Assembly: GCF_003410055.1 (NCBI RefSeq)
Contig: NZ_QUZK01000034.1
Span: forward strand, 62,001 to 126,000
Origin: Wenzhouxiangella sediminis
GTDB taxonomy: Bacteria; Pseudomonadota; Gammaproteobacteria; Xanthomonadales; Wenzhouxiangellaceae
Length of the DNA stretch: 64,000 bases
Direction of reading: 5' to 3'
Shown here piece after piece: positions 1 through 64,000 of the stretch. Positions within the stretch are counted from its first letter, which is position 1, and each line of letters begins with the position of its first letter. A program made the translations under genes and the position numbers. The notes beneath the pieces were generated by a model. That model made no database searches and was not told the origin of the DNA. It saw nothing but the letters and a program-made list of their open reading frames with translations.

Positions 1-11
1 AATCGCTCCCC

Positions 12-37
12 GCGGCCCGGCCACCCCGCCGGGCCGC
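12..37. terminator. GC-rich hairpin, possible terminator of an upstream gene
   Basis: A perfect 9-bp inverted repeat (GCGGCCCGG paired with CCGGGCCGC) closes an 8-base loop. The sequence after it is only weakly T-rich, so it may be an imperfect intrinsic terminator for a gene left of the window. No gene is visible in the first 109 bases. Confidence 0.3.
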
Positions 38-109
38 CCATTTGCCTGTCGACGATCGCTCTCGTACCATGGATTCGGGGCATTCAATCGTTGGCGAGGT
101 GCAATCACC

Positions 110-1840
110 ATGCAAAGCAACAGCTGCCGGGCGCTCTCCGCCCTGGCCACCCTCATCCTTCTCGCATCGCTGCACGGCAGCCCGGCATCGGCCCTCTCGC
201 CGCCGCCACCGCTGCCGGTCGAAGCGCTCTCGGATTTCTACGAGGCCATGAACGGCGACGAATGGCACCGCAACGACGGCTGGCTCGACCCGGAGGTCGA
301 TGTCTGCGACTGGTACGGCATCTCCTGCGTGACCGAGGCGCCGGCAACGGGTGGATACGAGTGGATCGGGCGCATCGAGCTGCCGGACAACAACCTGCAG
401 GGGGAACTCACCGCCGAACTGCAGGAACGCCTGTGGACCTACGGTCCCGCGTCCACGCCAAGCCGCGAGCTTGATCTCAGCGGCAATGCCATCCGCGGGG
501 AGTTCACTTATTTTCCCTGGGGCACCGGGGACGTGAACCTGAGCGGCAACCTGCTGAGCGGCAGCCTGCCCGATCTGCCCGCGGAATTGCCCGAAATCGA
601 ACTCGAGCGACTCCGCCTGTCCCGCAACGACTTCGAAGGCGCCGTACCCGCCGGCTGGGACCGCCTGCAGTTGCGCCGCCTCGAGCTTTCCGACAACCGC
701 CTCGACGCCGGTGCCGAACACGCCTTCGCGGCCATGCACGGTTTCGAGCAGAGCTTTCTCTACCTCAACGGCAACCGCTTCGCCGCCGAGCTGGGCGAAG
801 ACATCACCAACGCGCAGGGGCTGGCCGAACGCGGCGACAGCAACGTCGGCGCCGGGCTCGACCTGTGCTACAACGACTTCCTGATCGAAGACCCCGCCGT
901 GAGGGACTGGATCGCCGCACGCCACGTCGGCTCGACGGACTTCGAGGCCTGCCTGGGCCGGCAACGCGTGGCCGTCGACGCCACCGCAAGCGGCAGCTGG
1001 TATCACCCCGGCCGCTCCGGGGAAGGCATTTCGCTGATGATCCTCGAACAGGGTGCGCCCCTGCTCTACAGCTTCGGCTTCGACAGCGAGGGCCGACAGC
1101 AGTGGCTGTTCGAGCTGGGCCACGCCGGCGACCGCTGGCTGCGCTGGGATCCCGTGCGCGAGACGCGCGGTTACTTCGGCGAAGGCATCGCCGCCGACGA
1201 GGACTACCGCTTCGTCCGGTCCACCGGCCGGTTTCGCGCCGACCGCGTCGGCACCGACACGCTCAGCCTGCACCGCCACTACTACGACCTGCTGGCCTGC
1301 GGGCCGTGGGAACCGCAAGTGGTACCACCCCCCGGTCTGTGCCCGCCACCGCTGTTCGACGATCGCCTCGACTACCACCGCCTGTCACGCCTGGCCGGAA
1401 CGACCTGCGAAAACGGCAGCGATTACCAGCAGTATTCCGGCGCCTGGTACAACCCGCAGCAGTCCGGCGAAGGCTTCCTGATCGAAGTCATGCCCGACGA
1501 CCGCGCGGTCGTCTACTGGTTCACCTACAAGCCAGGCGATTCCGGCGAGCAGGCCTGGATGGTCGGAAGCGGGGAGATGTCCTTTGTGCCTTCCGTCATC
1601 CCGGTGGGTACGGAAAACCCGGCTCAACTCACGGTCACGCTCCACCAGCCCCAGGGCGCAAGCTACGGCCCGGACTTCGATCCCGGAGACGTCGATCCGG
1701 TCGAATGGGGCGAGCTCACGATCGACTTCGGCGTACCGGGCACCGGCGAGGTGCAGTTCGAGAGCGTCATAGACGACTTTGGCTCGGGCGAATTCCAGAT
1801 CGAGCGATTGGCCGCTCCCATGCTGGCCGAGTGCGAGTAG
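110..1840 (+). CDS. Secreted plant-type LRR protein with two SGxWYxP-GEG/WFTY modules (paralogue 1)
   Basis: 576 residues. Residues 1-28 form a signal peptide ending in a small-residue site (ASA). An LRR N-terminal cap follows (ALSDFYEAMNGDEW, then CDWYGISC near residues 66-73), like the cap of plant-type LRR proteins. Degenerate leucine-rich repeats (LDLSGN, LELSDN) run to about residue 250 and close with a Cys-containing cap (LDLCYNDF ... EACL). The C-terminal half carries two related modules. The first begins near residue 294 (GSWYHPGRSGEG); the second, from about 428, has RLAGTTC, SGAWYNPQQSGEG and VVYWFTYKP. The start has GAGGTG eight bases upstream. It is first of three tandem paralogues separated by 54-125 bases. 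Function is unknown; a secreted or surface binding role is inferred from architecture only. Confidence 0.8.
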   Translation: MQSNSCRALSALATLILLASLHGSPASALSPPPPLPVEALSDFYEAMNGDEWHRNDGWLDPEVDVCDWYGISCVTEAPATGGYEWIGRIELPDNNLQGELTAELQERLWTYGPASTPSRELDLSGNAIRGEFTYFPWGTGDVNLSGNLLSGSLPDLPAELPEIELERLRLSRNDFEGAVPAGWDRLQLRRLELSDNRLDAGAEHAFAAMHGFEQSFLYLNGNRFAAELGEDITNAQGLAERGDSNVGAGLDLCYNDFLIEDPAVRDWIAARHVGSTDFEACLGRQRVAVDATASGSWYHPGRSGEGISLMILEQGAPLLYSFGFDSEGRQQWLFELGHAGDRWLRWDPVRETRGYFGEGIAADEDYRFVRSTGRFRADRVGTDTLSLHRHYYDLLACGPWEPQVVPPPGLCPPPLFDDRLDYHRLSRLAGTTCENGSDYQQYSGAWYNPQQSGEGFLIEVMPDDRAVVYWFTYKPGDSGEQAWMVGSGEMSFVPSVIPVGTENPAQLTVTLHQPQGASYGPDFDPGDVDPVEWGELTIDFGVPGTGEVQFESVIDDFGSGEFQIERLAAPMLAECE

Positions 1841-1894
1841 CCCGGCATCGCCCCGTCGGCGGCCATCAAGCCACGCCAAATCCGGAGATCAGCG

Positions 1895-4012
1895 ATGCAG
1901 CGAGCAACCACGATTCGACGTCTCGCGACCCTTGCCTTCCTGCTGCCCTGGGCCCTGGCAGGCGCCCAGTCCGAACCGGAGCGAGACGCGCTGGTCGCGC
2001 TCTACCGGGCCACCGGCGGCGAGAACTGGCGTGAGCAGGACAACTGGCTCACCGACCGGCACCACTGCGCCTGGGAAGGCGTCCACTGCCGGGATGTCGA
2101 CGGCCAGCGGCGGGTCGATTTCCTCGATCTGCGCTGGCACGGACTCAGTGGACAGCTACCCGAATCCCTCGCCGGCCTGTCCGAGCTGACCGAGCTGGTA
2201 CTCAGCGACAACAGGCTCAGCGGCCCGCTGCCGGATACGCCCTGGGGGCTGCCCCGACTTCGCTTCCTGGCTGTGCACGACAACCATTTCACCGGCACCA
2301 TCCCGCAATGGCTGCTGGCGCTTGGAAAAGGCACAGGAGTGGACCTCAGCGGCAACCAATTCTCGGGATACCGAATCGGGACGTCGGAGTCCGGTGGGCA
2401 AACCGACCCCGTGAGCCTCGACCTCTCCGACAACCGGCTCGACCACCTGCCGCCGCCGGCGTGGCTGGAAGGCAAGCGCGTGACAGGTCTGGATCTCTCG
2501 GACAACCGGCTGGCGGGCTCGATCGATATGGCGACGCTTCCGCCGGACCTGCTTGAGCTCGATCTCTCGGACAACGCCCTGGCGGAAATCACGGGGCTGG
2601 ACCAAAGCGGCTCCCAGTCGCTCGCCCGTCTCGATGCATCCGGCAATCAGTTCGAATCCTGGCCGGCCGGCCTGGCCGCACTCGACCTCGCCCATCTCGA
2701 CCTCGGTGAAAACCGGCTGTCCGGTAGCTGGCCCGAGTGGCTGTCGACGATGCCCCTGGACACACTCGATCTCTCCGGCAATGAATTGTCCGGCGACTTG
2801 CCGGCCTCGGTCGGTCAACTCGAACTCATGGCGATCGATATCGGCAACAACGATTTCACCGGATCGATCGCGCCGGCGTTCGAGTCGCTGCGCACCCCCG
2901 ACTGGTCGGGCAACTGGCTGCTCGCCGCCGACAACGCCTTCAGCGGCGGTTTGCCGGACAATCTCGAATTCTCCCGCTTCAATAACGGCTACTGGCCCAA
3001 CACCTACGGTGACGTAATCGAGCAGTTCGGGCTGCGCGGCCTGGATCTGTGCTGGAACGAGCTTGAGATCAGCACGGCTGAGCGTGAAGCGATCGAAGAC
3101 GCCCAGGTCCACAGAGGCCGGGAATTGGGGTCCTGCATCGACCAAGCACGCCACGCCATCGATCCGGGCGTCGGCGGATCCTGGTTCGACCCCGAACGCA
3201 GCGGCGAAGGGCTGACCCAGATGATGCTCGACAACGGCCGAGTGATGGTCTACTGGTTCACCTACGGCAACCTGGGCTGGCGGCCCGATGAACAACTCTG
3301 GCTGGTCGGGATCGTCGAGCCCGACGAACAGTCGTTCGGACCGATCCGGCTTGCAGCCCCGGAAGGCGGCCGATTTTCATTCGGGTTTAACCGCAGCGCT
3401 CGCCGCGACTACACGGGCAGCTACACCATTCGGCAGGATCGCGTTGACGAAGATGAAAGCCGGTTCTTCTACGAGTTCCTCCGCGGCGGCATCTGCATTA
3501 CGGGCGGGTGCAGCTATGAATACGACAGCCAGCGCCTCGAGCACGATCGGCTCACGCGCCTGGCCGGCACCACCTGCGAGACGCAAAGCCCCTACCAGCA
3601 GTACGCCGGCGCCTGGTACAACCCCGAGCGCGCGGGCGAGGGCTTCGTTGTCGAAGTGTTGCCCGATGATCGAATCGTCGTCTACTGGTTTACCTACAAG
3701 CCGGACGAATCGGGGCACCAGGCCTGGATGGTCGGCAGCGGCCGCTTCCCGGACGAAGACCTCATCGTCGACCCACCCCCACCCTGGGAAACCCAGGCCG
3801 AAATGACCCTCTTCCAGCCCGTCGGCGCCGAGTTCGGCTCGCAGTTCGACCCCGCCGACGTACGCAGAGTCGAGTGGGGCGACTTCACCATCCGGTTCAC
3901 CGACGAAGACCACGGCCGCGTGTTCTGGAACAGTGAGCTCGACGGTTACGGCTCCGGTGACTACGCCATCGAGCGCCTCGCCACCCCGAAGCTGGCCGAC
4001 TGCGGGCCTTGA
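1895..4012 (+). CDS. Secreted plant-type LRR protein with two SGxWYxP-GEG/WFTY modules (paralogue 2)
   Basis: 705 residues, the longest of the three paralogues because of extra leucine-rich repeats. Signal peptide 1-24 (ends LAGAQ). The N-terminal cap reads ALVALYRATGGENW with a CAWEGVHC pair. About a dozen repeats follow with LDLSDNRL or LDLSGN cores, then a cap with LDLCWNEL and a second Cys. The two C-terminal modules start near residue 428 (GGSWFDPERSGEG) and residue 570 (AGAWYNPERAGEG, then VVYWFTYKPDESGHQAW). The start is preceded by GGAG. The module resembles glycine/tryptophan-rich repeats I recall from xanthomonad exported proteins, but I know no named function. Length variation between neighbours suggests gain or loss of LRR units after tandem duplication. 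Confidence 0.8.
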   Translation: MQRATTIRRLATLAFLLPWALAGAQSEPERDALVALYRATGGENWREQDNWLTDRHHCAWEGVHCRDVDGQRRVDFLDLRWHGLSGQLPESLAGLSELTELVLSDNRLSGPLPDTPWGLPRLRFLAVHDNHFTGTIPQWLLALGKGTGVDLSGNQFSGYRIGTSESGGQTDPVSLDLSDNRLDHLPPPAWLEGKRVTGLDLSDNRLAGSIDMATLPPDLLELDLSDNALAEITGLDQSGSQSLARLDASGNQFESWPAGLAALDLAHLDLGENRLSGSWPEWLSTMPLDTLDLSGNELSGDLPASVGQLELMAIDIGNNDFTGSIAPAFESLRTPDWSGNWLLAADNAFSGGLPDNLEFSRFNNGYWPNTYGDVIEQFGLRGLDLCWNELEISTAEREAIEDAQVHRGRELGSCIDQARHAIDPGVGGSWFDPERSGEGLTQMMLDNGRVMVYWFTYGNLGWRPDEQLWLVGIVEPDEQSFGPIRLAAPEGGRFSFGFNRSARRDYTGSYTIRQDRVDEDESRFFYEFLRGGICITGGCSYEYDSQRLEHDRLTRLAGTTCETQSPYQQYAGAWYNPERAGEGFVVEVLPDDRIVVYWFTYKPDESGHQAWMVGSGRFPDEDLIVDPPPPWETQAEMTLFQPVGAEFGSQFDPADVRRVEWGDFTIRFTDEDHGRVFWNSELDGYGSGDYAIERLATPKLADCGP

Positions 4013-4137
4013 TCGTCGCCGAGCCCGCGCCTCGATTAACCATGGTTTTACGAGCCCTAAACCGGCGCCTGACATTCCCGCTCTTAGACTCTATCCACGG
4101 GAAGGGATCATTTTCTTGCAGTGTGGGAGGACAAACC

Positions 4138-5877
4138 ATGCATTCATTCGACAACCCGCCTCGGCTCTGGTCGGGGCTGGCCTGTACGGCTATTCTGACG
4201 CTTTCGCTGGGCATGACCAGCACATCGGTCGAGGCACAGCTGCCCGAAGCGGACCGGCAGGCCTTGATCGACCTCTACGAATCCACCAACGGCGACGAGT
4301 GGATCAAGAATGACAACTGGCTCGGAGAGCCGGGCACGGAATGCGACTGGCACGGCATCGAGTGCTTCGACGATCTCGACCAGTACGCAGTGATACTGAG
4401 CTACAACAACCTCTCGGGCAGCTTGCCGGCCTCGCTGAGCGACGCCGAGGGCATGCGCTTCCTTTTGGCCGAGAACAACCAGCTCGAAGGCGAGTGGACC
4501 ATCGCACCCGAAAGCCTGCCGAACCTCATGCTGATCGATCTCGCCGACAACCGGCTGACCGGCTTCGATCTGTCCAAGAGCTCGGTCCCCTCGCTCCTGG
4601 GCATACAACTGTCGGGCAACCAGCTCACGGGCGGCTTGCCCGAGGGCCTTGCAAACAGGACCATGCTCGCCCGAATCGACATGTCTCACAACGAGCTCTC
4701 GGGCGACCTGCCGGATTGGCTTTCCGGGCTGGCGCTCGACGAGGAGCTCAACCTGGCGGGCAATGCATTCACCGGCAGCATCATTCCCGCGCTTTCGGCG
4801 ATGGCCGACGAGCTATCTCCCGGCAATCCGGATGCCACGAATGCCGGCGTCCTGCTGGATCTTCGCGACAATGATTTCTCCGGAGACATCCAGGCCGAGG
4901 CCGCCGATTTCTCCAAGGGCATCGACGGCTGGCTGACCCTGTGCTGGAACGACCTTCAGGCCGCTGACGAATCCGTCGAATCATGGCTGGCCGAAGAACA
5001 CTACGGCGACCCCCAACAATGCCTGGGCAAGTCGCTGGTCACCCCCAGCGCAGTAACCAGCGGTTCCTGGTACAACCCGGACAGACCAGGCGAGGGGTTC
5101 TCGATCATGCAACTCGAGGACGGCCAGACCATGGTCCACTGGTTCACTTATGCGCCAGCCGACGATCCGCCCGGCCGGCAGAGCTGGTTGTCGGGCAGCC
5201 GTACCTTCGAGGACCCGTCCTTCGACAAGGTGCCGGTTTTCGCGCCGCGCGGCGGCCAGTTCGCAGAGGGCCTCCCTGATCCCAGCAGCTATCCGCACGA
5301 TGCTTTCGGCATCATCGGAATGGCCTGGACGGGCCAGCAGCGACTCCAGACCGACCAGGAGATGACTGCCGCGGCCACGGAATCGCCGATCTCCCAGTAC
5401 ATGGAGCAAGTACAGCTCACGCGCCTGGCCGGCACCAGTTGCGACAACCAGTCGAACTTCCAGGACTACTCGGGAGCCTGGTTCAACCCCGACCGCTCCG
5501 GCGAAGGCTTCATCGTCGAGGCGCTGCCCGACGACCGCGCCGTCGTCTACTGGTTCACCTACCGGCCCGACGATTCGGGTCACCAGGCCTGGATCACGGG
5601 CAGCGCGGCGTTCGAAACACCGATCACAGGAACACCGCCCCCCGGTGAACCCGTGGCATTCGTGGACTTCGAAAACATGGTGCAACCGGTCGGCACGGCC
5701 CACGGCCCGGACTTCGACGCCAGCGAAATCGATCACATCGACTGGGGCAGCCTGAGGCTGGAATTCTTCGATGACGGCTCCGGCCGCGTGGCCTGGGACT
5801 CCGAGCTGGCCGAATTCGGATCCGGCGATTACGCCATCGAACGCCTGGCGAAGCCGAAACTCGCCGACTGCGACTGA
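4138..5877 (+). CDS. Secreted plant-type LRR protein with two SGxWYxP-GEG/WFTY modules (paralogue 3)
   Basis: 579 residues from the ATG preceded by GGGAGG; an in-frame start 129 bases upstream would put non-signal sequence before the signal peptide and was not used. Signal peptide about 1-33 (ends TSVEAQ). The LRR cap reads ALIDLYESTNGDEW with CDWHGIEC. Repeats follow (IDLADNRLTG, IDMSHNELSG), then the LTLCWNDL cap. Modules start near residue 308 (SGSWYNPDRPGEG) and residue 444 (SGAWFNPDRSGEG, VVYWFTYRPDDSGHQAW). All three proteins end with a conserved tail (GSGDYAIERLAKPKLADC here). The 125-base gap before it holds its own ribosome binding site and probably a promoter, so it may be expressed separately from the first two. 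Confidence 0.8.
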   Translation: MHSFDNPPRLWSGLACTAILTLSLGMTSTSVEAQLPEADRQALIDLYESTNGDEWIKNDNWLGEPGTECDWHGIECFDDLDQYAVILSYNNLSGSLPASLSDAEGMRFLLAENNQLEGEWTIAPESLPNLMLIDLADNRLTGFDLSKSSVPSLLGIQLSGNQLTGGLPEGLANRTMLARIDMSHNELSGDLPDWLSGLALDEELNLAGNAFTGSIIPALSAMADELSPGNPDATNAGVLLDLRDNDFSGDIQAEAADFSKGIDGWLTLCWNDLQAADESVESWLAEEHYGDPQQCLGKSLVTPSAVTSGSWYNPDRPGEGFSIMQLEDGQTMVHWFTYAPADDPPGRQSWLSGSRTFEDPSFDKVPVFAPRGGQFAEGLPDPSSYPHDAFGIIGMAWTGQQRLQTDQEMTAAATESPISQYMEQVQLTRLAGTSCDNQSNFQDYSGAWFNPDRSGEGFIVEALPDDRAVVYWFTYRPDDSGHQAWITGSAAFETPITGTPPPGEPVAFVDFENMVQPVGTAHGPDFDASEIDHIDWGSLRLEFFDDGSGRVAWDSELAEFGSGDYAIERLAKPKLADCD

Positions 5878-5911
5878 CCGGCGCCCGAATGGTGAGGGGC
5901 CAGGCGGCCCC

Positions 5912-6502
5912 TCACGACGCCGCCCCGGCCGAGGATCGCGTGGCAATGCGCCGAACCCCGACGGCGCAGACGGTGCCTGCGGCAACGTAGATGCCGAAAG
6001 TGGCCCACCAGGCGACATCGTTGACCAGGGGCAGAGTCAGCCAGGCAAGAATCAGCAACAAACCTGTCACGACGAAGGTCCAGCCCAGTAGCCGCTTTAC
6101 TGCCAGGCCGCGAGCCGGTCCGCAGGCGGTTTCGCGCTTCTTGGGCAGGCCATTGCCGGTCACCACCAGGGCCAGCGCGATCACGATCATGCCGTAGCGG
6201 GTTATCCACTCTTCCTCGATGGCGCCCAGGCTGCCCAGGGCGCAGGCACCCAGTGCGCCGGCGATCATCAGTGCACCGCCGATCAAGCTGTTGAAAACCG
6301 TTCGACGTTCCCGGGGACGCTCCGGCCCAGGCATGGCCCCGAAGGCGACGACCAGCAGCCAGGCCAGCGGCATGGAGAGCATCCCGGTCATCCAGACCAG
6401 CGCCCCCTCAGGCCGCTGGGTCCAGGCCAGGACGCCGAAGGCGATGGCGAGCAGGATCAGTATCTGCAGCGCGATGGGGCGCCAGGTGAGTTCCTTGTTC
6501 AT
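5912..6502 (-). CDS. SdpI-family-like integral membrane protein
   Basis: 196 residues with about six hydrophobic segments. The segment IVIALALVVTGNGLPKKRE matches the pattern of SdpI-family proteins (hydrophobic stretch, then GNxLPK and basic residues); in Bacillus SdpI gives immunity to the SDP toxin and acts in signalling to SdpR. It overlaps the upstream ArsR-type gene by four bases, the same arrangement as sdpR-sdpI. No SDP-like toxin gene is visible here, so immunity is not shown; a membrane partner or sensor for the repressor is the inference. It could equally be an unrelated DUF membrane protein that shares this operon layout. Confidence 0.6.
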   Translation of the reverse strand: MNKELTWRPIALQILILLAIAFGVLAWTQRPEGALVWMTGMLSMPLAWLLVVAFGAMPGPERPRERRTVFNSLIGGALMIAGALGACALGSLGAIEEEWITRYGMIVIALALVVTGNGLPKKRETACGPARGLAVKRLLGWTFVVTGLLLILAWLTLPLVNDVAWWATFGIYVAAGTVCAVGVRRIATRSSAGAAS

Positions 6503-6798
6503 TGTTCGGATTCCTCTTTGTCGGATTGTTCGGATGGGGGCGCCATTCCGAAGGTCTGCGCGAAGCCCATCAGCGCTTCTTCCAGCACGGACATGCGCAG
6601 CGAATAGATCATCGACTTCCCGTCGCGCTCCACACTCACGAGGCCCGCCTCCTTGAGCACCCGAAAGTGCACCGACATGGTCGGCTTGGAAACGTCGAAG
6701 TGCGACGCCAGCTCGCCGGCGCTCAGCGGGCCGCCGCGCAAAAGCTTGAGGACTTCGCGCCGGGTCGGGTCGGACAGTGCCTTGAAGACGTTGCTCAT
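6499..6798 (-). CDS. ArsR/SmtB-family transcriptional repressor, SdpR-like
   Basis: 99 residues from MSNVFKALSDPTRREVL, the typical opening of SdpR-type ArsR regulators. A winged helix follows (ELASHFDVSKPTMSVHFRVLKEAGLVSVERDGKSMIYSL). There are no metal-binding Cys motifs, consistent with a non-metal SdpR-type regulator. A longer reading from 36 bases upstream is rejected because the best promoter lies inside that extension. The gene overlaps the SdpI-like gene by four bases. An inverted repeat (ATTAG, 8-base spacer, CTAAT) lies between the -10 and -35 elements, suggesting autorepression. Confidence 0.8.
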   Translation of the reverse strand: MSNVFKALSDPTRREVLKLLRGGPLSAGELASHFDVSKPTMSVHFRVLKEAGLVSVERDGKSMIYSLRMSVLEEALMGFAQTFGMAPPSEQSDKEESEQ

Positions 6799-6802
6799 GT
6801 TT

Positions 6803-6834
6803 TTATTATTAGCTAAATATCTAATTGTTGTCAA
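6803..6834 (-). promoter_or_regulatory. Promoter and candidate operator of the SdpR-like operon, probably leaderless
   Basis: On the minus strand, TTGACA is followed after 17 bases by TAATAA, close to the sigma-70 consensus. Only seven bases separate the -10 hexamer from the ATG, so transcription would begin at or next to the start codon. The spacer contains the inverted repeat ATTAG-N8-CTAAT (6808-6825), a plausible site for the encoded ArsR-type repressor. The AT-rich character stands out from the surrounding DNA. Confidence 0.6.
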
Positions 6835-6901
6835 ATGACCTGGCCTGGCGGCGGGGCATGGAGAAGCGGGATCAGCCCAGTCGGGTGGCTTCAGGCCCGG
6901 G

Positions 6902-7840
6902 TCAGCGCGGCGAAAGCCAATCGCCGGGCCGGGGCTGAACGGCCCGCCCTTGCTCGTTTTCGAACTCGAAGGGCACGGAAGTCAGTTCCATATCGCGGTT
7001 GACCTGCACGGCGAAGTGCAGGTGCGGGCCGGTGCTGTAGCCGGTGTTGCCCGAGCGGCCGATCCGCTCGCCCCGTTCGACGCGTTCGCCCGGGCGCACG
7101 CGCACGCCTTCGTAATCGAGATGGGCGTAGAGCGCCATCGATCCGTCGTCGTGGAGAATGCGCACGTAGTTGGCGCGCGGACCGTCGCGTTCGAGATCCT
7201 TGCCGGCGCCGTGGAAGTAGCGGGCGACATCCATCACCACGCCGGCGCGAGCCGCATGCACCGGCGTGCCCAGCGGCGTCTGGATATCGACCGCGTGAAA
7301 GCCCGAAGGGCTGCTGTGGCTGTATTCGCCGCCGAAGGCCTGGCCGATGCGGAAACGGCTGCCTGCCGGAATGGGCGGCCGGTAGGGTCGCGTGGGGGCA
7401 TGCCGTGCGCCGATCCGGCCCGGCACACCGGCGGTCTCGAATCGGTAGGACCAGGATTGCCGGCCGTCGAGCGGGCCGATGGTCACCAGTTCACGTTCTT
7501 CCAGCCCGTCGAGCACGAAGACTTCCGGCAGCTTCGGCTGCGTGACGACGTTACGGGCCTCGACCAGGCCGACGCGAACACTCACCGGACCGTGAATGCG
7601 GTTGCGGAACAGCCAGAAGGGGTCGTCCTTCGGACCGGCCTTGACCACGTCGACCAGGCGCTGCGGCTCGGCCTCGGCGCGCTGCACGGTGACCTCGCGC
7701 TCGGTCACCGGCTTGCGATCGGTGAAATGCTTGACCCCGTCGGCGTCCTCCCAGATATAAATCGTCTGCGCCGAAACGCCCCCCGCCAGAGCCCAAAACA
7801 GCACCGCGCCAACGAGCACCTTCCCGCCCGAGGCGATCAC
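6902..7840 (-). CDS. M23-family (LytM/lysostaphin-type) metallopeptidase with N-terminal DUF4124 segment
   Basis: 312 residues from a GTG start. The signal peptide (VLVGAVLFWALAGGVSAQ) is followed by IYIWEDADGVKHFTDRKP, a DUF4124-type segment common in exported gammaproteobacterial proteins. The C-terminal half is an M23 domain with zinc-site motifs FHAVDIQTPLGTPVHA (H and D), ALYAHLD and TGPHLHFAVQ. Such enzymes cut peptidoglycan cross-links or act as scaffolds. An ATG 84 bases further upstream would make a non-signal N-terminus translated through a heptamer repeat and overlap the serine dehydratase stop, so the GTG preceded by AGGAAG is preferred. Catalytic residues look intact. Confidence 0.8.
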   Translation of the reverse strand: MIASGGKVLVGAVLFWALAGGVSAQTIYIWEDADGVKHFTDRKPVTEREVTVQRAEAEPQRLVDVVKAGPKDDPFWLFRNRIHGPVSVRVGLVEARNVVTQPKLPEVFVLDGLEERELVTIGPLDGRQSWSYRFETAGVPGRIGARHAPTRPYRPPIPAGSRFRIGQAFGGEYSHSSPSGFHAVDIQTPLGTPVHAARAGVVMDVARYFHGAGKDLERDGPRANYVRILHDDGSMALYAHLDYEGVRVRPGERVERGERIGRSGNTGYSTGPHLHFAVQVNRDMELTSVPFEFENEQGRAVQPRPGDWLSPR

Positions 7841-7853
7841 CCAATGCTTTCTT

Positions 7854-7883
7854 CCTGAAACCTGAAACCTGAACCCTGAAACC
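7854..7883. repeat. Heptamer array (CCTGAAA/CCTGAAC)4, single arm
   Basis: Four tandem 7-mers, CCTGAAA twice, CCTGAAC and CCTGAAA, plus CC, fill most of the 52 bases between the serine dehydratase stop and the peptidase start. The order of units is identical to the right arm of the complete element at 36.2 kb. No inverted partner arm is present here. Confidence 0.85.
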
Positions 7884-7892
7884 TTCACCGGC

Positions 7893-9263
7893 TCAGCACT
7901 CAATGACATTGACAGCCAAGCCACCGCGCGAAGTCTCCTTGTACTTCGACTTCATGTCGCGCCCGGTATCGCGCATGGTCTTGATCACCTTGTCGAGACT
8001 GACGCGATGCTTGCCGTCACCGGCCATGGCCATCCGGGTGGCGTTGACCGCCTTGACCGAGCCCATGGCGTTGCGCTCGATGCAGGGAATCTGCACCAGG
8101 CCGCCGACGGGATCGCAGGTCAGCCCCAGGTTATGTTCCATGCCGATCTCGGCCGCATTTTCCACCTGCGACATGCTACCGCCGAGTGCCGCCGTCAGGC
8201 CGCCGGCGGCCATCGAACAGGCCACGCCGACTTCGCCCTGGCAGCCGACCTCGGCCCCTGAGATCGAGGCGTTTTCCTTGTAGAGGATGCCGATGGCGCC
8301 GGCGGTGAGCAGGAACTCGATGACGCCATCCTCGTCCGCACCGTCGACGAAACGCCGGTAGTAGTGCAGTACCGCCGGAATGATGCCGGCCGCGCCGTTG
8401 GTCGGCGCGGTGACGACGCGCCCGCCGGCGGCGTTCTCCTCGTTGACGGCCAGAGCGTAGAGGTTGATCCAGTCGAGTTGGTCGAGGTTTTCTTCCTTTG
8501 CTCGCGCACACAGCTTCTTGTAGAGCGCCGGCGCCCGGCGGGCCACGTTCAGGCCGCCGGGCAGCGTGCCCTCCATGCCGATGCCGCGATCGACGCATTC
8601 GCGCATGGCCTGCCAGATGGTCAGCAGGCCGTCGCGGATCTCGGCCTCGCTGCGCCAGGCCGACTCGTTGGCCAGCATCACGTCGCTGATGCGCAGGTCG
8701 TGGTCGGCGCAGATGGCGAGCAGCTCATCGCCGGTCGAGAAGGGGTACTTCAGCGGGGTCTCGTCGGCGACGATGCGATCGGCCGCGGCCTCGTCGGCGT
8801 TGACCACGAACCCGCCGCCCACCGAGTAATACTCGCGCGAGAGCAATTCCCCGCCGTCGGCGTCGAAGGCGGTGAAACGCATGCCGTTGGGATGGTGCGG
8901 CAGGGTCTGGCGCTTGTGGAAGACGAGATCCTTGCGCAGGTCCACCGCGATGTCGCGCTCCCCGCCCAGGCGCATGCGCCCGGACTCGGCGATCTCGTCC
9001 ATGCGGCGCGGGATGTGGTCCGGATCGACGCGGTCGGGCATTTCACCCTCCAGGCCGAGAATCACGGCGCGATCGGAGCCGTGCCCCCGGCCGGTGTGCC
9101 CGAGCGAGCCGAAGAGGTCCGACTGCACGCGCACTGTGCGCTCGAGCAGCCCGGCATCGGCCAGGCGCGAGACGAAAGTCGCCGCCGCCCGCATGGGCCC
9201 GACGGTGTGAGAACTCGACGGCCCGATGCCGATCTTGAAGAGGTCGAATATGCTGACAGCCAT
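7893..9263 (-). CDS. sdaA: L-serine ammonia-lyase (iron-sulfur L-serine dehydratase)
   Basis: 456 residues from [27 protein letters not shown], the hallmark N-terminus of single-chain SdaA enzymes; sequence upstream of this ATG is not conserved in type. It converts L-serine to pyruvate and ammonia with a [4Fe-4S] cluster. Cys residues in [10 protein letters not shown] and [12 protein letters not shown] are the expected cluster region, and [11 protein letters not shown] and a C-terminal substrate segment are present. Length matches the family (about 455). The gene points towards the M23 peptidase, with a heptamer repeat in the gap. Confidence 0.93.
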
Positions 9264-9369
9264 GGCGCGCAGTTTAGCTTCTTTGCCCCTTCGACAACAT
9301 CGGAACGCGCTGGATTCACAGCAGCTAAAATGCAACACTCTGCGATCGCGACATTCGCCGAAAGACCTC

Positions 9370-9600
9370 ATGAAACTCAAGTTCTACACACGCCCGGACT
9401 GCAGCCTGTGCACCAAGGCGGAAGCCCTGCTCGCCGAAGGCGGCTTCGGCAACGCCTACGAGAAGGTCAACATCGAATCCGACCTGGAGCTGCTCGACCG
9501 CTACGGCGACAAGATCCCGGTGGTCCACAACACCGAAACCGGCGAGAAACTGTCCTGGCCGTTCACCGCCTCGCAGGTGCGTGAACTGGTCGCCGACTGA
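9370..9600 (+). CDS. Glutaredoxin-like protein (DUF836 family)
   Basis: 76 residues from [21 protein letters not shown]. The CxxC pair (CSLC) lies at the expected position after the first strand, and [23 protein letters not shown] matches the cis-proline loop (IPV) and substrate edge of the thioredoxin fold. It is probably a thiol-disulfide oxidoreductase of the small DUF836 group. The next gene begins inside its last codons, which suggests co-transcription, though no functional link is evident. It diverges from sdaA across 106 bases. Confidence 0.75.
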
Positions 9601-11416
9601 CGTGACGCAGGCCATTTCCCACGTCGATGCCGCCCGGCTGGAGCAGGCCCTGCTGGCCGGCATCGCCAATGTGTTCCGCCGCCGCGACCACATCAACGCC
9701 ATCAACGTCTTCCCGGTCGCCGACAGCGATACCGGCACCAACCTCGCGTTTACCCTGGCCAGCGTGCGCCGGGCCATCGAGGGCGAAGCCGGCCGCAGTC
9801 TGCCCGATCTGCTCCGAGAGGTCGCCGACGCCGCGCTCGACGGCGCCCGCGGCAACTCGGGCGCAATCATGGCGCAGTACTTCCACGGCCTGAGCGAGTC
9901 TTCCCGCGATTTCCAGGTGCTCGACGGCAAGCGCCTGGCCCAGGTCTCGGCCGCCGGCGCCCGTTCGGCCTGGTCGGCCATGACCAACCCGGTGCCCGGC
10001 ACCCTGCCGACGGTGCTCGAGGACTTCGCCGACGAATTGCTGCGCGTCACCCGCGACGGCGTCGAAGACATCCGCGAACTGTTCGAGCGCGGCCTGGCCC
10101 GGGCGCGCAAGTCGCTGGCCGCCACGCCCGAGCAGCTCAGCGCCCTGGCCGATGCGGGCGTGGTCGATGCCGGCGCCCAGGGTTTCGTCGACCTGCTCGA
10201 GGGCATCCGGCGCTACATGCGCAGCGGCCGGATGCCGCGCTTCGCCGCCGAATCGGCGCCGCCGGCGGCCGCCGGCGAGCGCGAGCACGCCGCACCGGAC
10301 AAACACCGCTTCTGCACCGAGTGCCTGATCGAGGGCGACCGTCTCGACGTCATCCGGCTGCGCGAACGACTCGACGCACTCGACGCCAGCTCCCTGGTGG
10401 TGGCCGGCGGGGAGCGGCGCGCCCGGGTGCATATCCACACCGACAGCCCGGGCGAAGTGTTCAGTCTCTGCGGCGAGTTCGGCGAACTGCGGCAGCAGAA
10501 AGCCGACGACATGACCCGCCAGCACGGCCTGATGAACCACGCCGGCAGCGTGGCCATCGTCACCGATTCGGCCGCCGACCTGCCGGCCGAAGAGGTCGAG
10601 CGCCTCGGCATCCACGTGGTGGCCGTGCGGCTGAACTTCGGCGACGAGGAATTCCTCGACAAGCTGACCATGACGCCGGCGCAGTTCTACGCCCGCCTGG
10701 CCGAATCCCCGGTGCACCCGCAGACCTCGCAGCCGCCGCCGGCCGACTTTCGCCGCCAGTACGAACTGCTGACCTCGCACGGACTCGACGTGCTCGGCAT
10801 CCAGATCTCCGGGCGCCTCAGCGGCACCCTGCAGGCCGCGCGCCGGACCGCCGAGCGGGTCGATCCCGAACGCATCGAAGTGATGGACACGCGCAACGCC
10901 GCCTGCGGCCAGGGGCTGATGGTGCTCTGGGCCGCCGAGGCCGCGGCGAAGGGCTGGGAGCGCGTCGCCATCCGGACCCGTCTGACCGAAATGCGCGACA
11001 GCTTCAAGACCTACGCCCTGGCCCGCGACCTCAGCTGGGGCGTGCGCGGCGGCCGCGCCAAGCCCTGGATGGAGACGCTCGCGCGCAAGCTGCGCCTCAA
11101 CCCCATCCTGACCGCCTCGCCGGAAGGCGAGCTGGTCGCCCGCGGCGTGATCGCCGGACGCCGAGCAACGGTGGAGAAATTCGCCCGCTACCTGCTGCGC
11201 CGGATGGATCCCGGGGCGACCTACCGCGTGATCATCAGCCACACCGACGCCGAGGCCGACGCAAAGGCCCTGCGCAAACGCATCCTGGCCGGTCACCCGC
11301 AGGTCGACGCCTGCTGGGTGGTGGAAGCCAGCCCGGCCGTGGGCGCCCACGCCGGCCCGGGCACCCTGATCGCCGGCATGCACGTGTGGGAACCGCCGGA
11401 GGCGCGTCATGATTGA
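9581..11416 (+). CDS. DAK2-DegV fusion protein, predicted single-chain fatty acid kinase
   Basis: 611 residues. The N-terminal DhaL/DAK2 domain has NVFPVADSDTGTN (Mg-ATP aspartates) and ARGNSGAIMAQYFHGL, the signatures of FakA. A linker region is followed by a complete DegV/FakB fold: IVTDSAADLPAEEV, TSQPPP, SGRLSGTLQAAR and DTRNAACGQGLM. In Firmicutes the separate FakA and FakB proteins phosphorylate fatty acids to acyl-phosphate. Here kinase and fatty-acid carrier are one chain, and the stop overlaps plsY, whose enzyme consumes acyl-phosphate. GTG at 9581 has AGG upstream; GTG at 9602 is an alternative. Activity is inferred. Confidence 0.85.
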   Translation: MNWSPTDVTQAISHVDAARLEQALLAGIANVFRRRDHINAINVFPVADSDTGTNLAFTLASVRRAIEGEAGRSLPDLLREVADAALDGARGNSGAIMAQYFHGLSESSRDFQVLDGKRLAQVSAAGARSAWSAMTNPVPGTLPTVLEDFADELLRVTRDGVEDIRELFERGLARARKSLAATPEQLSALADAGVVDAGAQGFVDLLEGIRRYMRSGRMPRFAAESAPPAAAGEREHAAPDKHRFCTECLIEGDRLDVIRLRERLDALDASSLVVAGGERRARVHIHTDSPGEVFSLCGEFGELRQQKADDMTRQHGLMNHAGSVAIVTDSAADLPAEEVERLGIHVVAVRLNFGDEEFLDKLTMTPAQFYARLAESPVHPQTSQPPPADFRRQYELLTSHGLDVLGIQISGRLSGTLQAARRTAERVDPERIEVMDTRNAACGQGLMVLWAAEAAAKGWERVAIRTRLTEMRDSFKTYALARDLSWGVRGGRAKPWMETLARKLRLNPILTASPEGELVARGVIAGRRATVEKFARYLLRRMDPGATYRVIISHTDAEADAKALRKRILAGHPQVDACWVVEASPAVGAHAGPGTLIAGMHVWEPPEARHD

Positions 11417-12047
11417 ACTGGCGCTGGTCCTCGTCGGCGGCTACCTGCTGGGATCGATCTCCGGCTCCCTGCTGCTCGGCCGCCTGCGCGGCGTCGACAT
11501 CCGCACCATGGGCTCGGGCAACGCCGGCGGCACCAACGCCCTGCGTACCGTGGGTTGGCAGTTTGCCCTCGGCGTGGTCCTCATCGACGTCGGCAAGGGC
11601 GCAGCGGCCGCCGGCCTGCTGCCCCTGGCCGCGCCGTGGCTCTCGGCCGAGCCGCTCGACTTCACGACCCTGGCGGCGGCCGGCGGATTCACGGCCGTGG
11701 TCGGCCACGTCTGGCCGCTGTACTTCCGCTTTCGCGGCGGCAAGGGCGCGGGCACGGCCGTCGGCGCGATTGCGGTCGTGGCGCCCTGGTGCCTGGCGCC
11801 GCTGTTGCTGGTCTGGCTGGTCACGCTCATCGGCACCGGCTATGTCGGCCTGGCCACCATCCTGGCCGGCCTGAGCCTGGTGCCGTCGATGTGGATGCTC
11901 GGCCCCGCCCCCTTGCCGAATGCCCTGGCCGCGCTGGCCATCGCCCTGGCCGTACTGCTGGTCTACACCCACCGCGCCAACCTGGCGCGCATGCGCGCCG
12001 GTGACGAGAACCGCTTCGAGAAAGCTCGCCTGCTCAAGCGGCGCTGA
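11409..12047 (+). CDS. plsY: Glycerol-3-phosphate acyltransferase PlsY (acyl-phosphate dependent)
   Basis: 212 residues, membrane protein with about five segments. It transfers acyl groups from acyl-phosphate to glycerol-3-phosphate, the first step of phospholipid synthesis. The three family motifs are visible: GSGNAGGTNALR, GHVWPLYFRFRGGKGAGT and the C-terminal His/Asn region (YTHRANLARMRAGDENRF). The start overlaps the end of the DAK2-DegV gene by eight bases, so translation is probably coupled. The context suggests exogenous or recycled fatty acids are fed directly into this step. Confidence 0.93.
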   Translation: MIELALVLVGGYLLGSISGSLLLGRLRGVDIRTMGSGNAGGTNALRTVGWQFALGVVLIDVGKGAAAAGLLPLAAPWLSAEPLDFTTLAAAGGFTAVVGHVWPLYFRFRGGKGAGTAVGAIAVVAPWCLAPLLLVWLVTLIGTGYVGLATILAGLSLVPSMWMLGPAPLPNALAALAIALAVLLVYTHRANLARMRAGDENRFEKARLLKRR

Positions 12048-12066
12048 GGACGCTCGACGAGCCCGC

Positions 12067-13023
12067 ATGAAACCCGGTCTGCATCAACTCTATGCCCGCC
12101 TGGCCGACGGCGAGCTTCACAACGGCGCGGCCCTGGCCGAAGAGCTGGGCGTCACCCGCGCGGCGGTGTGGAAGCGCATGCAGGCGCTTCGCGACATGGG
12201 GCTGGAGATTTCGGGCACGGCCGGCGACGGTTATCGCCTGCCGCGTCCGATCGAGCTGCTCGATGCCGACGCCATCCGGCGGCAGCTCAGTAGCGGGGAG
12301 CTCGAGGTGGACGTCGTCGGGGCCGTCGACTCCACCAACGCGCGGCTCGCGGCCGCCGGCGGCCCGCACGCCCGCGCCCTGCTGGCCGAGGCGCAGACGG
12401 CCGGACGCGGGCGGCGCGGACGCGGCTGGCAATCACCGCCGGGCAGCGGGCTCTACCTCTCGCTGGCCTGGCACTTCGAGTCGGGCCTGGCCGGCCTGGC
12501 CCCGCTCAGCCTCGTCGTCGGCCTGACCGTCGCCGAAACGCTGCGGCGGGCCAGCGGGGCGGATGTCACGGTCAAATGGCCCAACGACCTGTTCGTCGAG
12601 GCGGGCAAGCTCGGCGGCTGCCTGGTCGAACTCGGCGGCGCCGCCGAAGGTCCCTGCCGGGCGATCATCGGCATCGGCATCAACCTGTTCGACACAGCGT
12701 CCATGGCCAGCGTCGACCAGGCCTGGACGGCACTGGGACGCCACGGCGAGCCGGTCGGTCGCAACGATCTCGCCGCCCGGCTGCTGGACGCACTGGCCGC
12801 CGCGCTGGCGGACTTCGACCGGCACGGCTTCGACGATTTTCTCGCCCGCTGGCCCGCGTTCGACGCCCTGGCCGACCGTCCGGTGCGCGTCATTCACGGC
12901 AACGGCTCGGAGATGACCGGAACGGCCCGCGGCATCGACGGCCAGGGTCGTCTGCAGCTCGAAACCGATGACGGCCGCCGCCGCGCGATCGCCAGCGGGG
13001 AGGTGAGCGTCCGTGTCCGCTGA
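12067..13023 (+). CDS. birA: Bifunctional biotin operon repressor / biotin-[acetyl-CoA-carboxylase] ligase
   Basis: 318 residues. An N-terminal winged helix (GAALAEELGVTRAAVWKRMQALRDMG) is followed by the ligase domain with DSTNARL, the nucleotide loop GRGRRGRGWQSPPGSGLYLS and KWPNDLF, then a C-terminal SH3-like domain (GTARGIDGQGRLQLE). It adenylates biotin and attaches it to carboxyl carrier protein; the HTH suggests it also represses biotin genes. It lies 19 bases after plsY and overlaps coaX by 11 bases. bioC lies 3 kb downstream. Confidence 0.92.
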   Translation: MKPGLHQLYARLADGELHNGAALAEELGVTRAAVWKRMQALRDMGLEISGTAGDGYRLPRPIELLDADAIRRQLSSGELEVDVVGAVDSTNARLAAAGGPHARALLAEAQTAGRGRRGRGWQSPPGSGLYLSLAWHFESGLAGLAPLSLVVGLTVAETLRRASGADVTVKWPNDLFVEAGKLGGCLVELGGAAEGPCRAIIGIGINLFDTASMASVDQAWTALGRHGEPVGRNDLAARLLDALAAALADFDRHGFDDFLARWPAFDALADRPVRVIHGNGSEMTGTARGIDGQGRLQLETDDGRRRAIASGEVSVRVR

Positions 13024-13747
13024 CCTGGTCATCGACATCGGCCATTCCCGGCTCAAATGGGCCCGGCTGGTCGACGGCGCTCTGGACGCGACCAGCGTCG
13101 GGCGGGCCTCGACCGACGAAGCCGACGCCCTGTACGCTGCGCTCGAGCGCAGCGACTGTCGTCGGGCCCTGATTTCCGGCCAGTCGCGGATCGACTCGGT
13201 CACGCGGATTACCGATCGTCTACGGCAGCTGGGCGCGCAAGTCGATATCATTGCAACCGGCGATCGAACGCTGCCGGTAGCGCCCGCCTACAAGTCGCTG
13301 GGCTGCGACCGCTGGCTGGCGCTGCAGAAGCCCTGGATGGAGGGGCCCGCGCCATTCGTCGTGGTCGATTGCGGCACGGCGATCACCGTCGACCTGGTCG
13401 ACGGCGAAGGCCGCCACCGCGGCGGCTGGATCATGCCCGGCATTCACACTGCGCGCGGCGGACTGTTCGCCCGCGCCCCGGGCCTGAACCGCCCACTGCC
13501 GGAGGCCGGCGACATCGACCGGCCGGCGCGCGACACCGGCACCGCGCTGGCGCGGGGGGGACTGATGCTGGCCGCCGGCGGCATCGATCGCGTCGTTCGG
13601 GCGGCCGAACGCGCCGCCGGAGATCAAGTCAGCCTGTGGCTGACCGGGGGGAACGCCGCCGAGCTGGCCTCGCACCTGGAGCGGGCCGCCCGGCACGAGC
13701 AGCACCTGGTGCTTCACGGACTGGCCATGGCAACGCAAGCGAAATGA
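13013..13747 (+). CDS. coaX: Type III pantothenate kinase
   Basis: 244 residues from a GTG that overlaps the end of birA. It performs the first step of coenzyme A synthesis, phosphorylating pantothenate. Visible motifs are DIGHSRLKW (phosphate-binding loop of the ASKHA fold), VVDCGTAITVDLV and GGWIMPGIHTARGGL. birA-coaX adjacency is common in proteobacteria, where this protein was first called Baf. It overlaps the following SPOR gene by four bases. Confidence 0.9.
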   Translation: MSADLVIDIGHSRLKWARLVDGALDATSVGRASTDEADALYAALERSDCRRALISGQSRIDSVTRITDRLRQLGAQVDIIATGDRTLPVAPAYKSLGCDRWLALQKPWMEGPAPFVVVDCGTAITVDLVDGEGRHRGGWIMPGIHTARGGLFARAPGLNRPLPEAGDIDRPARDTGTALARGGLMLAAGGIDRVVRAAERAAGDQVSLWLTGGNAAELASHLERAARHEQHLVLHGLAMATQAK

Positions 13748-14412
13748 ATGATTTTCCATGGCGATGGACCGCCGTCGCCCTCATCGCAATCAACGCCGGC
13801 GTCTTCGTCTTTGGCGGACTCGGCAGCGAGCCGCCGCAGGCCAGGCAGGGAGAACTGCCGCCGCTTGATCCGAACCTGCCGCGGGTGGACCTGGTCGAGG
13901 CGCCCGGCAGCGCCGAAGGCGCATCCGGGCCGGCCTGCTACACCATCGGCCCGCTGCCGACCCTGCTCGCGCAGCAGCGCGCCTCCGACCGCCTGGCGCC
14001 CTTCACCAGCCGACTCAAAGCGCGACAGACCGAGGCCGACCGCGACCGCGGCTGGTGGGTCTACCTGCCGGCCACCAACCGCAACGATGCGCTCGCCCTG
14101 ACCCGCCGCCTGGCCGAGCGCGGGGTCGAGGACTACTACGTGGTCGCCGGCGGCAGCCTCGAGAATGCGGTATCCGTCGGCCTCTACGAGAACATCGAGA
14201 ACGCCCGCGAACGACAGCGGCGCATCCGCGCCATGGGCTTCGACGCCCAGCTCGAAGTGCGGCGCGAGACCGTGCCGCAGTTCTGGGTGGACTACCGCGT
14301 CGAGCCCGGCGAGGCGCCGCCGTGGCGATTCATCGTGCGCGCCTCGCCCGGCGCCCAGCGCATCCAGGTACCCTGCACCGAGTACAGCCTGACCGCCAAC
14401 GACGAAAGCTGA
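13744..14412 (+). CDS. SPOR-domain membrane-anchored protein
   Basis: 222 residues starting in an ATGA overlap with coaX. One N-terminal transmembrane segment (WTAVALIAINAGVFVFGGL), a proline-rich linker, a Cys-containing segment (CYTIGPLPTLLAQQRASDRL) and a SPOR-like fold with WWVYLPATNRNDALAL, DYYVVAGGSLENAVSVGLY and ARERQRRIRAMGFDAQL. SPOR domains bind denuded glycan strands at the division site. A short copy of this arrangement commonly follows coaX in related genomes, so a cell-envelope role is likely; the partner is unknown. Confidence 0.75.
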   Translation: MNDFPWRWTAVALIAINAGVFVFGGLGSEPPQARQGELPPLDPNLPRVDLVEAPGSAEGASGPACYTIGPLPTLLAQQRASDRLAPFTSRLKARQTEADRDRGWWVYLPATNRNDALALTRRLAERGVEDYYVVAGGSLENAVSVGLYENIENARERQRRIRAMGFDAQLEVRRETVPQFWVDYRVEPGEAPPWRFIVRASPGAQRIQVPCTEYSLTANDES

Positions 14413-14415
14413 GGA

Positions 14416-15306
14416 ATGGAATTCCGACTCCGCGCCAGAATCTTTTCCAGCCCGGCCGGCCCCTGGCTGCGCCTGATGCGTTTCGACCGCCCCATCGGCA
14501 TCGCCCTGCTGCTGTGGCCGACCTGGTGGGGGCTGTGGTTCGCCGCCGGCGGCGTGCCTTCCATCAAGAACCTGGTGATTTTCACCGCGGGCGTCATCGT
14601 GATGCGCGCGACCGGCTGCGTGATCAACGACTACGCCGACCGCGAACTCGACCCCCACGTGGCGCGCACCGTGGACCGGCCGATCGCCGCCGGCGAGATC
14701 ACCGCCCGCCAGGCCCTGTTGCTTTTCTTCGCCCTGCTGGCGGCGGCCTTCGTGCTGGTGCTGCTGACCAACCGGCTGACCATCCTCATGGCCTTCTTCG
14801 GCGCCCTGCTGGCGGCCACCTACCCCTTCTTCAAGCGCTTCACGCATTTTCCGCAGCTGGTGCTGGGCGCCTCGTTCAGCTGGGCCATTCCCATGGCCTT
14901 CGCCGCCGAGGCCGGCCAGGTGCCGGCCCTGGCCTGGTGGCTGTTCGCCGCCAACTTCATCTGGACGGTGATCTTCGACACCGAGTACGCCATGGCCGAC
15001 CGCGACGACGACCTCAAGGTCGGCGTCAAGTCGACGGCCATCGCCTTCGGCCGCGCCGACGTACCGATCCTGGGCGCGCTGATGGGCGTGATGATCGCCC
15101 TGCTGCTGATGATCGGCCTGCGCTACCTGCCCGAGCCGGCCTGGTTCACTGCCGTCGCCCTGGTCTTCCTCCACTTCCAGCTCCAGCTCTGGCGTATCCG
15201 CGACCGCGACCCCGCAACCTGCTTCAGAACCTTCCTCAGCAATCACTGGGTAGGCCTGTTCATCTTCACCGGCGCCGCCGTCTCCCTCGCAATGCAACAA
15301 ACCTGA
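14416..15306 (+). CDS. ubiA: 4-hydroxybenzoate polyprenyltransferase
   Basis: 296 residues, about nine membrane segments. It prenylates 4-hydroxybenzoate in ubiquinone synthesis. The two aspartate-rich motifs that bind Mg-prenyl diphosphate are present: NDYADRELD and DTEYAMADRDDD. FDRPIGIALLLWPTWWGL is the usual N-terminus of proteobacterial UbiA. It starts three bases after the SPOR gene, last in a tight forward series, and converges on comF across a gap that holds a repeat. Confidence 0.94.
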   Translation: MEFRLRARIFSSPAGPWLRLMRFDRPIGIALLLWPTWWGLWFAAGGVPSIKNLVIFTAGVIVMRATGCVINDYADRELDPHVARTVDRPIAAGEITARQALLLFFALLAAAFVLVLLTNRLTILMAFFGALLAATYPFFKRFTHFPQLVLGASFSWAIPMAFAAEAGQVPALAWWLFAANFIWTVIFDTEYAMADRDDDLKVGVKSTAIAFGRADVPILGALMGVMIALLLMIGLRYLPEPAWFTAVALVFLHFQLQLWRIRDRDPATCFRTFLSNHWVGLFIFTGAAVSLAMQQT

Positions 15307-15394
15307 CCCCCACCCCCAACCTTTCCGCCAACTTCACAACCCTCCCGGCGAAGCCGGCCCCCAACGCCCCGAAACGCCGCCGGAACCCGAACTG

Positions 15395-15493
15395 ACGCGA
15401 AGCGTCATCCCGGACCCCGATCCGGGACCTCCCTTTGCCTGAACCCCTTGGTTTTTCCTGAAACCTGAAACCTGAAACCTGAACCCTGAAACC
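15395..15493. repeat. REP-like palindromes plus heptamer array (CCTGAAA)5, single arm
   Basis: The ubiA-comF gap contains two short palindromes (GACGC-GAA-GCGTC and TCCCGGA-N5-TCCGGGA) resembling a widespread GTCATCCCGGA-type interspersed repeat. Five 7-mers follow at 15457-15491 (CCTGAAA three times, CCTGAAC, CCTGAAA). The array ends six bases before the comF stop. It matches the right arms of the complete elements at 36.2 and 39.1 kb, but no left arm is visible. Confidence 0.75.
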
Positions 15494-15499
15494 GAGTCT

Positions 15500-16174
15500 T
15501 CACGCCCTCGCCACCACCCAAACATCAACCCACTCCACCCCCGCCTGCCGCAAGACCCGCGCACACGCATCCAGCGTCGTCCCCGTGGTCATGACGTCAT
15601 CCACCAGCGCGACGTGTCGCACTCGCCCGCCGGGCAAGCGCGCCCGAAAGGCGCCTCGCACGTTCGCCCCGCGGCTCGCCGCCGGCAGGGCGGACTGGGC
15701 CGGCGTGGCCCGCGAGCGGTTCAGCATGGCCGCCACGGGAATGCCCCCGAGCTGGCGAGACAGATCGTCGGCGAGCATTCCGGACTGGTTGAAGCCGCGC
15801 CAGAGATGACGGCGCCAGTGCAGCGGCACCGGGACGAGCGCCTGTGGCCGGTGGGCCCCGACGGCGGCCAGGCGCCGCGCGGTCAGGTTCGCCAGCAAGC
15901 GCCCGCTGGCAAGGTCGCGATGGAACTTGAAGCGATGAACCAGGCGCTCGACCGGCCCGGTGTAGGCGAAGGCCGGCCAGGTACGGCGGAAGGCCGGCGG
16001 TCGACGGCTGCACCGACCGCACGCGCGGGTCGGCGTCGGCATCGGCAGGCCGCATTGCCGGCACTGATCGGCGATCGCCGGCAAGTCGGCCTCGCAACCG
16101 GCGCAGCAATCCAGACCCGGCCGCCCGCGGCAGCCGCAGATCAGGCATACTGACGGCATCAGCCGGCCGATCAC
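15500..16174 (-). CDS. comF: ComF family protein (phosphoribosyltransferase-like competence factor)
   Basis: About 224 residues. The N-terminal zinc region has CLICGCRGRPGLDCCAGC and further CxxC pairs (CRQCG, CGRC), followed by a phosphoribosyltransferase fold with the PRPP loop VALVDDVMTTGTTLDAC. ComF proteins are needed for DNA uptake during transformation in several bacteria. The start is uncertain: an AGGAGG at 16188-16193 favours this GTG, while ATG at 16159 and ATG at 16201 are alternatives. It is divergent from bioC, as in many gammaproteobacteria. Confidence 0.85.
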   Translation of the reverse strand: MIGRLMPSVCLICGCRGRPGLDCCAGCEADLPAIADQCRQCGLPMPTPTRACGRCSRRPPAFRRTWPAFAYTGPVERLVHRFKFHRDLASGRLLANLTARRLAAVGAHRPQALVPVPLHWRRHLWRGFNQSGMLADDLSRQLGGIPVAAMLNRSRATPAQSALPAASRGANVRGAFRARLPGGRVRHVALVDDVMTTGTTLDACARVLRQAGVEWVDVWVVARA

Positions 16175-16267
16175 ACTCGAAACGACGCCTCCTGAGCGCA
16201 TCACCGCCCGCCCCCGGATGGTTGCTCCAACGCCTGAAAGCCTATCACCCCTGAACGCGATCGATCG

Positions 16268-17098
16268 ATGAGCGCCCGCACCGACGCCAGCAGAATCCGA
16301 CGCCGATTCGACGTGGCCGCCGCCGGCTACGACGAACACGCCGCCCTGTTCGAGGAAGTGGGCAGCCGCCTGCTCGAACGCCTCGACGGCCTGAAATTCG
16401 AACCCGAACGCATCGTCGACCTGGGCTGCGGCACCGGCAGCCGCACACTGGCACTTCGAGAACGCTACCCGAACGCGCAGCTTCTGGCCTTCGACAGCGC
16501 ATCGGGCATGCTCGAGCGGGCCCGCAAACGCCGCGGCCGCTGGCGCAAGCGCTTCGTGCCGGTGCGCGCGGATTTCGATGCACTGCCGCTGGCCGAGGCC
16601 AGCGTCGACCTGGTCTACGCCAATCTCTCCATGCAGTGGAGCACCGACCTGGCCGCCGCCCTGGCGGGGCTGCGCCGGGTCATGCGGCCGCGGGGCCTGC
16701 TGCTGATGACCCTGCCCGGCCCCGACACCCTGGTCGAGCTGCAGCGCGCCGGCGCCGTGATCGAAGGCGGCGTGAGCACCCACGCGCAGGAACTTGGCGA
16801 CCTGCTCACGCGCGCCGGCTTCCAGGAACCCGTCCTCGACACCGACTGGCTGACGACCACGCACGCGAGCACGGCCGGGCTGCTGGCCGATCTCGACCAC
16901 CTGGGGCTGGCCTGTTCGCTGCCGGGCGGCCGGGGCGAGCTCGAGACAGCGCTCGGCGGCGGCGAAATCGCCGTCACCTGGGAGATGCTCTACGCCACCG
17001 CCTGGTCCCCCGACGAAGGCCAGCCGATCCGCACCGATCGCGGCGAGGAAGCCAGCGTCTCGGCGACCAGCCTGGGCATCCGGAAACGCCGCAGTTGA
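16268..17098 (+). CDS. bioC: Malonyl-ACP O-methyltransferase BioC-like
   Basis: 276 residues, class I SAM-dependent methyltransferase: RRRFDVAAAGYDEHA at the N-terminus, motif I IVDLGCGTGSRT, then AFDSASGML, and VDLVYANLSMQWSTD in the region typical of BioC. BioC methylates malonyl-ACP to start pimelate synthesis for biotin. The birA gene nearby fits, but no bioBFHD genes are in the window, and the related NDUFAF5-type methyltransferases share these motifs, so the exact substrate is not certain. Confidence 0.75.
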   Translation: MSARTDASRIRRRFDVAAAGYDEHAALFEEVGSRLLERLDGLKFEPERIVDLGCGTGSRTLALRERYPNAQLLAFDSASGMLERARKRRGRWRKRFVPVRADFDALPLAEASVDLVYANLSMQWSTDLAAALAGLRRVMRPRGLLLMTLPGPDTLVELQRAGAVIEGGVSTHAQELGDLLTRAGFQEPVLDTDWLTTTHASTAGLLADLDHLGLACSLPGGRGELETALGGGEIAVTWEMLYATAWSPDEGQPIRTDRGEEASVSATSLGIRKRRS

Positions 17099-17188
17099 AG
17101 GCTCCGCAAGGGACGATCATGGTATTCTTGCGCCTCTGCCGGCGGGCCGTACCGCCGGAGGTCGACACAAACGAATTTCCGAGTACCC

Positions 17189-17533
17189 ATGTCCGAACAG
17201 CAAAAGCAGATCGACGCCCATAACCAGGCCACCAACGAGTTCATCGAACTGGCCAACAAGATGGTCAACGAGCACGGTTTCGACCGGAACCTGGTCTCCG
17301 CGGCCATGATGGCCGCCTCGGGCGTCTACGCCACCTTCATCGCCGCCGGCAACCAGGGCTTCCTGGCCGAGAACGGCGTCGAGAAGGTCGCCAGCATGTA
17401 CAAGAACAACCTGGTCTACATCCAGAAGCGCAAGAAGGAAGACCTCGAAGCGCAGGGCCTCAAGCCCAAGCCCATGGCCGAAATCCAGGGCGACGCGGAA
17501 AACCCCACCAGCACCGACGGCGACAAGGATTGA
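17189..17533 (+). CDS. DUF3144 family protein
   Basis: 114 residues, hydrophilic and helical, with a conserved N-terminal half (FIELANKMVNEHGFDRNLVSAAMMAASGVYATFIAAGNQGFL) recognisable as the DUF3144 family of small proteobacterial proteins. The C-terminus is acidic and low complexity. No function is known. It is a single gene between bioC and the CAU tRNA. Confidence 0.7.
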   Translation: MSEQQKQIDAHNQATNEFIELANKMVNEHGFDRNLVSAAMMAASGVYATFIAAGNQGFLAENGVEKVASMYKNNLVYIQKRKKEDLEAQGLKPKPMAEIQGDAENPTSTDGDKD

Positions 17534-17540
17534 TCGTACC

Positions 17541-17617
17541 GGGCCCTTAGCTCAGTTGGTTAGAGCAGCCGACTCATAATCGGTAGGTCGCAGGTTCAAG
17601 TCCTGCAGGGCCCACCA
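17541..17617 (+). tRNA. tRNA with CAU anticodon, probably tRNA-Ile2 (lysidine type)
   Basis: Complete cloverleaf with acceptor GGGCCCU, D-arm CUUAGCUCAG, anticodon loop CUCAUAA (anticodon at 17575-17577), T-arm GUUCAAGUC and an encoded CCA. CAU can mean elongator Met, initiator Met or Ile2. The C4-G69 and C5-G68 pairs and the CUUAGCUCAG D-arm resemble E. coli ileX and are the determinants used by TilS, so Ile2 reading AUA is favoured over elongator Met. Confidence 0.9.
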
Positions 17618-17742
17618 TCTCATTGTTTTCTATGGGTTTACCGGAGGGTGACTCATAGGCCGCGGGTCGGTTGGTCGCATTGAGCGGTGCGGTGCAGCGC
17701 CCTCCTAGTGAACAAACACCCGAACCGTGGTGCTTATGCCTC

Positions 17743-17792
17743 GATGACTGTTACTCACTAGGTCGTTGGTTCGAATCCGACCCGGGGAGCCA
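17743..17792 (+). pseudogene. 3' fragment of tRNA-Asn (GUU), probable attachment-site scar
   Basis: The sequence runs from the anticodon arm (loop CUGUUAC, anticodon GUU) through variable loop AGGUCG, T-arm GGUUCGAAUCC and acceptor 3' strand to an encoded GCCA. No D-arm or 5' acceptor strand (UCCCCGG expected) lies upstream, so it is not a functional tRNA. Tyrosine recombinases commonly use exactly this 3' half as att site. It marks the left edge of the AT-richer accessory genes. Confidence 0.7.
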
Positions 17793-17804
17793 GGAATATC
17801 AAGG

Positions 17805-17835
17805 CCTTGCAAGGTTTGCCCTGCAAGGACTTTTT
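17805..17835 (+). terminator. Intrinsic terminator after the tRNA-Asn fragment
   Basis: A 7-bp stem (CCTTGCA/TGCAAGG) with a 10-base loop is followed by ACTTTTT. This is the usual layout behind a tRNA gene or the 3' end of an integrated element. Confidence 0.55.
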
Positions 17836-18152
17836 CTTTGAGTCACCACAGTGTCACCACCAGGCCGGCATTTTCAGGCCTCGCCCTGCCCCGCTCCGAC
17901 ACCAGCCCGTGCGGTTTCCCTACAGCTCGCCGGCGGGATCTCCGATCGCAACCAGGCAAGCGCAGCGGCATCATGAGCGCGTCGGGAAATCAGCGTGCAG
18001 CCACAGGCTCAGTGAACGCGATGCACCGGCATAGAACGCAACATGGTGAGCAGAAATTCCTAGGGGAACTGGCTCATAGAGATTCAATTTGACTCGGTGC
18101 CCTAATCTGCACACTATTAGGATTGACGCTGGTACGCCGGGGGAGAGGGAAA
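17836..18152. other. Noncoding gap at the edge of the accessory region
   Basis: No convincing gene. The stretch has two GTCACC copies close together (17842-17860), a pattern repeated at 20338-20356, and a 17-base sequence at 18001-18017 repeated near 20511. An open frame over 17766-18092 begins inside the tRNA fragment, has no ribosome binding site and no recognisable content. No integrase gene remnant was recognised. Confidence 0.4.
18001..18017 (+). repeat. Imperfect 17-bp direct repeat, left copy (right copy at 20511-20527)
   Basis: CCACAGGCTCAGTGAAC here and CCACAGACTCAGTGAAC at 20511-20527 differ at one base and bracket the five small AT-richer genes. They may be the edges of one inserted block or part of a dispersed motif; a weaker relative lies near 19590. 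Confidence 0.45.
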
Positions 18153-18446
18153 ATGAATTTTGAAGGGTTTACGCTTTGGATGGCGGGCAGCCTCGCAATA
18201 ACCTTTGTCTCTTTTTTGATTGCGTACGTAATCCTCAAGGGGGCGCTCAAAAATAGGTCCATCGGCAGGGCTTTATTTGGCTTCTTCGTCTCTTGGCTAG
18301 GAACAACGATTTTCCGCATGAACAACCCTTTGCTGGCGACTGACTTGGAGGGCACGGCAATCACGGGCCTAACGGCAGTTATCTCCGCTGTTTTCTCCTC
18401 TCTCGTGATATTTCTTATAGATAAAATTCCACCGGAAAACCTGTAG
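18153..18446 (+). CDS. Small hypothetical membrane protein
   Basis: 97 residues from an ATG with GGGAGAGGG just upstream. About three hydrophobic segments: LWMAGSLAITFVSFLIAYVIL, a central FGFFVSWLGTTIF and a C-terminal VISAVFSSLVIFLI. I do not recognise the family. Codon use is clearly more AT-rich than the core genes on either side, which suggests recent acquisition. A hairpin terminator follows, so it is probably transcribed alone. Confidence 0.6.
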   Translation: MNFEGFTLWMAGSLAITFVSFLIAYVILKGALKNRSIGRALFGFFVSWLGTTIFRMNNPLLATDLEGTAITGLTAVISAVFSSLVIFLIDKIPPENL

Positions 18447-18480
18447 GGAGCAGAACGCTCCGTTTCAGCAACCGGCACAG

Positions 18481-18508
18481 AGGCCGCCTTCGGGCGGCCT
18501 TAATATTT
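18481..18508 (+). terminator. Hairpin terminator with UUCG loop
   Basis: An 8-bp stem AGGCCGCC/GGCGGCCT closes a TTCG tetraloop and is followed by TTAATATTT. It probably ends the small membrane protein transcript. Confidence 0.65.
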
Positions 18509-18563
18509 GACGCCTTGCAGAATGCGGCGCTACGGTAAAATCTGGCGTAAGGGGAGCACAACC

Positions 18564-18836
18564 ATGAGAGCACTAATCCTAGTTGCCGTCTTTTTCGCGG
18601 GCTCCGTCCTCGCGAACGACTGCCATTCTCGCTCTGTGCGAATAGACCGCGAGATGATTGCGGTTGGCGATTCCGCGCGGGCGGTCTTCGAGCTTGGCCC
18701 GGATCGCGAGTGGCAGCTTGAAAACCAATACGGCGGCTCTTGCGGCATTCGCGCCGATTTCTATGAGCGCGGCAAAACCGTCGAGATTTACATCAAGGGC
18801 GGGAAAGTGGTGAAGATTTGCCAGCGAAACGACTAG
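18564..18836 (+). CDS. Small secreted hypothetical protein
   Basis: 90 residues from an ATG with AGGGGAG upstream. It starts with a clear signal peptide (MRALILVAVFFAGSVLA-ND). The mature part contains IAVGDSARAVFELG, which resembles the GDS-x-xxV motif of DUF2845-type periplasmic proteins, and two or three Cys residues. The match is too weak to assign a family. It sits in the AT-richer accessory block. Confidence 0.5.
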   Translation: MRALILVAVFFAGSVLANDCHSRSVRIDREMIAVGDSARAVFELGPDREWQLENQYGGSCGIRADFYERGKTVEIYIKGGKVVKICQRND

Positions 18837-18932
18837 CGATATTTAGCCAGCGCCATGCCCAAAAGTCAGGATGTACGCCTTTGGCTAAGTGAATCCGACT
18901 AGGCGGGTGCCCCTCAATTTTGGGAGATGAGT

Positions 18933-19169
18933 ATGGAGGCAGATCAGCCGACGGAGATTCCGTGCGAGGATAGCGAGGGAATCCGATACACGATTTTCGA
19001 GCGAGGGGCCATCATTCCCAACCATAATTCAGAAAACGAACTGCTAAAGCCAACCTGGTTCATAATCCGAGACGCGAAAGAAGTGACCGTCAAATGGGAT
19101 AAGGACTCGAGAACTGGCAGGCAGTGCTTCACCGACCCCGATGGCTTGCAGTCGTTCCCCTCTGTTTAG
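18933..19169 (+). CDS. Small hypothetical protein
   Basis: 78 residues from the second of two ATGs; the first, six bases upstream, is too close to GGGAG to be well spaced. The protein is soluble and charged (GIRYTIFERGAIIPNHN, KPTWFIIRDAKEVTVKWDKDSRTGRQ) with no recognised domain. Accessory-block base composition. Coding status rests on ribosome binding site and open frame only. Confidence 0.4.
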   Translation: MEADQPTEIPCEDSEGIRYTIFERGAIIPNHNSENELLKPTWFIIRDAKEVTVKWDKDSRTGRQCFTDPDGLQSFPSV

Positions 19170-19189
19170 CAAGCGCGAAGGACAAAGAA

Positions 19190-19501
19190 ATGGCGCTAAT
19201 TGATTGCCCTGAGTGCGGACACCAAGTCTCTGATAAAGCTTCTACCTGCCCTAGTTGCGGCGTCGGCATATCGGAAGCCAAGGAAGCACAGTCAGCAGGC
19301 GAGCCAATAACTACCGTTCAGCAGACAAGCAAAAAATTTAAGCAGCAGGCGTTGTTGGCGGCAGTTGTGATTGCAGCCGGCATCATGATTGTTTTCTCAA
19401 ATGGTGGCAGCACAAGTGACGCGATTGGCTGGACGATAACCCTGATCGGATTTGGCTGGCTGATTGTGGCGAGAATCAATGTCTGGTGGCACCACGACTA
19501 G
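19190..19501 (+). CDS. Zinc-ribbon protein with two transmembrane segments
   Basis: 103 residues. The N-terminal zinc ribbon is CPECGHQVSDKASTCPSCG, a double CxxC knuckle typical of zinc_ribbon_2 proteins. A hydrophilic linker is followed by two hydrophobic segments (QALLAAVVIAAGIMIVF and IGWTITLIGFGWLIVA) and a basic C-terminus. AAGGA precedes the ATG. The role is unknown; similar small proteins occur in mobile regions. Confidence 0.65.
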   Translation: MALIDCPECGHQVSDKASTCPSCGVGISEAKEAQSAGEPITTVQQTSKKFKQQALLAAVVIAAGIMIVFSNGGSTSDAIGWTITLIGFGWLIVARINVWWHHD

Positions 19502-19658
19502 GGTGCGATTAAAGGCGGCCGCGCGCAGCAGTCCGTCCCTCGAGATGCAGCCGGCCAAAGCCAGCACTACGCCCACAAGCCTAGGTGTTAGCTTTTAGCT
19601 CTGTGAACCGGCTAAGGTGGGCCTATGTTCTTGTGCACGCATGGAAGGGGAATGGCTT

Positions 19659-20336
19659 ATGATTCAAGCTCATAAGGCTGGTCTTGAAGGCGACCGGGCT
19701 CGCGCGGCAATTCAGCTTACTTCGCTTTTAGGCGAAGTTGAACATGATGAAGACAAGGTCATCCAGGTCTTTAGCGATTGGCAGTCCCGACAGACCATTT
19801 CCGCGAAGCGTTTAGCCGCAACGTTCTCAATTTCATTGGCGATTGTGCATATGCTGGGGCTGGAATACTCCAATGTGAACTTACTGTGGATTCAAGATAT
19901 AACTCCTACGCAAGCGCTGACGCTGTCATATATTCTCGGCGCATTGACGGCAGGATTTTTCGTGGCAATGTGCTGGAGCGTTTGGAACGACTGGCAGGTT
20001 CGGCGCGTTAGACTCGCTTCCGTTAATGCTGAATTGTCCCTTGCCGAAAATCTGGTCGACGAATTGCATAAGCTCATTCCTGAGCATAGGTTTCCGCGAT
20101 TATTCATCTATGATCCAGATCAGTCGCGAGATATCCAATTTCTTCCCAAGGCCGGGAGACAATACGAATTGGTGACTCATTACCGTTCACAGATTAAGCC
20201 TGTTCACTCTCGTAGAAACTGGCTTGAACTACTGGAGTTTCTTTTCGTTGGCTTGGCTTTTGTGCTTGCGTGCAAGGGGCTTCTCGAGTATTGGGGGATA
20301 ATCCAATTTTTGGGGCGTTTTCTGGGCTTTTCTTAA
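19659..20336 (+). CDS. Hypothetical membrane protein
   Basis: 225 residues from the ATG with GGGGA upstream; ATG 18 bases earlier lacks a binding site. A helical cytosolic N-terminus is followed by hydrophobic segments (LAATFSISLAIVHMLGL, LSYILGALTAGFFVAMCWSV) and a C-terminal one (LLEFLFVGLAFVLACKGLLEYW). The arrangement (helices, two transmembrane segments, soluble loop, one more) recalls SLATT/2TM accessory-region proteins, but I cannot assign it. AT-richer than the chromosome. Confidence 0.5.
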   Translation: MIQAHKAGLEGDRARAAIQLTSLLGEVEHDEDKVIQVFSDWQSRQTISAKRLAATFSISLAIVHMLGLEYSNVNLLWIQDITPTQALTLSYILGALTAGFFVAMCWSVWNDWQVRRVRLASVNAELSLAENLVDELHKLIPEHRFPRLFIYDPDQSRDIQFLPKAGRQYELVTHYRSQIKPVHSRRNWLELLEFLFVGLAFVLACKGLLEYWGIIQFLGRFLGFS

Positions 20337-20633
20337 TGTCACCGAATTGTCACCATTCGGGCACGAGTTCGAGGACCAGGTTCCCACAGCCCGCCACGCT
20401 GTTTTCCTATGGAATCCCCTCCGCGACGGTGGCAGTCTGTGCCCGCGTTGGCTGGAGTTGTCAGGCAGTAGCCGACCGCGCCAGCGCCACGCCAGGCGGT
20501 CAGGAGTACACCACAGACTCAGTGAACCGACCAGACTTGCACCGGGGCCGCCTTCGGGCGGCTCTTTCATTTCCCCATTGACGGGTGATCCGATGAGGCA
20601 GAATAGGGTTTGGCAAACAATTAGGGTGAGACG
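20337..20633. other. Noncoding gap with a terminator and repeats
   Basis: No gene supported. It begins with a double GTCACC motif like that next to the tRNA-Asn fragment, carries the right copy of the 17-bp repeat, and holds a UUCG-loop hairpin terminator. AGGGTGAGACG at its end is the ribosome binding site of the interrupted gene. Confidence 0.4.
20546..20568 (+). terminator. UUCG-loop hairpin terminator
   Basis: Stem GCCGCC/GGCGGC with TTCG loop followed by TCTTTC. Its sequence closely matches the terminator at 18.48 kb, so both may come from the same kind of cassette. Confidence 0.55.
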
Positions 20634-20897
20634 ATGAACGAGTATCTATTTGTGATACCAGACCTCGAATTAGCAGACCCCGATCAGGCTTATAACGAGG
20701 TTATGGACATTTGTCGGCCGTACGGAGCGGCCGCGATGCTTGAGCGGGCAGATGGCAATAAGCACAACATCGTGGTGACACGGCCGGTACCACTCGATCT
20801 CGGCGCCAAAATTGCCCATCATCTGGGAGCAAGAGGGCTTCTCAACTATTGGCCCGGTCCGGTCAGTGAACTACGACTGATCATTCGGGACCAGACT
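20634..20897 (+). pseudogene. 5' part of a hypothetical gene split by an IS3-family element
   Basis: An 88-residue frame (MNEYLFVIPDLELADPDQAY ... LRLIIRDQT) with a good ribosome binding site runs into the left end of the insertion element. Removing the element together with one ACT copy joins it in frame to 24 codons beyond the right end, giving a protein of about 112 residues whose TGA overlaps the next ATG. The product family is not recognised. Confidence 0.65.
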
Positions 20898-20946
20898 GAA
20901 CCGCCCCGCTTTTGCCGGAGGCTCCTCTATTTGAGAGGATACGGCA

Positions 20947-21267
20947 ATGACAAAGCAAATGAGATATTCCCCGGAAGTCCGGGAACGGGCGGTTCGCATG
21001 GTGATGGAGCAGACCGAGTCGCATGGCTCACAGTGGGCGGCCATCGAGTCGATTTCAGGCAAGATCGGCTGCACGCCGGAGACGCTACGCCGCTGGGTGC
21101 GCCAGTCTGAGTGCGACTCGGGAGATCGAGCTGGTCTGACCACAATGGATCGTGAGCGACTCAAGTCCCTGGAGCGAGAGAACCGGGAGCTGAAGCGGGC
21201 CAACGAGATCCTGCGTAAGGCATCGGCTTTATTCGCCCAGGCGGAGCTCGACCGCACACGCAAGTGA
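20947..21267 (+). CDS. IS3-family transposase OrfA
   Basis: 106 residues. The helix-turn-helix ([13 protein letters not shown] ... [16 protein letters not shown]) binds the IS ends and is followed by a leucine-zipper-like segment ([22 protein letters not shown]). Its stop overlaps the start of orfB. A fused OrfAB made by -1 frameshifting is the usual active transposase, but no A-rich slippery heptamer is obvious here. Confidence 0.92.
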
Positions 21268-22166
21268 TGGTGGACTTCATCGACGAACACCGCGCCGACG
21301 ACGGGGTCGAGCCGATCTGCCAGCAGTTGCCGATCGCCCCGTCGACTTACTTTGAGCACAAGGCCTGCGAGGCTGATCCGAGCCGTCGATCGGCTCGGGC
21401 TCTCCGAGACGAGTCGTTGCAGGCCGAGATTCAGCGAGTCTGGGACGAGAACTTCTGGGTTTACGGCACGCGCAAGGTCTGGCGCCAACTTCAGCGCGAG
21501 TCGTATGACGTGGCGCGCTGTACGGTCGAGCGGTTGATGCGTCGCATGGGCATTCAAGGTGCAGTCCGCGGGGCGCGCTGCCGAACGACGGCGCCTGCGG
21601 CCCAGGCGGACTGTCCGGCCGACCGGGTCAAGCGGCAATTCAACGCGCAGCGGCCCAATCAGCTCTGGGTCGCTGATTTCACCTATGTCGCGACCTGGTC
21701 TGGGTTCGTCTATACGGCATTCATTATCGATGTCTTCGCCAACCGCATCGTGGGCCGGCGAACGGCGCGCAGCATGCGCACCGATCTGGTCCTGGACGCT
21801 CTGGAGCAGGCGCTCTACGCGCGAGGGCCTGAGGATGGCCTGATCCACCACAGCGACCGCGGCACCCAGTACCTGTCGATCTGCTACACCGAACGACTCC
21901 AGGACGTCGGTATCGAAGGGTCGGTCGGCACCACCGGCGATTCCTACGACAATGCCTTGGCCGAAAGCATCATTGGGCTCTACAAAGCGGAACTCATTCA
22001 TCGGCGAGGCCCCTGGCGCAGCCTGGATGATGTGGAGTACGGCACGCTCGAGTGGGTCGATTGGTTCAATCATCGGCGTCTACTCGAGCCGATCGGCCAC
22101 GTGCCACCGGCTGAGTTTGAAATGGCATACTACGAGCAGCTTGAAAGTCCGGCCATTGGGGCCTGA
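21264..22166 (+). CDS. IS3-family transposase OrfB (DDE integrase)
   Basis: 300 residues with an N-terminal HTH_21-type segment and an rve integrase core. The catalytic triad is visible: D in [10 protein letters not shown] in [12 protein letters not shown] and E in [18 protein letters not shown]. The end [20 protein letters not shown] is typical of the family. It starts at GTG or the adjacent ATG overlapping the orfA stop, and is probably made as part of OrfAB. Confidence 0.93.
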
Positions 22167-22204
22167 CTCACACACGGAGCACTCCGGAAAAGCCGGGGCG
22201 GTTC

Positions 22205-22282
22205 ACTTTATCGAAGGCATTTTGGAGAACCAGTCTCAAAAGAGTATTGCCACAATGGTCTCTAGTGAGGAGGACGAGATGA
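22205..22282 (+). pseudogene. 3' part of the IS-interrupted hypothetical gene
   Basis: After the right ACT copy the frame continues for 24 codons (LSKAFWRTSLKRVLPQWSLV and a basic tail) and ends in TGA inside the ATGA that starts the next gene. That precise overlap supports the reconstruction. If the insertion made no duplication, the frame would instead read through into the next gene. Confidence 0.5.
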
Positions 22283-22680
22283 GCTATTATCAGGTTACTT
22301 ACAAAAAGGGTGACCGCGTAGAAACATTCTATGTTAGCGGAGCTGATAAAGAATCGGCCTTAGAGCAGGCCAAAACCGACAATGCAGACTGCAATAGTGA
22401 TTCCCTTTTATCCATCAAACCATACGGTGGCTCCGACCGCTACTCTACGGGCAGAGGTATTGCATCCTTCATGGCATTTCTTGGTTGGGTTGGAGTAATA
22501 CTTTCTATTATTTTACTTTTCCCTGTTTTTCTTGGGCAAGACAATCAGTCTTTTGAATATGTCGTTAGCTGGGCTAGTTTTATTGCCGCCTATTTTGCAG
22601 GCAGCTTATTCTTGGTCGGGACGGCAGTCGTGATGAGGGCAATATTCGATATTGCGGACAATTCCTTCAAAGAAGAATAA
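22279..22680 (+). CDS. Small hypothetical membrane protein downstream of the IS
   Basis: 133 residues from an ATG with GAGGAG six bases upstream. The soluble N-terminus (YYQVTYKKGDRVETFYVSGADKESALEQAK) looks like a small alpha-beta domain and is followed by two hydrophobic segments (FMAFLGWVGVILSIILLF and AAYFAGSLFLVGTAVVM). AT-rich codon use marks it as accessory DNA. It was probably translationally coupled to the gene the IS has split. Confidence 0.6.
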   Translation: MSYYQVTYKKGDRVETFYVSGADKESALEQAKTDNADCNSDSLLSIKPYGGSDRYSTGRGIASFMAFLGWVGVILSIILLFPVFLGQDNQSFEYVVSWASFIAAYFAGSLFLVGTAVVMRAIFDIADNSFKEE

Positions 22681-22799
22681 TGGCGCTAGGGTTTCAGTTC
22701 GAAATGCGTTCACGCGGTCAAACATGGCGCGATAGCGTCGGAGCGCAATCTCTCCGGTAATCCGCCCGGAAATTGGCGTTGCTCACAAGTGGAGTATTC

Positions 22800-22922
22800 T
22801 CACAACGGAGCCACGGGAAATCCCCCCTTCCAGCAAGTCCGCTCGCTGTATTCCAGCTCGGTGGCACAGCCGACCTCCCACCAGAGCACGTCGTCGATAG
22901 TGCGAAAGGTCTGTTCGAACAC
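22800..22922 (-). pseudogene. hsdM: Truncated hsdM (type I restriction-modification methylase), N-terminal remnant
   Basis: A GTG with GAGGAG upstream opens VFEQTFRTIDDVLWWEVGC, then ATELEYSERTCW, which matches the start of one HsdM subfamily (FEQTFKNIDDVLWKEAGC, TTELDYTEQTSW). Similarity ends after about 31 residues and a stop follows at codon 41. A normal HsdM exceeds 450 residues, so this is only the 5' end. It begins 26 bases after vapC in the same direction, suggesting a former vapBC-hsd operon lost by deletion. The 119 bases beyond it contain nothing I recognise. Confidence 0.7.
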
Positions 22923-22948
22923 GAAATCTCCTCGGGTGACGCCAACAT

Positions 22949-23383
22949 TCAATCCAGGCCGACCGGCTCGAACACGTCAAACACGGCAAAGTCGCGCCAG
23001 TTGGTGCTGGCAATGCGCACCACGCCCGCGCAGTGGTAGCTGGCTGCGAGCAAGGTATCCAGGACGCGTTTTCGGCCCAGATGGTACTGCCCCATCCAGT
23101 CAAGAAAGATTGCAATCGCCCGCTCGGACGAGGCGACCGGCACGCACTCGGCGGCGTTCCACCACTGCTGCGTGATCTCGAGGGCCTCCTCCATGGCCAG
23201 GGGTCGCTCGAATCGGCGCGGATCGGTGACCACATGAATGAACTCGGCCAGAACCTGCGAACACAGGGCCGCGCTGCCCTCGCGCCCCCGAATCTCGTTT
23301 TCGAACAGTCGCCAGCAGGCCGCGTGTGCGGGATGCTCACGAATGCTCAGCCCAACCAGAAAGCTGGTATCCAGGCCGATCAC
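22949..23383 (-). CDS. vapC: PIN-domain toxin, VapC family
   Basis: 144 residues from a GTG in a GTGA overlap with the antitoxin stop. The PIN acidic residues are visible: D in IGLDTSFLVGL, E in VLAEFIHVV, D in RVLDTLLAAS and D in STNWRDFAVFD. VapC toxins are Mg-dependent RNases that cut tRNA or rRNA. The protein lies immediately upstream of the hsdM remnant. All expected catalytic positions are present, so it is probably functional. Confidence 0.88.
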   Translation of the reverse strand: MIGLDTSFLVGLSIREHPAHAACWRLFENEIRGREGSAALCSQVLAEFIHVVTDPRRFERPLAMEEALEITQQWWNAAECVPVASSERAIAIFLDWMGQYHLGRKRVLDTLLAASYHCAGVVRIASTNWRDFAVFDVFEPVGLD

Positions 23384-23619
23384 GAATGATCTTCCAGCAT
23401 TTCGTCGAGCAGATCGTCTTCCGACGCGAGATCGATCAGTACGCGGCCAGCGGAGCGCGGCTGGAAGCGTTCGAGGCTGCGCCTGGGCCTGAGCCGCTCC
23501 TGTCGATACAGTTCCATGGCTTCGCGAATCAGCTCGGACGTCGGCCGGCCGAGGGATTTGGAAGCCGTTCGGAACTCCGCATAGACGGGCTCGGATACAT
23601 TGATGGTGATGGTCTTCAT
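23380..23619 (-). CDS. vapB: Ribbon-helix-helix antitoxin of the VapB type
   Basis: 79 residues. The N-terminus KTITINVSEPVYAEFRTASK is a ribbon-helix-helix DNA-binding fold (beta strand then LGRPTSELIREAMELY). The acidic C-terminus (EDDLLDEMLEDHS) should wrap the toxin. The ATG is only seven bases from a good -10 element, so the transcript is probably leaderless; an upstream ATG would lie over the promoter and is rejected. VapB and VapC normally co-repress this promoter. Confidence 0.85.
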   Translation of the reverse strand: MKTITINVSEPVYAEFRTASKSLGRPTSELIREAMELYRQERLRPRRSLERFQPRSAGRVLIDLASEDDLLDEMLEDHS

Positions 23620-23626
23620 ACATTGA

Positions 23627-23655
23627 ATAATATGTATGTTGGCTGGTGGTTGCAA
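23627..23655 (-). promoter_or_regulatory. Promoter of vapBC, probably leaderless
   Basis: On the minus strand TTGCAA is followed after 17 bases by TATTAT, with seven bases to the vapB ATG. It lies back to back with the methionine operon promoter; the two -35 elements are five bases apart, so VapBC binding here could affect both. Confidence 0.55.
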
Positions 23656-23660
23656 GACGG

Positions 23661-23690
23661 TTGACAGCAGCGCCCGAACCCGTCTAAATT
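23661..23690 (+). promoter_or_regulatory. Promoter of the methionine leader and metY-metX-hom operon
   Basis: A perfect TTGACA is followed after 18 bases by TAAATT. The leader peptide ATG lies six bases after the -10 element, so transcription should start at or beside the start codon. No other good promoter is seen before metY. Confidence 0.65.
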
Positions 23691-23696
23691 CGCATC

Positions 23697-23792
23697 ATGA
23701 GTTCCGAACCCGCCAAGCACTTCAACTGCGCGATGTGCATGTGCATGTGTCTGCAAGCCCCGGCTGCGGATGCGTGTACGGCTGTGTTCTGA
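23697..23792 (+). CDS. Met/Cys-rich leader peptide of a candidate attenuator
   Basis: A 31-codon frame starting MSSEPAKHFN followed by CAMCMCMCLQ. Residues 11-18 hold four Cys and three Met codons, and Cys recurs at 27. No ribosome binding site precedes it and the promoter spacing predicts a leaderless message. It is followed after 25 bases by an intrinsic terminator and then by metY. Peptides rich in the pathway's amino acids that sit before a terminator are the hallmark of ribosome-mediated attenuation (trp, his and leu leaders). That this one senses Met and Cys charging is inferred from codons and position. Confidence 0.7.
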   Translation: MSSEPAKHFNCAMCMCMCLQAPAADACTAVF

Positions 23793-23797
23793 TCTAG

Positions 23798-26252
<2,455 letters not shown>

Positions 26253-26256
<4 letters not shown>

Positions 26257-27383
26257 CCACGACAACCCGCATCCATTCAGCCGGTGAGGCCGGCTTCGTC
26301 GAGTTCCGGGCCAGCCCGGGCCACCGGCGCCCCGTGGCCAAGCGCGGCAGCGTCGAGGTGGTCGTCATCGGCCATACCGGACAGGTCGGCTCGGCCCTGG
26401 TCCAACGCCTGACGCGAATCGGCGGGCAGCGGGGCCTGCCCGAGCTGAAATTCTCTGAAGGCATCAACCGCAGCAGGCACATCTTCGCCGACGGGCGAGA
26501 AGTCCGGGAGCTGCCGAGGGCATCCGGGTCGCTCGGCGAACTGGCGTCCCGACTGGGCTCACGGCGCAGACCTGCCGTGATCGTCGACTGCACGGCCGAC
26601 CCGGACCTGCCTCGTCTGTATCCCGACTGGCTGCGCGCCGGAATCGGCGTTGTCACGCCCAACAAGCACGGCCTGGCGGGCGACGAGAAACTCTACAGGG
26701 CCATCCGGGAAGCCGCGCAGCGCAGCGGCGCACCGCTGGCCTATTCGGCCACGGTGGGAGCGGGATCACCGATACTGAGCACGCTCAGACGCATGCGCCA
26801 GGCCGGCGCCGCCCCCAGCGGAATAACGGCCGTGCTTTCCGGCACCCTTTCGCATGTCTTTTCGGCCATGACCGATGGCGCATCCCTCTCGGAAGCCGTC
26901 GCCGACGCGCGCTCGCGCGGCTTTACCGAGCCCAATCCGCTCGAGGATCTCTCGGGCCGGGATGTGGCCCGCAAGCTGCGCATCATGCTGCGAGAAGCGG
27001 GGCTCGATGAAATCGGCATTCATCGCGAACCGGTCGTTCCGGACGCGCCGGCGCGCTCGGCATCCGACGAACCCGCCGTGAAAGCGCTGCTCGAGAGCCT
27101 CGACGAGGCGTGGCGTCGGCGGCTGGCGCAGGCCCGTTCCAGGCAAACGGTGATGGTGTACCTGGCGCGCTTCGGTCAATCAGGCGCGACCGTCGCGCCG
27201 GTATGCGTGGCGCCGGATTCCCCATTTGCCCGACTCGCAGGCAGCGGCAATCGCGCATGCATCGAGTGGCCCGACGATCCCGACTGCCCGATGGACATTT
27301 TCGGGCCCGGCGCCGGGACGAACGTGACCGCAGGTGCCGTACTGGCGGACCTGGTCGAGGCCGCATCCGGGCTGGCACGCTGA
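26253..27383 (+). CDS. hom: Homoserine dehydrogenase
   Basis: 376 residues. The Rossmann fold starts at about 35 (VVVIGHTGQVGSALVQRL); DCTADPDLPRLY and GIGVVTPNKHGLAG follow, then YSATVGAGSPIL, GITAVLSGTLSHVFSAM and NPLEDLSGRDVARKL of the catalytic domain (family GTxN...DPxxDLxG pattern). No aspartate kinase or ACT domain, so it is monofunctional and related to the C-terminal half of ThrA. It reduces aspartate semialdehyde to homoserine, the substrate of MetX. The N-terminal 34 residues are an unusual extension. Start in ATGA overlap with metX. Confidence 0.9.
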
Positions 27384-27488
27384 GAAAGGCTTTACGCTCT
27401 GAATTGTGCGACTATTGCGGCATTGCTAATATCCACTTGACTGGCGAGCCGGGCTCGTCCGCTGCCCGAGGAGGCGCGTGCTTCGATC

Positions 27489-28415
27489 ATGAACAGCGTT
27501 CCCGCCGACGACGCCCCGGACCATGTTCCCGGCGACTCCGACCACCGGGGTCTGGCCGAAGCCGCACTGGAAGCCAGCTACGATTCCGTGGTGATCACGA
27601 CCGCCGACCTCGATCATCCCGAGATCGTCTACGTGAATCCGGCTTTCTGCCAGATGACCGGCTGGGAGCGCGAGGAAGTCATCGGCAGAACGCCGGCCAT
27701 CCTGCAGGGTGAGCGGACCGACCGGCGCGTTACCCAACGCCTGCGGCGGGCGCTCGAGGAAGGCCGGACTTTCGAGGGGCGCACCATCAACTACCGCAAG
27801 GACGGCAGCCCGTTTCACATCGAATGGCGGACCTCACCGGTAATGGATGCCGACGGCCGGGTCACCCATTACCTGGCCATCCAGCGCGATGTGACCGCTC
27901 GCGTCAGGCTGCTTCGCAGGCTGCAGGAACGCGCCGAGTCCGACGGACTCACCGAATTGCTCAACCATGAGGCCGGTGAGCGTGAGCTCGGGGTGCACGT
28001 GGCCAATGCGCACGAAAAAGACCTACCGCTGAGCCTCGTGCTCCTCGACGTCGATCACTTCAAGGCGATCAACGACGATCATGGACACGCCATGGGCGAC
28101 CTGGTGCTCGAGCGACTGGGCTGGCTCATCAATCAAAGACTCAACCGGCAGGATATTGGGGTTCGCTGGGGCGGTGAAGAGTTCGCCCTCGTATTGCTCG
28201 ACACCGACCTGGCCGGCGCGCAACAGGCGGCCGAATCCTTCCGCAAGCTCATTGCCCAGACGTCCTTTCACGACGACATCCGGGTGACCGCCAGCTTCGG
28301 CGTCGCTCGACTGATGCCCGACGAAAGGGCAGATGCCTTGTTCAAACGGGTCGACGAGGCCCTCTACAAGGCCAAGCGAAGCGGCCGCAACCGGGTTTGT
28401 GTCGCTGAAGACTGA
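27489..28415 (+). CDS. PAS-GGDEF diguanylate cyclase
   Basis: 308 residues. PAS domain about 22-135 (SYDSVVITTADLDHPEIVYVNPAFCQMTGW, GRTPAILQG, HYLAIQRDVT) resembles LOV-like PAS but lacks the photoactive Cys motif. The GGDEF domain follows a short coiled linker: DGLTELLNHEAGERELG, LLDVDHFKAINDDHGHAMGD and the active site GGEEF near residue 229. The inhibitory RxxD site five residues before it reads NRQD, so product inhibition is probably lost. No membrane segment. It should make cyclic di-GMP in response to a cytosolic signal. Confidence 0.9.
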   Translation: MNSVPADDAPDHVPGDSDHRGLAEAALEASYDSVVITTADLDHPEIVYVNPAFCQMTGWEREEVIGRTPAILQGERTDRRVTQRLRRALEEGRTFEGRTINYRKDGSPFHIEWRTSPVMDADGRVTHYLAIQRDVTARVRLLRRLQERAESDGLTELLNHEAGERELGVHVANAHEKDLPLSLVLLDVDHFKAINDDHGHAMGDLVLERLGWLINQRLNRQDIGVRWGGEEFALVLLDTDLAGAQQAAESFRKLIAQTSFHDDIRVTASFGVARLMPDERADALFKRVDEALYKAKRSGRNRVCVAED

Positions 28416-28424
28416 TCCGCCTGG

Positions 28425-29045
28425 TTAGCGCCGGTAGAGGTATTCCTGCATGCCGTTTCCGAGCAGCATGGTCTTCTCGGAACTGAAACCGGGCAGGCGC
28501 TTCTCGAGTTCCTTGGGGCTGTAGCGCGGCGCAGGAATCGCGGCCGTGTCGCCCTCGGCGGGGTCGGCGAGCAGCTCGAGCCCGGCGGGCGCGAAGGAGG
28601 CCGGAACCGCCGGCATGCGGGTGGCCTGGTACTCGATCAGGGCGTGCAGGCGCGCCTGCGGAGAGGCGCGCTCGGCCAGGCGCCGCCCGAGCGCCTCGAT
28701 GGCGCCGGGCGGCAGGTAGTTGAGCAGGTTCCAGCACAGCACCAGGTCGACCGTCTCGCCGCGCGTGGGCGGCAGCAGGCCGTCGAGCCAACGCTCGACG
28801 GCCTGCGGCCCCTGGTCTTCGTCGTCGATGTCGGGCATCGCGGACAGGTGGCTTGGCAGGTCGACCACGTCGAGCCGGCAGCGATAGCGGCCGAACAGGT
28901 CGACGGTGCCGGCGCGTGCGCGGCCCAGGTCCAGCACGACGTGACGGCGGTCATCCTCGAAGGCCTCGACAGCCATGGCGAAAAGCGGGGCGCGTATCGG
29001 CTCCGGGCCGCTCTCGTCGAGCGGCCGTGCGGCGTTGCTGCTCAT
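28425..29045 (-). CDS. Methyltransferase-like protein, function unknown
   Basis: 206 residues with a Rossmann-like SAM-binding layout: HVVLDLGRARAGTVDLF in place of the glycine-rich motif, RLDVVDLPSHL, and VDLVLCWNLLNYLPPGAIEALGRRL. Motif I is poor in glycine, so SAM binding is uncertain. The C-terminus ends in GNGMQEYLYRR. Genes downstream are bactofilin, then rpoD, all on the minus strand, but spacing gives no clear operon. Could be a divergent methyltransferase or an inactive relative. Confidence 0.6.
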   Translation of the reverse strand: MSSNAARPLDESGPEPIRAPLFAMAVEAFEDDRRHVVLDLGRARAGTVDLFGRYRCRLDVVDLPSHLSAMPDIDDEDQGPQAVERWLDGLLPPTRGETVDLVLCWNLLNYLPPGAIEALGRRLAERASPQARLHALIEYQATRMPAVPASFAPAGLELLADPAEGDTAAIPAPRYSPKELEKRLPGFSSEKTMLLGNGMQEYLYRR

Positions 29046-29071
29046 TCAGGCGTTTCCGGCCGGATGCTGTA

Positions 29072-29626
29072 TCAGTGGCTGACCTGCTTGCCGGCTTCCG
29101 AGCCCGTCTTGCCCGCACCGGTGTCGGAATGCGGCGACTCGGTCTTGGCGCCGGCGCTGGAGCCGGAAGCCGACTTCTGGCCGGAAAACGCCTTGCTCAG
29201 CGTCTCGCCCTTGGCATCCATGTCGATGGAACCGTTGAACTGGGCGCCGTCTTCCAGGCTCACCCGCGGGGCGGCGATGCTGCCCTTGACGCGGGCGGAC
29301 TTGCGGATGACGACCTGCTCGGAGGCGACGAGATTGCCGTCCATGGTCCCGTCGACGAAGATCGAGTGCGCGTAGATATCGGCGGCAACATCCCCCTGGC
29401 TGCCGATCGTGACGCTGTTGTTCTTGAGTTCGACGGTCCCCTTGACCTTGCCTTCGATGACCAGGTCCTCTTCGCCGCGGAGCTTGCCGTCGACATTGAT
29501 CGACGGGCCGATCATGGCCGTGCCGCTGGAACTGCGCGGCGCCGGACGCGGCGCGCTGGCGGTCTCGGAGCTGCGGCTGGCGCCGGCGGTGGCTTCGGAT
29601 TCGTGCTGATCGCGCTTGTTGAACAT
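29072..29626 (-). CDS. Bactofilin (polymer-forming cytoskeletal protein)
   Basis: 184 residues from the ATG with AGGAAAGAAGG upstream. A disordered N-terminus rich in Ser/Ala is followed by the right-handed beta-helix core (MIGPSINVDGKLRGEEDLVIEGKVKGTVEL, VTIGSQGDVAADIYAHSIFVDG, GSIAAPRVSLEDGAQFNG) characteristic of bactofilins, then a low-complexity tail. Bactofilins assemble into filaments without nucleotide and localise envelope enzymes. An M23 peptidase, a common partner, is in the window at 6.9 kb but is not adjacent. Confidence 0.88.
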   Translation of the reverse strand: MFNKRDQHESEATAGASRSSETASAPRPAPRSSSGTAMIGPSINVDGKLRGEEDLVIEGKVKGTVELKNNSVTIGSQGDVAADIYAHSIFVDGTMDGNLVASEQVVIRKSARVKGSIAAPRVSLEDGAQFNGSIDMDAKGETLSKAFSGQKSASGSSAGAKTESPHSDTGAGKTGSEAGKQVSH

Positions 29627-29702
29627 CCTTCTTTCCTGCTTGGGGGATTGGGGGCTGTTCAAACTACTCCCGGGCACCGGGGTGGTCAAGTGCCTGGCGG
29701 GG

Positions 29703-29739
29703 CAAAAACAGGCCGGCCGGGCAGCGGGCCCGGCCGGCG
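29703..29739 (-). terminator. Intrinsic terminator of the rpsU-yqeY-dnaG-rpoD transcript
   Basis: On the minus strand an 11-bp GC stem (GCCGGCCGGGC and complement) is followed after one or two bases by GTTTTTG. It lies 17 bases after the rpoD stop. Confidence 0.75.
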
Positions 29740-29755
29740 CGTGACGGGCGTCACG

Positions 29756-31642
<1,887 letters not shown>

Positions 31643-31645
31643 GAT

Positions 31646-33373
31646 TTAACTGTCTTCGGTGCGCTGGCTGAGCAACCTGCGCAGCTCGCTGGTTCGGTCT
31701 TCATCGAGCCCCCCTTCGTTCAGTTGGGCTTCCTGAAGCGCTCGTATTCGGGTCTGTATCATTTGACGACGGATTCTGGCCAGAGTTTGCGCCAGCGCCG
31801 TCGGCATTTCTTCTGGATCCGTGATCACTTCCCGGGTCGCCAGGCGGGCCAGCCAGGGGCCTTCCCGGCGGTCGCGCCAGGCCTCGAGAAGCTTAGCCGT
31901 AGAAAACTGGGGCTTGTGGCGGCAAAAGTCAATCAATTCGCGAAGGAAATCGACACCGCGAACGCTGGCCGGCCCCTCGAGCACGTCCTCTTCCAGGCCG
32001 GCGGCCAGGCCCGGCCGGTGCACGATCAGGGCCACGGCATACTGCACCGGCGTCAGCGGCCGGTCGTCTCCGCCGGCCCTCGGGCGAGCCGGCTCCGGTC
32101 GCGAATCGGGCTCGGGCTGGATGCGTCCGCCGTGGCCGGTGCGCCGCACCAGCTCCTCGCGCATCATGTCGGCAAACGCTCCGTCCGGGAGTTTCTCCAG
32201 GTAAGGCTCCGCCAGCGCCACCAGGCGCGCGCGCCCGTCGATGCTCGTCATGTCCAGGGACTCGGCCAGGTGGTCGAAGAAGAAGGCCGACAGCGGCCTG
32301 GCTTCGTCGAGCATCCGCGTCATGGTGTCGGCGCCCTGCCCTCGCACCAGCGAGTCGGGATCCTCGCCCTCGGGCAGGAACAGGAATCGGACCTCGCGAT
32401 TGGACTTCAGTTCCGGCAGGGCCGCCTCCAGCCCGCGCCAGGCCGCCTGGCGCCCCGCGCGGTCGCCGTCGAAGCAGAACACCACCACCGGCGAGGCCCG
32501 GAACAGCAGGTTCATGTGTTCGGGCGTGACCGATGTGCCCAGGGTGGCGACTGCGTTGTCGAAGCCGAACTGGAACAGGGCGGCGGCGTCCATGTAGCCC
32601 TCCACGACCAGGATCCGCGGCGGCAGCCCGCCCCGGCGCACCTGGTAGAGACGGTAGAGCTCGCGCCCCTTGTGGAAGACCGGTGTCTCCGGCGAATTCA
32701 TGTACTTGGGCCCGCGATCGCCCAGCGCGCGGCCGCCGAAGGCGATCACGCGCCCGCGCCGGTCGTGGATGGGGAACATCACCCGATCGCGGAACTTGTC
32801 GGTCATGCGACCGTCGCGGCGCGTGACCAGCCCGGCCTCGTCGAGTTCCTCCGGCCGGAAGCCCTCGTTGACCAGGAAATCGGCCAGGGCCTGCCAGGCA
32901 TCGGGCGCGTAGCCGATGCCGAATTCGTCGACGGTGGCCTTGTCGAAGCCGCGCGACTTCAGGTAATCACGAGCGGCCTGGCTGGCGCCGAGCTGGCGGC
33001 GAAACCAGGTCTGCGCCTGGCTCAGCGCCTGGTAGAGACGATCATGCTTCTTGACCGGGGCCTGGCCGGCCTCGCGGGGCACCTCCAGGCCGGCCGTGTG
33101 GGCCAACTCCTCGATGGCGGCCGGAAACTCCAGGCCGTCGTATTCCATCACGAAGCCGATGGCCGTGCCGTGCGCACCGCAGCCGAAGCAGTGGTAGAAC
33201 TGCTTGTCGGAACTGACCGTGAAGGAAGGGGTCTTCTCGTCGTGGAAGGGGCACAACGCCTTGTGCTCGCCGCGCCCGGCGGGCTTGAGTTCGACGCGGG
33301 AACCGACGATCTCCACGATATCGGTCCGCTCCAGCAGGGATTCGATGAATTCTTCGGGGATCCGGCCGGCCAC
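31646..33373 (-). CDS. dnaG: DNA primase
   Basis: 575 residues. N-terminal zinc ribbon (CPFHDEKTPSF ... CFGCGAHG), catalytic core and Toprim fold with ILVVEGYMDAAAL and FDGDRAGRQAAWR, then a C-terminal DnaB-binding region. It makes RNA primers for replication. It is between yqeY and rpoD; start follows 12 bases after the yqeY stop. Length is normal for proteobacteria (about 580). Confidence 0.97.
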   Translation of the reverse strand: MAGRIPEEFIESLLERTDIVEIVGSRVELKPAGRGEHKALCPFHDEKTPSFTVSSDKQFYHCFGCGAHGTAIGFVMEYDGLEFPAAIEELAHTAGLEVPREAGQAPVKKHDRLYQALSQAQTWFRRQLGASQAARDYLKSRGFDKATVDEFGIGYAPDAWQALADFLVNEGFRPEELDEAGLVTRRDGRMTDKFRDRVMFPIHDRRGRVIAFGGRALGDRGPKYMNSPETPVFHKGRELYRLYQVRRGGLPPRILVVEGYMDAAALFQFGFDNAVATLGTSVTPEHMNLLFRASPVVVFCFDGDRAGRQAAWRGLEAALPELKSNREVRFLFLPEGEDPDSLVRGQGADTMTRMLDEARPLSAFFFDHLAESLDMTSIDGRARLVALAEPYLEKLPDGAFADMMREELVRRTGHGGRIQPEPDSRPEPARPRAGGDDRPLTPVQYAVALIVHRPGLAAGLEEDVLEGPASVRGVDFLRELIDFCRHKPQFSTAKLLEAWRDRREGPWLARLATREVITDPEEMPTALAQTLARIRRQMIQTRIRALQEAQLNEGGLDEDRTSELRRLLSQRTEDS

Positions 33374-33385
33374 TACGGCGCCGAA

Positions 33386-33832
33386 TCAGCCGGCCAGTCG
33401 CGAACGGACCAGCCTGGAGACTTCACCCATGTCGGCGCGGCCCTGGACGCGAGGCTTGAGCAGGCCCATCACCTGGCCCATCGCGCTCATTTCGCTGGCG
33501 CCGGCCTCGGCAATGGCCTTGTCGACGATCTCGACGAGCTCGTCCTCGGATAGCTGCTCGGGCAGGTAGGGCTCGAGAATCCGGATCTCGGCCTCTTCGG
33601 CCTCGGCCAGTTCGGGACGATCGGCTTCCCGGTACTGATCGGCCGACTCGCGCCGCTGCTTGATCATCTTCTCGACCACGGCCAGGACCTGCGCATCGTC
33701 GAGCTCGACCCGTTCATCGATCTCGCGCTGCTTGATCGCGGCGGTGATCATGCGCAGGGTCTTGAGGCGTTCCTTTTCGCCGGAACGCATCGCCTGCTTG
33801 ACGTCATCGTTGATCTGCGCTTTCAGCGACAT
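33386..33832 (-). CDS. yqeY: GatB/YqeY domain protein
   Basis: 148 residues: MSLKAQINDDVKQAMRSGEKERLKTLRMITAAIKQREID is the family N-terminus; helical throughout, ending in RADMGEVSRLVRSRLAG. It resembles the tail domain of GatB and commonly lies between rpsU and dnaG. The role is not settled; tRNA-dependent amidation has been suggested from the shared domain. Confidence 0.92.
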   Translation of the reverse strand: MSLKAQINDDVKQAMRSGEKERLKTLRMITAAIKQREIDERVELDDAQVLAVVEKMIKQRRESADQYREADRPELAEAEEAEIRILEPYLPEQLSEDELVEIVDKAIAEAGASEMSAMGQVMGLLKPRVQGRADMGEVSRLVRSRLAG

Positions 33833-33872
33833 GACCGGCCCGCCTCGCCGAGAAGTTGCTTAGAATAGGATT

Positions 33873-34088
33873 TCAGTAGAGTCGCTTGCGGTTCACGCGT
33901 TCGCGCGAGAGCTTGCGCAGGTGGCGCTTGACGGCCGCAGCCTTCTTGCGCTTGCGTTCCTGGGTCGGCTTTTCGTAGAACTCGCGGCGGCGCGCTTCGG
34001 CGACCACACCGGCCTTCTCGCAGGAGCGCTTGAAGCGGCGCAGGGCGTATTCAAACGGCTCGTTTTCCTTGACCTTTACACTGGGCAT
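33873..34088 (-). CDS. rpsU: 30S ribosomal protein S21
   Basis: 71 residues: [20 protein letters not shown], then [19 protein letters not shown] and a very basic tail. S21 binds the 30S platform and aids initiation. First gene of the rpsU-yqeY-dnaG-rpoD transcript, divergent from tsaD across 61 bases that must hold both promoters. Confidence 0.98.
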
Positions 34089-34149
34089 TAAAATTCCCTA
34101 ATCCAGAACTTGTGGAAAGCTGACCATTATAAACCGCCAAATCCCCGAC

Positions 34150-35142
34150 GTGCAAAACATTATTGGCATCGAAACTTCCTGCGACGAGACCGGCGTGGCG
34201 CTCTACAACGCCGATCGCGGCCTCGTCGGCGACCTGGTCTATACCCAGGCAGACCATGCCGCCTACGGCGGGGTCGTGCCGGAACTGGCCTCGCGCGACC
34301 ACGTGCGCAAGCTGCCGGGAATGATTCGCGAGCTGCTCGACCGCGCGGAAATGACCGCCCGGGATCTTGATGCCGTGGCCTACACGGCCGGTCCGGGGCT
34401 GGCGGGCGCGCTGCTGGTCGGCGCATCCACCAGCGTGGCCCTGGCGGCCGCTCTGGACGTGCCCGCCATCGCCGTGCACCACATGGAGGGCCACCTGCTC
34501 TCGCCCCTGCTCGAGGACCCGGCGCCGGATTTTCCCTTCGTGGCCCTGCTGGTCTCCGGCGGCCACACCATGCTGGTCGCCGTCGAGGGATTCGGCCGCT
34601 ACCGCCTGCTCGGCGAAACCCTCGACGATGCCGCCGGCGAGGCCTTCGACAAGACCGCCCGCCTCCTGGGCCTGGGCTATCCGGGCGGGCCGGAAGTCGC
34701 CCGCCTGGCCGAGACCGGCGACCCGGACCGCTTCGACTTTCCGCGCCCGATGACCAACCGCCCCGGACTGGACTTCAGCTTCTCCGGCCTGAAGACCCAC
34801 ACCCGCGAGCTGGTTGCCCGCGTTGCCCCCGAAGACCACGCCGACGTGGCCGCCGGCTTCGAGCAGGCCGTGGCCGAGACCCTGGCCATCAAGTGCAAGC
34901 GCGCCCTGAAGGAAACGCGCATGCAGCGCCTGGTCATCGCCGGCGGCGTGAGCGCCAACACCCGCCTCCGCGCCGAACTCGAGCGCCGGCTGTCCGGCCG
35001 GGTGTACTATCCCTCGCTGAAACTGTGCACCGACAACGGCGCGATGATCGCCCATGCGGGGTGGTATCGGCGCGCTGAGGCCAACCGAGATGGGATGATT
35101 GCGGTCAGACCCAGGTGGCCCATTGATTCGTTGGCTGGTTAG
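34150..35142 (+). CDS. tsaD: tRNA N6-adenosine threonylcarbamoyltransferase
   Basis: 330 residues from a GTG ([19 protein letters not shown]). ASKHA fold with the iron-binding HxxxH in HHMEGH (H111 and H115), [25 protein letters not shown] and [10 protein letters not shown]. It completes t6A modification at position 37 of ANN-decoding tRNAs. Divergence from rpsU is conserved in gammaproteobacteria. The last four codons and the stop are supplied by the start of an octamer repeat array, so its C-terminus (SLAG) is repeat-derived. Confidence 0.96.
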
Positions 35143-35327
35143 CTGGCTAGCTGGATGGTTGGCTGAGTGGCAGCGAACATGGCTTGCGGCAACTCGATTG
35201 GACTACCATCAGAGCAGGGAAATTGCCTTCGTCTTGACCGAGACCTGGATATCCTTCGGGGCTGGCCCGGGACACATCCGCGAAGCGCCGCCAAACCAGC
35301 CAACTAGCCAACCAGGAAACCAGCCAA
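35131..35327. repeat. Octamer-armed inverted element between tsaD and folB
   Basis: Left arm: five 8-mers TTGGCTGG, TTAGCTGG, CTAGCTGG, ATGGTTGG, CTGAGTGG (35131-35170). Right arm in inverted orientation: CCAGCCAA, CTAGCCAA, CCAGGAAA, CCAGCCAA (35296-35327). About 125 bases of unique core lie between. The left arm includes the tsaD stop codon and the right arm ends four bases before the folB ATG. Confidence 0.8.
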
Positions 35328-35331
35328 CCCA

Positions 35332-35688
35332 ATGGATATCGTCTTCATCAAGGACCTCGACATCGAGACCGTCATCGGCATCTACGACTGGGAGCGCAAG
35401 ATTCGCCAGACGGTCCGGCTCAACCTGGAAATGAGCAGCGACATCGCCCGCGGCGCGGCTACCGACCGCATCGAGGATGCGCTCGATTACAAGGCCGTGG
35501 CCAAGCGCCTGATCGCCTTCGTCGAGAACAGCAGCTTCCAGCTGGTCGAGACCCTGGGCGAGCGCTGCGCCGAGATCGTGTTGAACGAGTTTCCGGTCGA
35601 ATGGGTGCGCCTGGAGCTCGACAAACCCGGCGCCGTGCGCGGTTCGAAGTCGGTCGGTATCCGCATCGAACGAGGCCGAAAACCATGA
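35332..35688 (+). CDS. folB: Dihydroneopterin aldolase
   Basis: 118 residues, normal length. MDIVFIKDLDIETVIGIYDWERK is the family start, with DYKAVAKRLIAFVENSSFQLVETLGERCAEIVL covering the active-site Glu and tunnel-fold helix. It cleaves dihydroneopterin to 6-hydroxymethyl-dihydropterin in folate synthesis. It overlaps folK by four bases. Its ribosome binding region lies inside the repeat arm upstream, where AGGA is poorly spaced, so translation may be weak or use another signal. Confidence 0.94.
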   Translation: MDIVFIKDLDIETVIGIYDWERKIRQTVRLNLEMSSDIARGAATDRIEDALDYKAVAKRLIAFVENSSFQLVETLGERCAEIVLNEFPVEWVRLELDKPGAVRGSKSVGIRIERGRKP

Positions 35689-36212
35689 GCACCGTCTACC
35701 TGGGTCTGGGCTCCAACCAGGACGCCGAGACCAACATCCGCGCCGGCATCCGCGCGCTCTACCGGAACTTCGCCAACACCGCTGTTTCGCCCGTATATCG
35801 CTCCGAAGCGGTCGGATTCTCGGGCAAAGACTTCCTCAACTGCGTGGCGCGCATCGACACCGAAATGTCGCCGTCGGCGCTAAAGGACTGGCTGACCGAG
35901 CTGGAAGACGAATACGGTCGCGACCGCAGCCAGCCCAAGTTCTCCGACCGGACCCTGGACATCGACATCCTGCTGCACGACGACAAGGTCGGCGACTTCG
36001 ACGGCCTGGTCCTCCCGCGCGACGAAATTCTCAAGTACGCCCACGTCCTCAAACCCCTCGCCGACCTGGCACCGATGCTGAAGCATCCCGAGACCGGCAA
36101 GACCTTCGCCGAACACTGGGCGGAATTCGACGGCGATCGCTCGCTGGAATCCGCCGACCTGGGCGACACGCAGCCCGCCTCGCCGAATTGGTGGGGAAGT
36201 GGTGGCGAGTAA
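35685..36212 (+). CDS. folK: 2-amino-4-hydroxy-6-hydroxymethyldihydropteridine pyrophosphokinase
   Basis: 175 residues from ATGA overlap with folB. VYLGLGSNQDAETNI, SEAVGFSGKDFLNCVARI, and the catalytic FSDRTLDIDILLHDD motif (metal-binding DxD) and LVLPRDEILKYAHVLKPLADLAP identify HPPK. It pyrophosphorylates the product of FolB. The C-terminus is slightly extended. An inverted heptamer element begins four bases after the stop. Confidence 0.95.
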   Translation: MSTVYLGLGSNQDAETNIRAGIRALYRNFANTAVSPVYRSEAVGFSGKDFLNCVARIDTEMSPSALKDWLTELEDEYGRDRSQPKFSDRTLDIDILLHDDKVGDFDGLVLPRDEILKYAHVLKPLADLAPMLKHPETGKTFAEHWAEFDGDRSLESADLGDTQPASPNWWGSGGE

Positions 36213-36216
36213 CAAT

Positions 36217-36398
36217 CAGGTTTCAGGGTTCAGGTTTCAGGGGCGGGCATCCGCAAGGGCGCGGAGGGCAACATTCGCCGCGAGATGCGGGCCGACACGG
36301 CTCGCGCGGCAAAGCCGCGCCGCTTTCGGCTGCCGTTCCGGAACCCCGAACCCCTTGTTTCTTCTTTTCCTGAAACCTGAAACCTGAACCCTGAAACC
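36217..36398. repeat. Complete heptamer-armed inverted element, TTTCAGG type (copy A)
   Basis: Left arm CAGGTTT, CAGGGTT, CAGGTTT, CAGGGGC (36217-36243). Right arm CCTGAAA, CCTGAAA, CCTGAAC, CCTGAAA, CC (36369-36398). The core contains a 46-bp block (36273-36318) that matches 42 of 46 bases in copy B at 39261-39306, and a GGAACCCCGAACC tract (36339-36351). It fills nearly all the space between folK and the hydrolase gene. Confidence 0.85.
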
Positions 36399-36420
36399 TT
36401 CACGTCCGGAGCCGAATCAC

Positions 36421-36978
36421 GTGGAAAAGACACCAGACCATCCGACTCCCGAAAACGCTCTCCTGGTCCTCGTCGACGTTCAGGGCAAGCTCGCGCGCCT
36501 CATGCACGAATCCGAAGCGATGATCCGCCAGCAGGGCGTCCTGATCGAGGGCTGCAAGCTGCTGGAGGTGCCGATCGTCTGGGCCGAGCAGCTGCCCGAC
36601 AAGCTGGGGCCGACCGTGCCCGAGTTGGCCGGACGGCTGGAGAGCTACTCGCCCTGCGCCAAGGGCAGCTTCGGCTGCTGGGGCGACGACGGCCTGCGCC
36701 AGTCCATCCGCGACTCGGGCCGCGACCGCATCCTCCTGGCCGGCATCGAGGCCCACGTCTGCGTGTGGCAGACCGCTGCCGCGCTGCGGGCGGAGAACCA
36801 CGAAGTCCACCTCATTGCCGACGCGGTGTCCTCGCGCTCGGCCTTCAACCGGGACATCGCCTTCCGGCGCATGGAAGCCGCCGGCGTGCACCTGAGCAAC
36901 GTCGAGATGGTCCTGTTCGAACTCATGAAAGACGCAGGCCACCCCCGCTTCCGCGACGTCACCCGGCTGCTCAAATGA
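36421..36978 (+). CDS. Isochorismatase-family cysteine hydrolase
   Basis: 185 residues from a GTG. The catalytic triad of the family is visible: D in VLVDVQGKLA, K in SPCAKGSFGCW and C in GIEAHVCVWQTA. The closest layout is the YcaC-like group of unknown substrate. No metabolic neighbours point to a substrate; it sits among folate genes but between two repeat elements, so its own promoter may be within the preceding element. Confidence 0.85.
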   Translation: MEKTPDHPTPENALLVLVDVQGKLARLMHESEAMIRQQGVLIEGCKLLEVPIVWAEQLPDKLGPTVPELAGRLESYSPCAKGSFGCWGDDGLRQSIRDSGRDRILLAGIEAHVCVWQTAAALRAENHEVHLIADAVSSRSAFNRDIAFRRMEAAGVHLSNVEMVLFELMKDAGHPRFRDVTRLLK

Positions 36979-36987
36979 AAATCTTTT

Positions 36988-37195
36988 AAACGCAACGACG
37001 CAAAGAAGGAATGGAAACAAGAACAGCGAAAGCTCCGAACGTATGTCGAGCATGAATCTTGGCCTGAATGCATCAATCGCTCACCGATTCCAACTCCGAG
37101 TCGCAACCGACTGAGTATGGACTTCGGTGCATTCCGTGTTCGCCATGCCCCTGGTTTTGTCAGTCCTTTGCGTCTTCGCGTCTTTGCGTTGAACG
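36988..37195. repeat. Inverted element with GACGCAAA-type arms
   Basis: Left arm AACGCAACGACGCAAAGAAG (36989-37008). Right arm, read on the complement, AACGCAAAGACGCGAAGACG then CAAAGGA (37165-37191). About 155 bases of unlike core lie between. It starts nine bases after the hydrolase stop and ends five bases before the folM stop. The design matches the heptamer and octamer elements nearby but the unit differs. Confidence 0.65.
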
Positions 37196-37200
37196 ATTTT

Positions 37201-37956
37201 TTACATATTCAGCAAGCGGCCGCCGTCGACGGCGAGGATCTGGCCGGTGACGTAGGGGGCGTCGAGGGCCAGGAAGGCCACCGCGCCTGCGATGTCTTCG
37301 GGATGTCCCTGGCGCTGCAGGGGCACGCGTTCGAGGATTTCGCGGCCGGCTTCCGGCGACTGCTCGCTTTCGGGCCAGAGAATCGCGCCGGGCGCCACGC
37401 CGTTGACGCGCACTTCGGGCGCCAGCTCGCGGGCCAGTGAGCGGGTCTGGGCGATCAGGCCAGCCTTGGCCTGGCTGTAGACGGGGTGATTCGACAGGGG
37501 TACCAGACCGTGGATGTCGACCATGTTGACGATCGCACCCTCGCGGGCCGCAAGCTCTCCCGAGCAGGCCTGCGCCAGGAAGAACGGTGCGCGCAGGTTG
37601 CTGGCCATCAGCTCGTCCCAGTCATCCTGCGTGGCCGACCCGAACGGCGTGGGGTAGAAGGCCGAGGCGTTGTTGACCAGGACGTCGATGCGGCCGAAGG
37701 CCTCGAGCGCGGCGTCGCGGATGCGCTCCGGCGCCGAATGCTCGGCCAGGTCGGCCTGCACCAGGGCGACCGAGCCGCGCCTCAGGGCCAGCAATTCGTC
37801 GCGCAGGGCTTCGGCCTCGTCGGCCGAGCCGCGATAGTGAATCACCACGTCCAGGCCGCGCGCGTGCAGTCCGCGGGCCGTTGTGGCGCCGATGCGCCGG
37901 GCCGCGCCGGTTACAATCGCCACACGTCCACGCTGTGCTTCCACGCTTGTCGTCAT
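37201..37956 (-). CDS. folM: Pteridine reductase / dihydromonapterin reductase-like SDR
   Basis: 251 residues from MTTSVEAQRGRVAIVTGAARRIG. The TGxxxRxG nucleotide motif with Arg is the mark of PTR1/FolM-type short-chain reductases. VNNASAFYPTPFG, VDIHGLVPLSNHPVYSQAKAG (catalytic Tyr and Lys) and PGAILWPE follow. It probably reduces dihydromonapterin or dihydrofolate with NADPH, fitting folB and folK 1.5 kb away. Its 5' end overlaps or abuts the divergent MidA-like gene. Confidence 0.85.
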   Translation of the reverse strand: MTTSVEAQRGRVAIVTGAARRIGATTARGLHARGLDVVIHYRGSADEAEALRDELLALRRGSVALVQADLAEHSAPERIRDAALEAFGRIDVLVNNASAFYPTPFGSATQDDWDELMASNLRAPFFLAQACSGELAAREGAIVNMVDIHGLVPLSNHPVYSQAKAGLIAQTRSLARELAPEVRVNGVAPGAILWPESEQSPEAGREILERVPLQRQGHPEDIAGAVAFLALDAPYVTGQILAVDGGRLLNM

Positions 37957-39125
37957 CCCGTTCTCCATCCCTGTCGCTGCCCGAGCCGCCGGCCGAACTG
38001 GCTGAGCTGAGCGAGGCGCTGTGCCGCAAGGTCATCGCCGAAATCGAGCGCGACGGCCCCATGCCCTTCGACCGCTACATGTCGATGGCATTGTACGAGC
38101 CCGGGCTCGGCTACTACGTCAACGGCCTGCACAAGTTCGGCCCGGCCGGCGACTTCGTCACCGCCCCGGAGCAGGGCGGGCTGTTCGCCGCCGCCCTGGC
38201 GCGCCAGTGCGACGAGCTGGCGGAAGCATTCGGCCCGGGCTGGACCCTGCTCGAACTCGGCGCCGGCTCGGGCGTGCTGGCGCGCGACCTGCTCGCCGGC
38301 CTGGCATCCCCGCCGAGCGAGTACCTGATCCTCGAGCCCAGCGCCCCCTTGCGGGAGGTCCAGCGCGAAACCCTCGCCGACTTGCCGGAAGCGCTGCGTG
38401 AGCGGGTCCGATGGATCACCGCGCCGCCGGCGAAAGCCTTCGAAGGCGTGATCGTCGGCAATGAAGTGATCGACGCGCTCGCCGTGGCCCGCTTCGAGGT
38501 CGGCCACGAAGGCGTGCTCGAGCAGTGCGTGACCTTCGACGGCGAACGACTGCAGTGGACCACACGCCCGCCGCGACCGCGACTGGAGCGGGCGTTCGAC
38601 AAACTCCAGCAGCAGCTCGGCCGGCGGCTCCCCGCCGGCTATGCCGGCGAAATCGCCGTCGACCTGCCCGACTGGGTGAACACCGTCACCGAACCGCTGG
38701 CACGCGGACTGGCGCTGTTCATCGACTACGGCTATCCCCGCTCGGAGTACTACCACCCCGACCGCAGCGATGGCACTCTGGTCTGCCACTACCGGCACCG
38801 CGCCCATTTCGACCCCTTCGTCTGGCCCGGCCTGACCGACCTGTCGGCCTTCGTCGATTTCACCGCCGTGGCTGAGGCCGGCCTCGACGCCGGCCTCGAA
38901 GTCGCCGGCTTCACCACGCAGGCGGGCTTCCTGCTCGCCCTCGGCGCCCACGAAGCGGTCGAAGCGGCCGACGACGACGCCGAACGGCTCAGATTGTCGG
39001 GAGAACTCAAACGCCTCACCCTGCCCGGCGAAATGGGGGAAAAATTCAAAGTCCTCGGCTTGGAGCGCGGGCTCGAGATACGCCTGAGCGGGTTCGGGTT
39101 GATGAGTCAATTGCATCGGCTCTGA
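37935..39125 (+). CDS. MidA/NDUFAF7-type SAM-dependent methyltransferase (DUF185)
   Basis: About 396 residues. PMPFDRYMSMALYEPGLGYY, KFGPAGDFVTAPEQGGLFAAALA, LLELGAGSGVLARDLL, VIVGNEVIDALAVARF and LFIDYGYPRSEYYHPDRSDGTLVCHYRH identify the family whose mitochondrial member methylates an arginine of complex I subunit NDUFS2. The bacterial substrate is not established. The start is uncertain: GTG at this point or TTG 12 bases on, both overlapping the folM 5' end; no ATG is suitable. Confidence 0.85.
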   Translation: MLPRLSSSRSPSLSLPEPPAELAELSEALCRKVIAEIERDGPMPFDRYMSMALYEPGLGYYVNGLHKFGPAGDFVTAPEQGGLFAAALARQCDELAEAFGPGWTLLELGAGSGVLARDLLAGLASPPSEYLILEPSAPLREVQRETLADLPEALRERVRWITAPPAKAFEGVIVGNEVIDALAVARFEVGHEGVLEQCVTFDGERLQWTTRPPRPRLERAFDKLQQQLGRRLPAGYAGEIAVDLPDWVNTVTEPLARGLALFIDYGYPRSEYYHPDRSDGTLVCHYRHRAHFDPFVWPGLTDLSAFVDFTAVAEAGLDAGLEVAGFTTQAGFLLALGAHEAVEAADDDAERLRLSGELKRLTLPGEMGEKFKVLGLERGLEIRLSGFGLMSQLHRL

Positions 39126-39129
39126 AAAA

Positions 39130-39407
39130 GGGGTTCCGGGTTCGGGGTTCCGGGTTCCGGGGGTTGGGTGGAGCGGTTGGATTGGAGTCGAAGGTTTCAG
39201 TGTTCAGGTTTCAGGTTTCAGGTTTCAGGGGCGGGCACCCGTTTGTTAGTGGAGGGCGGCGTTCGCCGCGAGACGCGGGCCGTCACCGCTCGCGCGGCAA
39301 AGCCGCCCCGCGCCGCTTTCGGCCGCCGCTCCGGAACCCCGAACCCGGAACCCCGAACCCCTTGTGTTTCTTCTTTTCCTGAACCCTGAAACCTGAACCC
39401 TGAAACC
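39130..39407. repeat. Complete heptamer-armed element (copy B) with a second GGTTCCG/GGTTCGG arm pair
   Basis: Most of the 348-base gap. Arm A left GGTTCCG/GGTTCGG tandem (39130-39167) pairs with an inverted tract at 39331-39361. Arm B left has five 7-mers GTTTCAG (39194-39228, one variant TGTTCAG) and its inverted partner has four CCTGAAC/CCTGAAA units (39378-39405). Order is A-B-A'-B', not nested. The core shares a 46-bp block with copy A. The array starts four bases after the upstream stop. No coding sequence is evident. Confidence 0.85.
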
Positions 39408-39473
39408 CTCTAGTCTAATGACTCTATTTCCGGCCCCTATCATCGATCGTGAGATAAACTCGGCTGCAGCACC

Positions 39474-41084
39474 ATGCCCAAAACATACGACTACATCATC
39501 GTCGGCGCCGGTTCGGCCGGCTGCGTGCTCGCCAACCGCCTGAGCGCCGACCCCTCGATTCGCGTGCTGCTGCTGGAAGCCGGGCCGCGGGACTGGAATC
39601 CGTTCATCCACATGCCGGCGGGCCTGTCCAAGCTGGTCAATTTCAAGTCGCTCAACTGGAACTACGAGACCGAGCCGGAGCCGGCGCTGAACAACCGCCG
39701 CCTCTACTGGCCGCGCGGCAAGGTGCTGGGCGGGTCGAGTTCCATCAACGCGATGTGCTATTCGCGCGGTCACCGCACCGACTATGACGACTGGGCGGCC
39801 GCCGGTAATCCGGGCTGGAGCTGGCAGGACGTCCTGCCCTATTTTCGACGCTCGGAGGACCAGGCCCGGGGCGAATCCGACCTGCACGGCGTCGGCGGGC
39901 CGCTGAGCGTCTCGGACCTGAGCTACACCAATCCGCTCAGCGAGGTCTACATCCAGGCCGCCGAGCAGGCGGGTTTCGCCCGCAACCCGGATTTCAACGG
40001 CCCGGCCCAACGCGGTGTCGGCTTCTACCAGGTGACGCAACGCCAGGGACGGCGCTGCAGCACGGCGGCCGGCTACCTCAATCCAGTCAAGTCGCGCCCC
40101 AACCTGACCGTGCTGACCGGCGCCCTCACCCTCGGCCTGACCTTCGCCGGCGGCGACCGCGTCAACGGCGTGCGCTACCGACGGCGCGGCATCACCCAGA
40201 CCGCGATTGCCGGGCGCGAAGTGCTGCTCTCGGCCGGCGCGATCAACTCGCCGCAGCTACTGATGCTGTCGGGCATCGGGCCGGCCGGCATGCTCGAATC
40301 CGCCGGCGTGACATGCCGCCACGAGCTGCTGGAAGTGGGCCGCAACCTGCAGGACCATCTCGACATCTGCACGCTCACGCGCTGCTCCCAGCCGGTCACC
40401 TACGACCAGCTCAACGAACTGAAAGTGGGCCTTCGCTACTTCCTGCACCACGAGGGTGAGGGCACCTCCAACATCGCCGAGGCGGGCGCTTTCGTCGTCA
40501 GCGGACGGGGCCGCGACGACCGGCCGGACGTGCAGATGCACTTCGTGCCCGCCCTGCTCGACGACCACGGTCGCAACCGCCTGCCGGGCGACGGCTACAC
40601 CCTGCACGCCTGCCCCTTGCGGCCGCAGAGCCGCGGACACCTGGCGATCCGTTCCGACGACCCGCGCGAACCCATCGCGATTCACGCCAACTACCTGAGC
40701 GAATCCGAGGATCTCGAGATGATGCTCGAATGCGTGAAACTCTCCCGGCGGATCCTGGAGCAACCGGCCTTCCGCCCCTTCCGGGCCCACGAGATCTACC
40801 CCGGCGACGACGTCCGCGACCGCGACGGGCTGATCGACTTCATCCGCACCAAGGCAGAGACCATCTACCACCCGGTGGGCACCTGCCGCATGGGGAGCGA
40901 TCCGCACTCGGTCGTCGACCCCGAACTGCGCGTGCGGGGCCTGTCGGGCCTGCGCGTGGTCGACGCCTCGATCATGCCGACCCTGGTCGGCGGCAACACC
41001 AATGCGCCGACGATCATGATCGCCGAAAAGGCCGCCGACCTGATCCTGGCCGGCGCGGCCGCCCGGCCCGCACAAGCGGCCTGA
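39474..41084 (+). CDS. GMC-family FAD-dependent oxidoreductase (choline/alcohol dehydrogenase-like)
   Basis: 536 residues. FAD motif DYIIVGAGSAGCVLANRLS, then PRGKVLGGSSSINAM and GAINSPQLLMLSGIGP (GMC signatures 1 and 2), and the C-terminal HPVGTCRMG with VVDASIMPTLVGGNTNAPTIMIAEKAA. Such enzymes oxidise alcohols or choline and pass electrons to quinones or oxygen. BetA-like overall, but no betB or betI is nearby, so a general alcohol dehydrogenase role is equally possible. It converges on the htpX-like gene. Confidence 0.9.
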   Translation: MPKTYDYIIVGAGSAGCVLANRLSADPSIRVLLLEAGPRDWNPFIHMPAGLSKLVNFKSLNWNYETEPEPALNNRRLYWPRGKVLGGSSSINAMCYSRGHRTDYDDWAAAGNPGWSWQDVLPYFRRSEDQARGESDLHGVGGPLSVSDLSYTNPLSEVYIQAAEQAGFARNPDFNGPAQRGVGFYQVTQRQGRRCSTAAGYLNPVKSRPNLTVLTGALTLGLTFAGGDRVNGVRYRRRGITQTAIAGREVLLSAGAINSPQLLMLSGIGPAGMLESAGVTCRHELLEVGRNLQDHLDICTLTRCSQPVTYDQLNELKVGLRYFLHHEGEGTSNIAEAGAFVVSGRGRDDRPDVQMHFVPALLDDHGRNRLPGDGYTLHACPLRPQSRGHLAIRSDDPREPIAIHANYLSESEDLEMMLECVKLSRRILEQPAFRPFRAHEIYPGDDVRDRDGLIDFIRTKAETIYHPVGTCRMGSDPHSVVDPELRVRGLSGLRVVDASIMPTLVGGNTNAPTIMIAEKAADLILAGAAARPAQAA

Positions 41085-41087
41085 ACT

Positions 41088-42974
41088 TCAGCGCGCCTCG
41101 CCGGAGCGCATCAGGGGAAGCGGCACGTGCAGCAAGGCGCAGACCACCCTTAGCAGGTCGAGTTCGTCGTCAACGACTTGTTCGTCGTGGGCCGCGCAGC
41201 ACAACAGGGCGGCGACGAGCGAATGCTTGGACTCCGGCCGCAGGTCGTCGAGTCGTCCCAGAATCTGGTCCAGGCGCCCGGCCCAGGCCTTCACCTCCGG
41301 CATCGCCGGCACCTGCCCGTCCAGCTCGGCCATGCCCGCGGCGAAAGCCGATTCGGCGCCCGCGGAGTCGTCCGGATGGCCGTAGTGCGCCAGGATCGCC
41401 ATCAACTCGGTCGCTTCGGCCTTCCGGGCGGCGAGCTTGCGGCGGCCGGCAGGCCGGGCCTGCGCCGGGCGGAGCGCGTCGCGAATCAGCACGTTGACCA
41501 GGCGCGTCAGGGAATACTCGAACAGATCCACCTCACCGTCGGCCCGGGCAAGGCCTTCGAGCAAACGCATGAAGGCCACGAGTTCGGGTTCCGGGCGGCG
41601 CCGGATCTGGGGAAAGGCCATCTCGACCAGGGGCAGGCGCATGGCGCGCGGCTGGTCGGACAGCGCGTCGTGGAGCTGCCGAACCTGCGCCTCGCTGTCG
41701 CCGCCGAGCTTGCGCGCGACCTGAAGTAGTTGCCGTTCGCGTACTTCCGGGTCCTTGCTGATCAGCAGGCTGCACACCAGCTCCTGCGCCCACTCGTCGG
41801 AATGCGCGGCCCGCTCGAGCGGTGCCGGAACGCCTGCGGCCATGATGGCCGCCGTGAGCGCCTGCTCCATGCCGGGCCGGCCGATCTGTTCGGCGAGGCT
41901 GCCCAGGTCGGTCACCAGCCGGGCCGGATCGATCCCCTCGGCCGCTTCCCGCGCCTGCCGCCGCCGCTCGGCTTCTTCGGCCTCGGCCTTGCGTGCCTGG
42001 GCGTGACGATCCATTTCGCGGGCGATCCGCTCGAGTTCCTCGGGACGAAAGGAGGGATCGATCGCTTCGATGCGCTTTTCCAGCGGCGGGTGGGTGGCGA
42101 ACATCTGGTAACCCATCCCGGTCGAGAACAGCATGTGGCCCACTTCCTCGCTGTCGGCGGTGAGGAAGGAGCCGGCATAGAGCGCGCCGATCTTCTTGAG
42201 CGCGTTGCCGATACCCTCGGGGTTTCGCGTAAACTGCACGGCCGAAGCGTCGGCAAGGAACTCGCGCTGACGGGAAACCGCGGCCTTGATCCAGCGCCCG
42301 AAGAACAGGCCGATGTATCCCAGCACGACGATCCCCAGCCCGGCCAGGACCGCAGGGGCGGCATTGCGGCTGTCGCGCGCAAAGCGTGCGGAATACAGCA
42401 GCTTTCGACCCACGATGGCAATGACCAGGATGCCGAAAAGAACCCCGATCAGCCGGATATTGAGCCGCATGTCACCGTTGAGGATATGGCTGAATTCGTG
42501 CGCGATGACGCCCTGCAGCTCATCACGGTCAAGGTGCTCGAGCGTTCCGCGCGTAACGGCCACCGCGGCGTCGGCCGGAGAAAAGCCGGCGGCGAAGGCG
42601 TTGATGCCCTGCTCGTGCTCGAGAACGTAGATCTCGGGCACGGGCACCCCCGAGGCGATGGCCATCTCCTCGACGACGTTGCGCAATCTCTGACGCAGGG
42701 GATCCGAAGGTGAGGCGTCGATGCGCGTACCGCCCAGCGACTGCGCGACCTCGCCCCCACCGCCGCGCAGCTGCAGGGTGCGAACGGCGCTGGCCCCGAG
42801 GATGACGCCACCGGTGATCACCGTCGCCCAGAACAGGATCCAGGGATCGGGTCCGATGGCGAAGTAGACGAACACGTCGACCGCCGCAATGATCGCCAGC
42901 ACAGCCAGCGCGAACATGATCAGCAGCCATCGGCTCTGTCGCTTGGCTCGATCCTGGTGCTCGAAGAAGTTCAT
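41088..42974 (-). CDS. HtpX-like M48 zinc metalloprotease with long C-terminal extension
   Basis: 628 residues. Two N-terminal transmembrane segments, then EIYVLEHEQGINAFAAGFSPADAAVAVTRG and the zinc motif HEFSHILNGD, two further membrane segments, QREFLADASAVQFTRNP (third zinc ligand region) and THPPLEKRIEAI. After about residue 330 comes a 300-residue helical extension, beginning with a charged coil, that classic HtpX (about 290 residues) lacks. It works in membrane protein quality control by inference. The partner lemA is upstream, separated by a repeat element. Confidence 0.88.
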   Translation of the reverse strand: MNFFEHQDRAKRQSRWLLIMFALAVLAIIAAVDVFVYFAIGPDPWILFWATVITGGVILGASAVRTLQLRGGGGEVAQSLGGTRIDASPSDPLRQRLRNVVEEMAIASGVPVPEIYVLEHEQGINAFAAGFSPADAAVAVTRGTLEHLDRDELQGVIAHEFSHILNGDMRLNIRLIGVLFGILVIAIVGRKLLYSARFARDSRNAAPAVLAGLGIVVLGYIGLFFGRWIKAAVSRQREFLADASAVQFTRNPEGIGNALKKIGALYAGSFLTADSEEVGHMLFSTGMGYQMFATHPPLEKRIEAIDPSFRPEELERIAREMDRHAQARKAEAEEAERRRQAREAAEGIDPARLVTDLGSLAEQIGRPGMEQALTAAIMAAGVPAPLERAAHSDEWAQELVCSLLISKDPEVRERQLLQVARKLGGDSEAQVRQLHDALSDQPRAMRLPLVEMAFPQIRRRPEPELVAFMRLLEGLARADGEVDLFEYSLTRLVNVLIRDALRPAQARPAGRRKLAARKAEATELMAILAHYGHPDDSAGAESAFAAGMAELDGQVPAMPEVKAWAGRLDQILGRLDDLRPESKHSLVAALLCCAAHDEQVVDDELDLLRVVCALLHVPLPLMRSGEAR

Positions 42975-42981
42975 GCCATGA

Positions 42982-43156
42982 ATTCAGGTTTCAGGGGTTC
43001 AGGGTTCAGGTTTCAGGGCGGGCGCATTTGAGGGTTGATGGGCGGCTGCGCCGCGACACCAGGGCGCCAGAACCTAAGGGGCCATCAGCGGGTGTCCACG
43101 TTTCGCGGCGCAGCCGCCCCGCAGGCTTCGTGAACCCGCCCCTGAAACCTGAACCC
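42982..43156. repeat. Complete heptamer-armed inverted element (copy C)
   Basis: Left arm of GTTTCAG-type units (42983-43018, one with an extra G) and right arm CCTGAAA, CCTGAAC (43141-43154). The core is itself a hairpin: GGCGGCTGCGCCGCG (43041-43055) and its exact complement at 43104-43118. It lies seven bases upstream of the protease ATG and five bases after the lemA stop, so it occupies the whole intergenic space between the two genes. Confidence 0.85.
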
Positions 43157-43161
43157 TTCTA

Positions 43162-43746
43162 TCAACCAAAATCGACTTGCACCGCCTCCCGCTTGGCCGG
43201 ATCGTCGATCTCGAGGAATTCCGCCGGCTTGAAGGTGAACATGCCGGCGACGACGTTGGCCGGGAAGCTCTCGCGCAGGGTGTTGTAGGTCATCACCGCG
43301 TCGTTGAAGGCCTGGCGGGCGAAGGCGACCTTGTTTTCCGTGCTGGTGAGCTCCTCGGAGAGCTGCATCATGTTCTGGTTGGCCTTGAGGTCCGGGTAGT
43401 TCTCGGACAGGGCGAACAGGCGGCCCAGGGCGCCGGAGAGGCCCTGCTCGGCCTCGGAGAGCTTGCGCATGGCATCCGGGTCGGACGGATCGGCGGCGGC
43501 GTTCTTGAGCTGCTGGTGCGCGCCGTTTCGGGCCTGGATGACCGCCTCGAGCGTCTCGCGCTCGTGGCTCATGTACTTCTTGGCCACTTCGACCAGGTTG
43601 GGGATCAGGTCGTGGCGCCGGTTGAGCTGCACGTCGATCTGCGCAAAGGCGTTCTTGTAGCGGTTGCGCGCGGCGACCAGGCGGTTGTAGATCGTGATGG
43701 CGAAGAACGCCGCCGCCACGATGACGATCAACAGCACCCATTCCAT
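43162..43746 (-). CDS. lemA: LemA family protein
   Basis: 194 residues. One N-terminal transmembrane segment (VLLIVIVAAAFFAITIYNRLV) and the LemA coiled domain: RNRYKNAFAQIDVQLNRRHDLIPNLVEVAKKYM and a C-terminal FPANVVAGMFTFKPAEFLEID. The lemA-htpX pair is widespread and thought to act together at the membrane. Here the two are separated by an inserted repeat element that the message must cross unless the protease has its own promoter. Confidence 0.93.
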   Translation of the reverse strand: MEWVLLIVIVAAAFFAITIYNRLVAARNRYKNAFAQIDVQLNRRHDLIPNLVEVAKKYMSHERETLEAVIQARNGAHQQLKNAAADPSDPDAMRKLSEAEQGLSGALGRLFALSENYPDLKANQNMMQLSEELTSTENKVAFARQAFNDAVMTYNTLRESFPANVVAGMFTFKPAEFLEIDDPAKREAVQVDFG

Positions 43747-43779
43747 GGGCTCGTCCTCCTTTGAAAATCCGGTTTCAGT

Positions 43780-46700
43780 TTACCCGCTCGACCCGCCAGC
43801 GTCATCGCCGCCGATGCGCAGGTCGAACAGCAGCCCGACGAAGCGGCTCTCGACCAGGGGCCAGCGCAGGAAGTGAGCGCCCTTCGGCAGCAGGGGCGGC
43901 GGGCCGGAGCGCGACGGAAACGGCGACTGCAGCCAGGCCAGGGCCTCGGCCTGCTGCCGCCAGGCGTCGAGCCGGTCGGCATCGGTTTCATCGAGGGTCT
44001 GGGGGTCGACGAGCAGCAGGTCGCAGGGTCGTGCGCGGCGGCGGGCATCGACGACGCGAATGCCCCAGCGACGGGCCAGGGACTGCAGGACGCGTAGTGT
44101 GGGCGTGGGGACGCTGGCCCCCACGACCTGCCCCTGGAGCATGCTCGAAAGGGCCGAGCCGGACGTCTCGGTTGCCGCGTCAAGTGCCGGCAGTCGCACT
44201 CGGAACCGGCTGCCGCCGTGGCAGCCGGCCAGCAGGTCGAGCGTGCCGCCCATGGCATCGACGAGCCGGCGGCAGATCGCCAAACCCAGTCCCGACCCGC
44301 TGTAGGAGCGGGTGATCGAGGCGTCGAGCTGCGTGAACGGCTCGAACAGCCGGTCGCGGTCGCGCGCACTGATACCCGGGCCCGAGTCGGATACCACCAG
44401 GACGAGCTGCCCGTCGCGGCCGGCGGCCGCGCTCAATTCGATCCCGCCGCGCTCGGTGAACTTGACCGCGTTGCTCAGCAGGTTGCCCAGCACCTGGGAG
44501 ATGCGATCGCTGTCGCCCGAAGCAGAAAGCGGCAGGTCGGCGGCGATCCGCAGCCGCAGGTCGAGCCCCTTGCGTGCCGCGTTGGGGGCGTGCAGGTCCA
44601 CGACCTGCTCGAGCATCGCGGCCAGGTCGAAGGGCTGCTCGTTGAGGCTCATCCGGCCGGCTTCGATGCGAGAGATATCCAGCACGTCGTCGATGATGCG
44701 CTGGAGCTGCAGGCCCGACTGGCGCAGCGTGTCGAGGATGTCTTGCTGCCCCGGTTCGGTTTCCGTCTCGTAGAGCAGCTCCACCATGCCCAGGACACCG
44801 TGCAGCGGCGTGCGGATTTCGTGACTCATTGTGGCCAGAAACTCGGACTTGGCGTTGCTGGCCTGCTCGGCGCGTTCGGCCAGCGCGCGAACGCGCTGCA
44901 GCAGCAAGGCGTTGTGCAGGGCCTGCGCGGCCATCTCCTCGAGCAGCCGCAGGCGTTCTCGATCCTCGTCGCTCAGACTGCCGGGCAGCGCCTCGACCAG
45001 TACACGGGCCACATCCCGGTCGCCGACTCGCAGGGTCAGGGCCAGGTCCTCTCCAACGCCGGCGGCCGTGAGTCGCCGGCGCCACTGCTCCCGTGTGAGC
45101 GGGGCCTGCTCGGTGTCGGTGGCCACGAGGTCTCGCGGCAGGTGCTCGTCGACGTAGCCCAGCCAGGCGGCACGCCCTCCGGTGACCTGGACGATCTCGC
45201 GCGCAATGGTCTCGGCGAGTTCCAGGGGCTCGAGGCTGTGATTGAGCCGGGTGATGATCTTGCGCTGCTGCTCGGCCAGGTCGCGTTTCTGGCGTGCGTC
45301 GCGCACCTCCCTGCGGCGCTGATTGGCGCGTCGATAGCCGCGCAAGCCGGCACCGGTGCCTGTCAGGGCAAGCAGTGCATAGGCGGCCAGCGCCCAGCCG
45401 CTCAGCCACGGGGGTTGCCGTATGTGCACGGCGAGGGCGTCGCCGTCCGTGCTCCAGGGCCCATCCGGGGCAGCCGCCTGTACGAGGAACCGATACCTGC
45501 CCGGGGGCAGGTTCGAATAGTGGTGTCGGGTCTGGCCGATGAGTTCGATCCAGTCATTGTCCCAGCCTTCCAGCATGACGCGATAGCGCGTGCGGTCGGT
45601 GGCGAGATAGCTGGTCGCGAGAAAATCGATGAAGAGATTGTTGTTATCGTGTTCGAGTTCGATCGCAGTGCTGGAGACCGGATCGAGCTCGACGATTCGG
45701 TCGCCGGCCTGGAGCCGGGTCATGTGCACCTTCGGCGCAACGGAAACGCTGCTGATGCGCCCGGGATCGACGGTGACGATGCCGCCGCGTCCACCGAAGG
45801 CCAGGATACCGTTGGGCAGGGTAGCCGCGGCGTTTTCGCCGAACTCCACGGCAGCCATGCCGTCGCGCTGCGAGAAGTGACGGACCCGGCCATCCGCCAC
45901 GCGCAGCAGCGACAGGCCGCTGGTGCGCATGAGCCAGATATCGCCGAGCGCATCGGGGACGATCTCGATAACGCGCCCCGGGGGCAAGCGCCCCTCGAGA
46001 TCATACTCCCGTACTGCAACCAGTGACCCAGCCTCCCGACGCCAGAGCTGGATCGACTGATCGGTCGCCAGCCAGAGCTCGTCGTCCAGCCAGGCGGCGG
46101 AGGCCAGCGGTCGCTTGGCCGGCACTTCCTGCCGCACGAATCCCCGTTCTTCGCTCCAGCGGTAGACGCCGCCCGGCGCAATCAGCCACCAGGCGCCATC
46201 GGGCCCGCGCATGATCTCCCTCGGGGCCGTCTCGGGAAGGAAACGCCGCCCCTGGCCATCCGGATGAAAGTGTTCGCGCTCGCCCGTCGACTCGTCGAAC
46301 AGGAAAAGCCCGACATCCTGGGTGGCAATCCACAACTGCTCCTCGTCCTTGCGTCGCAAGCTGGAGAACGTGCCGGAGGCGAGATCACCCCGGTTCATCA
46401 GGACCTGGTGAGCGCCGCCCTCGCCCAGGGCGGCCCGGACGACGCTCTTCTGGGTCGCGAAATAGATCGTACCGCTCTCCCGAAGTATCTCCAGGACAGC
46501 GGCGCCGGACAGCGCTTCCCTCGCCGCTTCGGAGATGGTGGGTAGCGGCTCATCCCTCTCGGCCAGTGCCAGAAATTCGACGTCGCCGCGCAGCCCGCCG
46601 ATCCAGAAGCCCCGGGAATCCCTGTCCCAGGTGAGGCTCATGACCGGATCAAGGTTGACGGCATCCGGGCCGTTCCGACCCGGAACGGGCTGGTAACGCT

Positions 46701-47796
46701 CGAACGCGGCCGAGCCCGGGGGCAAGTAGGCGGCGCCGCTGCGGGTGGTCGTCAGCCAGAGTCCCCCTTCCCGATCGAACGTTGCGCTGTCGACGGCGTC
46801 CGACGGCAGGCCGTTTGCCAGGCCCGGCTGGTGCCGGACCGCGCTCAGGGCACCATCGGGCCCCGGTGACTTTCGATAGAGGCCGGAGGTGGATGCGATG
46901 ACCAGCTGGTCGGAATGGGGATCTGCGGCAATCGCCGTGACCACGCCCTTGATGGCGGCAATGCGGCGCGGCTCGGTCTCCGCCGCCCGGGAGACCGGCC
47001 CCAGATCGTATACGGCGCCTGCCTCGTTGAAGTAGATACGGCCGTCGGCCTCGGCCAGAAACATGGCGAATCGGCCCGGCCCGGGCTCCCGAATGGCTCG
47101 AAAGCGGCCGGCGTCGGGATCGAACCGTGAAACCTGGCTGGTCTGCACGACCCAGACCCGGCAGCGTGAGTCGACCTCGAGGTGGACCTGGAAGCCACCT
47201 GGATTGAGGCCCGAGGCCTCCGACTGGGCGAAGTGGGTCAGCGCGTCGCCATCGGGGTCGTAGACGGCAACCCCGCCGCGCATGAAGGCCATCCAGACGC
47301 GGCCGTCGCAGTCCTCGGCCATCGACCAGACATTGCCCGCTGGCAGTCGCCCGCCGCGCTGCTCGGGCTCGAGGTGGCGGCGCAGTTCGACTTCGGGACC
47401 GATCTGCACGACGCCTCGATTCTCGACGCCGGCCCAGACCGTGCCGTCGCTGTGGGCCATCAGCGACATGATGTTGCGGCCGGGCAAGGGATTCGGGTTC
47501 TCGGGATCGCTCGGAATGAAGCGCATCCGTTGACCCTCGTGGCGCACCAGCCCCCCGCGGGTACCGATCCAGATGAAGCCGTGGGCATCCTGGACGATGG
47601 CCTCGACACGTCGGTCGGGCAGGCCCTCGTTGACACTGAGCGTTCGGAAAACCGGACCTTGCTCGAGCCGGGCGTGGGCTGCGCCCCACGCAAGCGCGAG
47701 CGAAAGGAGCAAGGGGATCAGGCCGGCAGCAAGGAAACGGCGCGACGCTCCCTCTCGCCCCGTTGCCGCGCCCGGCTTGCCTCCCTCAGCCAACAT
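43780..47796 (-). CDS. Two-component-regulator-propeller sensor histidine kinase with GAF-like and degenerate receiver domains
   Basis: 1338 residues. An N-terminal membrane segment or signal (about 22-42) leads into a two-propeller sensor (GLPDRRVEAIVQDAHGFIWIGTRGGL and many related blades, to about 700), a Y_Y_Y domain (YRVMLEGWDNDWIEL ... YSNLPPGRYRF), one transmembrane helix near 805, a GAF-like region, HisKA with the phospho-acceptor H992 (SHEIRTPLHG), and HATPase motifs (NLLSNAVKF, DSGPGISARDRDRLF, GSGLGLAICRRL). The last 120 residues resemble a receiver domain but lack the N-terminal acidic pair. The layout recalls hybrid systems that sense glycans or nutrients; no cognate regulator is adjacent. 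Confidence 0.88.
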   Translation of the reverse strand: MLAEGGKPGAATGREGASRRFLAAGLIPLLLSLALAWGAAHARLEQGPVFRTLSVNEGLPDRRVEAIVQDAHGFIWIGTRGGLVRHEGQRMRFIPSDPENPNPLPGRNIMSLMAHSDGTVWAGVENRGVVQIGPEVELRRHLEPEQRGGRLPAGNVWSMAEDCDGRVWMAFMRGGVAVYDPDGDALTHFAQSEASGLNPGGFQVHLEVDSRCRVWVVQTSQVSRFDPDAGRFRAIREPGPGRFAMFLAEADGRIYFNEAGAVYDLGPVSRAAETEPRRIAAIKGVVTAIAADPHSDQLVIASTSGLYRKSPGPDGALSAVRHQPGLANGLPSDAVDSATFDREGGLWLTTTRSGAAYLPPGSAAFERYQPVPGRNGPDAVNLDPVMSLTWDRDSRGFWIGGLRGDVEFLALAERDEPLPTISEAAREALSGAAVLEILRESGTIYFATQKSVVRAALGEGGAHQVLMNRGDLASGTFSSLRRKDEEQLWIATQDVGLFLFDESTGEREHFHPDGQGRRFLPETAPREIMRGPDGAWWLIAPGGVYRWSEERGFVRQEVPAKRPLASAAWLDDELWLATDQSIQLWRREAGSLVAVREYDLEGRLPPGRVIEIVPDALGDIWLMRTSGLSLLRVADGRVRHFSQRDGMAAVEFGENAAATLPNGILAFGGRGGIVTVDPGRISSVSVAPKVHMTRLQAGDRIVELDPVSSTAIELEHDNNNLFIDFLATSYLATDRTRYRVMLEGWDNDWIELIGQTRHHYSNLPPGRYRFLVQAAAPDGPWSTDGDALAVHIRQPPWLSGWALAAYALLALTGTGAGLRGYRRANQRRREVRDARQKRDLAEQQRKIITRLNHSLEPLELAETIAREIVQVTGGRAAWLGYVDEHLPRDLVATDTEQAPLTREQWRRRLTAAGVGEDLALTLRVGDRDVARVLVEALPGSLSDEDRERLRLLEEMAAQALHNALLLQRVRALAERAEQASNAKSEFLATMSHEIRTPLHGVLGMVELLYETETEPGQQDILDTLRQSGLQLQRIIDDVLDISRIEAGRMSLNEQPFDLAAMLEQVVDLHAPNAARKGLDLRLRIAADLPLSASGDSDRISQVLGNLLSNAVKFTERGGIELSAAAGRDGQLVLVVSDSGPGISARDRDRLFEPFTQLDASITRSYSGSGLGLAICRRLVDAMGGTLDLLAGCHGGSRFRVRLPALDAATETSGSALSSMLQGQVVGASVPTPTLRVLQSLARRWGIRVVDARRRARPCDLLLVDPQTLDETDADRLDAWRQQAEALAWLQSPFPSRSGPPPLLPKGAHFLRWPLVESRFVGLLFDLRIGGDDAGGSSG

Positions 47797-47829
47797 GCCT
47801 TTTAGATCATCAGCATTCGCATCTCGAAG

Positions 47830-48774
47830 TCAAGTCCGCCGAGGTTTCTCGAAGACATGAAAGGTGCCCACGCGGTGGCTGCCGCGATAATGCAATTCGC
47901 CGCTTTCGACGCCAGTCAGGCCCGCATCCTCGAAAGCGCCGGTCCAGTCCGGGTGGCGGGAAATGCGCTCGTTGACGCCCAGCATGTCCAACAGGCGCTG
48001 ACGGGCGGCCGACAACTCCCTGACGGCCGCGTCGATGGCCGGGCGCTGCTGCTGCAGGGCGCTGTCGTTCAGTCCCAGCGTCTGGTCGGCCATGGTCAAA
48101 ACGTAGCGGAACAACCCCGAACCGGATTGCTTGTAGCGACCGAACAGTTCCGGCCCGATCCGGTTGAATTCGCTCCGGTACTCGCCGGCCTGGATTTCGC
48201 CGGAGGCGAAACGCCGCAACACACCCAGCGCTCTGAGTTCATCGAGCACCGAGAACTCGTCCGACTCTCGCCGCATCGTTTCGATCATGTCCGAGGTGGG
48301 CGTATGCGCGACGAAGGCCAGGCGTGCGCCCGGGCGAAGCAGCCGCTCGCTCTGAGCCGCTGCAGCCTGCCAGTCGCAGTACTCGATGCCATATTGGCTC
48401 ATGACCAGGTCGAACGAAGCGGCCGGCAGGTCGGCGTGCTCGTACGGCGTGTCGTCTATGAAGCGGATGTCATCCATGCGGCTGGCCGCATCTGGATGCG
48501 CCCTTCGCACCGCCTCGGCATCGATACGCGCCGCATCGACGCCGGTGATCGAAAAGCGCATGTCGCTTTCGTGGGACCAGGCAGCCGCCAGCAGGGCCAG
48601 GGCGCCGTTGCCCGTGCACACGTCGAGCAGTTTCGCGCCAGGCTGGAGCAGTTCGAACTGGCTTCGCCAGAAAGCGGCAACCTCACCGTCGTAGTTGGCG
48701 GAGAAATCCTGCGGCAGGGAAGTCAGGCAGCCCCTCGCCCAGTAGCGGCTCCAGTGGCTGTAGTTGTCGGACAT
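47830..48774 (-). CDS. Class I SAM-dependent methyltransferase
   Basis: 314 residues. Motif I KLLDVCTGNGALALLAA, GVDAARIDAEAV and SFDLVMSQYGIEYCDW are the expected SAM-binding and post-motif segments; the sequence RYWARGCLTSLPQDFSANYDGEVAAFW at the N-terminus is typical of a group of uncharacterised methyltransferases. Substrate unknown. It is upstream of the sensor kinase by 33 bases on the same strand, so the two may be co-transcribed. Confidence 0.8.
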   Translation of the reverse strand: MSDNYSHWSRYWARGCLTSLPQDFSANYDGEVAAFWRSQFELLQPGAKLLDVCTGNGALALLAAAWSHESDMRFSITGVDAARIDAEAVRRAHPDAASRMDDIRFIDDTPYEHADLPAASFDLVMSQYGIEYCDWQAAAAQSERLLRPGARLAFVAHTPTSDMIETMRRESDEFSVLDELRALGVLRRFASGEIQAGEYRSEFNRIGPELFGRYKQSGSGLFRYVLTMADQTLGLNDSALQQQRPAIDAAVRELSAARQRLLDMLGVNERISRHPDWTGAFEDAGLTGVESGELHYRGSHRVGTFHVFEKPRRT

Positions 48775-48847
48775 TGAAACGCGCGGCGTTGACCCGCGAC
48801 TAGCTTAACCGCTCGGGGGTCGCGGAGGAGGCCGACTTTTTGAGCCC

Positions 48848-48881
48848 CAAAAAAGAAAGGCCCGGGAGTCCCGGGCCTTTC
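48848..48881 (-). terminator. Intrinsic terminator of the TonB-dependent receptor gene
   Basis: On the minus strand AAAGGCCCGGG, loop ACT, CCCGGGCCTTT and then CTTTTTT. The 11-bp stem and T-run are strong; it lies about 40 bases after the receptor stop. Confidence 0.85.
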
Positions 48882-48920
48882 CTCGGCTCGAAAGCCGACT
48901 TCTCGTCTCTGATCGTCAGA

Positions 48921-51533
48921 TCAGAAGTTCTGGGTGTACCGGATGTACGGGATACGACCCCAGCCGTCCGAGTAGTTGTACGCGTAGCTGCGCGAGAAGA
49001 ACGGCGACAGCGGCGGATTGCGGTCCGCAACGTTACGTACGATCAGCGACAGTTCCGAGTTCCACGGCGTGAACCAGGTGGCGGTCACGTCATGACGGGT
49101 CCAGGACGAAACGTGGCCCTGCTCGATGCGAGCGGTGCCGGCTTCGTTCAGCAGAACCTGCTCGGAGGTGCTGTCGGTGTGGTGGAGGTTCCAGGCAAAC
49201 CGGAAGTCACCGATGGAGTAGGTGTTGTCCAGGTTGGCGCGGAACTGCGGCGTGCCCAGCGTACCCACGGTTTCCGGGCTCGGGATGTTGTCATCCAGCT
49301 CCGAGTAGATTTCCCACTTGTCGATGTAACCGACCTGCAGGTTGGAGCGCAGCATACCGGCATCGCCGAAGTCGAAGCTGGCACGCAGGTTGACGTCGAC
49401 ACCCGAGGTCTCGAGGTCGCCTTCGTTGGCCGGGCCGTAGATGATCTCGTCGATACCACCGCTGGCGTCACGGTATACACCGAGGCCTTCGGGGAACGCA
49501 CGACCTTCGACTTCAAGGTTGATCAGCTCCTGAGCGCCGATGGTGCGGATCAGGTTGTCGATTTCGATCTGGTAGAAGTCAACCGAGCCGCTGAGCCATT
49601 CGGTCGCCTGGAAGGCGATACCGGCGGCGTAGCCCTTCGAGTTTTCCGAATCCAGGTCGCCGTTACCGATGGAGAAGGCGTCGGTCTGGATTTCCGGGCA
49701 GTTGTTCGGCGAAACGCCCAGCTGCTCACAGCGGACGAAGTCACGCACGAACTCGGCCGAGAAGGCACGCTTGGCGTTGATCAGCGTCAGGTCCGGAGCG
49801 GCATAGCCCTCGGCGTAGCTGGCGCGCAGCGTGATGGAATCGGTCGGCTGGTAGCGCAGAGCGATCTTCGGGCTGATGTCGTCGCCGTAGTCGGAGTAGT
49901 CGTCGTAACGAACGGCGCCGGTCAGCTCGAGGTTGTCCATGAGCGGGAACAGCCACTCGGTGTAGAGGGCCGAAACGTCACGGTCGCCCGAGGAGCTGTT
50001 GCCGGCCGAGCCGCCGACCAGGCCGGCTTCACTCAGGGAGTCGTACTGGTCGAAGAAGGTCTCTTCGCGGTACTCGGCACCGACCACGGCCTGGATCCAG
50101 CCGCCGCCGATTTCGGCGATGTCCATGCCAGCGCTACCGTAGAACTCCTTGATTTCGAACTCGGATTCACGGGCGATGGTCACGCGCATGCCGTTGAGGG
50201 TGTCCTCGGAGGCACCGAACGGGTTGGTCGGATCGTAGCTGCCGTTGTCGAGGAATGCCTGCATGTTCGAGCGCATGCCGTAGTTACGGCCGACGTCGTA
50301 GCCCTTGTAGCGGCTGTAGTTGACGCCGAAGTCGAGGTCGACACCGCCGACACGGCCTTCGAAGCCGAGCAGGCCGGAGTGGACGTTGGACTCGACGGTG
50401 TTGTCGCGCGGGCCCAGAGCCTGGAAGCGATGGTACAGAACCGCCGGGTAGTCGTACGGATTGGCCGGGGAGTCGGCGTCGAGGACGGCGTAGTCCGGCA
50501 GCGGCGCGTAACGACCGAAGGAGAACGTGCGGGTGTTCTCCAGGCGGGTGTAGACGCGCCAGTCGTCGTTGATCATGTAATCGCCGGTGACGTGCAGCGA
50601 CTGGTTCTCGATGGAGGCTTCGTCGGCCGACTCGGTGGTGTAGTCGTAGAAGCAGCCTTCACCGCCCCAGAACGTGTCGTCGGTCAGACGATACAGGTTC
50701 GGCGACAGGGACTCACAGGCACCCGCCGGGGACTGAACCTGTCCGGCGTTGGGGCCGTCCAGCAGCACCCAGTTGTTGCCGTACGGGCTGAGGTTGCGAG
50801 CCTGCGAGAACGGGTTGGCGACCGTCGACTCCGACCAGGGACGCTGGTTGGCGAAGATGATGCCGCGCGAGTTCTTGGAGGCAACGGCCAGCATGCGGCC
50901 GCGGTCGCTCTGGATGCCCAGCATGGCGTGACCGGCGCGCTGCTTGCCGCCTTCACGTTCCGGGTTGCTGTAGGTGTAGCTGATCTGGGCGCCTTCGTAG
51001 TCCTTGCGGGTGATGATGTTGATCACACCGCCGATGGCATCGGAACCGTACACGGCCGAGGCACCGTCGGACAGGATTTCAATGCGCTCGACAGCACCCA
51101 GCGGGATGGCGTTGAGGTCCTGGCCGGTACCGATGAACGGGTTCTTCGGGAAACGACGGCCGTCGATCAGGACCAGCGTGCGGTTGCCGCCCAGGCCGCG
51201 CAGCGAGATGCCGCCGTGGCTCTGCGCCGAGGAACCGGACTGCGGACGGAAGGAACCGAACGAGTTGAAGGTGGTGTTGCGGAGCAGGTCCGCAATCGAG
51301 GTTTCGCCGGACAGCTCGATGGCTTCGCGGTCGATCACGGTAACGGGAAGAGCACCTTCCACGTCGGCGCGCTGAATACGCGAACCAGTGACCTGGACGC
51401 GATCAAGGTCTGCAGCCTCTTCATCGTCGTCCTGGGCAGCGACCGGCGCAGCGGTCATTGCCAGGCTGGCGATCATACCCGCCCCGAGGGCGTAGTTGAT
51501 TGCCTTGGCAAGTGGGTTACGGTTGTGCTTCAT
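48921..51533 (-). CDS. TonB-dependent outer membrane receptor
   Basis: 870 residues from MKHNRNPLAKAINYALGAGM, with GGAGAG just upstream; signal peptide ends near APVAAQ. TonB-box and plug follow (LDRVQVTGSRIQRADVEGALPVTVIDREAI, GLGGNRTLVLIDGRRFP, VYGSDAIGGVINIITRKDYEG), then a 22-strand barrel ending in the aromatic C-terminus (YIRYTQNF). It resembles the large Caulobacter/xanthomonad-type receptors for carbohydrates or peptides rather than a siderophore receptor; substrate unknown. It has its own terminator, and a perfect 16-bp palindrome lies about 40 bases before the ATG. Confidence 0.93.
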   Translation of the reverse strand: MKHNRNPLAKAINYALGAGMIASLAMTAAPVAAQDDDEEAADLDRVQVTGSRIQRADVEGALPVTVIDREAIELSGETSIADLLRNTTFNSFGSFRPQSGSSAQSHGGISLRGLGGNRTLVLIDGRRFPKNPFIGTGQDLNAIPLGAVERIEILSDGASAVYGSDAIGGVINIITRKDYEGAQISYTYSNPEREGGKQRAGHAMLGIQSDRGRMLAVASKNSRGIIFANQRPWSESTVANPFSQARNLSPYGNNWVLLDGPNAGQVQSPAGACESLSPNLYRLTDDTFWGGEGCFYDYTTESADEASIENQSLHVTGDYMINDDWRVYTRLENTRTFSFGRYAPLPDYAVLDADSPANPYDYPAVLYHRFQALGPRDNTVESNVHSGLLGFEGRVGGVDLDFGVNYSRYKGYDVGRNYGMRSNMQAFLDNGSYDPTNPFGASEDTLNGMRVTIARESEFEIKEFYGSAGMDIAEIGGGWIQAVVGAEYREETFFDQYDSLSEAGLVGGSAGNSSSGDRDVSALYTEWLFPLMDNLELTGAVRYDDYSDYGDDISPKIALRYQPTDSITLRASYAEGYAAPDLTLINAKRAFSAEFVRDFVRCEQLGVSPNNCPEIQTDAFSIGNGDLDSENSKGYAAGIAFQATEWLSGSVDFYQIEIDNLIRTIGAQELINLEVEGRAFPEGLGVYRDASGGIDEIIYGPANEGDLETSGVDVNLRASFDFGDAGMLRSNLQVGYIDKWEIYSELDDNIPSPETVGTLGTPQFRANLDNTYSIGDFRFAWNLHHTDSTSEQVLLNEAGTARIEQGHVSSWTRHDVTATWFTPWNSELSLIVRNVADRNPPLSPFFSRSYAYNYSDGWGRIPYIRYTQNF

Positions 51534-51571
51534 CAGACTCTCCATTGTCTTTTGATTTCTGGTTAAAGCAT

Positions 51572-51587
51572 TCGATACTAGTATCGA
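51572..51587. promoter_or_regulatory. Palindromic candidate operator upstream of the TonB receptor
   Basis: TCGATACTAGTATCGA is a perfect 16-bp palindrome 38 bases before the receptor ATG. A half copy, CGATACTAG, recurs at 51670-51678. Size and symmetry fit a dimeric repressor of the LacI or similar type, often seen at TonB-receptor promoters; no such regulator gene is in the window. Confidence 0.5.
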
Positions 51588-51932
51588 CAGCAATGTGTCG
51601 GAGCGGAAAACCCGCCACGCCAGGCGCACTGACGCACGGCCCGAAGTGACCCGGCCTCCGACTCAGAGCCGATACTAGCACCATCGTTTGGCAATGAAAA
51701 GGGTCTTGTTAACGACATGTAAAGCCCTGAAACACCTGCCCGAAAGCCCGAATTGGTGGGGCCTGCGGAAGATTTCGGGGCGACTCGACCGGCCAGTTTC
51801 GGTGCCCGGACCGCCACAGCCCCGGTCGCCGACTCCCGCCGCACACCCGCACCCGACACCGACTGGTACTCTTAAATATACTCGGTACAACGAAGCCGAA
51901 CGAACCGCCTGTTCTTCACACTACATCCAACC
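51588..51932. other. Intergenic region between the TonB receptor and the sulfotransferase
   Basis: No gene supported. This 345-base stretch should hold divergent promoters. It contains the half palindrome noted for the operator and an AT-rich patch (CTTAAATATACTC, 51872-51884) that may be the -10 region for the forward gene. Confidence 0.4.
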
Positions 51933-53432
51933 GTGCAAACAAAGCCCCGACAAGACGACATCCGCCGCGCGCAGGAAGCCGAAGCCCGCTTGAAGCGGGG
52001 AGACCTGGAAGGCGCGCACGAGCTGTTTCGGGCGCTCGCCCGCCGGGTCGACGACGCCGGAATATGGCTGCGCCTGGCCGAAATCGACGCGAGCCTCGGG
52101 CAGGCGGACCGTGCGCTGCACGCGCTGGGCCGGGCGGCGGCCGTCCAGCCGCGCCCCTGGCAGGCCAGCGCACGCATGGCCGAACTGTTCTTCGAATTGG
52201 GCCGCCCGGACCGCTCTCTCGCCCTTCTCGAACGAGAAAGCGCCCGGCATCCGGGCAATGAGCGCCTTCTGCTTCTGCTGGCCCAGGCCCGCGAGGACGC
52301 CGGACAGCGAGCGGAGGCAATCGAGGCCTACCGAAGCGCGCTTCGGATCCGTCCCGGCTGGCCGGCCGCGATGGGCGGCCTGCTGCGCGTGGCTCGCGAC
52401 GAGCTGCGCGAGGACTGGCTCGAGGACGCCCGCCGCATGCTGGCGGCCGGCCAACTCGATGCCGATGAAAGAGCGGTTCTCGGCTACGCACTGGGCCGCG
52501 CCCTGGAGCGGCGCGGCGACTACGACGGCGCCTTCGACGCCTGGCGCCGCGCCAACGAACTGCGCCGCCGACTCAGCGGCGGCCTCGACCGGAGGGGCGC
52601 GCAACTTCACGCCGAGCGCCAGATCGAGCGCTATGCCGCCGAACTGCTGGCCAACCCGCCCGAGCTGGAGCAACCCGACCGGGTCCCGCTGTTCATCGTC
52701 GGCATGCCGCGCAGCGGCACGACACTCCTGGAGAGAATGCTGGGCGCCCACCCGCAGGCCGCCGGCTACGGGGAGCTTCCGGTGATCGGCCAGATCGCGC
52801 GCGCCCTCGAACAAAGCCGACCCGACTGGCCCGATCACCCGGAAGGGATCAAGGATGTCTACCCGGTCGAATTGCTGCAGAGCATGGTCGATCGCTTCTT
52901 CGAAGAGATCCGCCGACGCGGAAGCGACGAGCCGCGCTTCGTGATCGACAAGGCGCCGCTGAACTTCTTCCAGGCCGGCCTCATTTCGCAATTGTTCCCA
53001 CAGGCACGCATCATCGTTTGCGAACGCGATCCGCGCGACGTCTGCCTGTCGATCTTCTCCGAGAACTTCGCCGCCGACCAGGCCTTCTCGACCGATCTCG
53101 ACGACCTCGTGTTCTTCTACCGCCAGTACCGCGACCTGGTCGAACACTGGAAGCGCGCTCTACCCAACCAGGTCCGCTCCGTAAGTTACGAAACCCTGGT
53201 CGATTCGCCGGAGGCGACGCTGCGCCCCCTTCTTGAATGGATCGGCATGCCCTGGGACGACGCCTGCCTCGATTTCCACACGCGAGCGGGCGACGTCGCA
53301 ACGCCGAGCCGATGGCAGGTCCGCCAGCCGATCTATCGCTCCAGCATCGGTCGCTGGCGCAACTTCCGGCAGCACATCACCCCGCTGCTCGAGGCTTTCG
53401 GGGACGAAACGCAGCCGAGCGGAAATGATTGA
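51933..53432 (+). CDS. TPR-repeat sulfotransferase
   Basis: 499 residues from a GTG. The N-terminal 220 residues are tetratricopeptide-like repeats (AEARLKRGDLEGAHELFRAL, LAEIDASLGQADRALHALGRAA). The C-terminal half is a sulfotransferase_3-type domain with the PAPS loop FIVGMPRSGTTLLERML, FVIDKAPLNFFQAGLI and ERDPRDVCLSIF (3'-phosphate site). The acceptor is not known. TPR-sulfotransferases beside TonB receptors recur in related bacteria. It lies 33 bases before a prolyl-hydroxylase-like gene in the same direction. Confidence 0.88.
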   Translation: MQTKPRQDDIRRAQEAEARLKRGDLEGAHELFRALARRVDDAGIWLRLAEIDASLGQADRALHALGRAAAVQPRPWQASARMAELFFELGRPDRSLALLERESARHPGNERLLLLLAQAREDAGQRAEAIEAYRSALRIRPGWPAAMGGLLRVARDELREDWLEDARRMLAAGQLDADERAVLGYALGRALERRGDYDGAFDAWRRANELRRRLSGGLDRRGAQLHAERQIERYAAELLANPPELEQPDRVPLFIVGMPRSGTTLLERMLGAHPQAAGYGELPVIGQIARALEQSRPDWPDHPEGIKDVYPVELLQSMVDRFFEEIRRRGSDEPRFVIDKAPLNFFQAGLISQLFPQARIIVCERDPRDVCLSIFSENFAADQAFSTDLDDLVFFYRQYRDLVEHWKRALPNQVRSVSYETLVDSPEATLRPLLEWIGMPWDDACLDFHTRAGDVATPSRWQVRQPIYRSSIGRWRNFRQHITPLLEAFGDETQPSGND

Positions 53433-53465
53433 GACTGCCCGCCGGCGACGGCTATCATCGACGGC

Positions 53466-54800
53466 ATGAACAGCACCCCACCCCAGGGACCGGACCTGAA
53501 CGAAATCACCCGCGCGGCCGAGGCCGGCGTGGCCGAGGCGCAATTCAATCTCGGCCTGGCCTGGCTCTACGGCGACGCCGGTCGCCGCGACCCCCAACAG
53601 GCCTGGACCTGGCTCGACAGGGCGCACGCTCAGGGCGTGGCCGAAGCGCGCGCCGCGCTCGGCATGATGTGCCTGAGCGGACAGTGCGAGGGCCGTGAAG
53701 GGTCGTTCGATCTCGAGCGGGCCGTCGACCTGCTGCAGTCCGCTCATGCCGGCGACTCGGTGGAAGCCGCCTACCGCCTCGGTACGCTGAAGATGACCGG
53801 CTGCGGCCTGGCGCCCGACCTTGCAGGCGGCGCGGCCATGATCGAAGAGGCCGCGCGCCGCGGTCACATGCTGGCGCTCAACGACGCCGCCTGGTGTCTG
53901 GAACACGGGCTGGGCCTCGAGCGCAACCCGGCCCGCGCCCTGCGCGCCTGGCAGCTCGCCGCCGAGGCGGGCATGCCGCGCGGCTGGTTCACGCTCGGCG
54001 TGTGGCTGATGGAAGGCCGGCACGTCGGCAAGGACCCGGGGCTGGCCCGAGCCTGCCTGGAGCGGGCGGCAAGATCCGACTACCCGTTGGCGGCAACGCT
54101 GCGCGACAGCCTGGAAGCCAGCGCCGGCGATGCCGCGCGCGCCCTGCAGCTGCAGATCGACCCCTCGGCTCGAAGCGCGCCGCCCGAAGCGGCCCGAGAA
54201 CGGCTCAGCGAGTCGCCGAGAATCGAACTACTGAAAGAATTCGTGCCGGTGGAGACCCGCGCCCACCTGATCGCGCGCGGACGTCCCATGATCGAACCTT
54301 CGCGCGTGCTCAGCGACACCGGCACGATCGACCGCAGCAGCATTCGCACCAGCGGGGAGACCTGCCTGCTGCCCGAACTGCTCGACGTCACCGCCTGGCA
54401 CCTGCTCGAGCGGCTTCACGACGCCGTCGACATCCCGATCCACAACGGCGAGCCGCTGATCCTGCTGCAGTACACGCCCGGCACCGAATACAAGCCGCAC
54501 TACGACTATTTCGATCCGGCGCGACCGGGATCCGGCACGGCGCTGCGCCAGGGCGGCCAGCGCATCTACACCCTGCTGACCTATCTCAACGACGTGGACG
54601 CGGGCGGCGCGACGGCGTTTCCGGAACTGGGACTGGAAGTGGCGCCCGACGCCGGTACGGTCCTGGTCTTCCGCAACGTGGACGAAAACGGCGACATCGA
54701 GTCGCGCACCCTGCATGCCGGACTGCCGGTAACCGCCGGCGAGAAATGGCTGGCCACCCGCTGGATCCGGGAGAAGGCCTTCATCCCCGAGAGGCAGTGA
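53466..54800 (+). CDS. Sel1-repeat protein with C-terminal prolyl 4-hydroxylase-type dioxygenase domain
   Basis: 444 residues. Residues about 10-220 are Sel1-like repeats (AEAQFNLGLAWLYGDAG, AAYRLGTLKMTGCGLAPD, GWFTLGVWLMEGRHVGKD). The C-terminal 2-oxoglutarate/Fe(II) oxygenase has LLQYTPGTEYKPHYDYF with H345 and D347, H417 in TLHAG and the cosubstrate Lys in AGEKWLATRW. It should hydroxylate a protein or peptide; the Sel1 repeats may bind it. No signal peptide is seen. It probably forms a two-gene unit with the TPR-sulfotransferase. Confidence 0.88.
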   Translation: MNSTPPQGPDLNEITRAAEAGVAEAQFNLGLAWLYGDAGRRDPQQAWTWLDRAHAQGVAEARAALGMMCLSGQCEGREGSFDLERAVDLLQSAHAGDSVEAAYRLGTLKMTGCGLAPDLAGGAAMIEEAARRGHMLALNDAAWCLEHGLGLERNPARALRAWQLAAEAGMPRGWFTLGVWLMEGRHVGKDPGLARACLERAARSDYPLAATLRDSLEASAGDAARALQLQIDPSARSAPPEAARERLSESPRIELLKEFVPVETRAHLIARGRPMIEPSRVLSDTGTIDRSSIRTSGETCLLPELLDVTAWHLLERLHDAVDIPIHNGEPLILLQYTPGTEYKPHYDYFDPARPGSGTALRQGGQRIYTLLTYLNDVDAGGATAFPELGLEVAPDAGTVLVFRNVDENGDIESRTLHAGLPVTAGEKWLATRWIREKAFIPERQ

Positions 54801-54824
54801 CCCACCGAGGCGGGCCGCGGCCGA

Positions 54825-56570
54825 TCAGCCGATGGCTTCGCGGATCCGGCCGAGCGTCTCGTGCAGTTGCGAGGGCACGCGTGAGCCGAAGGACTCGAGG
54901 TGCTTGCCGATGGCCTCGATCTCGGCGCGCCATTCGGCCGGATCGATACGCAGCAACTCTTCCATGTCGGGACGTTCTTCGAGACCTTCGAGGTTGATCG
55001 CCCCGGCATCGGGCAGCTTGCCGACCGCCGTGTCGGTCGCGTCCGCCTCGTCGCGGCAGCGTGCCATGATCCACTCGAGCACGCGCATGTTGTCGCCGAA
55101 GCCCGGCCAGATGAACTTGCCGCCGGCGTCGCGGCGGAACCAGTTGACCTGGAAGATCTTCGGGGGACGGGTCAGCTTGCCGCCGACGTCGAGCCAGTGC
55201 GCCCAGTAGTCGGCGAAGTGGTAACCGCAGAAGGGCTTCATGGCCATCGGGTCGCGTCGCACGATGCCGACCTGGCCGGTGGCCGCCGCCGTGGTTTCCG
55301 AAGCCATGCCCGCGCCGACCAGCACGCCGTGCGTCCAGTCGTGGGCCTCGAGCACCAGCGGCGCCAGGCTGGCGCGCCGGCCGCCGAAGACGATGGCGTC
55401 GATCGGCACGCCGTCGGGGTTGTCGGCCTGGTCGGAGTAGCTCGGGCAACGCTTGATCGACACGGTGAAGCGCGAGTTGGGGTGCGCGGCGGGCCCGTGC
55501 TTGGGATCGAAGGCCCGGCCGCGCCAGTCCTTGGCCGGCTTGCCTTCGCCCAGGCCTTCCCACCAGGGCCGGTTGTCCTCGGTGACGGCGACGTTGGTGA
55601 AGATGGTTTCGCGGTCGAGCATCGCCAGTGCGTTGGGGTTCGTCTTGGCACTGGTGCCGGGTGCCACGCCGAAGAAGCCGGCTTCCGGGTTGATCGCCCA
55701 CAGCCGTCCGTCCTCGCCCGGGTGCAGCCAGCAGATGTCGTCGCCGACCGTCCAGACCTTCCACCCACCCTCGCGGTAAGCCTCGGGCGGAATGAGCATG
55801 GCCAGGTTGGTCTTGCCGCAGGCGGAAGGAAAGGCGCCGGCGACGTAGCGAATCTCGCCCGCCGGATTCTGGATACCGACGATCAGCATGTGCTCGGCCA
55901 GCCAGCCTTCGGTGCGCGCCTGGTAGCTGGCGATGCGCAGGGCATGGCACTTCTTGCCCAGCAGGGCGTTGCCACCGTAGCCCGAACCGAAGCTCTGGAT
56001 GCTGAGCTCTTCGGGGAAGTGCACGATGTAGCGCCGGTCCGGGTCCAGGTCGCCGGTCGAATGCAGGCCCTTGACGAAGCGGCCGTCGCGCTCGATTCGC
56101 GCCAGGGCGTCGCTGCCCATGCGCGTCATCAGGCGCATGTTCGCCACCACGTAGGGGCTGTCGGTGATCTCCACGCCGCAGCGTGAGAAAGGCGATTCGA
56201 TCGGCCCCATGCAGTAGGGCACGACGTACAGGGTGCGGTCTTCCATGCAGCCGGCGAACAGCCCGTTCATCAGGGCGTGCGCTTCGGCCGGGGCCATCCA
56301 GTTGTTGTTGGGCCCGGCGTCGTCCTCGCGCTCGGTGCATACGTAGGTCAGGTGCTCAACGCGGGCGACATCGGCCGGATCGGAGCGATGCAGGTAGCAG
56401 TCCGGGTGCGTCTCGGGGTTGAGCTGCTCGAGATCCCCCGACTCGAGCATCGCTTCGATCAGCTTGCGGTTCTCGTCTCCGGAACCGTCACACCAGTGAA
56501 CCCGGGACGCCCGGGTGTGGTTGGCCACCTGGTCGACCCAGTCGTTGAGCGCTTGCAGTTTGGAAGACAT
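54825..56570 (-). CDS. pckG: Phosphoenolpyruvate carboxykinase (GTP)
   Basis: 581 residues from MSSKLQALNDWVDQVANHTR. GTP-type motifs: the P-loop with hyper-reactive Cys (GAFPSACGKTNLAML), DDICWLHPGEDGRLWAINPEAGFFGVAPGTS and NPNALAML. It converts oxaloacetate to PEP for gluconeogenesis. GTP-dependent PckG is usual in xanthomonads. The next gene on the same strand is the PPi-dependent phosphofructokinase, suggesting a PPi/GTP-based glycolysis-gluconeogenesis node. Confidence 0.95.
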   Translation of the reverse strand: MSSKLQALNDWVDQVANHTRASRVHWCDGSGDENRKLIEAMLESGDLEQLNPETHPDCYLHRSDPADVARVEHLTYVCTEREDDAGPNNNWMAPAEAHALMNGLFAGCMEDRTLYVVPYCMGPIESPFSRCGVEITDSPYVVANMRLMTRMGSDALARIERDGRFVKGLHSTGDLDPDRRYIVHFPEELSIQSFGSGYGGNALLGKKCHALRIASYQARTEGWLAEHMLIVGIQNPAGEIRYVAGAFPSACGKTNLAMLIPPEAYREGGWKVWTVGDDICWLHPGEDGRLWAINPEAGFFGVAPGTSAKTNPNALAMLDRETIFTNVAVTEDNRPWWEGLGEGKPAKDWRGRAFDPKHGPAAHPNSRFTVSIKRCPSYSDQADNPDGVPIDAIVFGGRRASLAPLVLEAHDWTHGVLVGAGMASETTAAATGQVGIVRRDPMAMKPFCGYHFADYWAHWLDVGGKLTRPPKIFQVNWFRRDAGGKFIWPGFGDNMRVLEWIMARCRDEADATDTAVGKLPDAGAINLEGLEERPDMEELLRIDPAEWRAEIEAIGKHLESFGSRVPSQLHETLGRIREAIG

Positions 56571-56708
56571 CGGAACGCCGCTTTTTCGCCAATGATCAAG
56601 GTCCGGCAGGTTAGCGGCTTGCGGGCCCGGAATCAATCGATCCCGATCGGATTTTCCAATGCTCCGCGCAGGCTCTCCGGCGCTTTCCCAATGGTCGCCC
56701 GCAGCGAC

Positions 56709-57971
56709 TCAGACTTCGAAGGGTTCGAGCTTGCGGTCGACGTAGACGAATTCGGGTCGCACGTAGTCCGGCAGGCCGTCCTTGCGGTAGGCGGGATAGG
56801 CCTCGCCGCGAATCAGGGGATCGAGGTAGGCGCGGCAGCTCGGCGTGATGCCGAAGCCGTCGGCGGAAATGAATTTCTTCGGCAGGGTCTTCTCGTGGTT
56901 GGCGATCCGCGACAGGGGCGCGGCCTCGATCTTCCAGCGATACGGCTGGTCACTCGTGCGCTTGATGACCGGCATCACGCCCGAGCCCCCGTCGATCGCC
57001 AATTCGACGGCGGCCTTGCCCACCGCGCGCGCATGCTCGAGATCGGTCGCCGAAGCGATATGGCGCGCCGAACGCTGCAGGTAGTCGCAGACCGCCCAGT
57101 GGCACTTGTAGCCGAGATCCTCCTTGACCATGCCGGCGACCACCGGGGCGACACCGCCGAGCTGCTTGTGGCCGAAGGCGTCGGTCGTTCCCGCGTCGGC
57201 CAGGAAGGTGCCGTCGGGCGTGCGCGCGCCCTCGGAGACCACCACCGAACAATAGCCGTTGGTCTCGACCGACTTGCGGACCTTCTCGCGAAACTTGTCG
57301 CGGTCGAAAGGCACCTCGGGGAAAAGGATGACCTGAGGCGGATCACCCTTCTCGCGGCAGGCCAGGCCGCCGGCCGCCGCGATCCAGCCCGCGTGCCGGC
57401 CCATGACTTCCATGATGAAGACCTTCGTCGAACTCGAGGCCATTGCCATGACGTCCAGACTGGCCTCCAGGATGGACACCGACACGTATTTGGCCACGGA
57501 GCCGAAGCCGGGGCAGTTGTCGGTCACGGCCAGGTCGTTGTCGATGGTCTTGGGAATGCCGATGCACTGCACGTGAAAGCCGAGCTTGTCGCCGATCTGG
57601 GAGACCTTCCAGGCGGTGTCGGCCGAGTCGTTGCCGCCGTTGTAGAAGAAGACGCCGATATCGTGCGCCTTGAACACCTCGATCAGGCGCTCGTACTCGC
57701 GCTGGTTCTCCTCGATCGACTTGAGCTTGTAGCGGCAGGAGCCGAATGCGCCGCCGGGCGTTTGATGGAGCGCGGCCACCTCCGACTTCTTGAGCTTGTC
57801 GGTGTCGATCAGGCGCTCCTCGAGCGCGCCCATGATGCCGTCTCGGGCGGCGAACACCTTGCCGACGCGGCCGCGATTGGCGCGCGCGGTTTCGATCACC
57901 GCCGCGGCGGTGGCATTGATCACCGGCGTCACGCCGCCGGACTGGGCGTAGAGGATGTTCTTTCCGGGCAT
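56709..57971 (-). CDS. pfp: Pyrophosphate-dependent 6-phosphofructokinase
   Basis: 420 residues from MPGKNILYAQSGGVTPVINA. PGGAFGSCRYKLKS, FFYNGGNDSADTAWKVSQ, GIPKTIDNDLAVTDNCPGFG and MGRHAGWIAAAGGLACR match the xanthomonad PPi-PFK group. In ATP-PFK the phosphate-donor motif is GGDG; PPi enzymes carry GGDDS or similar. Here it is GGNDS, an Asn in place of the usual Asp or Gly. The enzyme is reversible and can serve both glycolysis and gluconeogenesis. It is divergent from adk. Confidence 0.9.
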   Translation of the reverse strand: MPGKNILYAQSGGVTPVINATAAAVIETARANRGRVGKVFAARDGIMGALEERLIDTDKLKKSEVAALHQTPGGAFGSCRYKLKSIEENQREYERLIEVFKAHDIGVFFYNGGNDSADTAWKVSQIGDKLGFHVQCIGIPKTIDNDLAVTDNCPGFGSVAKYVSVSILEASLDVMAMASSSTKVFIMEVMGRHAGWIAAAGGLACREKGDPPQVILFPEVPFDRDKFREKVRKSVETNGYCSVVVSEGARTPDGTFLADAGTTDAFGHKQLGGVAPVVAGMVKEDLGYKCHWAVCDYLQRSARHIASATDLEHARAVGKAAVELAIDGGSGVMPVIKRTSDQPYRWKIEAAPLSRIANHEKTLPKKFISADGFGITPSCRAYLDPLIRGEAYPAYRKDGLPDYVRPEFVYVDRKLEPFEV

Positions 57972-58148
57972 GGCGTCTGCTCCCTGCTGCTGACTATCTC
58001 GGAAGCATATCGGATCGATTTTCATCGTGTGCGCCTTTCGCACCCCGCTCCCACCAACGAACCAACCCAATTTGACACCCCCGGCCTTCGGGGTTAGCTT
58101 TGTCGGCTTGATTCCATTCACTCATTGCGCCAACGCAACCGTCTAACC

Positions 58149-58709
58149 ATGCGTATCGTACTGCTCGGCCCGCCCGGCTCCGGCAAGGGCACCCAGGCCG
58201 CCCTCCTGAAGGAAAGACTGGGCGTTCCCCACATCTCCACCGGTGAGTTGCTGCGCGCGGCAGTGGCCGAAGGCACGGAACTGGGCAAGAAGGCCAAGGC
58301 GGCCATGGACGCCGGCGAACTCGTGTCCGACGAGCTGATGCTGGGCCTGATCGAGGAGAAGCTGGGCCAGCCGGAAGTCGAGCCGGGCTTCATCCTGGAC
58401 GGCTACCCGCGCAACCAGGCCCAGGCCGAATCGCTGGACGCCCTCCTCGAGCGCCTGGGTCAGCCCATCGATCGCGCCCTGGAGCTCATCGTCGATGAAG
58501 AACAGATCGTCGAGCGACTGGCCAAGCGGGCCGAGGAAGAAGGCCGCTCGGACGACACCGAGGACGTCATCCGCAACCGCCTGGCGGTCTACCGCGAAAA
58601 GACCGCGCCGATTTCCGAGCACTATGCGAAAAAGGGTCTGCTGGTTCGCGTCGACGGCGTCGGCGAGATCGACGAGATCAACCGGCGTCTGGCGGCGGCG
58701 CTGGCCTGA
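58149..58709 (+). CDS. adk: Adenylate kinase
   Basis: 186 residues. P-loop GPPGSGKGTQ, HISTGELLRAAV, FILDGYPRNQAQAE and the short LID (KRAEEEGRSDDTEDVIRNRL) without the zinc Cys set of the long form. It interconverts AMP, ADP and ATP. The short-LID form is typical of xanthomonads. Its 3' end overlaps the convergent tusA-like gene by 32 bases. Confidence 0.96.
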   Translation: MRIVLLGPPGSGKGTQAALLKERLGVPHISTGELLRAAVAEGTELGKKAKAAMDAGELVSDELMLGLIEEKLGQPEVEPGFILDGYPRNQAQAESLDALLERLGQPIDRALELIVDEEQIVERLAKRAEEEGRSDDTEDVIRNRLAVYREKTAPISEHYAKKGLLVRVDGVGEIDEINRRLAAALA

Positions 58710-58941
58710 CGCGAATCCTGGCGCGCAGCACCCCGTCGCGCGTAACCGCCTCAAGCAATCGGTGGCCGCTTCGCTCGCAGAAAACGGCGAGATCGAGTTC
58801 CGCCATCGGATCGGTGGCCAGCACCTCGAGTTCCGAGCCCGGCCCGAGTTCCTCGATGGCCACGCGCGTGTGCCAGACGGGCTGCGGACAGGCCATGCCC
58901 CGGCAGTCAACCACTCGAACGTCCGAACCCTGCTCGCCCAT
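58678..58941 (-). CDS. TusA-like sulfur carrier protein
   Basis: 87 residues from MGEQGSDVRVVDCRGMACPQPVWHTRVAIEEL; the CPxP motif (Cys of ACPQP) is the persulfide-carrying site of TusA/YedF proteins. The rest has LEVLATDPMAELDLAVFCERSGH, the family's second strand-helix. A sulfur-relay role for tRNA thiolation or molybdenum cofactor is possible; which one is not shown. It overlaps adk at one end, and its ATG shares the palindrome CATG with the divergent membrane gene. Confidence 0.85.
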   Translation of the reverse strand: MGEQGSDVRVVDCRGMACPQPVWHTRVAIEELGPGSELEVLATDPMAELDLAVFCERSGHRLLEAVTRDGVLRARIRVRPAPPPDAG

Positions 58942-59455
58942 GTCTGAATTCGTCTCCCGCCTGGTCGGCGTCATGATGCTCAAGCGCGGCCCGCAGGACC
59001 TGCCGGCCGGCACCGTCCCCCTCCTGGCGGCCACGATCCTCTACGTCGCGGCCACCGCGCTGTCCCTGTCGGTCGGCGAGGGCCCGGGCAACACCGCGGG
59101 CATCCTGCTGCTGGCCGTGGCCTTGCCGCTGGTACTGACCCGCATTGTACTGGCGCTGCGCAGGCGCCCGGCCCGCTGGATCCAGACGGTCACGGCGCTG
59201 TTCGGCACCAGCGGCCTGCTTTCACTGCTCTCGCTGCCGCTCGCCGCAGCAGCGCAAGGCGCTGGCGCCAACGCCAGCCCCGACCCCATCCTGACCGTCG
59301 CCAGCCTGGTCCTGTTCTTCTGGTCCTTCGCCATCGACGGTCATATCTGGCGCCATGCACTCGACACTTCCTTTGCCGCAGGACTGGCGGTGGCAGTGGT
59401 ACTGTTCGCAGTGTCGATGTACGTCATAACCACCCTGGCAGGCCCCCTGTCATGA
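58940..59455 (+). CDS. Yip1-like membrane protein
   Basis: 171 residues with about five hydrophobic segments (GTVPLLAATILYVAATALSL, TAGILLLAVALPLVLTRIVLAL, VASLVLFFWSFAIDGHIW, AVVLFAVSMYVITTLAGPLS). The N-terminus SEFVSRLVGVMMLKRGPQDLPAGT resembles the start of bacterial Yip1-domain proteins. Function unknown. Start codon is in CATG shared with the divergent TusA-like gene; mpl starts 20 bases after it. Confidence 0.7.
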   Translation: MSEFVSRLVGVMMLKRGPQDLPAGTVPLLAATILYVAATALSLSVGEGPGNTAGILLLAVALPLVLTRIVLALRRRPARWIQTVTALFGTSGLLSLLSLPLAAAAQGAGANASPDPILTVASLVLFFWSFAIDGHIWRHALDTSFAAGLAVAVVLFAVSMYVITTLAGPLS

Positions 59456-59474
59456 TCGAACGAGCACAACGGCA

Positions 59475-60833
59475 GTGAAAATCCATATTCTCGGCATTTG
59501 CGGCACCTTCATGGGCGGGCTGGCGGCCCTGGCCCGATCCGACGGCCACGAAGTCAGCGGCTCCGATGAGAACGTCTACCCGCCGATGAGCACGCAGCTC
59601 GAGGCGCTGGGCATCGCGTTGCGAGAAGGCTACGAGCCGGACAACATCCCCGCCGACGTGGACCTGGTCATCATCGGCAACGCGCTGAGCCGCGGAAATC
59701 CGGCCGTCGAGCACGTACTCGACAACGACATCCCCTTCGCCTCCGGTCCACGCTGGCTCGGGGAAACCTACCTGCGCCGCCGCACGGTGCTGGCAGTAGC
59801 GGGCACGCACGGCAAGACCACCACCGCGAGCATGCTGGCCTGGATCCTGGAGCATGCCGGCATGAACCCCGGCTTCCTGATCGGCGGCATGCCGGTCGAC
59901 TTCGGCGTCTCCGCCCGAACCGGCGAGGACCTGTTCGTGGTCGAGGCCGACGAATACGACACGGCTTTCTTCGACAAGCGCGCCAAGTTCGTGCACTACC
60001 GCCCGCGCATCGCCGTTCTCAACAACCTGGAATTCGACCACGCCGATATCTACCCCGACCTGGCCGCCATACAGACGCAGTTCCATCACCTGGTGCGCAC
60101 GATCCCGGGCAATGGCCGCCTGGTCGTCAATGCGGCCGACGGCAACCTGAAGTCCGTACTGGATCGCGGCTGCTGGACCCCGGTCTCGGGGTTCGGCCTG
60201 GCCGAGCAGGGCGTGGGCGAGTGGCAAGTCGCGCTCGAGGAGCCGGCCGGGCGCAGGCTCGCCATTCAATACGCCGGGCAACCCGTGGGCACGCTGGAAT
60301 GGCCTATGACGGGCCGGCACAACGCGCTCAACGCCCTGGCGGCCATCGCTGCTGCCGAGGCTGCCGGAGTCGAGCCGACGAAATCCATCGAGGCGCTTGC
60401 GAAGTTCGGCGGCGTGAAGCGGCGCCTGGAGCTGGTCGGCGAGCGCGCCGGCATCCATGTCTACGACGATTTCGCCCACCACCCCACGGCCATCCGCCTG
60501 ACCCTCGAGGGCCTGCGCCGCGCCGTCGGCAACGCGAGAATTCTGGTGGCGCTCGAGCCGGCCAGCAACACGATGCGCGCCGGCTTTCATGTTGCCGACC
60601 TGCCCTCGGCACTGACCGCGGCCGATTTCGTGTGGCTGCGCAGTTCCGACGGCATGGACTGGGACCCGCTCGATGTCATCGAGAAATCCGGCGGGCAGGG
60701 CCGCGCCCGCAGCCGGGTGGACAACCTGCTCGAGGATCTGCTGGCCGAGGCCCGGCCCGGCGACCACGTGATCTTCATGAGCAACCGCGGTTTCGAGAAC
60801 GCGCCGCGGCGATTCTTCGAGAGCCTGGAATGA
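59475..60833 (+). CDS. mpl: UDP-N-acetylmuramate:L-alanyl-gamma-D-glutamyl-meso-diaminopimelate ligase
   Basis: 452 residues from a GTG (MKIHILGICGTFMGGLAALARSDGHEVSGSD). Mur-ligase ATP motif GTHGKTTTASMLAW, EADEYDTAFFDKRAKFVHYRPRIAVLNNLEFDHADIY and the C-terminal VYDDFAHHPTAIRLTLEGLR. It re-attaches recycled murein tripeptide to UDP-MurNAc. The stop overlaps the LON-domain gene by four bases. Confidence 0.95.
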   Translation: MKIHILGICGTFMGGLAALARSDGHEVSGSDENVYPPMSTQLEALGIALREGYEPDNIPADVDLVIIGNALSRGNPAVEHVLDNDIPFASGPRWLGETYLRRRTVLAVAGTHGKTTTASMLAWILEHAGMNPGFLIGGMPVDFGVSARTGEDLFVVEADEYDTAFFDKRAKFVHYRPRIAVLNNLEFDHADIYPDLAAIQTQFHHLVRTIPGNGRLVVNAADGNLKSVLDRGCWTPVSGFGLAEQGVGEWQVALEEPAGRRLAIQYAGQPVGTLEWPMTGRHNALNALAAIAAAEAAGVEPTKSIEALAKFGGVKRRLELVGERAGIHVYDDFAHHPTAIRLTLEGLRRAVGNARILVALEPASNTMRAGFHVADLPSALTAADFVWLRSSDGMDWDPLDVIEKSGGQGRARSRVDNLLEDLLAEARPGDHVIFMSNRGFENAPRRFFESLE

Positions 60834-61420
60834 GCCGAGAGCAACTTCCCCTTTTTCCGCTCAAGACCGTTCTTTTTCCCGGCGCGCCGCTGAGCCTGCG
60901 CATCTTCGAGCAGCGCTATCTCGACATGGTGCGCGACTGCGCCCGCTCCGGGACGGGCTTCGGCGTGGTCTGCGCCTGGCCGGCCGAGGAAGAAGGCCGC
61001 GCCAGGCACGCACGCATCGGCACCGAGGCGATGATGGTTGATTTCGACCAGCTCGAAGACGGCCTGCTCGGCGTGACCTGCCGGGGCCAGCGCCGCTTCC
61101 TGATCCGCGAGACCCGCGCCCGCGACGACGGACTGTTGCTCGGCGAGGTCGACTGGCTGCCGCCGGAGCCGGCCGTGCCCGTGCCGCCGCGCTGCGGCGC
61201 ACTGCAGACCCTGATGCAGGAACTGATGCGCCATCGCGACCTGGCCGACCATTTCGAAGTGGATATCGAGGATGCCAGCAGCCTGGGGCGCACGCTGGCG
61301 GCCAGCCTGGCCCTGCCGGAAGAGCATGCCCAGGCCCTGCTGGAGATGACCGACCCGGTCGCCCGGCTCGAAGGCCTGATCAGCCTGCTTCACGACGCCG
61401 ACGAAGACGAGGACGGCTGA
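60830..61420 (+). CDS. LON substrate-binding-domain protein (peptidase S16-like)
   Basis: 196 residues starting in the ATGA overlap with mpl. LPLFPLKTVLFPGAPLSLRIFEQRYLDMV is the N-terminal signature of Lon and of stand-alone LON-N proteins; there is no AAA or protease domain. It ends in a helical acidic tail (LLHDADEDEDG). Function unknown; it may select substrates or act as an adaptor. It overlaps the convergent DedA fusion gene by 31 bases. Confidence 0.85.
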   Translation: MSREQLPLFPLKTVLFPGAPLSLRIFEQRYLDMVRDCARSGTGFGVVCAWPAEEEGRARHARIGTEAMMVDFDQLEDGLLGVTCRGQRRFLIRETRARDDGLLLGEVDWLPPEPAVPVPPRCGALQTLMQELMRHRDLADHFEVDIEDASSLGRTLAASLALPEEHAQALLEMTDPVARLEGLISLLHDADEDEDG

Positions 61421-63390
61421 CGAATCAAGCGAAGCCGCCGCTCCCCCACGGCCGGAAGCTCGATCTCGTGGAGCGAGCGCTCGAGCGCCTGCATGGCCGC
61501 CTGCCCCTCGCCGGTATCGCGCCAGCGGTTGAACAGGCCCAGGATATCGTCGAGCGCCTCGATACGCACCTGGCCGAGCCAGACCGGTCGGCCGGCGTCT
61601 TCGAGCGTGGCCCCGGAAGCCCACAGACGAAGCACCTCGCGACGGCCATCCCGGCGGTCACGGATCAATGTCAGGCTCTCGGGCTTGCCGGCAAAGTCCT
61701 TCGGCAGGTGCGGCATGCGCTCGGGTCGGGGGCGTGCGCTCAGCACGGACGACCAGCGCAGGGAGCGGACCTCGGGGCGACGCCAGCCCGCCTCGCCCAG
61801 ACGCTCTGCCAGCCAGTCCCGCGAGCCCGCGTACTGGAAATCGAAGCGCTGCGTGCGGTCGCTGCCCAGACGCGAGCGAACCTCGGGCAGGGCCCGCCAG
61901 CCGCCCGTCCGCCATTGGTCGACCGACATCGATTGTTGCGGTAGCTCCAGGCGGGTAGCCTCGGCCAGGGCCTGGTACCCGCCAACGGCCTGGAAAGTCG
62001 TCACGGCCACGAGCAGGCCGTAGAAACACAGGGCCAGCATGCCCGGATGGCGGCGCGGGAGCGCGCGCTGCCGATAGCCGATTCCCACCAGGGCGAGCCA
62101 ACCGCCGCCCAGGGCCAGCGCGGCCACCACGCCCAGCGGCGTGGCCAGGCCCAGGTAGAAATTGGCGAAGGAGACCAGCGCCAGCAAGACCGAGTTGACC
62201 AGGTAGGCCCACTTGCGCCTCGAGGCGCGGATATCCTTGGCGACCATCACGGCGAAGAAGCCCAGCACCACGGTGGTCAGCGTCAGTCCCCGGTGGGGAA
62301 CCTCGCCGTAGCCGGGCGCCGCACCCGGCGCGGGAAAGAGAAACCCGAACCACCCGTTGAGCAGTTCGGCGAGCAGCCAGCCGCCGGCGGTGGCGGCCAG
62401 CCAGTGAGCCGCCGCGTTGGCTCGCCCGAGCGCGAGCATCAGCAGGGCCATGCCGCCGGCCACCAGGGCCAGCACGCGCAGGTCCGAGGCCAGCGCGATG
62501 ACGATCATCACCGGATCGGCGACATGGTTGCGCAGGCTCGTCGCCATCGACGCCAGCTGGCGTTCGGCATCCAGGGTACCGGCGGCAAAGGGCGCGGCCA
62601 CGAGCACGCCCAGGAGCACCGCCAGGCAGGCGACCAGGAACAGGCCCAGCAGCGCCACCGACAGGAGCTCACGCCGGCCCGAGCCGCCGAACAGCGGCTG
62701 GACCCAGCGTCCGAGCAGAGGGTGCTCACTGGTCCAGCGGATCAGGCTGCGCAGCCACCAGCCGCTGCGGCGCGCCGTATAGGCATAGACCACGCGGGTG
62801 GTCCAGATCACGGCCCACAGAACGACCAGCAGCAGCACGAGCACCAGAACGAGCCGTCCGGCAAACTCCGCGGCCAGCTCCAGCGAGGCGCCGAACAACA
62901 GGCCGGGCAGCATGTAGATCGGCACCCACACGGCGCAGGCCGGGATGGTCGCCAACAGCATCGTGCGCGGCGGCAGGCTCATGGCGCCGGCGATCAGCGC
63001 GCTGATCGGGCGCGTCGGGCCCAGCAGGCGCCCGACAAAGACACCCTTGCCGCCGTGCCGCGCCACAGCAGCACGCGCACGTGCCATCAGGTCGGGATGG
63101 CGCCTCAGCAGCGGCCAGCCGTCGATGCGGTCGCGATAGTGACGCCCCACCCAGTAGCTGGTCCAGTCGCCGCCGAGCGCGCCGGCGAAGGCCGCCAGCC
63201 AGCACCACAGGAACAGCGACAGGTCGCCGCTGACCACCGCGCCGATGATGAACAGCAGGATCACACCGGGGAGCAGCAGGCCCAGCACCGCCAGGGACTC
63301 CAGATAGGCGAACACCGCGGACAGGGTGATGAGCCAGCCCGAATGGGACTGGACCAGCTCGAAGATTCGGTCGATCAGGCTCGATTCCAT
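61390..63390 (-). CDS. DedA-PAP2-LssY three-part fusion membrane protein
   Basis: 666 residues. DedA/VTT domain about 1-180 (VFAYLESLAVLGLLLPGVILL, GDWTSYWVGRHYRDRI, VFVGRLLGPTRPISALIAG), a PAP2-type six-helix region about 250-440, and an LssY-like C-terminal domain (DWLAERLGEAGWRRPEVRS ... PVWLGQVR). DedA members translocate lipids; PAP2 enzymes dephosphorylate lipid phosphates. Here the PAP2 catalytic residues (KxxxxxxRP, SGH, SRxxxxxHxxxD) are not recognisable: HRGLTLTTVVLGFFAVM replaces the SGH block and ANFYLGLATPLGVV the SR-H-D block. The fusion may be non-catalytic. Confidence 0.8.
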   Translation of the reverse strand: MESSLIDRIFELVQSHSGWLITLSAVFAYLESLAVLGLLLPGVILLFIIGAVVSGDLSLFLWCWLAAFAGALGGDWTSYWVGRHYRDRIDGWPLLRRHPDLMARARAAVARHGGKGVFVGRLLGPTRPISALIAGAMSLPPRTMLLATIPACAVWVPIYMLPGLLFGASLELAAEFAGRLVLVLVLLLVVLWAVIWTTRVVYAYTARRSGWWLRSLIRWTSEHPLLGRWVQPLFGGSGRRELLSVALLGLFLVACLAVLLGVLVAAPFAAGTLDAERQLASMATSLRNHVADPVMIVIALASDLRVLALVAGGMALLMLALGRANAAAHWLAATAGGWLLAELLNGWFGFLFPAPGAAPGYGEVPHRGLTLTTVVLGFFAVMVAKDIRASRRKWAYLVNSVLLALVSFANFYLGLATPLGVVAALALGGGWLALVGIGYRQRALPRRHPGMLALCFYGLLVAVTTFQAVGGYQALAEATRLELPQQSMSVDQWRTGGWRALPEVRSRLGSDRTQRFDFQYAGSRDWLAERLGEAGWRRPEVRSLRWSSVLSARPRPERMPHLPKDFAGKPESLTLIRDRRDGRREVLRLWASGATLEDAGRPVWLGQVRIEALDDILGLFNRWRDTGEGQAAMQALERSLHEIELPAVGERRLRLIRQPSSSSSAS

Positions 63391-63477
63391 GCCGGGTGCT
63401 TCAGCGCTGGGCCGTGCGAATGCGGGGTGTGGCCATTAGGATATGCTCTCAGCCTGCCATTGAGGAACCATGAAACC

Positions 63478-64000
63478 ATGACCGCATCGCTTGAGGGCAA
63501 GACCCTTTTCATCACGGGCGCATCGCGCGGCATCGGGCTCGCCATCGCGCTGAAGGCCGCCGCCGACGGCGCCAACGTGGCCGTCGCGGCCAAGACCGAC
63601 CGGCCGCACCCGAAGCTTCCCGGGACCATCCACACGGCCGCCGAGGAAATCGAGAAAGCCGGCGGCCGGGCGCTGCCGCTGAAGGTCGACATCCGCGACG
63701 AGACGGCGGTGGCCGAAGCCATGGCCACAACGGCCGAGACTTTCGGCGGCATCGACGTGCTGATCAACAACGCCTCGGCCATCTACCTGGCGCCGACGCC
63801 GGACGTGCCGATGAAGCGCTATGACCTGATGCACAGCGTCAACACGCGCGGCACCTTCGTGTGCTCCCAGGCCGCCCTGCCCTACCTGGAGAAAGCCGGC
63901 AACCCGCACATCCTGAACCTCTCGCCGCCGCTCAACATGGACCCCAAGTGGTTCGCGCCGCACGTCGCCTACACCATGGCCAAGTACGGCATGAGCATGT
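63478..64000 (+). CDS. Short-chain dehydrogenase (HSDL2-like), truncated by the window end
   Basis: 174 residues visible from MTASLEGKTLFITGASRGIGLAIALKA, with GAGGAAC upstream. TGxxxGxG cofactor motif, NNASAIYLAPTPDVPM, and LSPPLNMDPKWFAPHVAYTMAKYG, where Y and K are the catalytic pair. The layout matches NAD(P)-dependent HSDL2-type SDRs, which often carry an SCP2 domain; its C-terminus lies outside the window so this cannot be checked. No stop is reached. Confidence 0.85.
   Translation, partial: MTASLEGKTLFITGASRGIGLAIALKAAADGANVAVAAKTDRPHPKLPGTIHTAAEEIEKAGGRALPLKVDIRDETAVAEAMATTAETFGGIDVLINNASAIYLAPTPDVPMKRYDLMHSVNTRGTFVCSQAALPYLEKAGNPHILNLSPPLNMDPKWFAPHVAYTMAKYGMSM

Follow-up and report, generated by a model that had tools for sequence, protein, structure and literature searches.

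Calycins typically bind ligands inside their barrel and share, as a general signature, a tryptophan on strand A and a basic residue on the last strand. Two calycin-like domains in tandem make up AimA of Aeromonas (PDB 6B7L), a secreted protein without sequence homologues that is limited to Aeromonas and has an immune-modulating role in the fish host (eLife 2018, PMC6219842). In the genus considered here, the isolate AB-CW3 feeds on Gram-positive cells and releases no protease to the medium; its authors infer that proteases are anchored in the outer membrane, and place the type II secretion system (T2SS) in the core genome (PMC7691419). A literature search returned no publication that mentions both Wenzhouxiangella and 'leucine-rich repeat' (LRR). 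Here we describe a tandem gene array in Wenzhouxiangella sediminis whose products combine a Sec signal peptide, a plant-type LRR solenoid and a pair of predicted β-barrels, an architecture that is well supported.

The window, a 64,000-nucleotide stretch of a 3.5 Mb genome (G000:C7:62001-126000), contains three co-directional open reading frames on the + strand between positions 110 and 5877, separated by gaps of 54 and 125 bp. The first-pass annotation described these as three tandem secreted proteins. All three reading frames are confirmed, but the array has four genes: the remaining member (G000:C7:60326-61999, 557 aa) lies outside the window and ends 2 bp before it. The genes inside the window are therefore members 2, 3 and 4 of the array, each encoding a secreted LRR protein with two copies of a downstream module: P0001 (110..1840, +, 576 aa), P0002 (1895..4012, +, 705 aa) and P0003 (4138..5877, +, 579 aa). 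The most likely start of P0003 is the ATG at 4138, which is preceded by GGAGGA and preferred over the first in-frame TTG at 4009. The Sec signal peptides, read by eye and with approximate ends, occupy 110..193 in P0001 (...SPASA), 1895..1966 in P0002 (...ALAGA) and 4138..4236 in P0003 (...TSVEA). As the annotation had stated, all three proteins have one; the peptides are typical and none has a lipobox. Inspection by eye for covalent or lipid anchoring signals found neither a lipobox nor a PEP/IPTL-CTERM tail in the three proteins, whose C-termini lie in the module.

The LRR part follows shortly after the signal peptide. In P0001 (242..985), an N-cap (AMNGDEW...CDWYGISC) precedes a short solenoid with an LRR span of 178 aa; in P0002 (2009..3169), the N-cap (ATGGENW...CAWEGVHC) leads into a long solenoid of 319 aa; and in P0003 (4282..5055), the N-cap reads STNGDEW...CDWHGIEC and the span is 191 aa. 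Each solenoid is closed by a Cys C-cap. The sequence LCWN proposed for this cap holds for P0002 and P0003, while P0001 has LCYN...C instead. By both sequence and prediction, the caps are of the disulfide type. The Pfam model LRR_1 matches all three proteins at 33-81 bits against a curated cut-off of 20.6 (E 1.9e-24 for P0002, 6.8e-13 for P0003 and 2.1e-8 for P0001); LRR_8 is also over cut-off in P0002 and P0003, and P0001 is matched by LRR_1 only. The N-cap model LRRNT_2 is borderline, scoring 13.0-18.9 bits against a cut-off of 20.7 (E 0.0018 in P0001) but 23.2 bits, over that threshold, in a six-frame search of P0001. In the PDB, P0002 matches the plant receptor kinases GSO1 (E 3e-61), FLS2, MIK2 and PEPR1 and the inhibitor PGIP (E ~1e-17). 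In a full-length model of P0003 (pLDDT 87.5, pTM 0.81, 19-row alignment), a helical N-cap leads into the LRR solenoid and C-cap, which two barrels follow; the PDB structures that match this model best are plant LRR ectodomains and PGIP. The plant-type label given at first reading is therefore right, as judged from sequence and predicted structure. In NCBIfam, XopAC, XopAE, SspH2 and a Leptospira fibronectin-binding protein score far under their cut-offs, matches that come down to generic LRR similarity.

Two modules of about 120 residues follow the solenoid, at 986..1408 and 1433..1834 in P0001, 3170..3577 and 3602..4003 in P0002, and 5056..5442 and 5467..5871 in P0003. A profile built from the first copies has the 121-position consensus ISGSWYDPERSGEGFVLEVLDDGRALVYWFTYDESGEQAWLVGVGEIEGNSLEFDELLETRGGRFGEGFDPDEVEREDWGSLTLEFDDCDSGEVSYESELPGFGSGRLELERLTRLAGTEC. 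HMM matches identify both copies in each protein (module 2 of P0001, for example, at E 6e-40), and the own-genome matches listed range from E 1e-26 to 1e-43, far above chance. The motifs originally quoted for the module, among them SGEGF and VVYWFTYKP, fit the second copy best; the first is divergent, with SGEGI, SGEGL or PGEGF in place of SGEGF and with YSFGF in P0001. No named domain had been recognized for the module, and searches bear this out: nothing is above cut-off in Pfam, NCBIfam or PHROGs, no sequence relative is found in the PDB with either a profile or a single module, and no match to a named domain, an enzyme or a propeller emerged, a match that would have spoken against the original description. 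CBM_56 was rejected as an identity (17.0 and 14.5 bits against a cut-off of 27). A phage origin was also rejected, the only matches being a weak one to a phage protein (29.5% identity over 126 aa) and three weak ones to viral contigs.

Structure prediction, as suggested in the first-pass annotation, was applied to the module. The AlphaFold2 model of module 2 of P0002, calculated with 115 sequences, is an eight-stranded antiparallel meander (up-and-down) barrel with a pLDDT of 91 and a pTM of 0.82, and module 1 of P0003 likewise has eight strands in the full-length model. The nearest folds found by Foldseek are nitrophorins, avidins, retinol-binding protein and nitrobindin, at TM scores mostly around 0.35-0.5 and with all E values above 1e-3. 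A search of a viral fold library gave weak matches only, avidin- and lipocalin-like proteins among them. W5 on strand A, in a GxW context, is 98% conserved and R125 on the last strand 83%, and the conserved strands are rich in aromatic residues (W29, W42). The module is thus predicted to be calycin-like in fold, outside any named calycin family. Avidin (PF01382) gives no Pfam match to the module at E values up to 1 and none in the genome, and reaches an hhalign probability of 0.4%; Lipocalin_2 (PF08212) does not match the module and reaches 0.6%. The Lipocalin_2 matches that the genome does contain, on C43 and at C7:19598, sit away from the modules.

The same module occurs on many other secreted proteins. 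Within this genome, its carriers include a cyclophilin, an M14 carboxypeptidase, an FG-GAP protein and several proteins without an identified family. Pfam partners among 70 other module proteins include M14 (14), Spond_N (6), alpha/beta-hydrolase (5) and kelch (4), together with S8, M28, M23, arylsulfotransferase (ASST), amidohydrolase, plastocyanin-like domains and DUF1800. Two copies are present in 52 of 71 non-LRR proteins, joined by linkers of 9-22 aa, and the module is C-terminal in 50 of the 71 and N-terminal in 21. P0002 has matches, mostly through its modules, in 55 of 61 relatives from genus to order; in a phylum-wide sample of 399 genomes the number is 5, and 3 of these are Lysobacterales. 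Genomes often contain 10-25 module matches. The module is thus an accessory domain of exoproteins in general and not specific to LRRs; Lysobacterales commonly have it, whereas it is rare elsewhere in Pseudomonadota. The idea of a dedicated partner or effector for the LRRs is not supported. The module seems to form a domain family that has no name and is enriched in this order. It is spread across most Lysobacterales families sampled, and defining this family would help to annotate many 'hypothetical' exoproteins.

The combination of LRR and module is much more restricted. Arrays that join the two were detected in the Wenzhouxiangella family only and are present in many genomes of the genus; the genome of the cultured Wenzhouxiangella strain 15190 contains homologues of the array. 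A profile spanning the junction between the LRR C-cap and the module gives end-to-end matches with strong E values only in this family (genera g1, g2, g6 and g7); in other Lysobacterales, among the matches listed, mainly its module part is covered. In some species, a CotH secreted-kinase domain is joined to the plant-type LRR branch as well. Every complete array protein has two modules, no more and no fewer, and the LRR spans range from 146 to 352 aa. In a maximum-likelihood tree of module pairs, the sequences fall into old paralogue groups in which species are intermixed, and members of a group have the same or almost the same LRR span (169/169/169; 350-352; 146/146; 165/165; 248/248; 172/172; 319/319).

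A genome of the same genus, G009, aligns to the array locus with 94.8% DNA identity over 9.3 kb. The four orthologues have identical LRR spans in the two genomes (169, 178, 319 and 191 aa). Thus, the contrast between variable LRR and stable module noted originally is real across paralogues, but hypervariability among strains is not seen. Within orthologues the LRRs are largely invariant, an outcome that the first-pass annotation had named as counter-evidence: their length is the same in this pair and nearly constant across species in most groups. Gene number does differ: G009 has a fifth array gene (L057:13545-15227), whose position corresponds to the 3' end of P0003 module 2. The junction lies in a 17-bp near-identity, CCGAAACT(C/G)GCCGACTG, common to the 3' ends of genes 4 and 5, and the difference is either a loss in the window's genome or a gain in G009. 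Synonymous divergence between the two genomes is patchy within the array (dS 0.01 for gene 3, 0.39 for the LRR part of gene 1), a pattern suggestive of recombination. dN/dS is mostly 0.1-0.3 overall and mostly 0.2-0.3 for the LRRs, and the value of 0.67 for the LRR of gene 3 derives from only 4 synonymous changes; there is no clear positive selection. Concave positions of the LRR are 41% identical and convex positions 47%, a small effect (p 0.04 on non-independent counts). The fixed LRR length of each lineage favors a stable target per paralogue over diversification from strain to strain.

What holds these proteins in place, and what do they bind? Because the same paired barrel recurs on unrelated exoproteins, we infer a docking role for it; the usual pairing, the short linkers and the placement at either terminus fit an add-on docking domain. 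The reading that we prefer, with a probability of roughly 0.42, is that the array encodes LRR arms that bind protein ligands, and that a docking domain of two barrels, shared with other exoproteins, holds them at the surface or on a polymer. The Sec signal peptide would export the protein, which would then cross the outer membrane, most probably through the T2SS; pseudopilin genes of this system are present in the genome. The barrel pair, shared with peptidases, cyclophilin, kelch and spondin proteins, would dock its carrier to the cell's own surface or to a common extracellular polymer or ligand. The concave face of the LRR would bind a protein target, which could belong to prey or substrate or be a partner exoenzyme. 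Each ancient paralogue, with its own fixed LRR length, would presumably have its own target, and the repertoire would grow or shrink as entire genes are added or removed by recombination between similar module-coding 3' ends. A role in surface recognition or adhesion, as originally envisaged, is plausible on this analysis. Some observations run counter to these proposals. A C-terminal sorting signal would not usually sit at the N-terminus, as the module does in about 30% of non-LRR proteins; the calycin likeness is weak (TM ~0.4-0.5, with negative avidin and lipocalin profile comparisons); a barrel might just as well bind a ligand or target a substrate; and, with respect to target binding by the LRR face, concave positions are barely more divergent than convex ones.

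Binding of a substrate or ligand by the barrel pair is in fact nearly as likely as surface retention. The proteins would then be freely secreted, and the barrels, in the manner of a carbohydrate-binding module, would recognize a glycan, lipid, cell-wall component or small ligand on prey or particulate substrate and deliver their enzyme or LRR there. Hydrolases and binding domains dominate the partner set, the conserved strands are aromatic-rich, calycins generally hold ligands in the barrel, and there is the weak CBM_56 match (E 0.0003-0.04). However, that match spans only 16-19 residues with a score under the curated cut-off, and the cyclophilin, plastocyanin-like and LRR partners have no substrate class in common; we consider this explanation possible but somewhat unlikely. 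If the LRR proteins were instead secreted inhibitors or shields resembling PGIP, their LRR faces would bind and block hydrolases, foreign ones or the cell's own, close to the cell surface. The nearest solved LRR structures include PGIP, the compact spans of 146-215 aa resemble those of stand-alone inhibitors, and there are several paralogues per genome; yet the PGIP match reflects the LRR class as a whole, and receptors match equally well or better; we regard such inhibition as improbable.

The tandem arrangement, the mosaic synonymous divergence (dS 0.01-0.39 in one array) and the gene number that differs between close relatives would also be expected of a hypervariable system for recognition or self/non-self discrimination, akin to VLRs or polymorphic adhesins, that diversifies by LRR number. 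The constant LRR lengths of orthologues and of most cross-species groups, the low dN/dS of the LRRs and the weak concave-face excess leave such a system very little room. There is an equally slim chance that these are ordinary housekeeping exoproteins in which LRR and barrels act as passive spacers or matrix components. Their presence in many genomes of the genus and the lack of a clear diversification signal agree with this, but the invariable pair of barrels, the similarity of the linkers and the conservation of the set of paralogues point to a function under selection.

Returning to docking, a broader version of this reading, which we consider rather doubtful, is that the paired barrel is an undescribed non-covalent surface-retention domain of Lysobacterales and close relatives, which would keep a whole class of secreted peptidases and binding proteins on the outer surface; the LRR array would be the branch of this system that recognizes proteins, used in feeding on other cells. 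A shared domain of this kind would fit the lack of released protease in AB-CW3. If the barrel does hold exoproteins at the surface, it would explain the cell-bound lytic enzymes of proteolytic, bacteria-eating Wenzhouxiangella. The LRR branch is a natural case of plant-type LRR arms on a bacterial exoprotein chassis.

Compared with plant LRR receptors and PGIP, the array proteins have the same N-cap (W...CxWxGVxC), LxxLxLxxNxLxGxIP repeats and Cys C-cap, but they are bacterial, lack a transmembrane or kinase part and carry two β-barrels after the LRR. The module resembles the calycin superfamily (lipocalins, nitrophorins, avidins) in its predicted eight-stranded barrel, GxW on strand A and Arg on the last strand; it differs in its hhalign probabilities of below 1% to the Avidin and Lipocalin_2 profiles, its TM scores of ~0.4-0.5 and its use as a paired accessory domain. 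Like CBMs, PPC and sorting domains, it accompanies a range of secreted enzymes and binding proteins that are unrelated to one another, and is often repeated, although its sequence and predicted fold are different. AimA also places twin calycin-like domains in one secreted bacterial protein, but it has no LRR, and the PDB sequence search found no relation to the module; on present evidence it is a structural precedent for twin secreted calycins and not a homologue. The architecture of the array proteins is new, assembled from parts of known kinds together with what appears to be an unnamed domain family.

The LRR-module architecture is also found in larger secreted proteins, in which a short LRR and two modules are joined to a CotH kinase domain. 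One is encoded in genome G012 (locus L213, positions 550-4737; Pfam CotH, E 5.6e-60) and another in G018 (L214, 2002-5610; E 5e-64). A comparable frame of ~850-1400 residues with the same LRR-module junction is present in about 12 Wenzhouxiangella genomes, of which the proteins of L213 and L214 were the two scanned for the CotH domain.

In the genome of the window, a single module is fused to a secreted cyclophilin-type prolyl isomerase (contig C45; L026, 1098-2102). The same genome encodes a further plant-type LRR protein, which carries no modules (contig C14, 190338-191606; L215, 339-1607). Its hydrophobic C-terminal tail resembles an IPTL-CTERM sorting signal, a resemblance that an NCBIfam search did not confirm. 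Outside these genomes, a hypothetical protein of Dolichospermum phage Dfl-JY45 (L155, 2905-3798) matches the module weakly, with 29.5% identity over 126 residues (E 1e-6).

The second module of one array gene in G018 is split by an insert of ~1.3 kb (L059, 3410-4690), and a frame of ~400 residues inside the insert resembles, by eye, an IS4-type transposase. The window itself contains an ALIL pseudoknot (Rfam RF01497; 21225-21341, 98.5 bits). Certain IS3-type insertion sequences typically carry this frameshift element.

Follow-up and report, generated by a model that had tools for sequence, protein, structure and literature searches.

Fatty acid kinases (Fak) of Staphylococcus, Streptococcus and Bacillus are two-protein systems in which the FakA kinase works with exchangeable FakB proteins. 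As described in PMC9136124, staphylococcal FakA is built from an ATP-binding FakA_N domain, a FakA_L domain that serves in dimerisation and carries Cys240, His282 and His284, and a FakA_C domain onto which FakB docks; FakA_C is itself related to FakB and lacks the fatty-acid tunnel. According to the same report, Asp38 and Asp40, the three FakA_L residues and Arg173 of FakB1 are required for activity in S. aureus, and a FakA_NL protein devoid of FakA_C is still active on FakB1 (Km 0.99 versus 0.09 µM); it further states that no structure displays the formed Fak active site. In the PlsX-PlsY route, PlsY consumes acyl-phosphate that comes from acyl-ACP. In Gram-positive bacteria, Fak together with PlsX is known to feed acyl-ACP (PMC10146087), and in vitro the B. 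subtilis FakA/B proteins combined with PlsY from either B. subtilis or E. coli yield lysophosphatidic acid in the absence of PlsX (PMC13400652). Fatty acid kinase is presented as a Gram-positive strategy, with Gram-negative bacteria using acyl-CoA or acyl-ACP synthetases (PMC10146087, PMC12594616), and according to PMC11633183 no bacteria other than the Xanthomonadales are known to have retained PlsB/PlsC alone.

The window studied here, a stretch of 64,000 nucleotides from Wenzhouxiangella sediminis, contains a gene whose product carries FakA- and FakB-type domains in one polypeptide (Table 1). We consider it very probable, judging from the sequence, that this gene encodes a single-chain fatty acid kinase whose acyl-phosphate product would be used by the co-translated PlsY. 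The presence of DAK2 and DegV motifs in a single chain, noted in the original prediction, was confirmed by the list of open reading frames and by Pfam matches to Dak2, FakA-like_M and DegV, all three of which lie above the curated cut-offs when the 604-residue form is searched; the predicted overlap of 8 nt with plsY was found as well. The fusion and plsY belong to a same-strand run that begins with the glutaredoxin-like gene and continues with birA and the type III pantothenate kinase gene, and birA also adjoins plsY in many relatives. A GGAGG sequence lies a few bases 5' of the plsY start codon, and the encoded neighbour exceeds the cut-offs of both TIGR00023 (141 bits versus 137.2) and PF02660 (147.8 bits versus 24.1). 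In the list of open reading frames the fusion runs from GTG 9581 to 11416 (611 residues), the start adopted originally; although this codon is in frame, GTG 9602 is the more likely start, since it directly follows the stop codon of the glutaredoxin-like gene (9598-9600).

Table 1. Genes and protein domains at the fusion locus (positions refer to the window; residues to the 604-residue form).
Feature	Position	Strand	Details
Serine dehydratase gene	7893-9380	other strand	Upstream of the run formed by the glutaredoxin-like gene and the fusion
Glutaredoxin-like gene (DUF836)	9370..9600	+	PF05768, E 6.7e-14; directly upstream of the fusion
Single-chain FakA_NL-FakB fusion gene	9602..11416	+	604 aa; alternative in-frame GTG start at 9581
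Dak2/FakA_N kinase domain	9713..10210	+	Residues 38-203; PF02734, E 8.7e-32; FakA_N 8vit, Z 32.0
FakA-like middle domain with Cys238, His277 and His279	10304..10525	+	Residues 235-308; PF21645 (FakA-like_M), E 4.4e-17
DegV/FakB domain, predicted to bind fatty acid, with Arg485	10550..11368	+	Residues 317-589; PF02645, E 1.4e-60
Overlap of fusion end and plsY start	11409..11416	+	8 nt, ATGATTGA
plsY, acyl-phosphate:glycerol-3-phosphate acyltransferase	11409..12047	+	ATG start, 212 aa; TIGR00023; PF02660, E 3.8e-43
birA (biotin ligase/repressor)	12067..13023	+	Next gene after plsY
Type III pantothenate kinase gene	13013..13747	+	PF03309, E 1.2e-26; after birA

The protein differs from the two-protein Fak systems in being a single chain with one fixed FakB per kinase, while sharing with them the FakA_N, FakA_L and FakB/DegV domains, the catalytic residues and the link to acyl-phosphate metabolism. 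From residue 317 onwards it matches the DegV profile (positions 2-273 of 280), and this part also lies above the TIGR00762 cut-off (226.9 bits versus 99.7). The FakA_C family is absent from the Pfam matches of the 604-residue protein. By its sequence, the protein is a FakA_NL unit joined to a FakB, with the FakB occupying the place of the FakA_C docking domain; the designation as a single-chain FakA-FakB-like kinase thus holds for the FakA_N, middle and FakB domains, but the FakA_C docking domain is missing. A fusion of a complete FakA with FakB was considered and rejected, as no FakA_C family is matched and the length of the chain leaves no room for it. The scores fall below the NCBIfam cut-offs for FakA_VfrB (160.8 versus 975 bits), YloV (260.3 versus 396.1 bits) and the FakB1 equivalog (112 versus 350 bits), and the fusion therefore stands outside NCBI's FakA and FakB1 equivalogs; nevertheless, it should work like Fak.

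Residue conservation was assessed in 82 distinct fusions of 551-623 residues (the shortest being a truncated row), a set from which stretches below 550 aa, sequences with internal stops, locus L088 and near-copies were left out. The equivalents of S. aureus FakA Asp38 and Asp40 are D41, present in 81 of the 82 with one gap, and D43, present in every one. The counterparts of Cys240, His282 and His284 (see Table 1) and Arg485, which corresponds to FakB1 Arg173, are each found in 82/82, while the threonine of the TSQ motif is kept in 80 of the sequences and the last motif's histidine in 78. The FakB residue numbers Thr61, Ser93 and His266 proved incompatible with the numbering of FakB1 and play no part in this comparison. 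By sequence the protein thus belongs with Fak, given that the FakA_N Asp pair, the FakA_L Cys-His-His set and the FakB/DegV Arg are all in place. The column of FakB1 Arg205, a residue serving membrane and FakA_C docking, holds Ala518 in the window protein and Arg in 10 of the 82 fusions, in a region where the alignment was judged loose; it was counted against the interpretation as a kinase that serves PlsY.

An AlphaFold2 model computed from 25 sequences has a mean pLDDT of 82.8 and a pTM of 0.59; the nucleotide loop (residues 38-46) falls below a pLDDT of 50, and how the domains of the model are placed relative to one another is unsure. Its N-terminal part resembles S. aureus FakA_N (8vit; Z 32.0, rmsd 1.6, 211 aligned residues). 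Fatty-acid-binding DegV/FakB proteins are the nearest structures to the C-terminal part, among them the DegV protein 2dt8 (Z 31.9, rmsd 2.4, 277 aligned) and FakB1 (5uto; Z 30.5, rmsd 2.5, 281 aligned). The dihydroxyacetone kinase subunits are clearly less similar than FakA/FakB: E. coli DhaL reaches Z values of 23.6 and 23.3 against the N-terminal domain and DhaK is a distant match to the C-terminal part (Z ~17), and the fusion has the FakA middle and DegV domains. These comparisons come from a VIA-align 2 fold list that spans mainly residues 7-208 and 313-599, so that the absence of other folds from it is uninformative. The top rows of a Foldseek search are full-length FakA from the S. suis FakA-FakB2 complex at an rmsd of 25 Å, a value at which the domain placement cannot be compared with that of the complex.

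Of the 21 genomes searched in the genus, 20 encode the same protein. Within the order of the window, 80 of 150 genomes gave a match, and 74 of these matches were counted as fusions; three of the 74 lie at the edge of a contig (G005, G844, G874), and that of G878 is split between two frames. Matches are rarer in the class (18/370 genomes; 13 fusions, one of them truncated, the rest matching the DegV part only) and in the phylum (8/397, two of them fusions). All 13 FakA middle domains detected in the 370 class genomes reside inside fusions, and no free-standing FakA was seen among these genomes. A chance reading frame or an assembly artefact was rejected in view of the 82 distinct homologues and of the occurrence of the fusion in single-contig genomes (G018, G763, G781, G834); a restriction to the genus or the class was likewise rejected, since the fusion occurs in further genomes, including Firmicutes. 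The nearest named relatives, at up to 87% identity, are Wenzhouxiangella records, a genus that NCBI assigns to the Chromatiales. Named relatives at 49-56% identity carry Xanthomonadales/Lysobacterales names, and we infer on this basis that the order sampled is the Xanthomonadales/Lysobacterales. The fusion tree requires 11 changes of family code, the minimum possible being 10, an agreement that indicates mostly vertical inheritance of the fusion.

Within this order, the fusion and PlsY occur together in 71 of the 150 genomes and are both lacking in 72; three genomes have only the fusion, namely the three contig-edge cases, and four only PlsY, which is thus found in 75. Counted by genus, the corresponding figures are 35, 24, two and two out of 63. 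Fisher tests give p values of 1.8e-33 for genomes and 6e-13 for genera, both uncorrected for kinship, and the 2x2 table taken alone overstates the case because one deletion can remove two touching genes. Two of the PlsY-only genomes appear to represent losses of the fusion: in G808, a short FakB-like remnant (35% identity over ~60 aa, E 2.5e-6) lies just 5' of plsY, and in G879 the glutaredoxin gene and plsY are present with no fusion between them; both genomes retain PlsX. In 69 of the 71 genomes with both genes, the two are adjacent on one strand, and this arrangement is kept across sequences down to ~43% identity. Of the other two pairs, that of G779 is divided between two contigs, close to their ends, and that of G339 is truly separated. 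After exclusion of truncated and internally stopped sequences, 85 distinct loci were kept, 68 of them with plsY in the stretch fetched, and 42 of these 68 show overlaps of 1, 4 or 8 nt; a gap of 357 nt at one locus (L102) is the product of a broken match.

The link to plsY is therefore a conserved arrangement in the order of the window. The original prediction, which had placed the coupled pair in a gammaproteobacterium and had named a fusion usually found away from plsY as evidence against itself, holds in the order but not beyond it: plsY is beside the fusion in none of 11 gammaproteobacterial fusion genomes outside the order (within the stretch fetched, that of G183 being cut downstream by a contig end), and in all 11 PlsY is encoded on a contig other than that of the fusion. 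In two of these genomes, the fusion follows a gspB-like gene, and no other common neighbour was seen at the fusions outside the order, apart from the genes of the second branch described below. The direct channelling that had been deduced from the overlap does not follow from it either, since an overlap is an argument for no more than co-expression and translational coupling.

PlsX was found in 70 and PlsB in 148 of the 150 genomes of the order. Among the 71 genomes with both the fusion and PlsY, PlsX was found in 39 and not found in 32. The rpmF-fabH junction, the home locus of plsX, was read in 24 of these 32, and in all 24 rpmF is followed after 45-271 nt by fabH, with no plsX; in 6/6 PlsX-positive controls, plsX lies between the two genes. 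An assembly gap as the cause of the missing PlsX was thus rejected for these 24 genomes. On the fusion tree the PlsX state changes at least six times, and these changes are taken as losses because the home locus is shared. PlsY without PlsX occurs in 33 genomes, of which 32 carry the fusion; the one that does not, G764, also yielded no rpmF, and that stretch may hence be missing from the assembly. Conversely, the 26 genomes of the order with PlsX and without PlsY all lack the fusion. The genome of the window retains PlsX and PlsB, so that the fusion is not its only route.

In the PlsX-less carriers, no source of acyl-phosphate other than the fusion was found. This is the strongest functional argument for a kinase that feeds PlsY, and one that does not depend on the gene overlap; that many carriers have lost PlsX strengthens the acyl-phosphate interpretation. 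The acyl-phosphate used by PlsY probably comes from the fusion protein, often with no other source known. Fak and PlsX could instead cooperate as in Gram-positives (PMC10146087), with the acyl-phosphate mainly passed via PlsX to acyl-ACP and so returned to fatty acid synthesis, while PlsY would be a secondary user. The 39 carriers that keep PlsX, the window's genome included, would fit such a scheme, but the 32 without detectable PlsX, the absence of plsX from its home locus in each of the 24 genomes checked, and the lack of the fusion wherever PlsX occurs without PlsY make it unlikely.

We infer kinase activity, a fatty acid as the ligand and a hand-over of the product to PlsY, and envisage the reaction as follows. 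The FakA_N-like domain would bind ATP, and the FakA_L-like domain would contribute the Cys-His-His residues and probably also a dimer contact. The covalently joined FakB-type domain would hold a free fatty acid, obtained by uptake or by release inside the cell, and present it to the kinase; PlsY would then use the acyl-phosphate product to acylate glycerol-3-phosphate. The acyl-phosphate would thus come from free fatty acid and ATP, unlike that of the PlsX-PlsY route. Tethering of FakB could render the FakA docking domain unnecessary, which is consistent with the absence of FakA_C.

The architecture is not confined to the order. Single-chain fusions (~31% identity) also occur in Listeria innocua, L. 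monocytogenes, Enterococcus raffinosus and Acetoanaerobium noterae, and these four Firmicutes proteins group with the gammaproteobacterial G047, G275 and G349 with an SH-aLRT value of 100, in a quick tree with long branches. Like the window's protein, the Firmicutes ones are one chain with the same architecture; unlike it, they are encoded between DUF2177 and DUF1295 genes and not beside plsY. Genes for DUF1295 and DUF2177 also accompany the fusion in G047 and G349, and none were seen at the G275 fusion. Given this second branch, proximity to plsY is one of two or more settings in which the architecture occurs. That the sister fusions adjoin these membrane proteins, and that those of other gammaproteobacteria are located elsewhere, might suggest a kinase for another lipid or hydrophobic acid, with the plsY neighbourhood of the window's order reflecting shared lipid regulation and not a shared substrate. 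We regard this as quite improbable in the light of a FakB-type domain whose catalytic Arg is invariant in 82/82 fusions, of nearest structures that bind fatty acids, and of a tie to PlsY that holds even where PlsX is absent.

Still less credit can be given to neutral synteny, in which an ancestral gene order without functional meaning would have been kept by chance. A tree in accord with family codes, and hence a pair inherited mostly vertically, is what such a history would produce, and G339 keeps both genes apart; however, chance retention fits poorly with adjacency in 69/71 genomes down to ~43% identity, with frequent overlaps of 1-8 nt, with joint presence and absence, and with the retention of PlsY where PlsX is absent. 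Finally, a regulatory or degenerate DegV protein devoid of kinase activity, for which the scores below the NCBI FakA and FakB1 equivalog cut-offs might be cited, is hardly credible, since decay would not preserve the Mg-binding Asp pair, the Cys-His-His set and the catalytic Arg (nearly) invariant in 82 fusions.

Taken as a single-chain kinase serving PlsY, the fusion is, in contrast to the two-protein systems, gammaproteobacterial and adjoins plsY, and the data point to a kinase route in Gram-negative bacteria and suggest that PlsX has been naturally replaced. We lean slightly towards a broader proposal, in which a one-piece fatty acid kinase would repeatedly have replaced PlsX in the order as the acyl-phosphate source of PlsY, giving two entrances to membrane lipids (PlsB for newly made chains, Fak-PlsY for free fatty acids that are scavenged or recycled), and in which the FakA kinase of the class, as sampled, would be single-chain only. 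The occurrence of PlsY in half of the genomes of the order, if this is the Xanthomonadales, contrasts with the description of that order as keeping only PlsB/PlsC (PMC11633183). A one-chain enzyme, unable to dissociate, might also capture the formed Fak active site.

No paper describing a single-chain FakAB or DAK2-DegV protein was found in the open-access literature, a search that is no proof of absence. The proteins themselves are already present in databases: those of L. innocua and L. monocytogenes are annotated as 'DegV family protein', and those of E. raffinosus and A. noterae are unannotated. The L. monocytogenes strain has a separate DAK2 protein besides its fusion.

In the search of the 150 genomes of the order, the single-chain fatty acid kinase-like fusion and PlsY were both recovered from genome G788, and neither PlsX, the usual source of acyl-phosphate, nor PlsB, the other first acyltransferase, was found in this assembly (93% complete, 40 contigs). 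If the absence of PlsX and PlsB is real, the fusion together with PlsY would constitute the sole known first acylation step of G788.

Nearly all members of family code f247 show PlsX but not its usual partner, PlsY: a PlsX match was present in all 25 genomes examined in the order search (e.g., G766, G780, and G786), while PlsY was not found in 24 of them and the fusion in none. In the f247 genome G774 (locus L096), the PlsX match is split into three pieces with an internal stop; PlsY is present, and PlsB had no match in the order search.

The FakB-like remnant found in genome G808 (see the table) is probably a decayed fusion; this genome retains PlsX. In family codes f2 and f3 of the order search (e.g., G030, G802, and G751), most genomes that lack the fusion and plsY contain a free-standing open reading frame of the DegV family, often about 320-350 amino acids in length, and the FakA middle domain was not found in the three genomes of this type covered by the class search (G030, G167, and G263).

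Fusion-related loci and the FakB-like remnant
Feature	Locus	Position	Strand	Remark
Short FakB-like remnant	L093	3434-3607	-	genome G808, directly upstream of intact plsY
Sister-branch loci with DUF1295/DUF2177 neighbours	L143, L144, L145, L146, L137, L138			

The sister-branch fusion of Listeria, Acetoanaerobium, and Enterococcus raffinosus is accompanied by genes for DUF1295 and DUF2177 membrane proteins, the former belonging to a steroid-reductase/ICMT-like family. The same holds for the fusion of two gammaproteobacteria, one of which additionally has DUF2878 at this locus. The sister-branch fusion and its DUF1295/DUF2177 neighbours may possibly form an uncharacterised lipid operon that is fed by acyl-phosphate. 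In two gammaproteobacteria outside the order (loci L131 and L134), a gene for type II secretion protein B is located directly 5' of the fusion.
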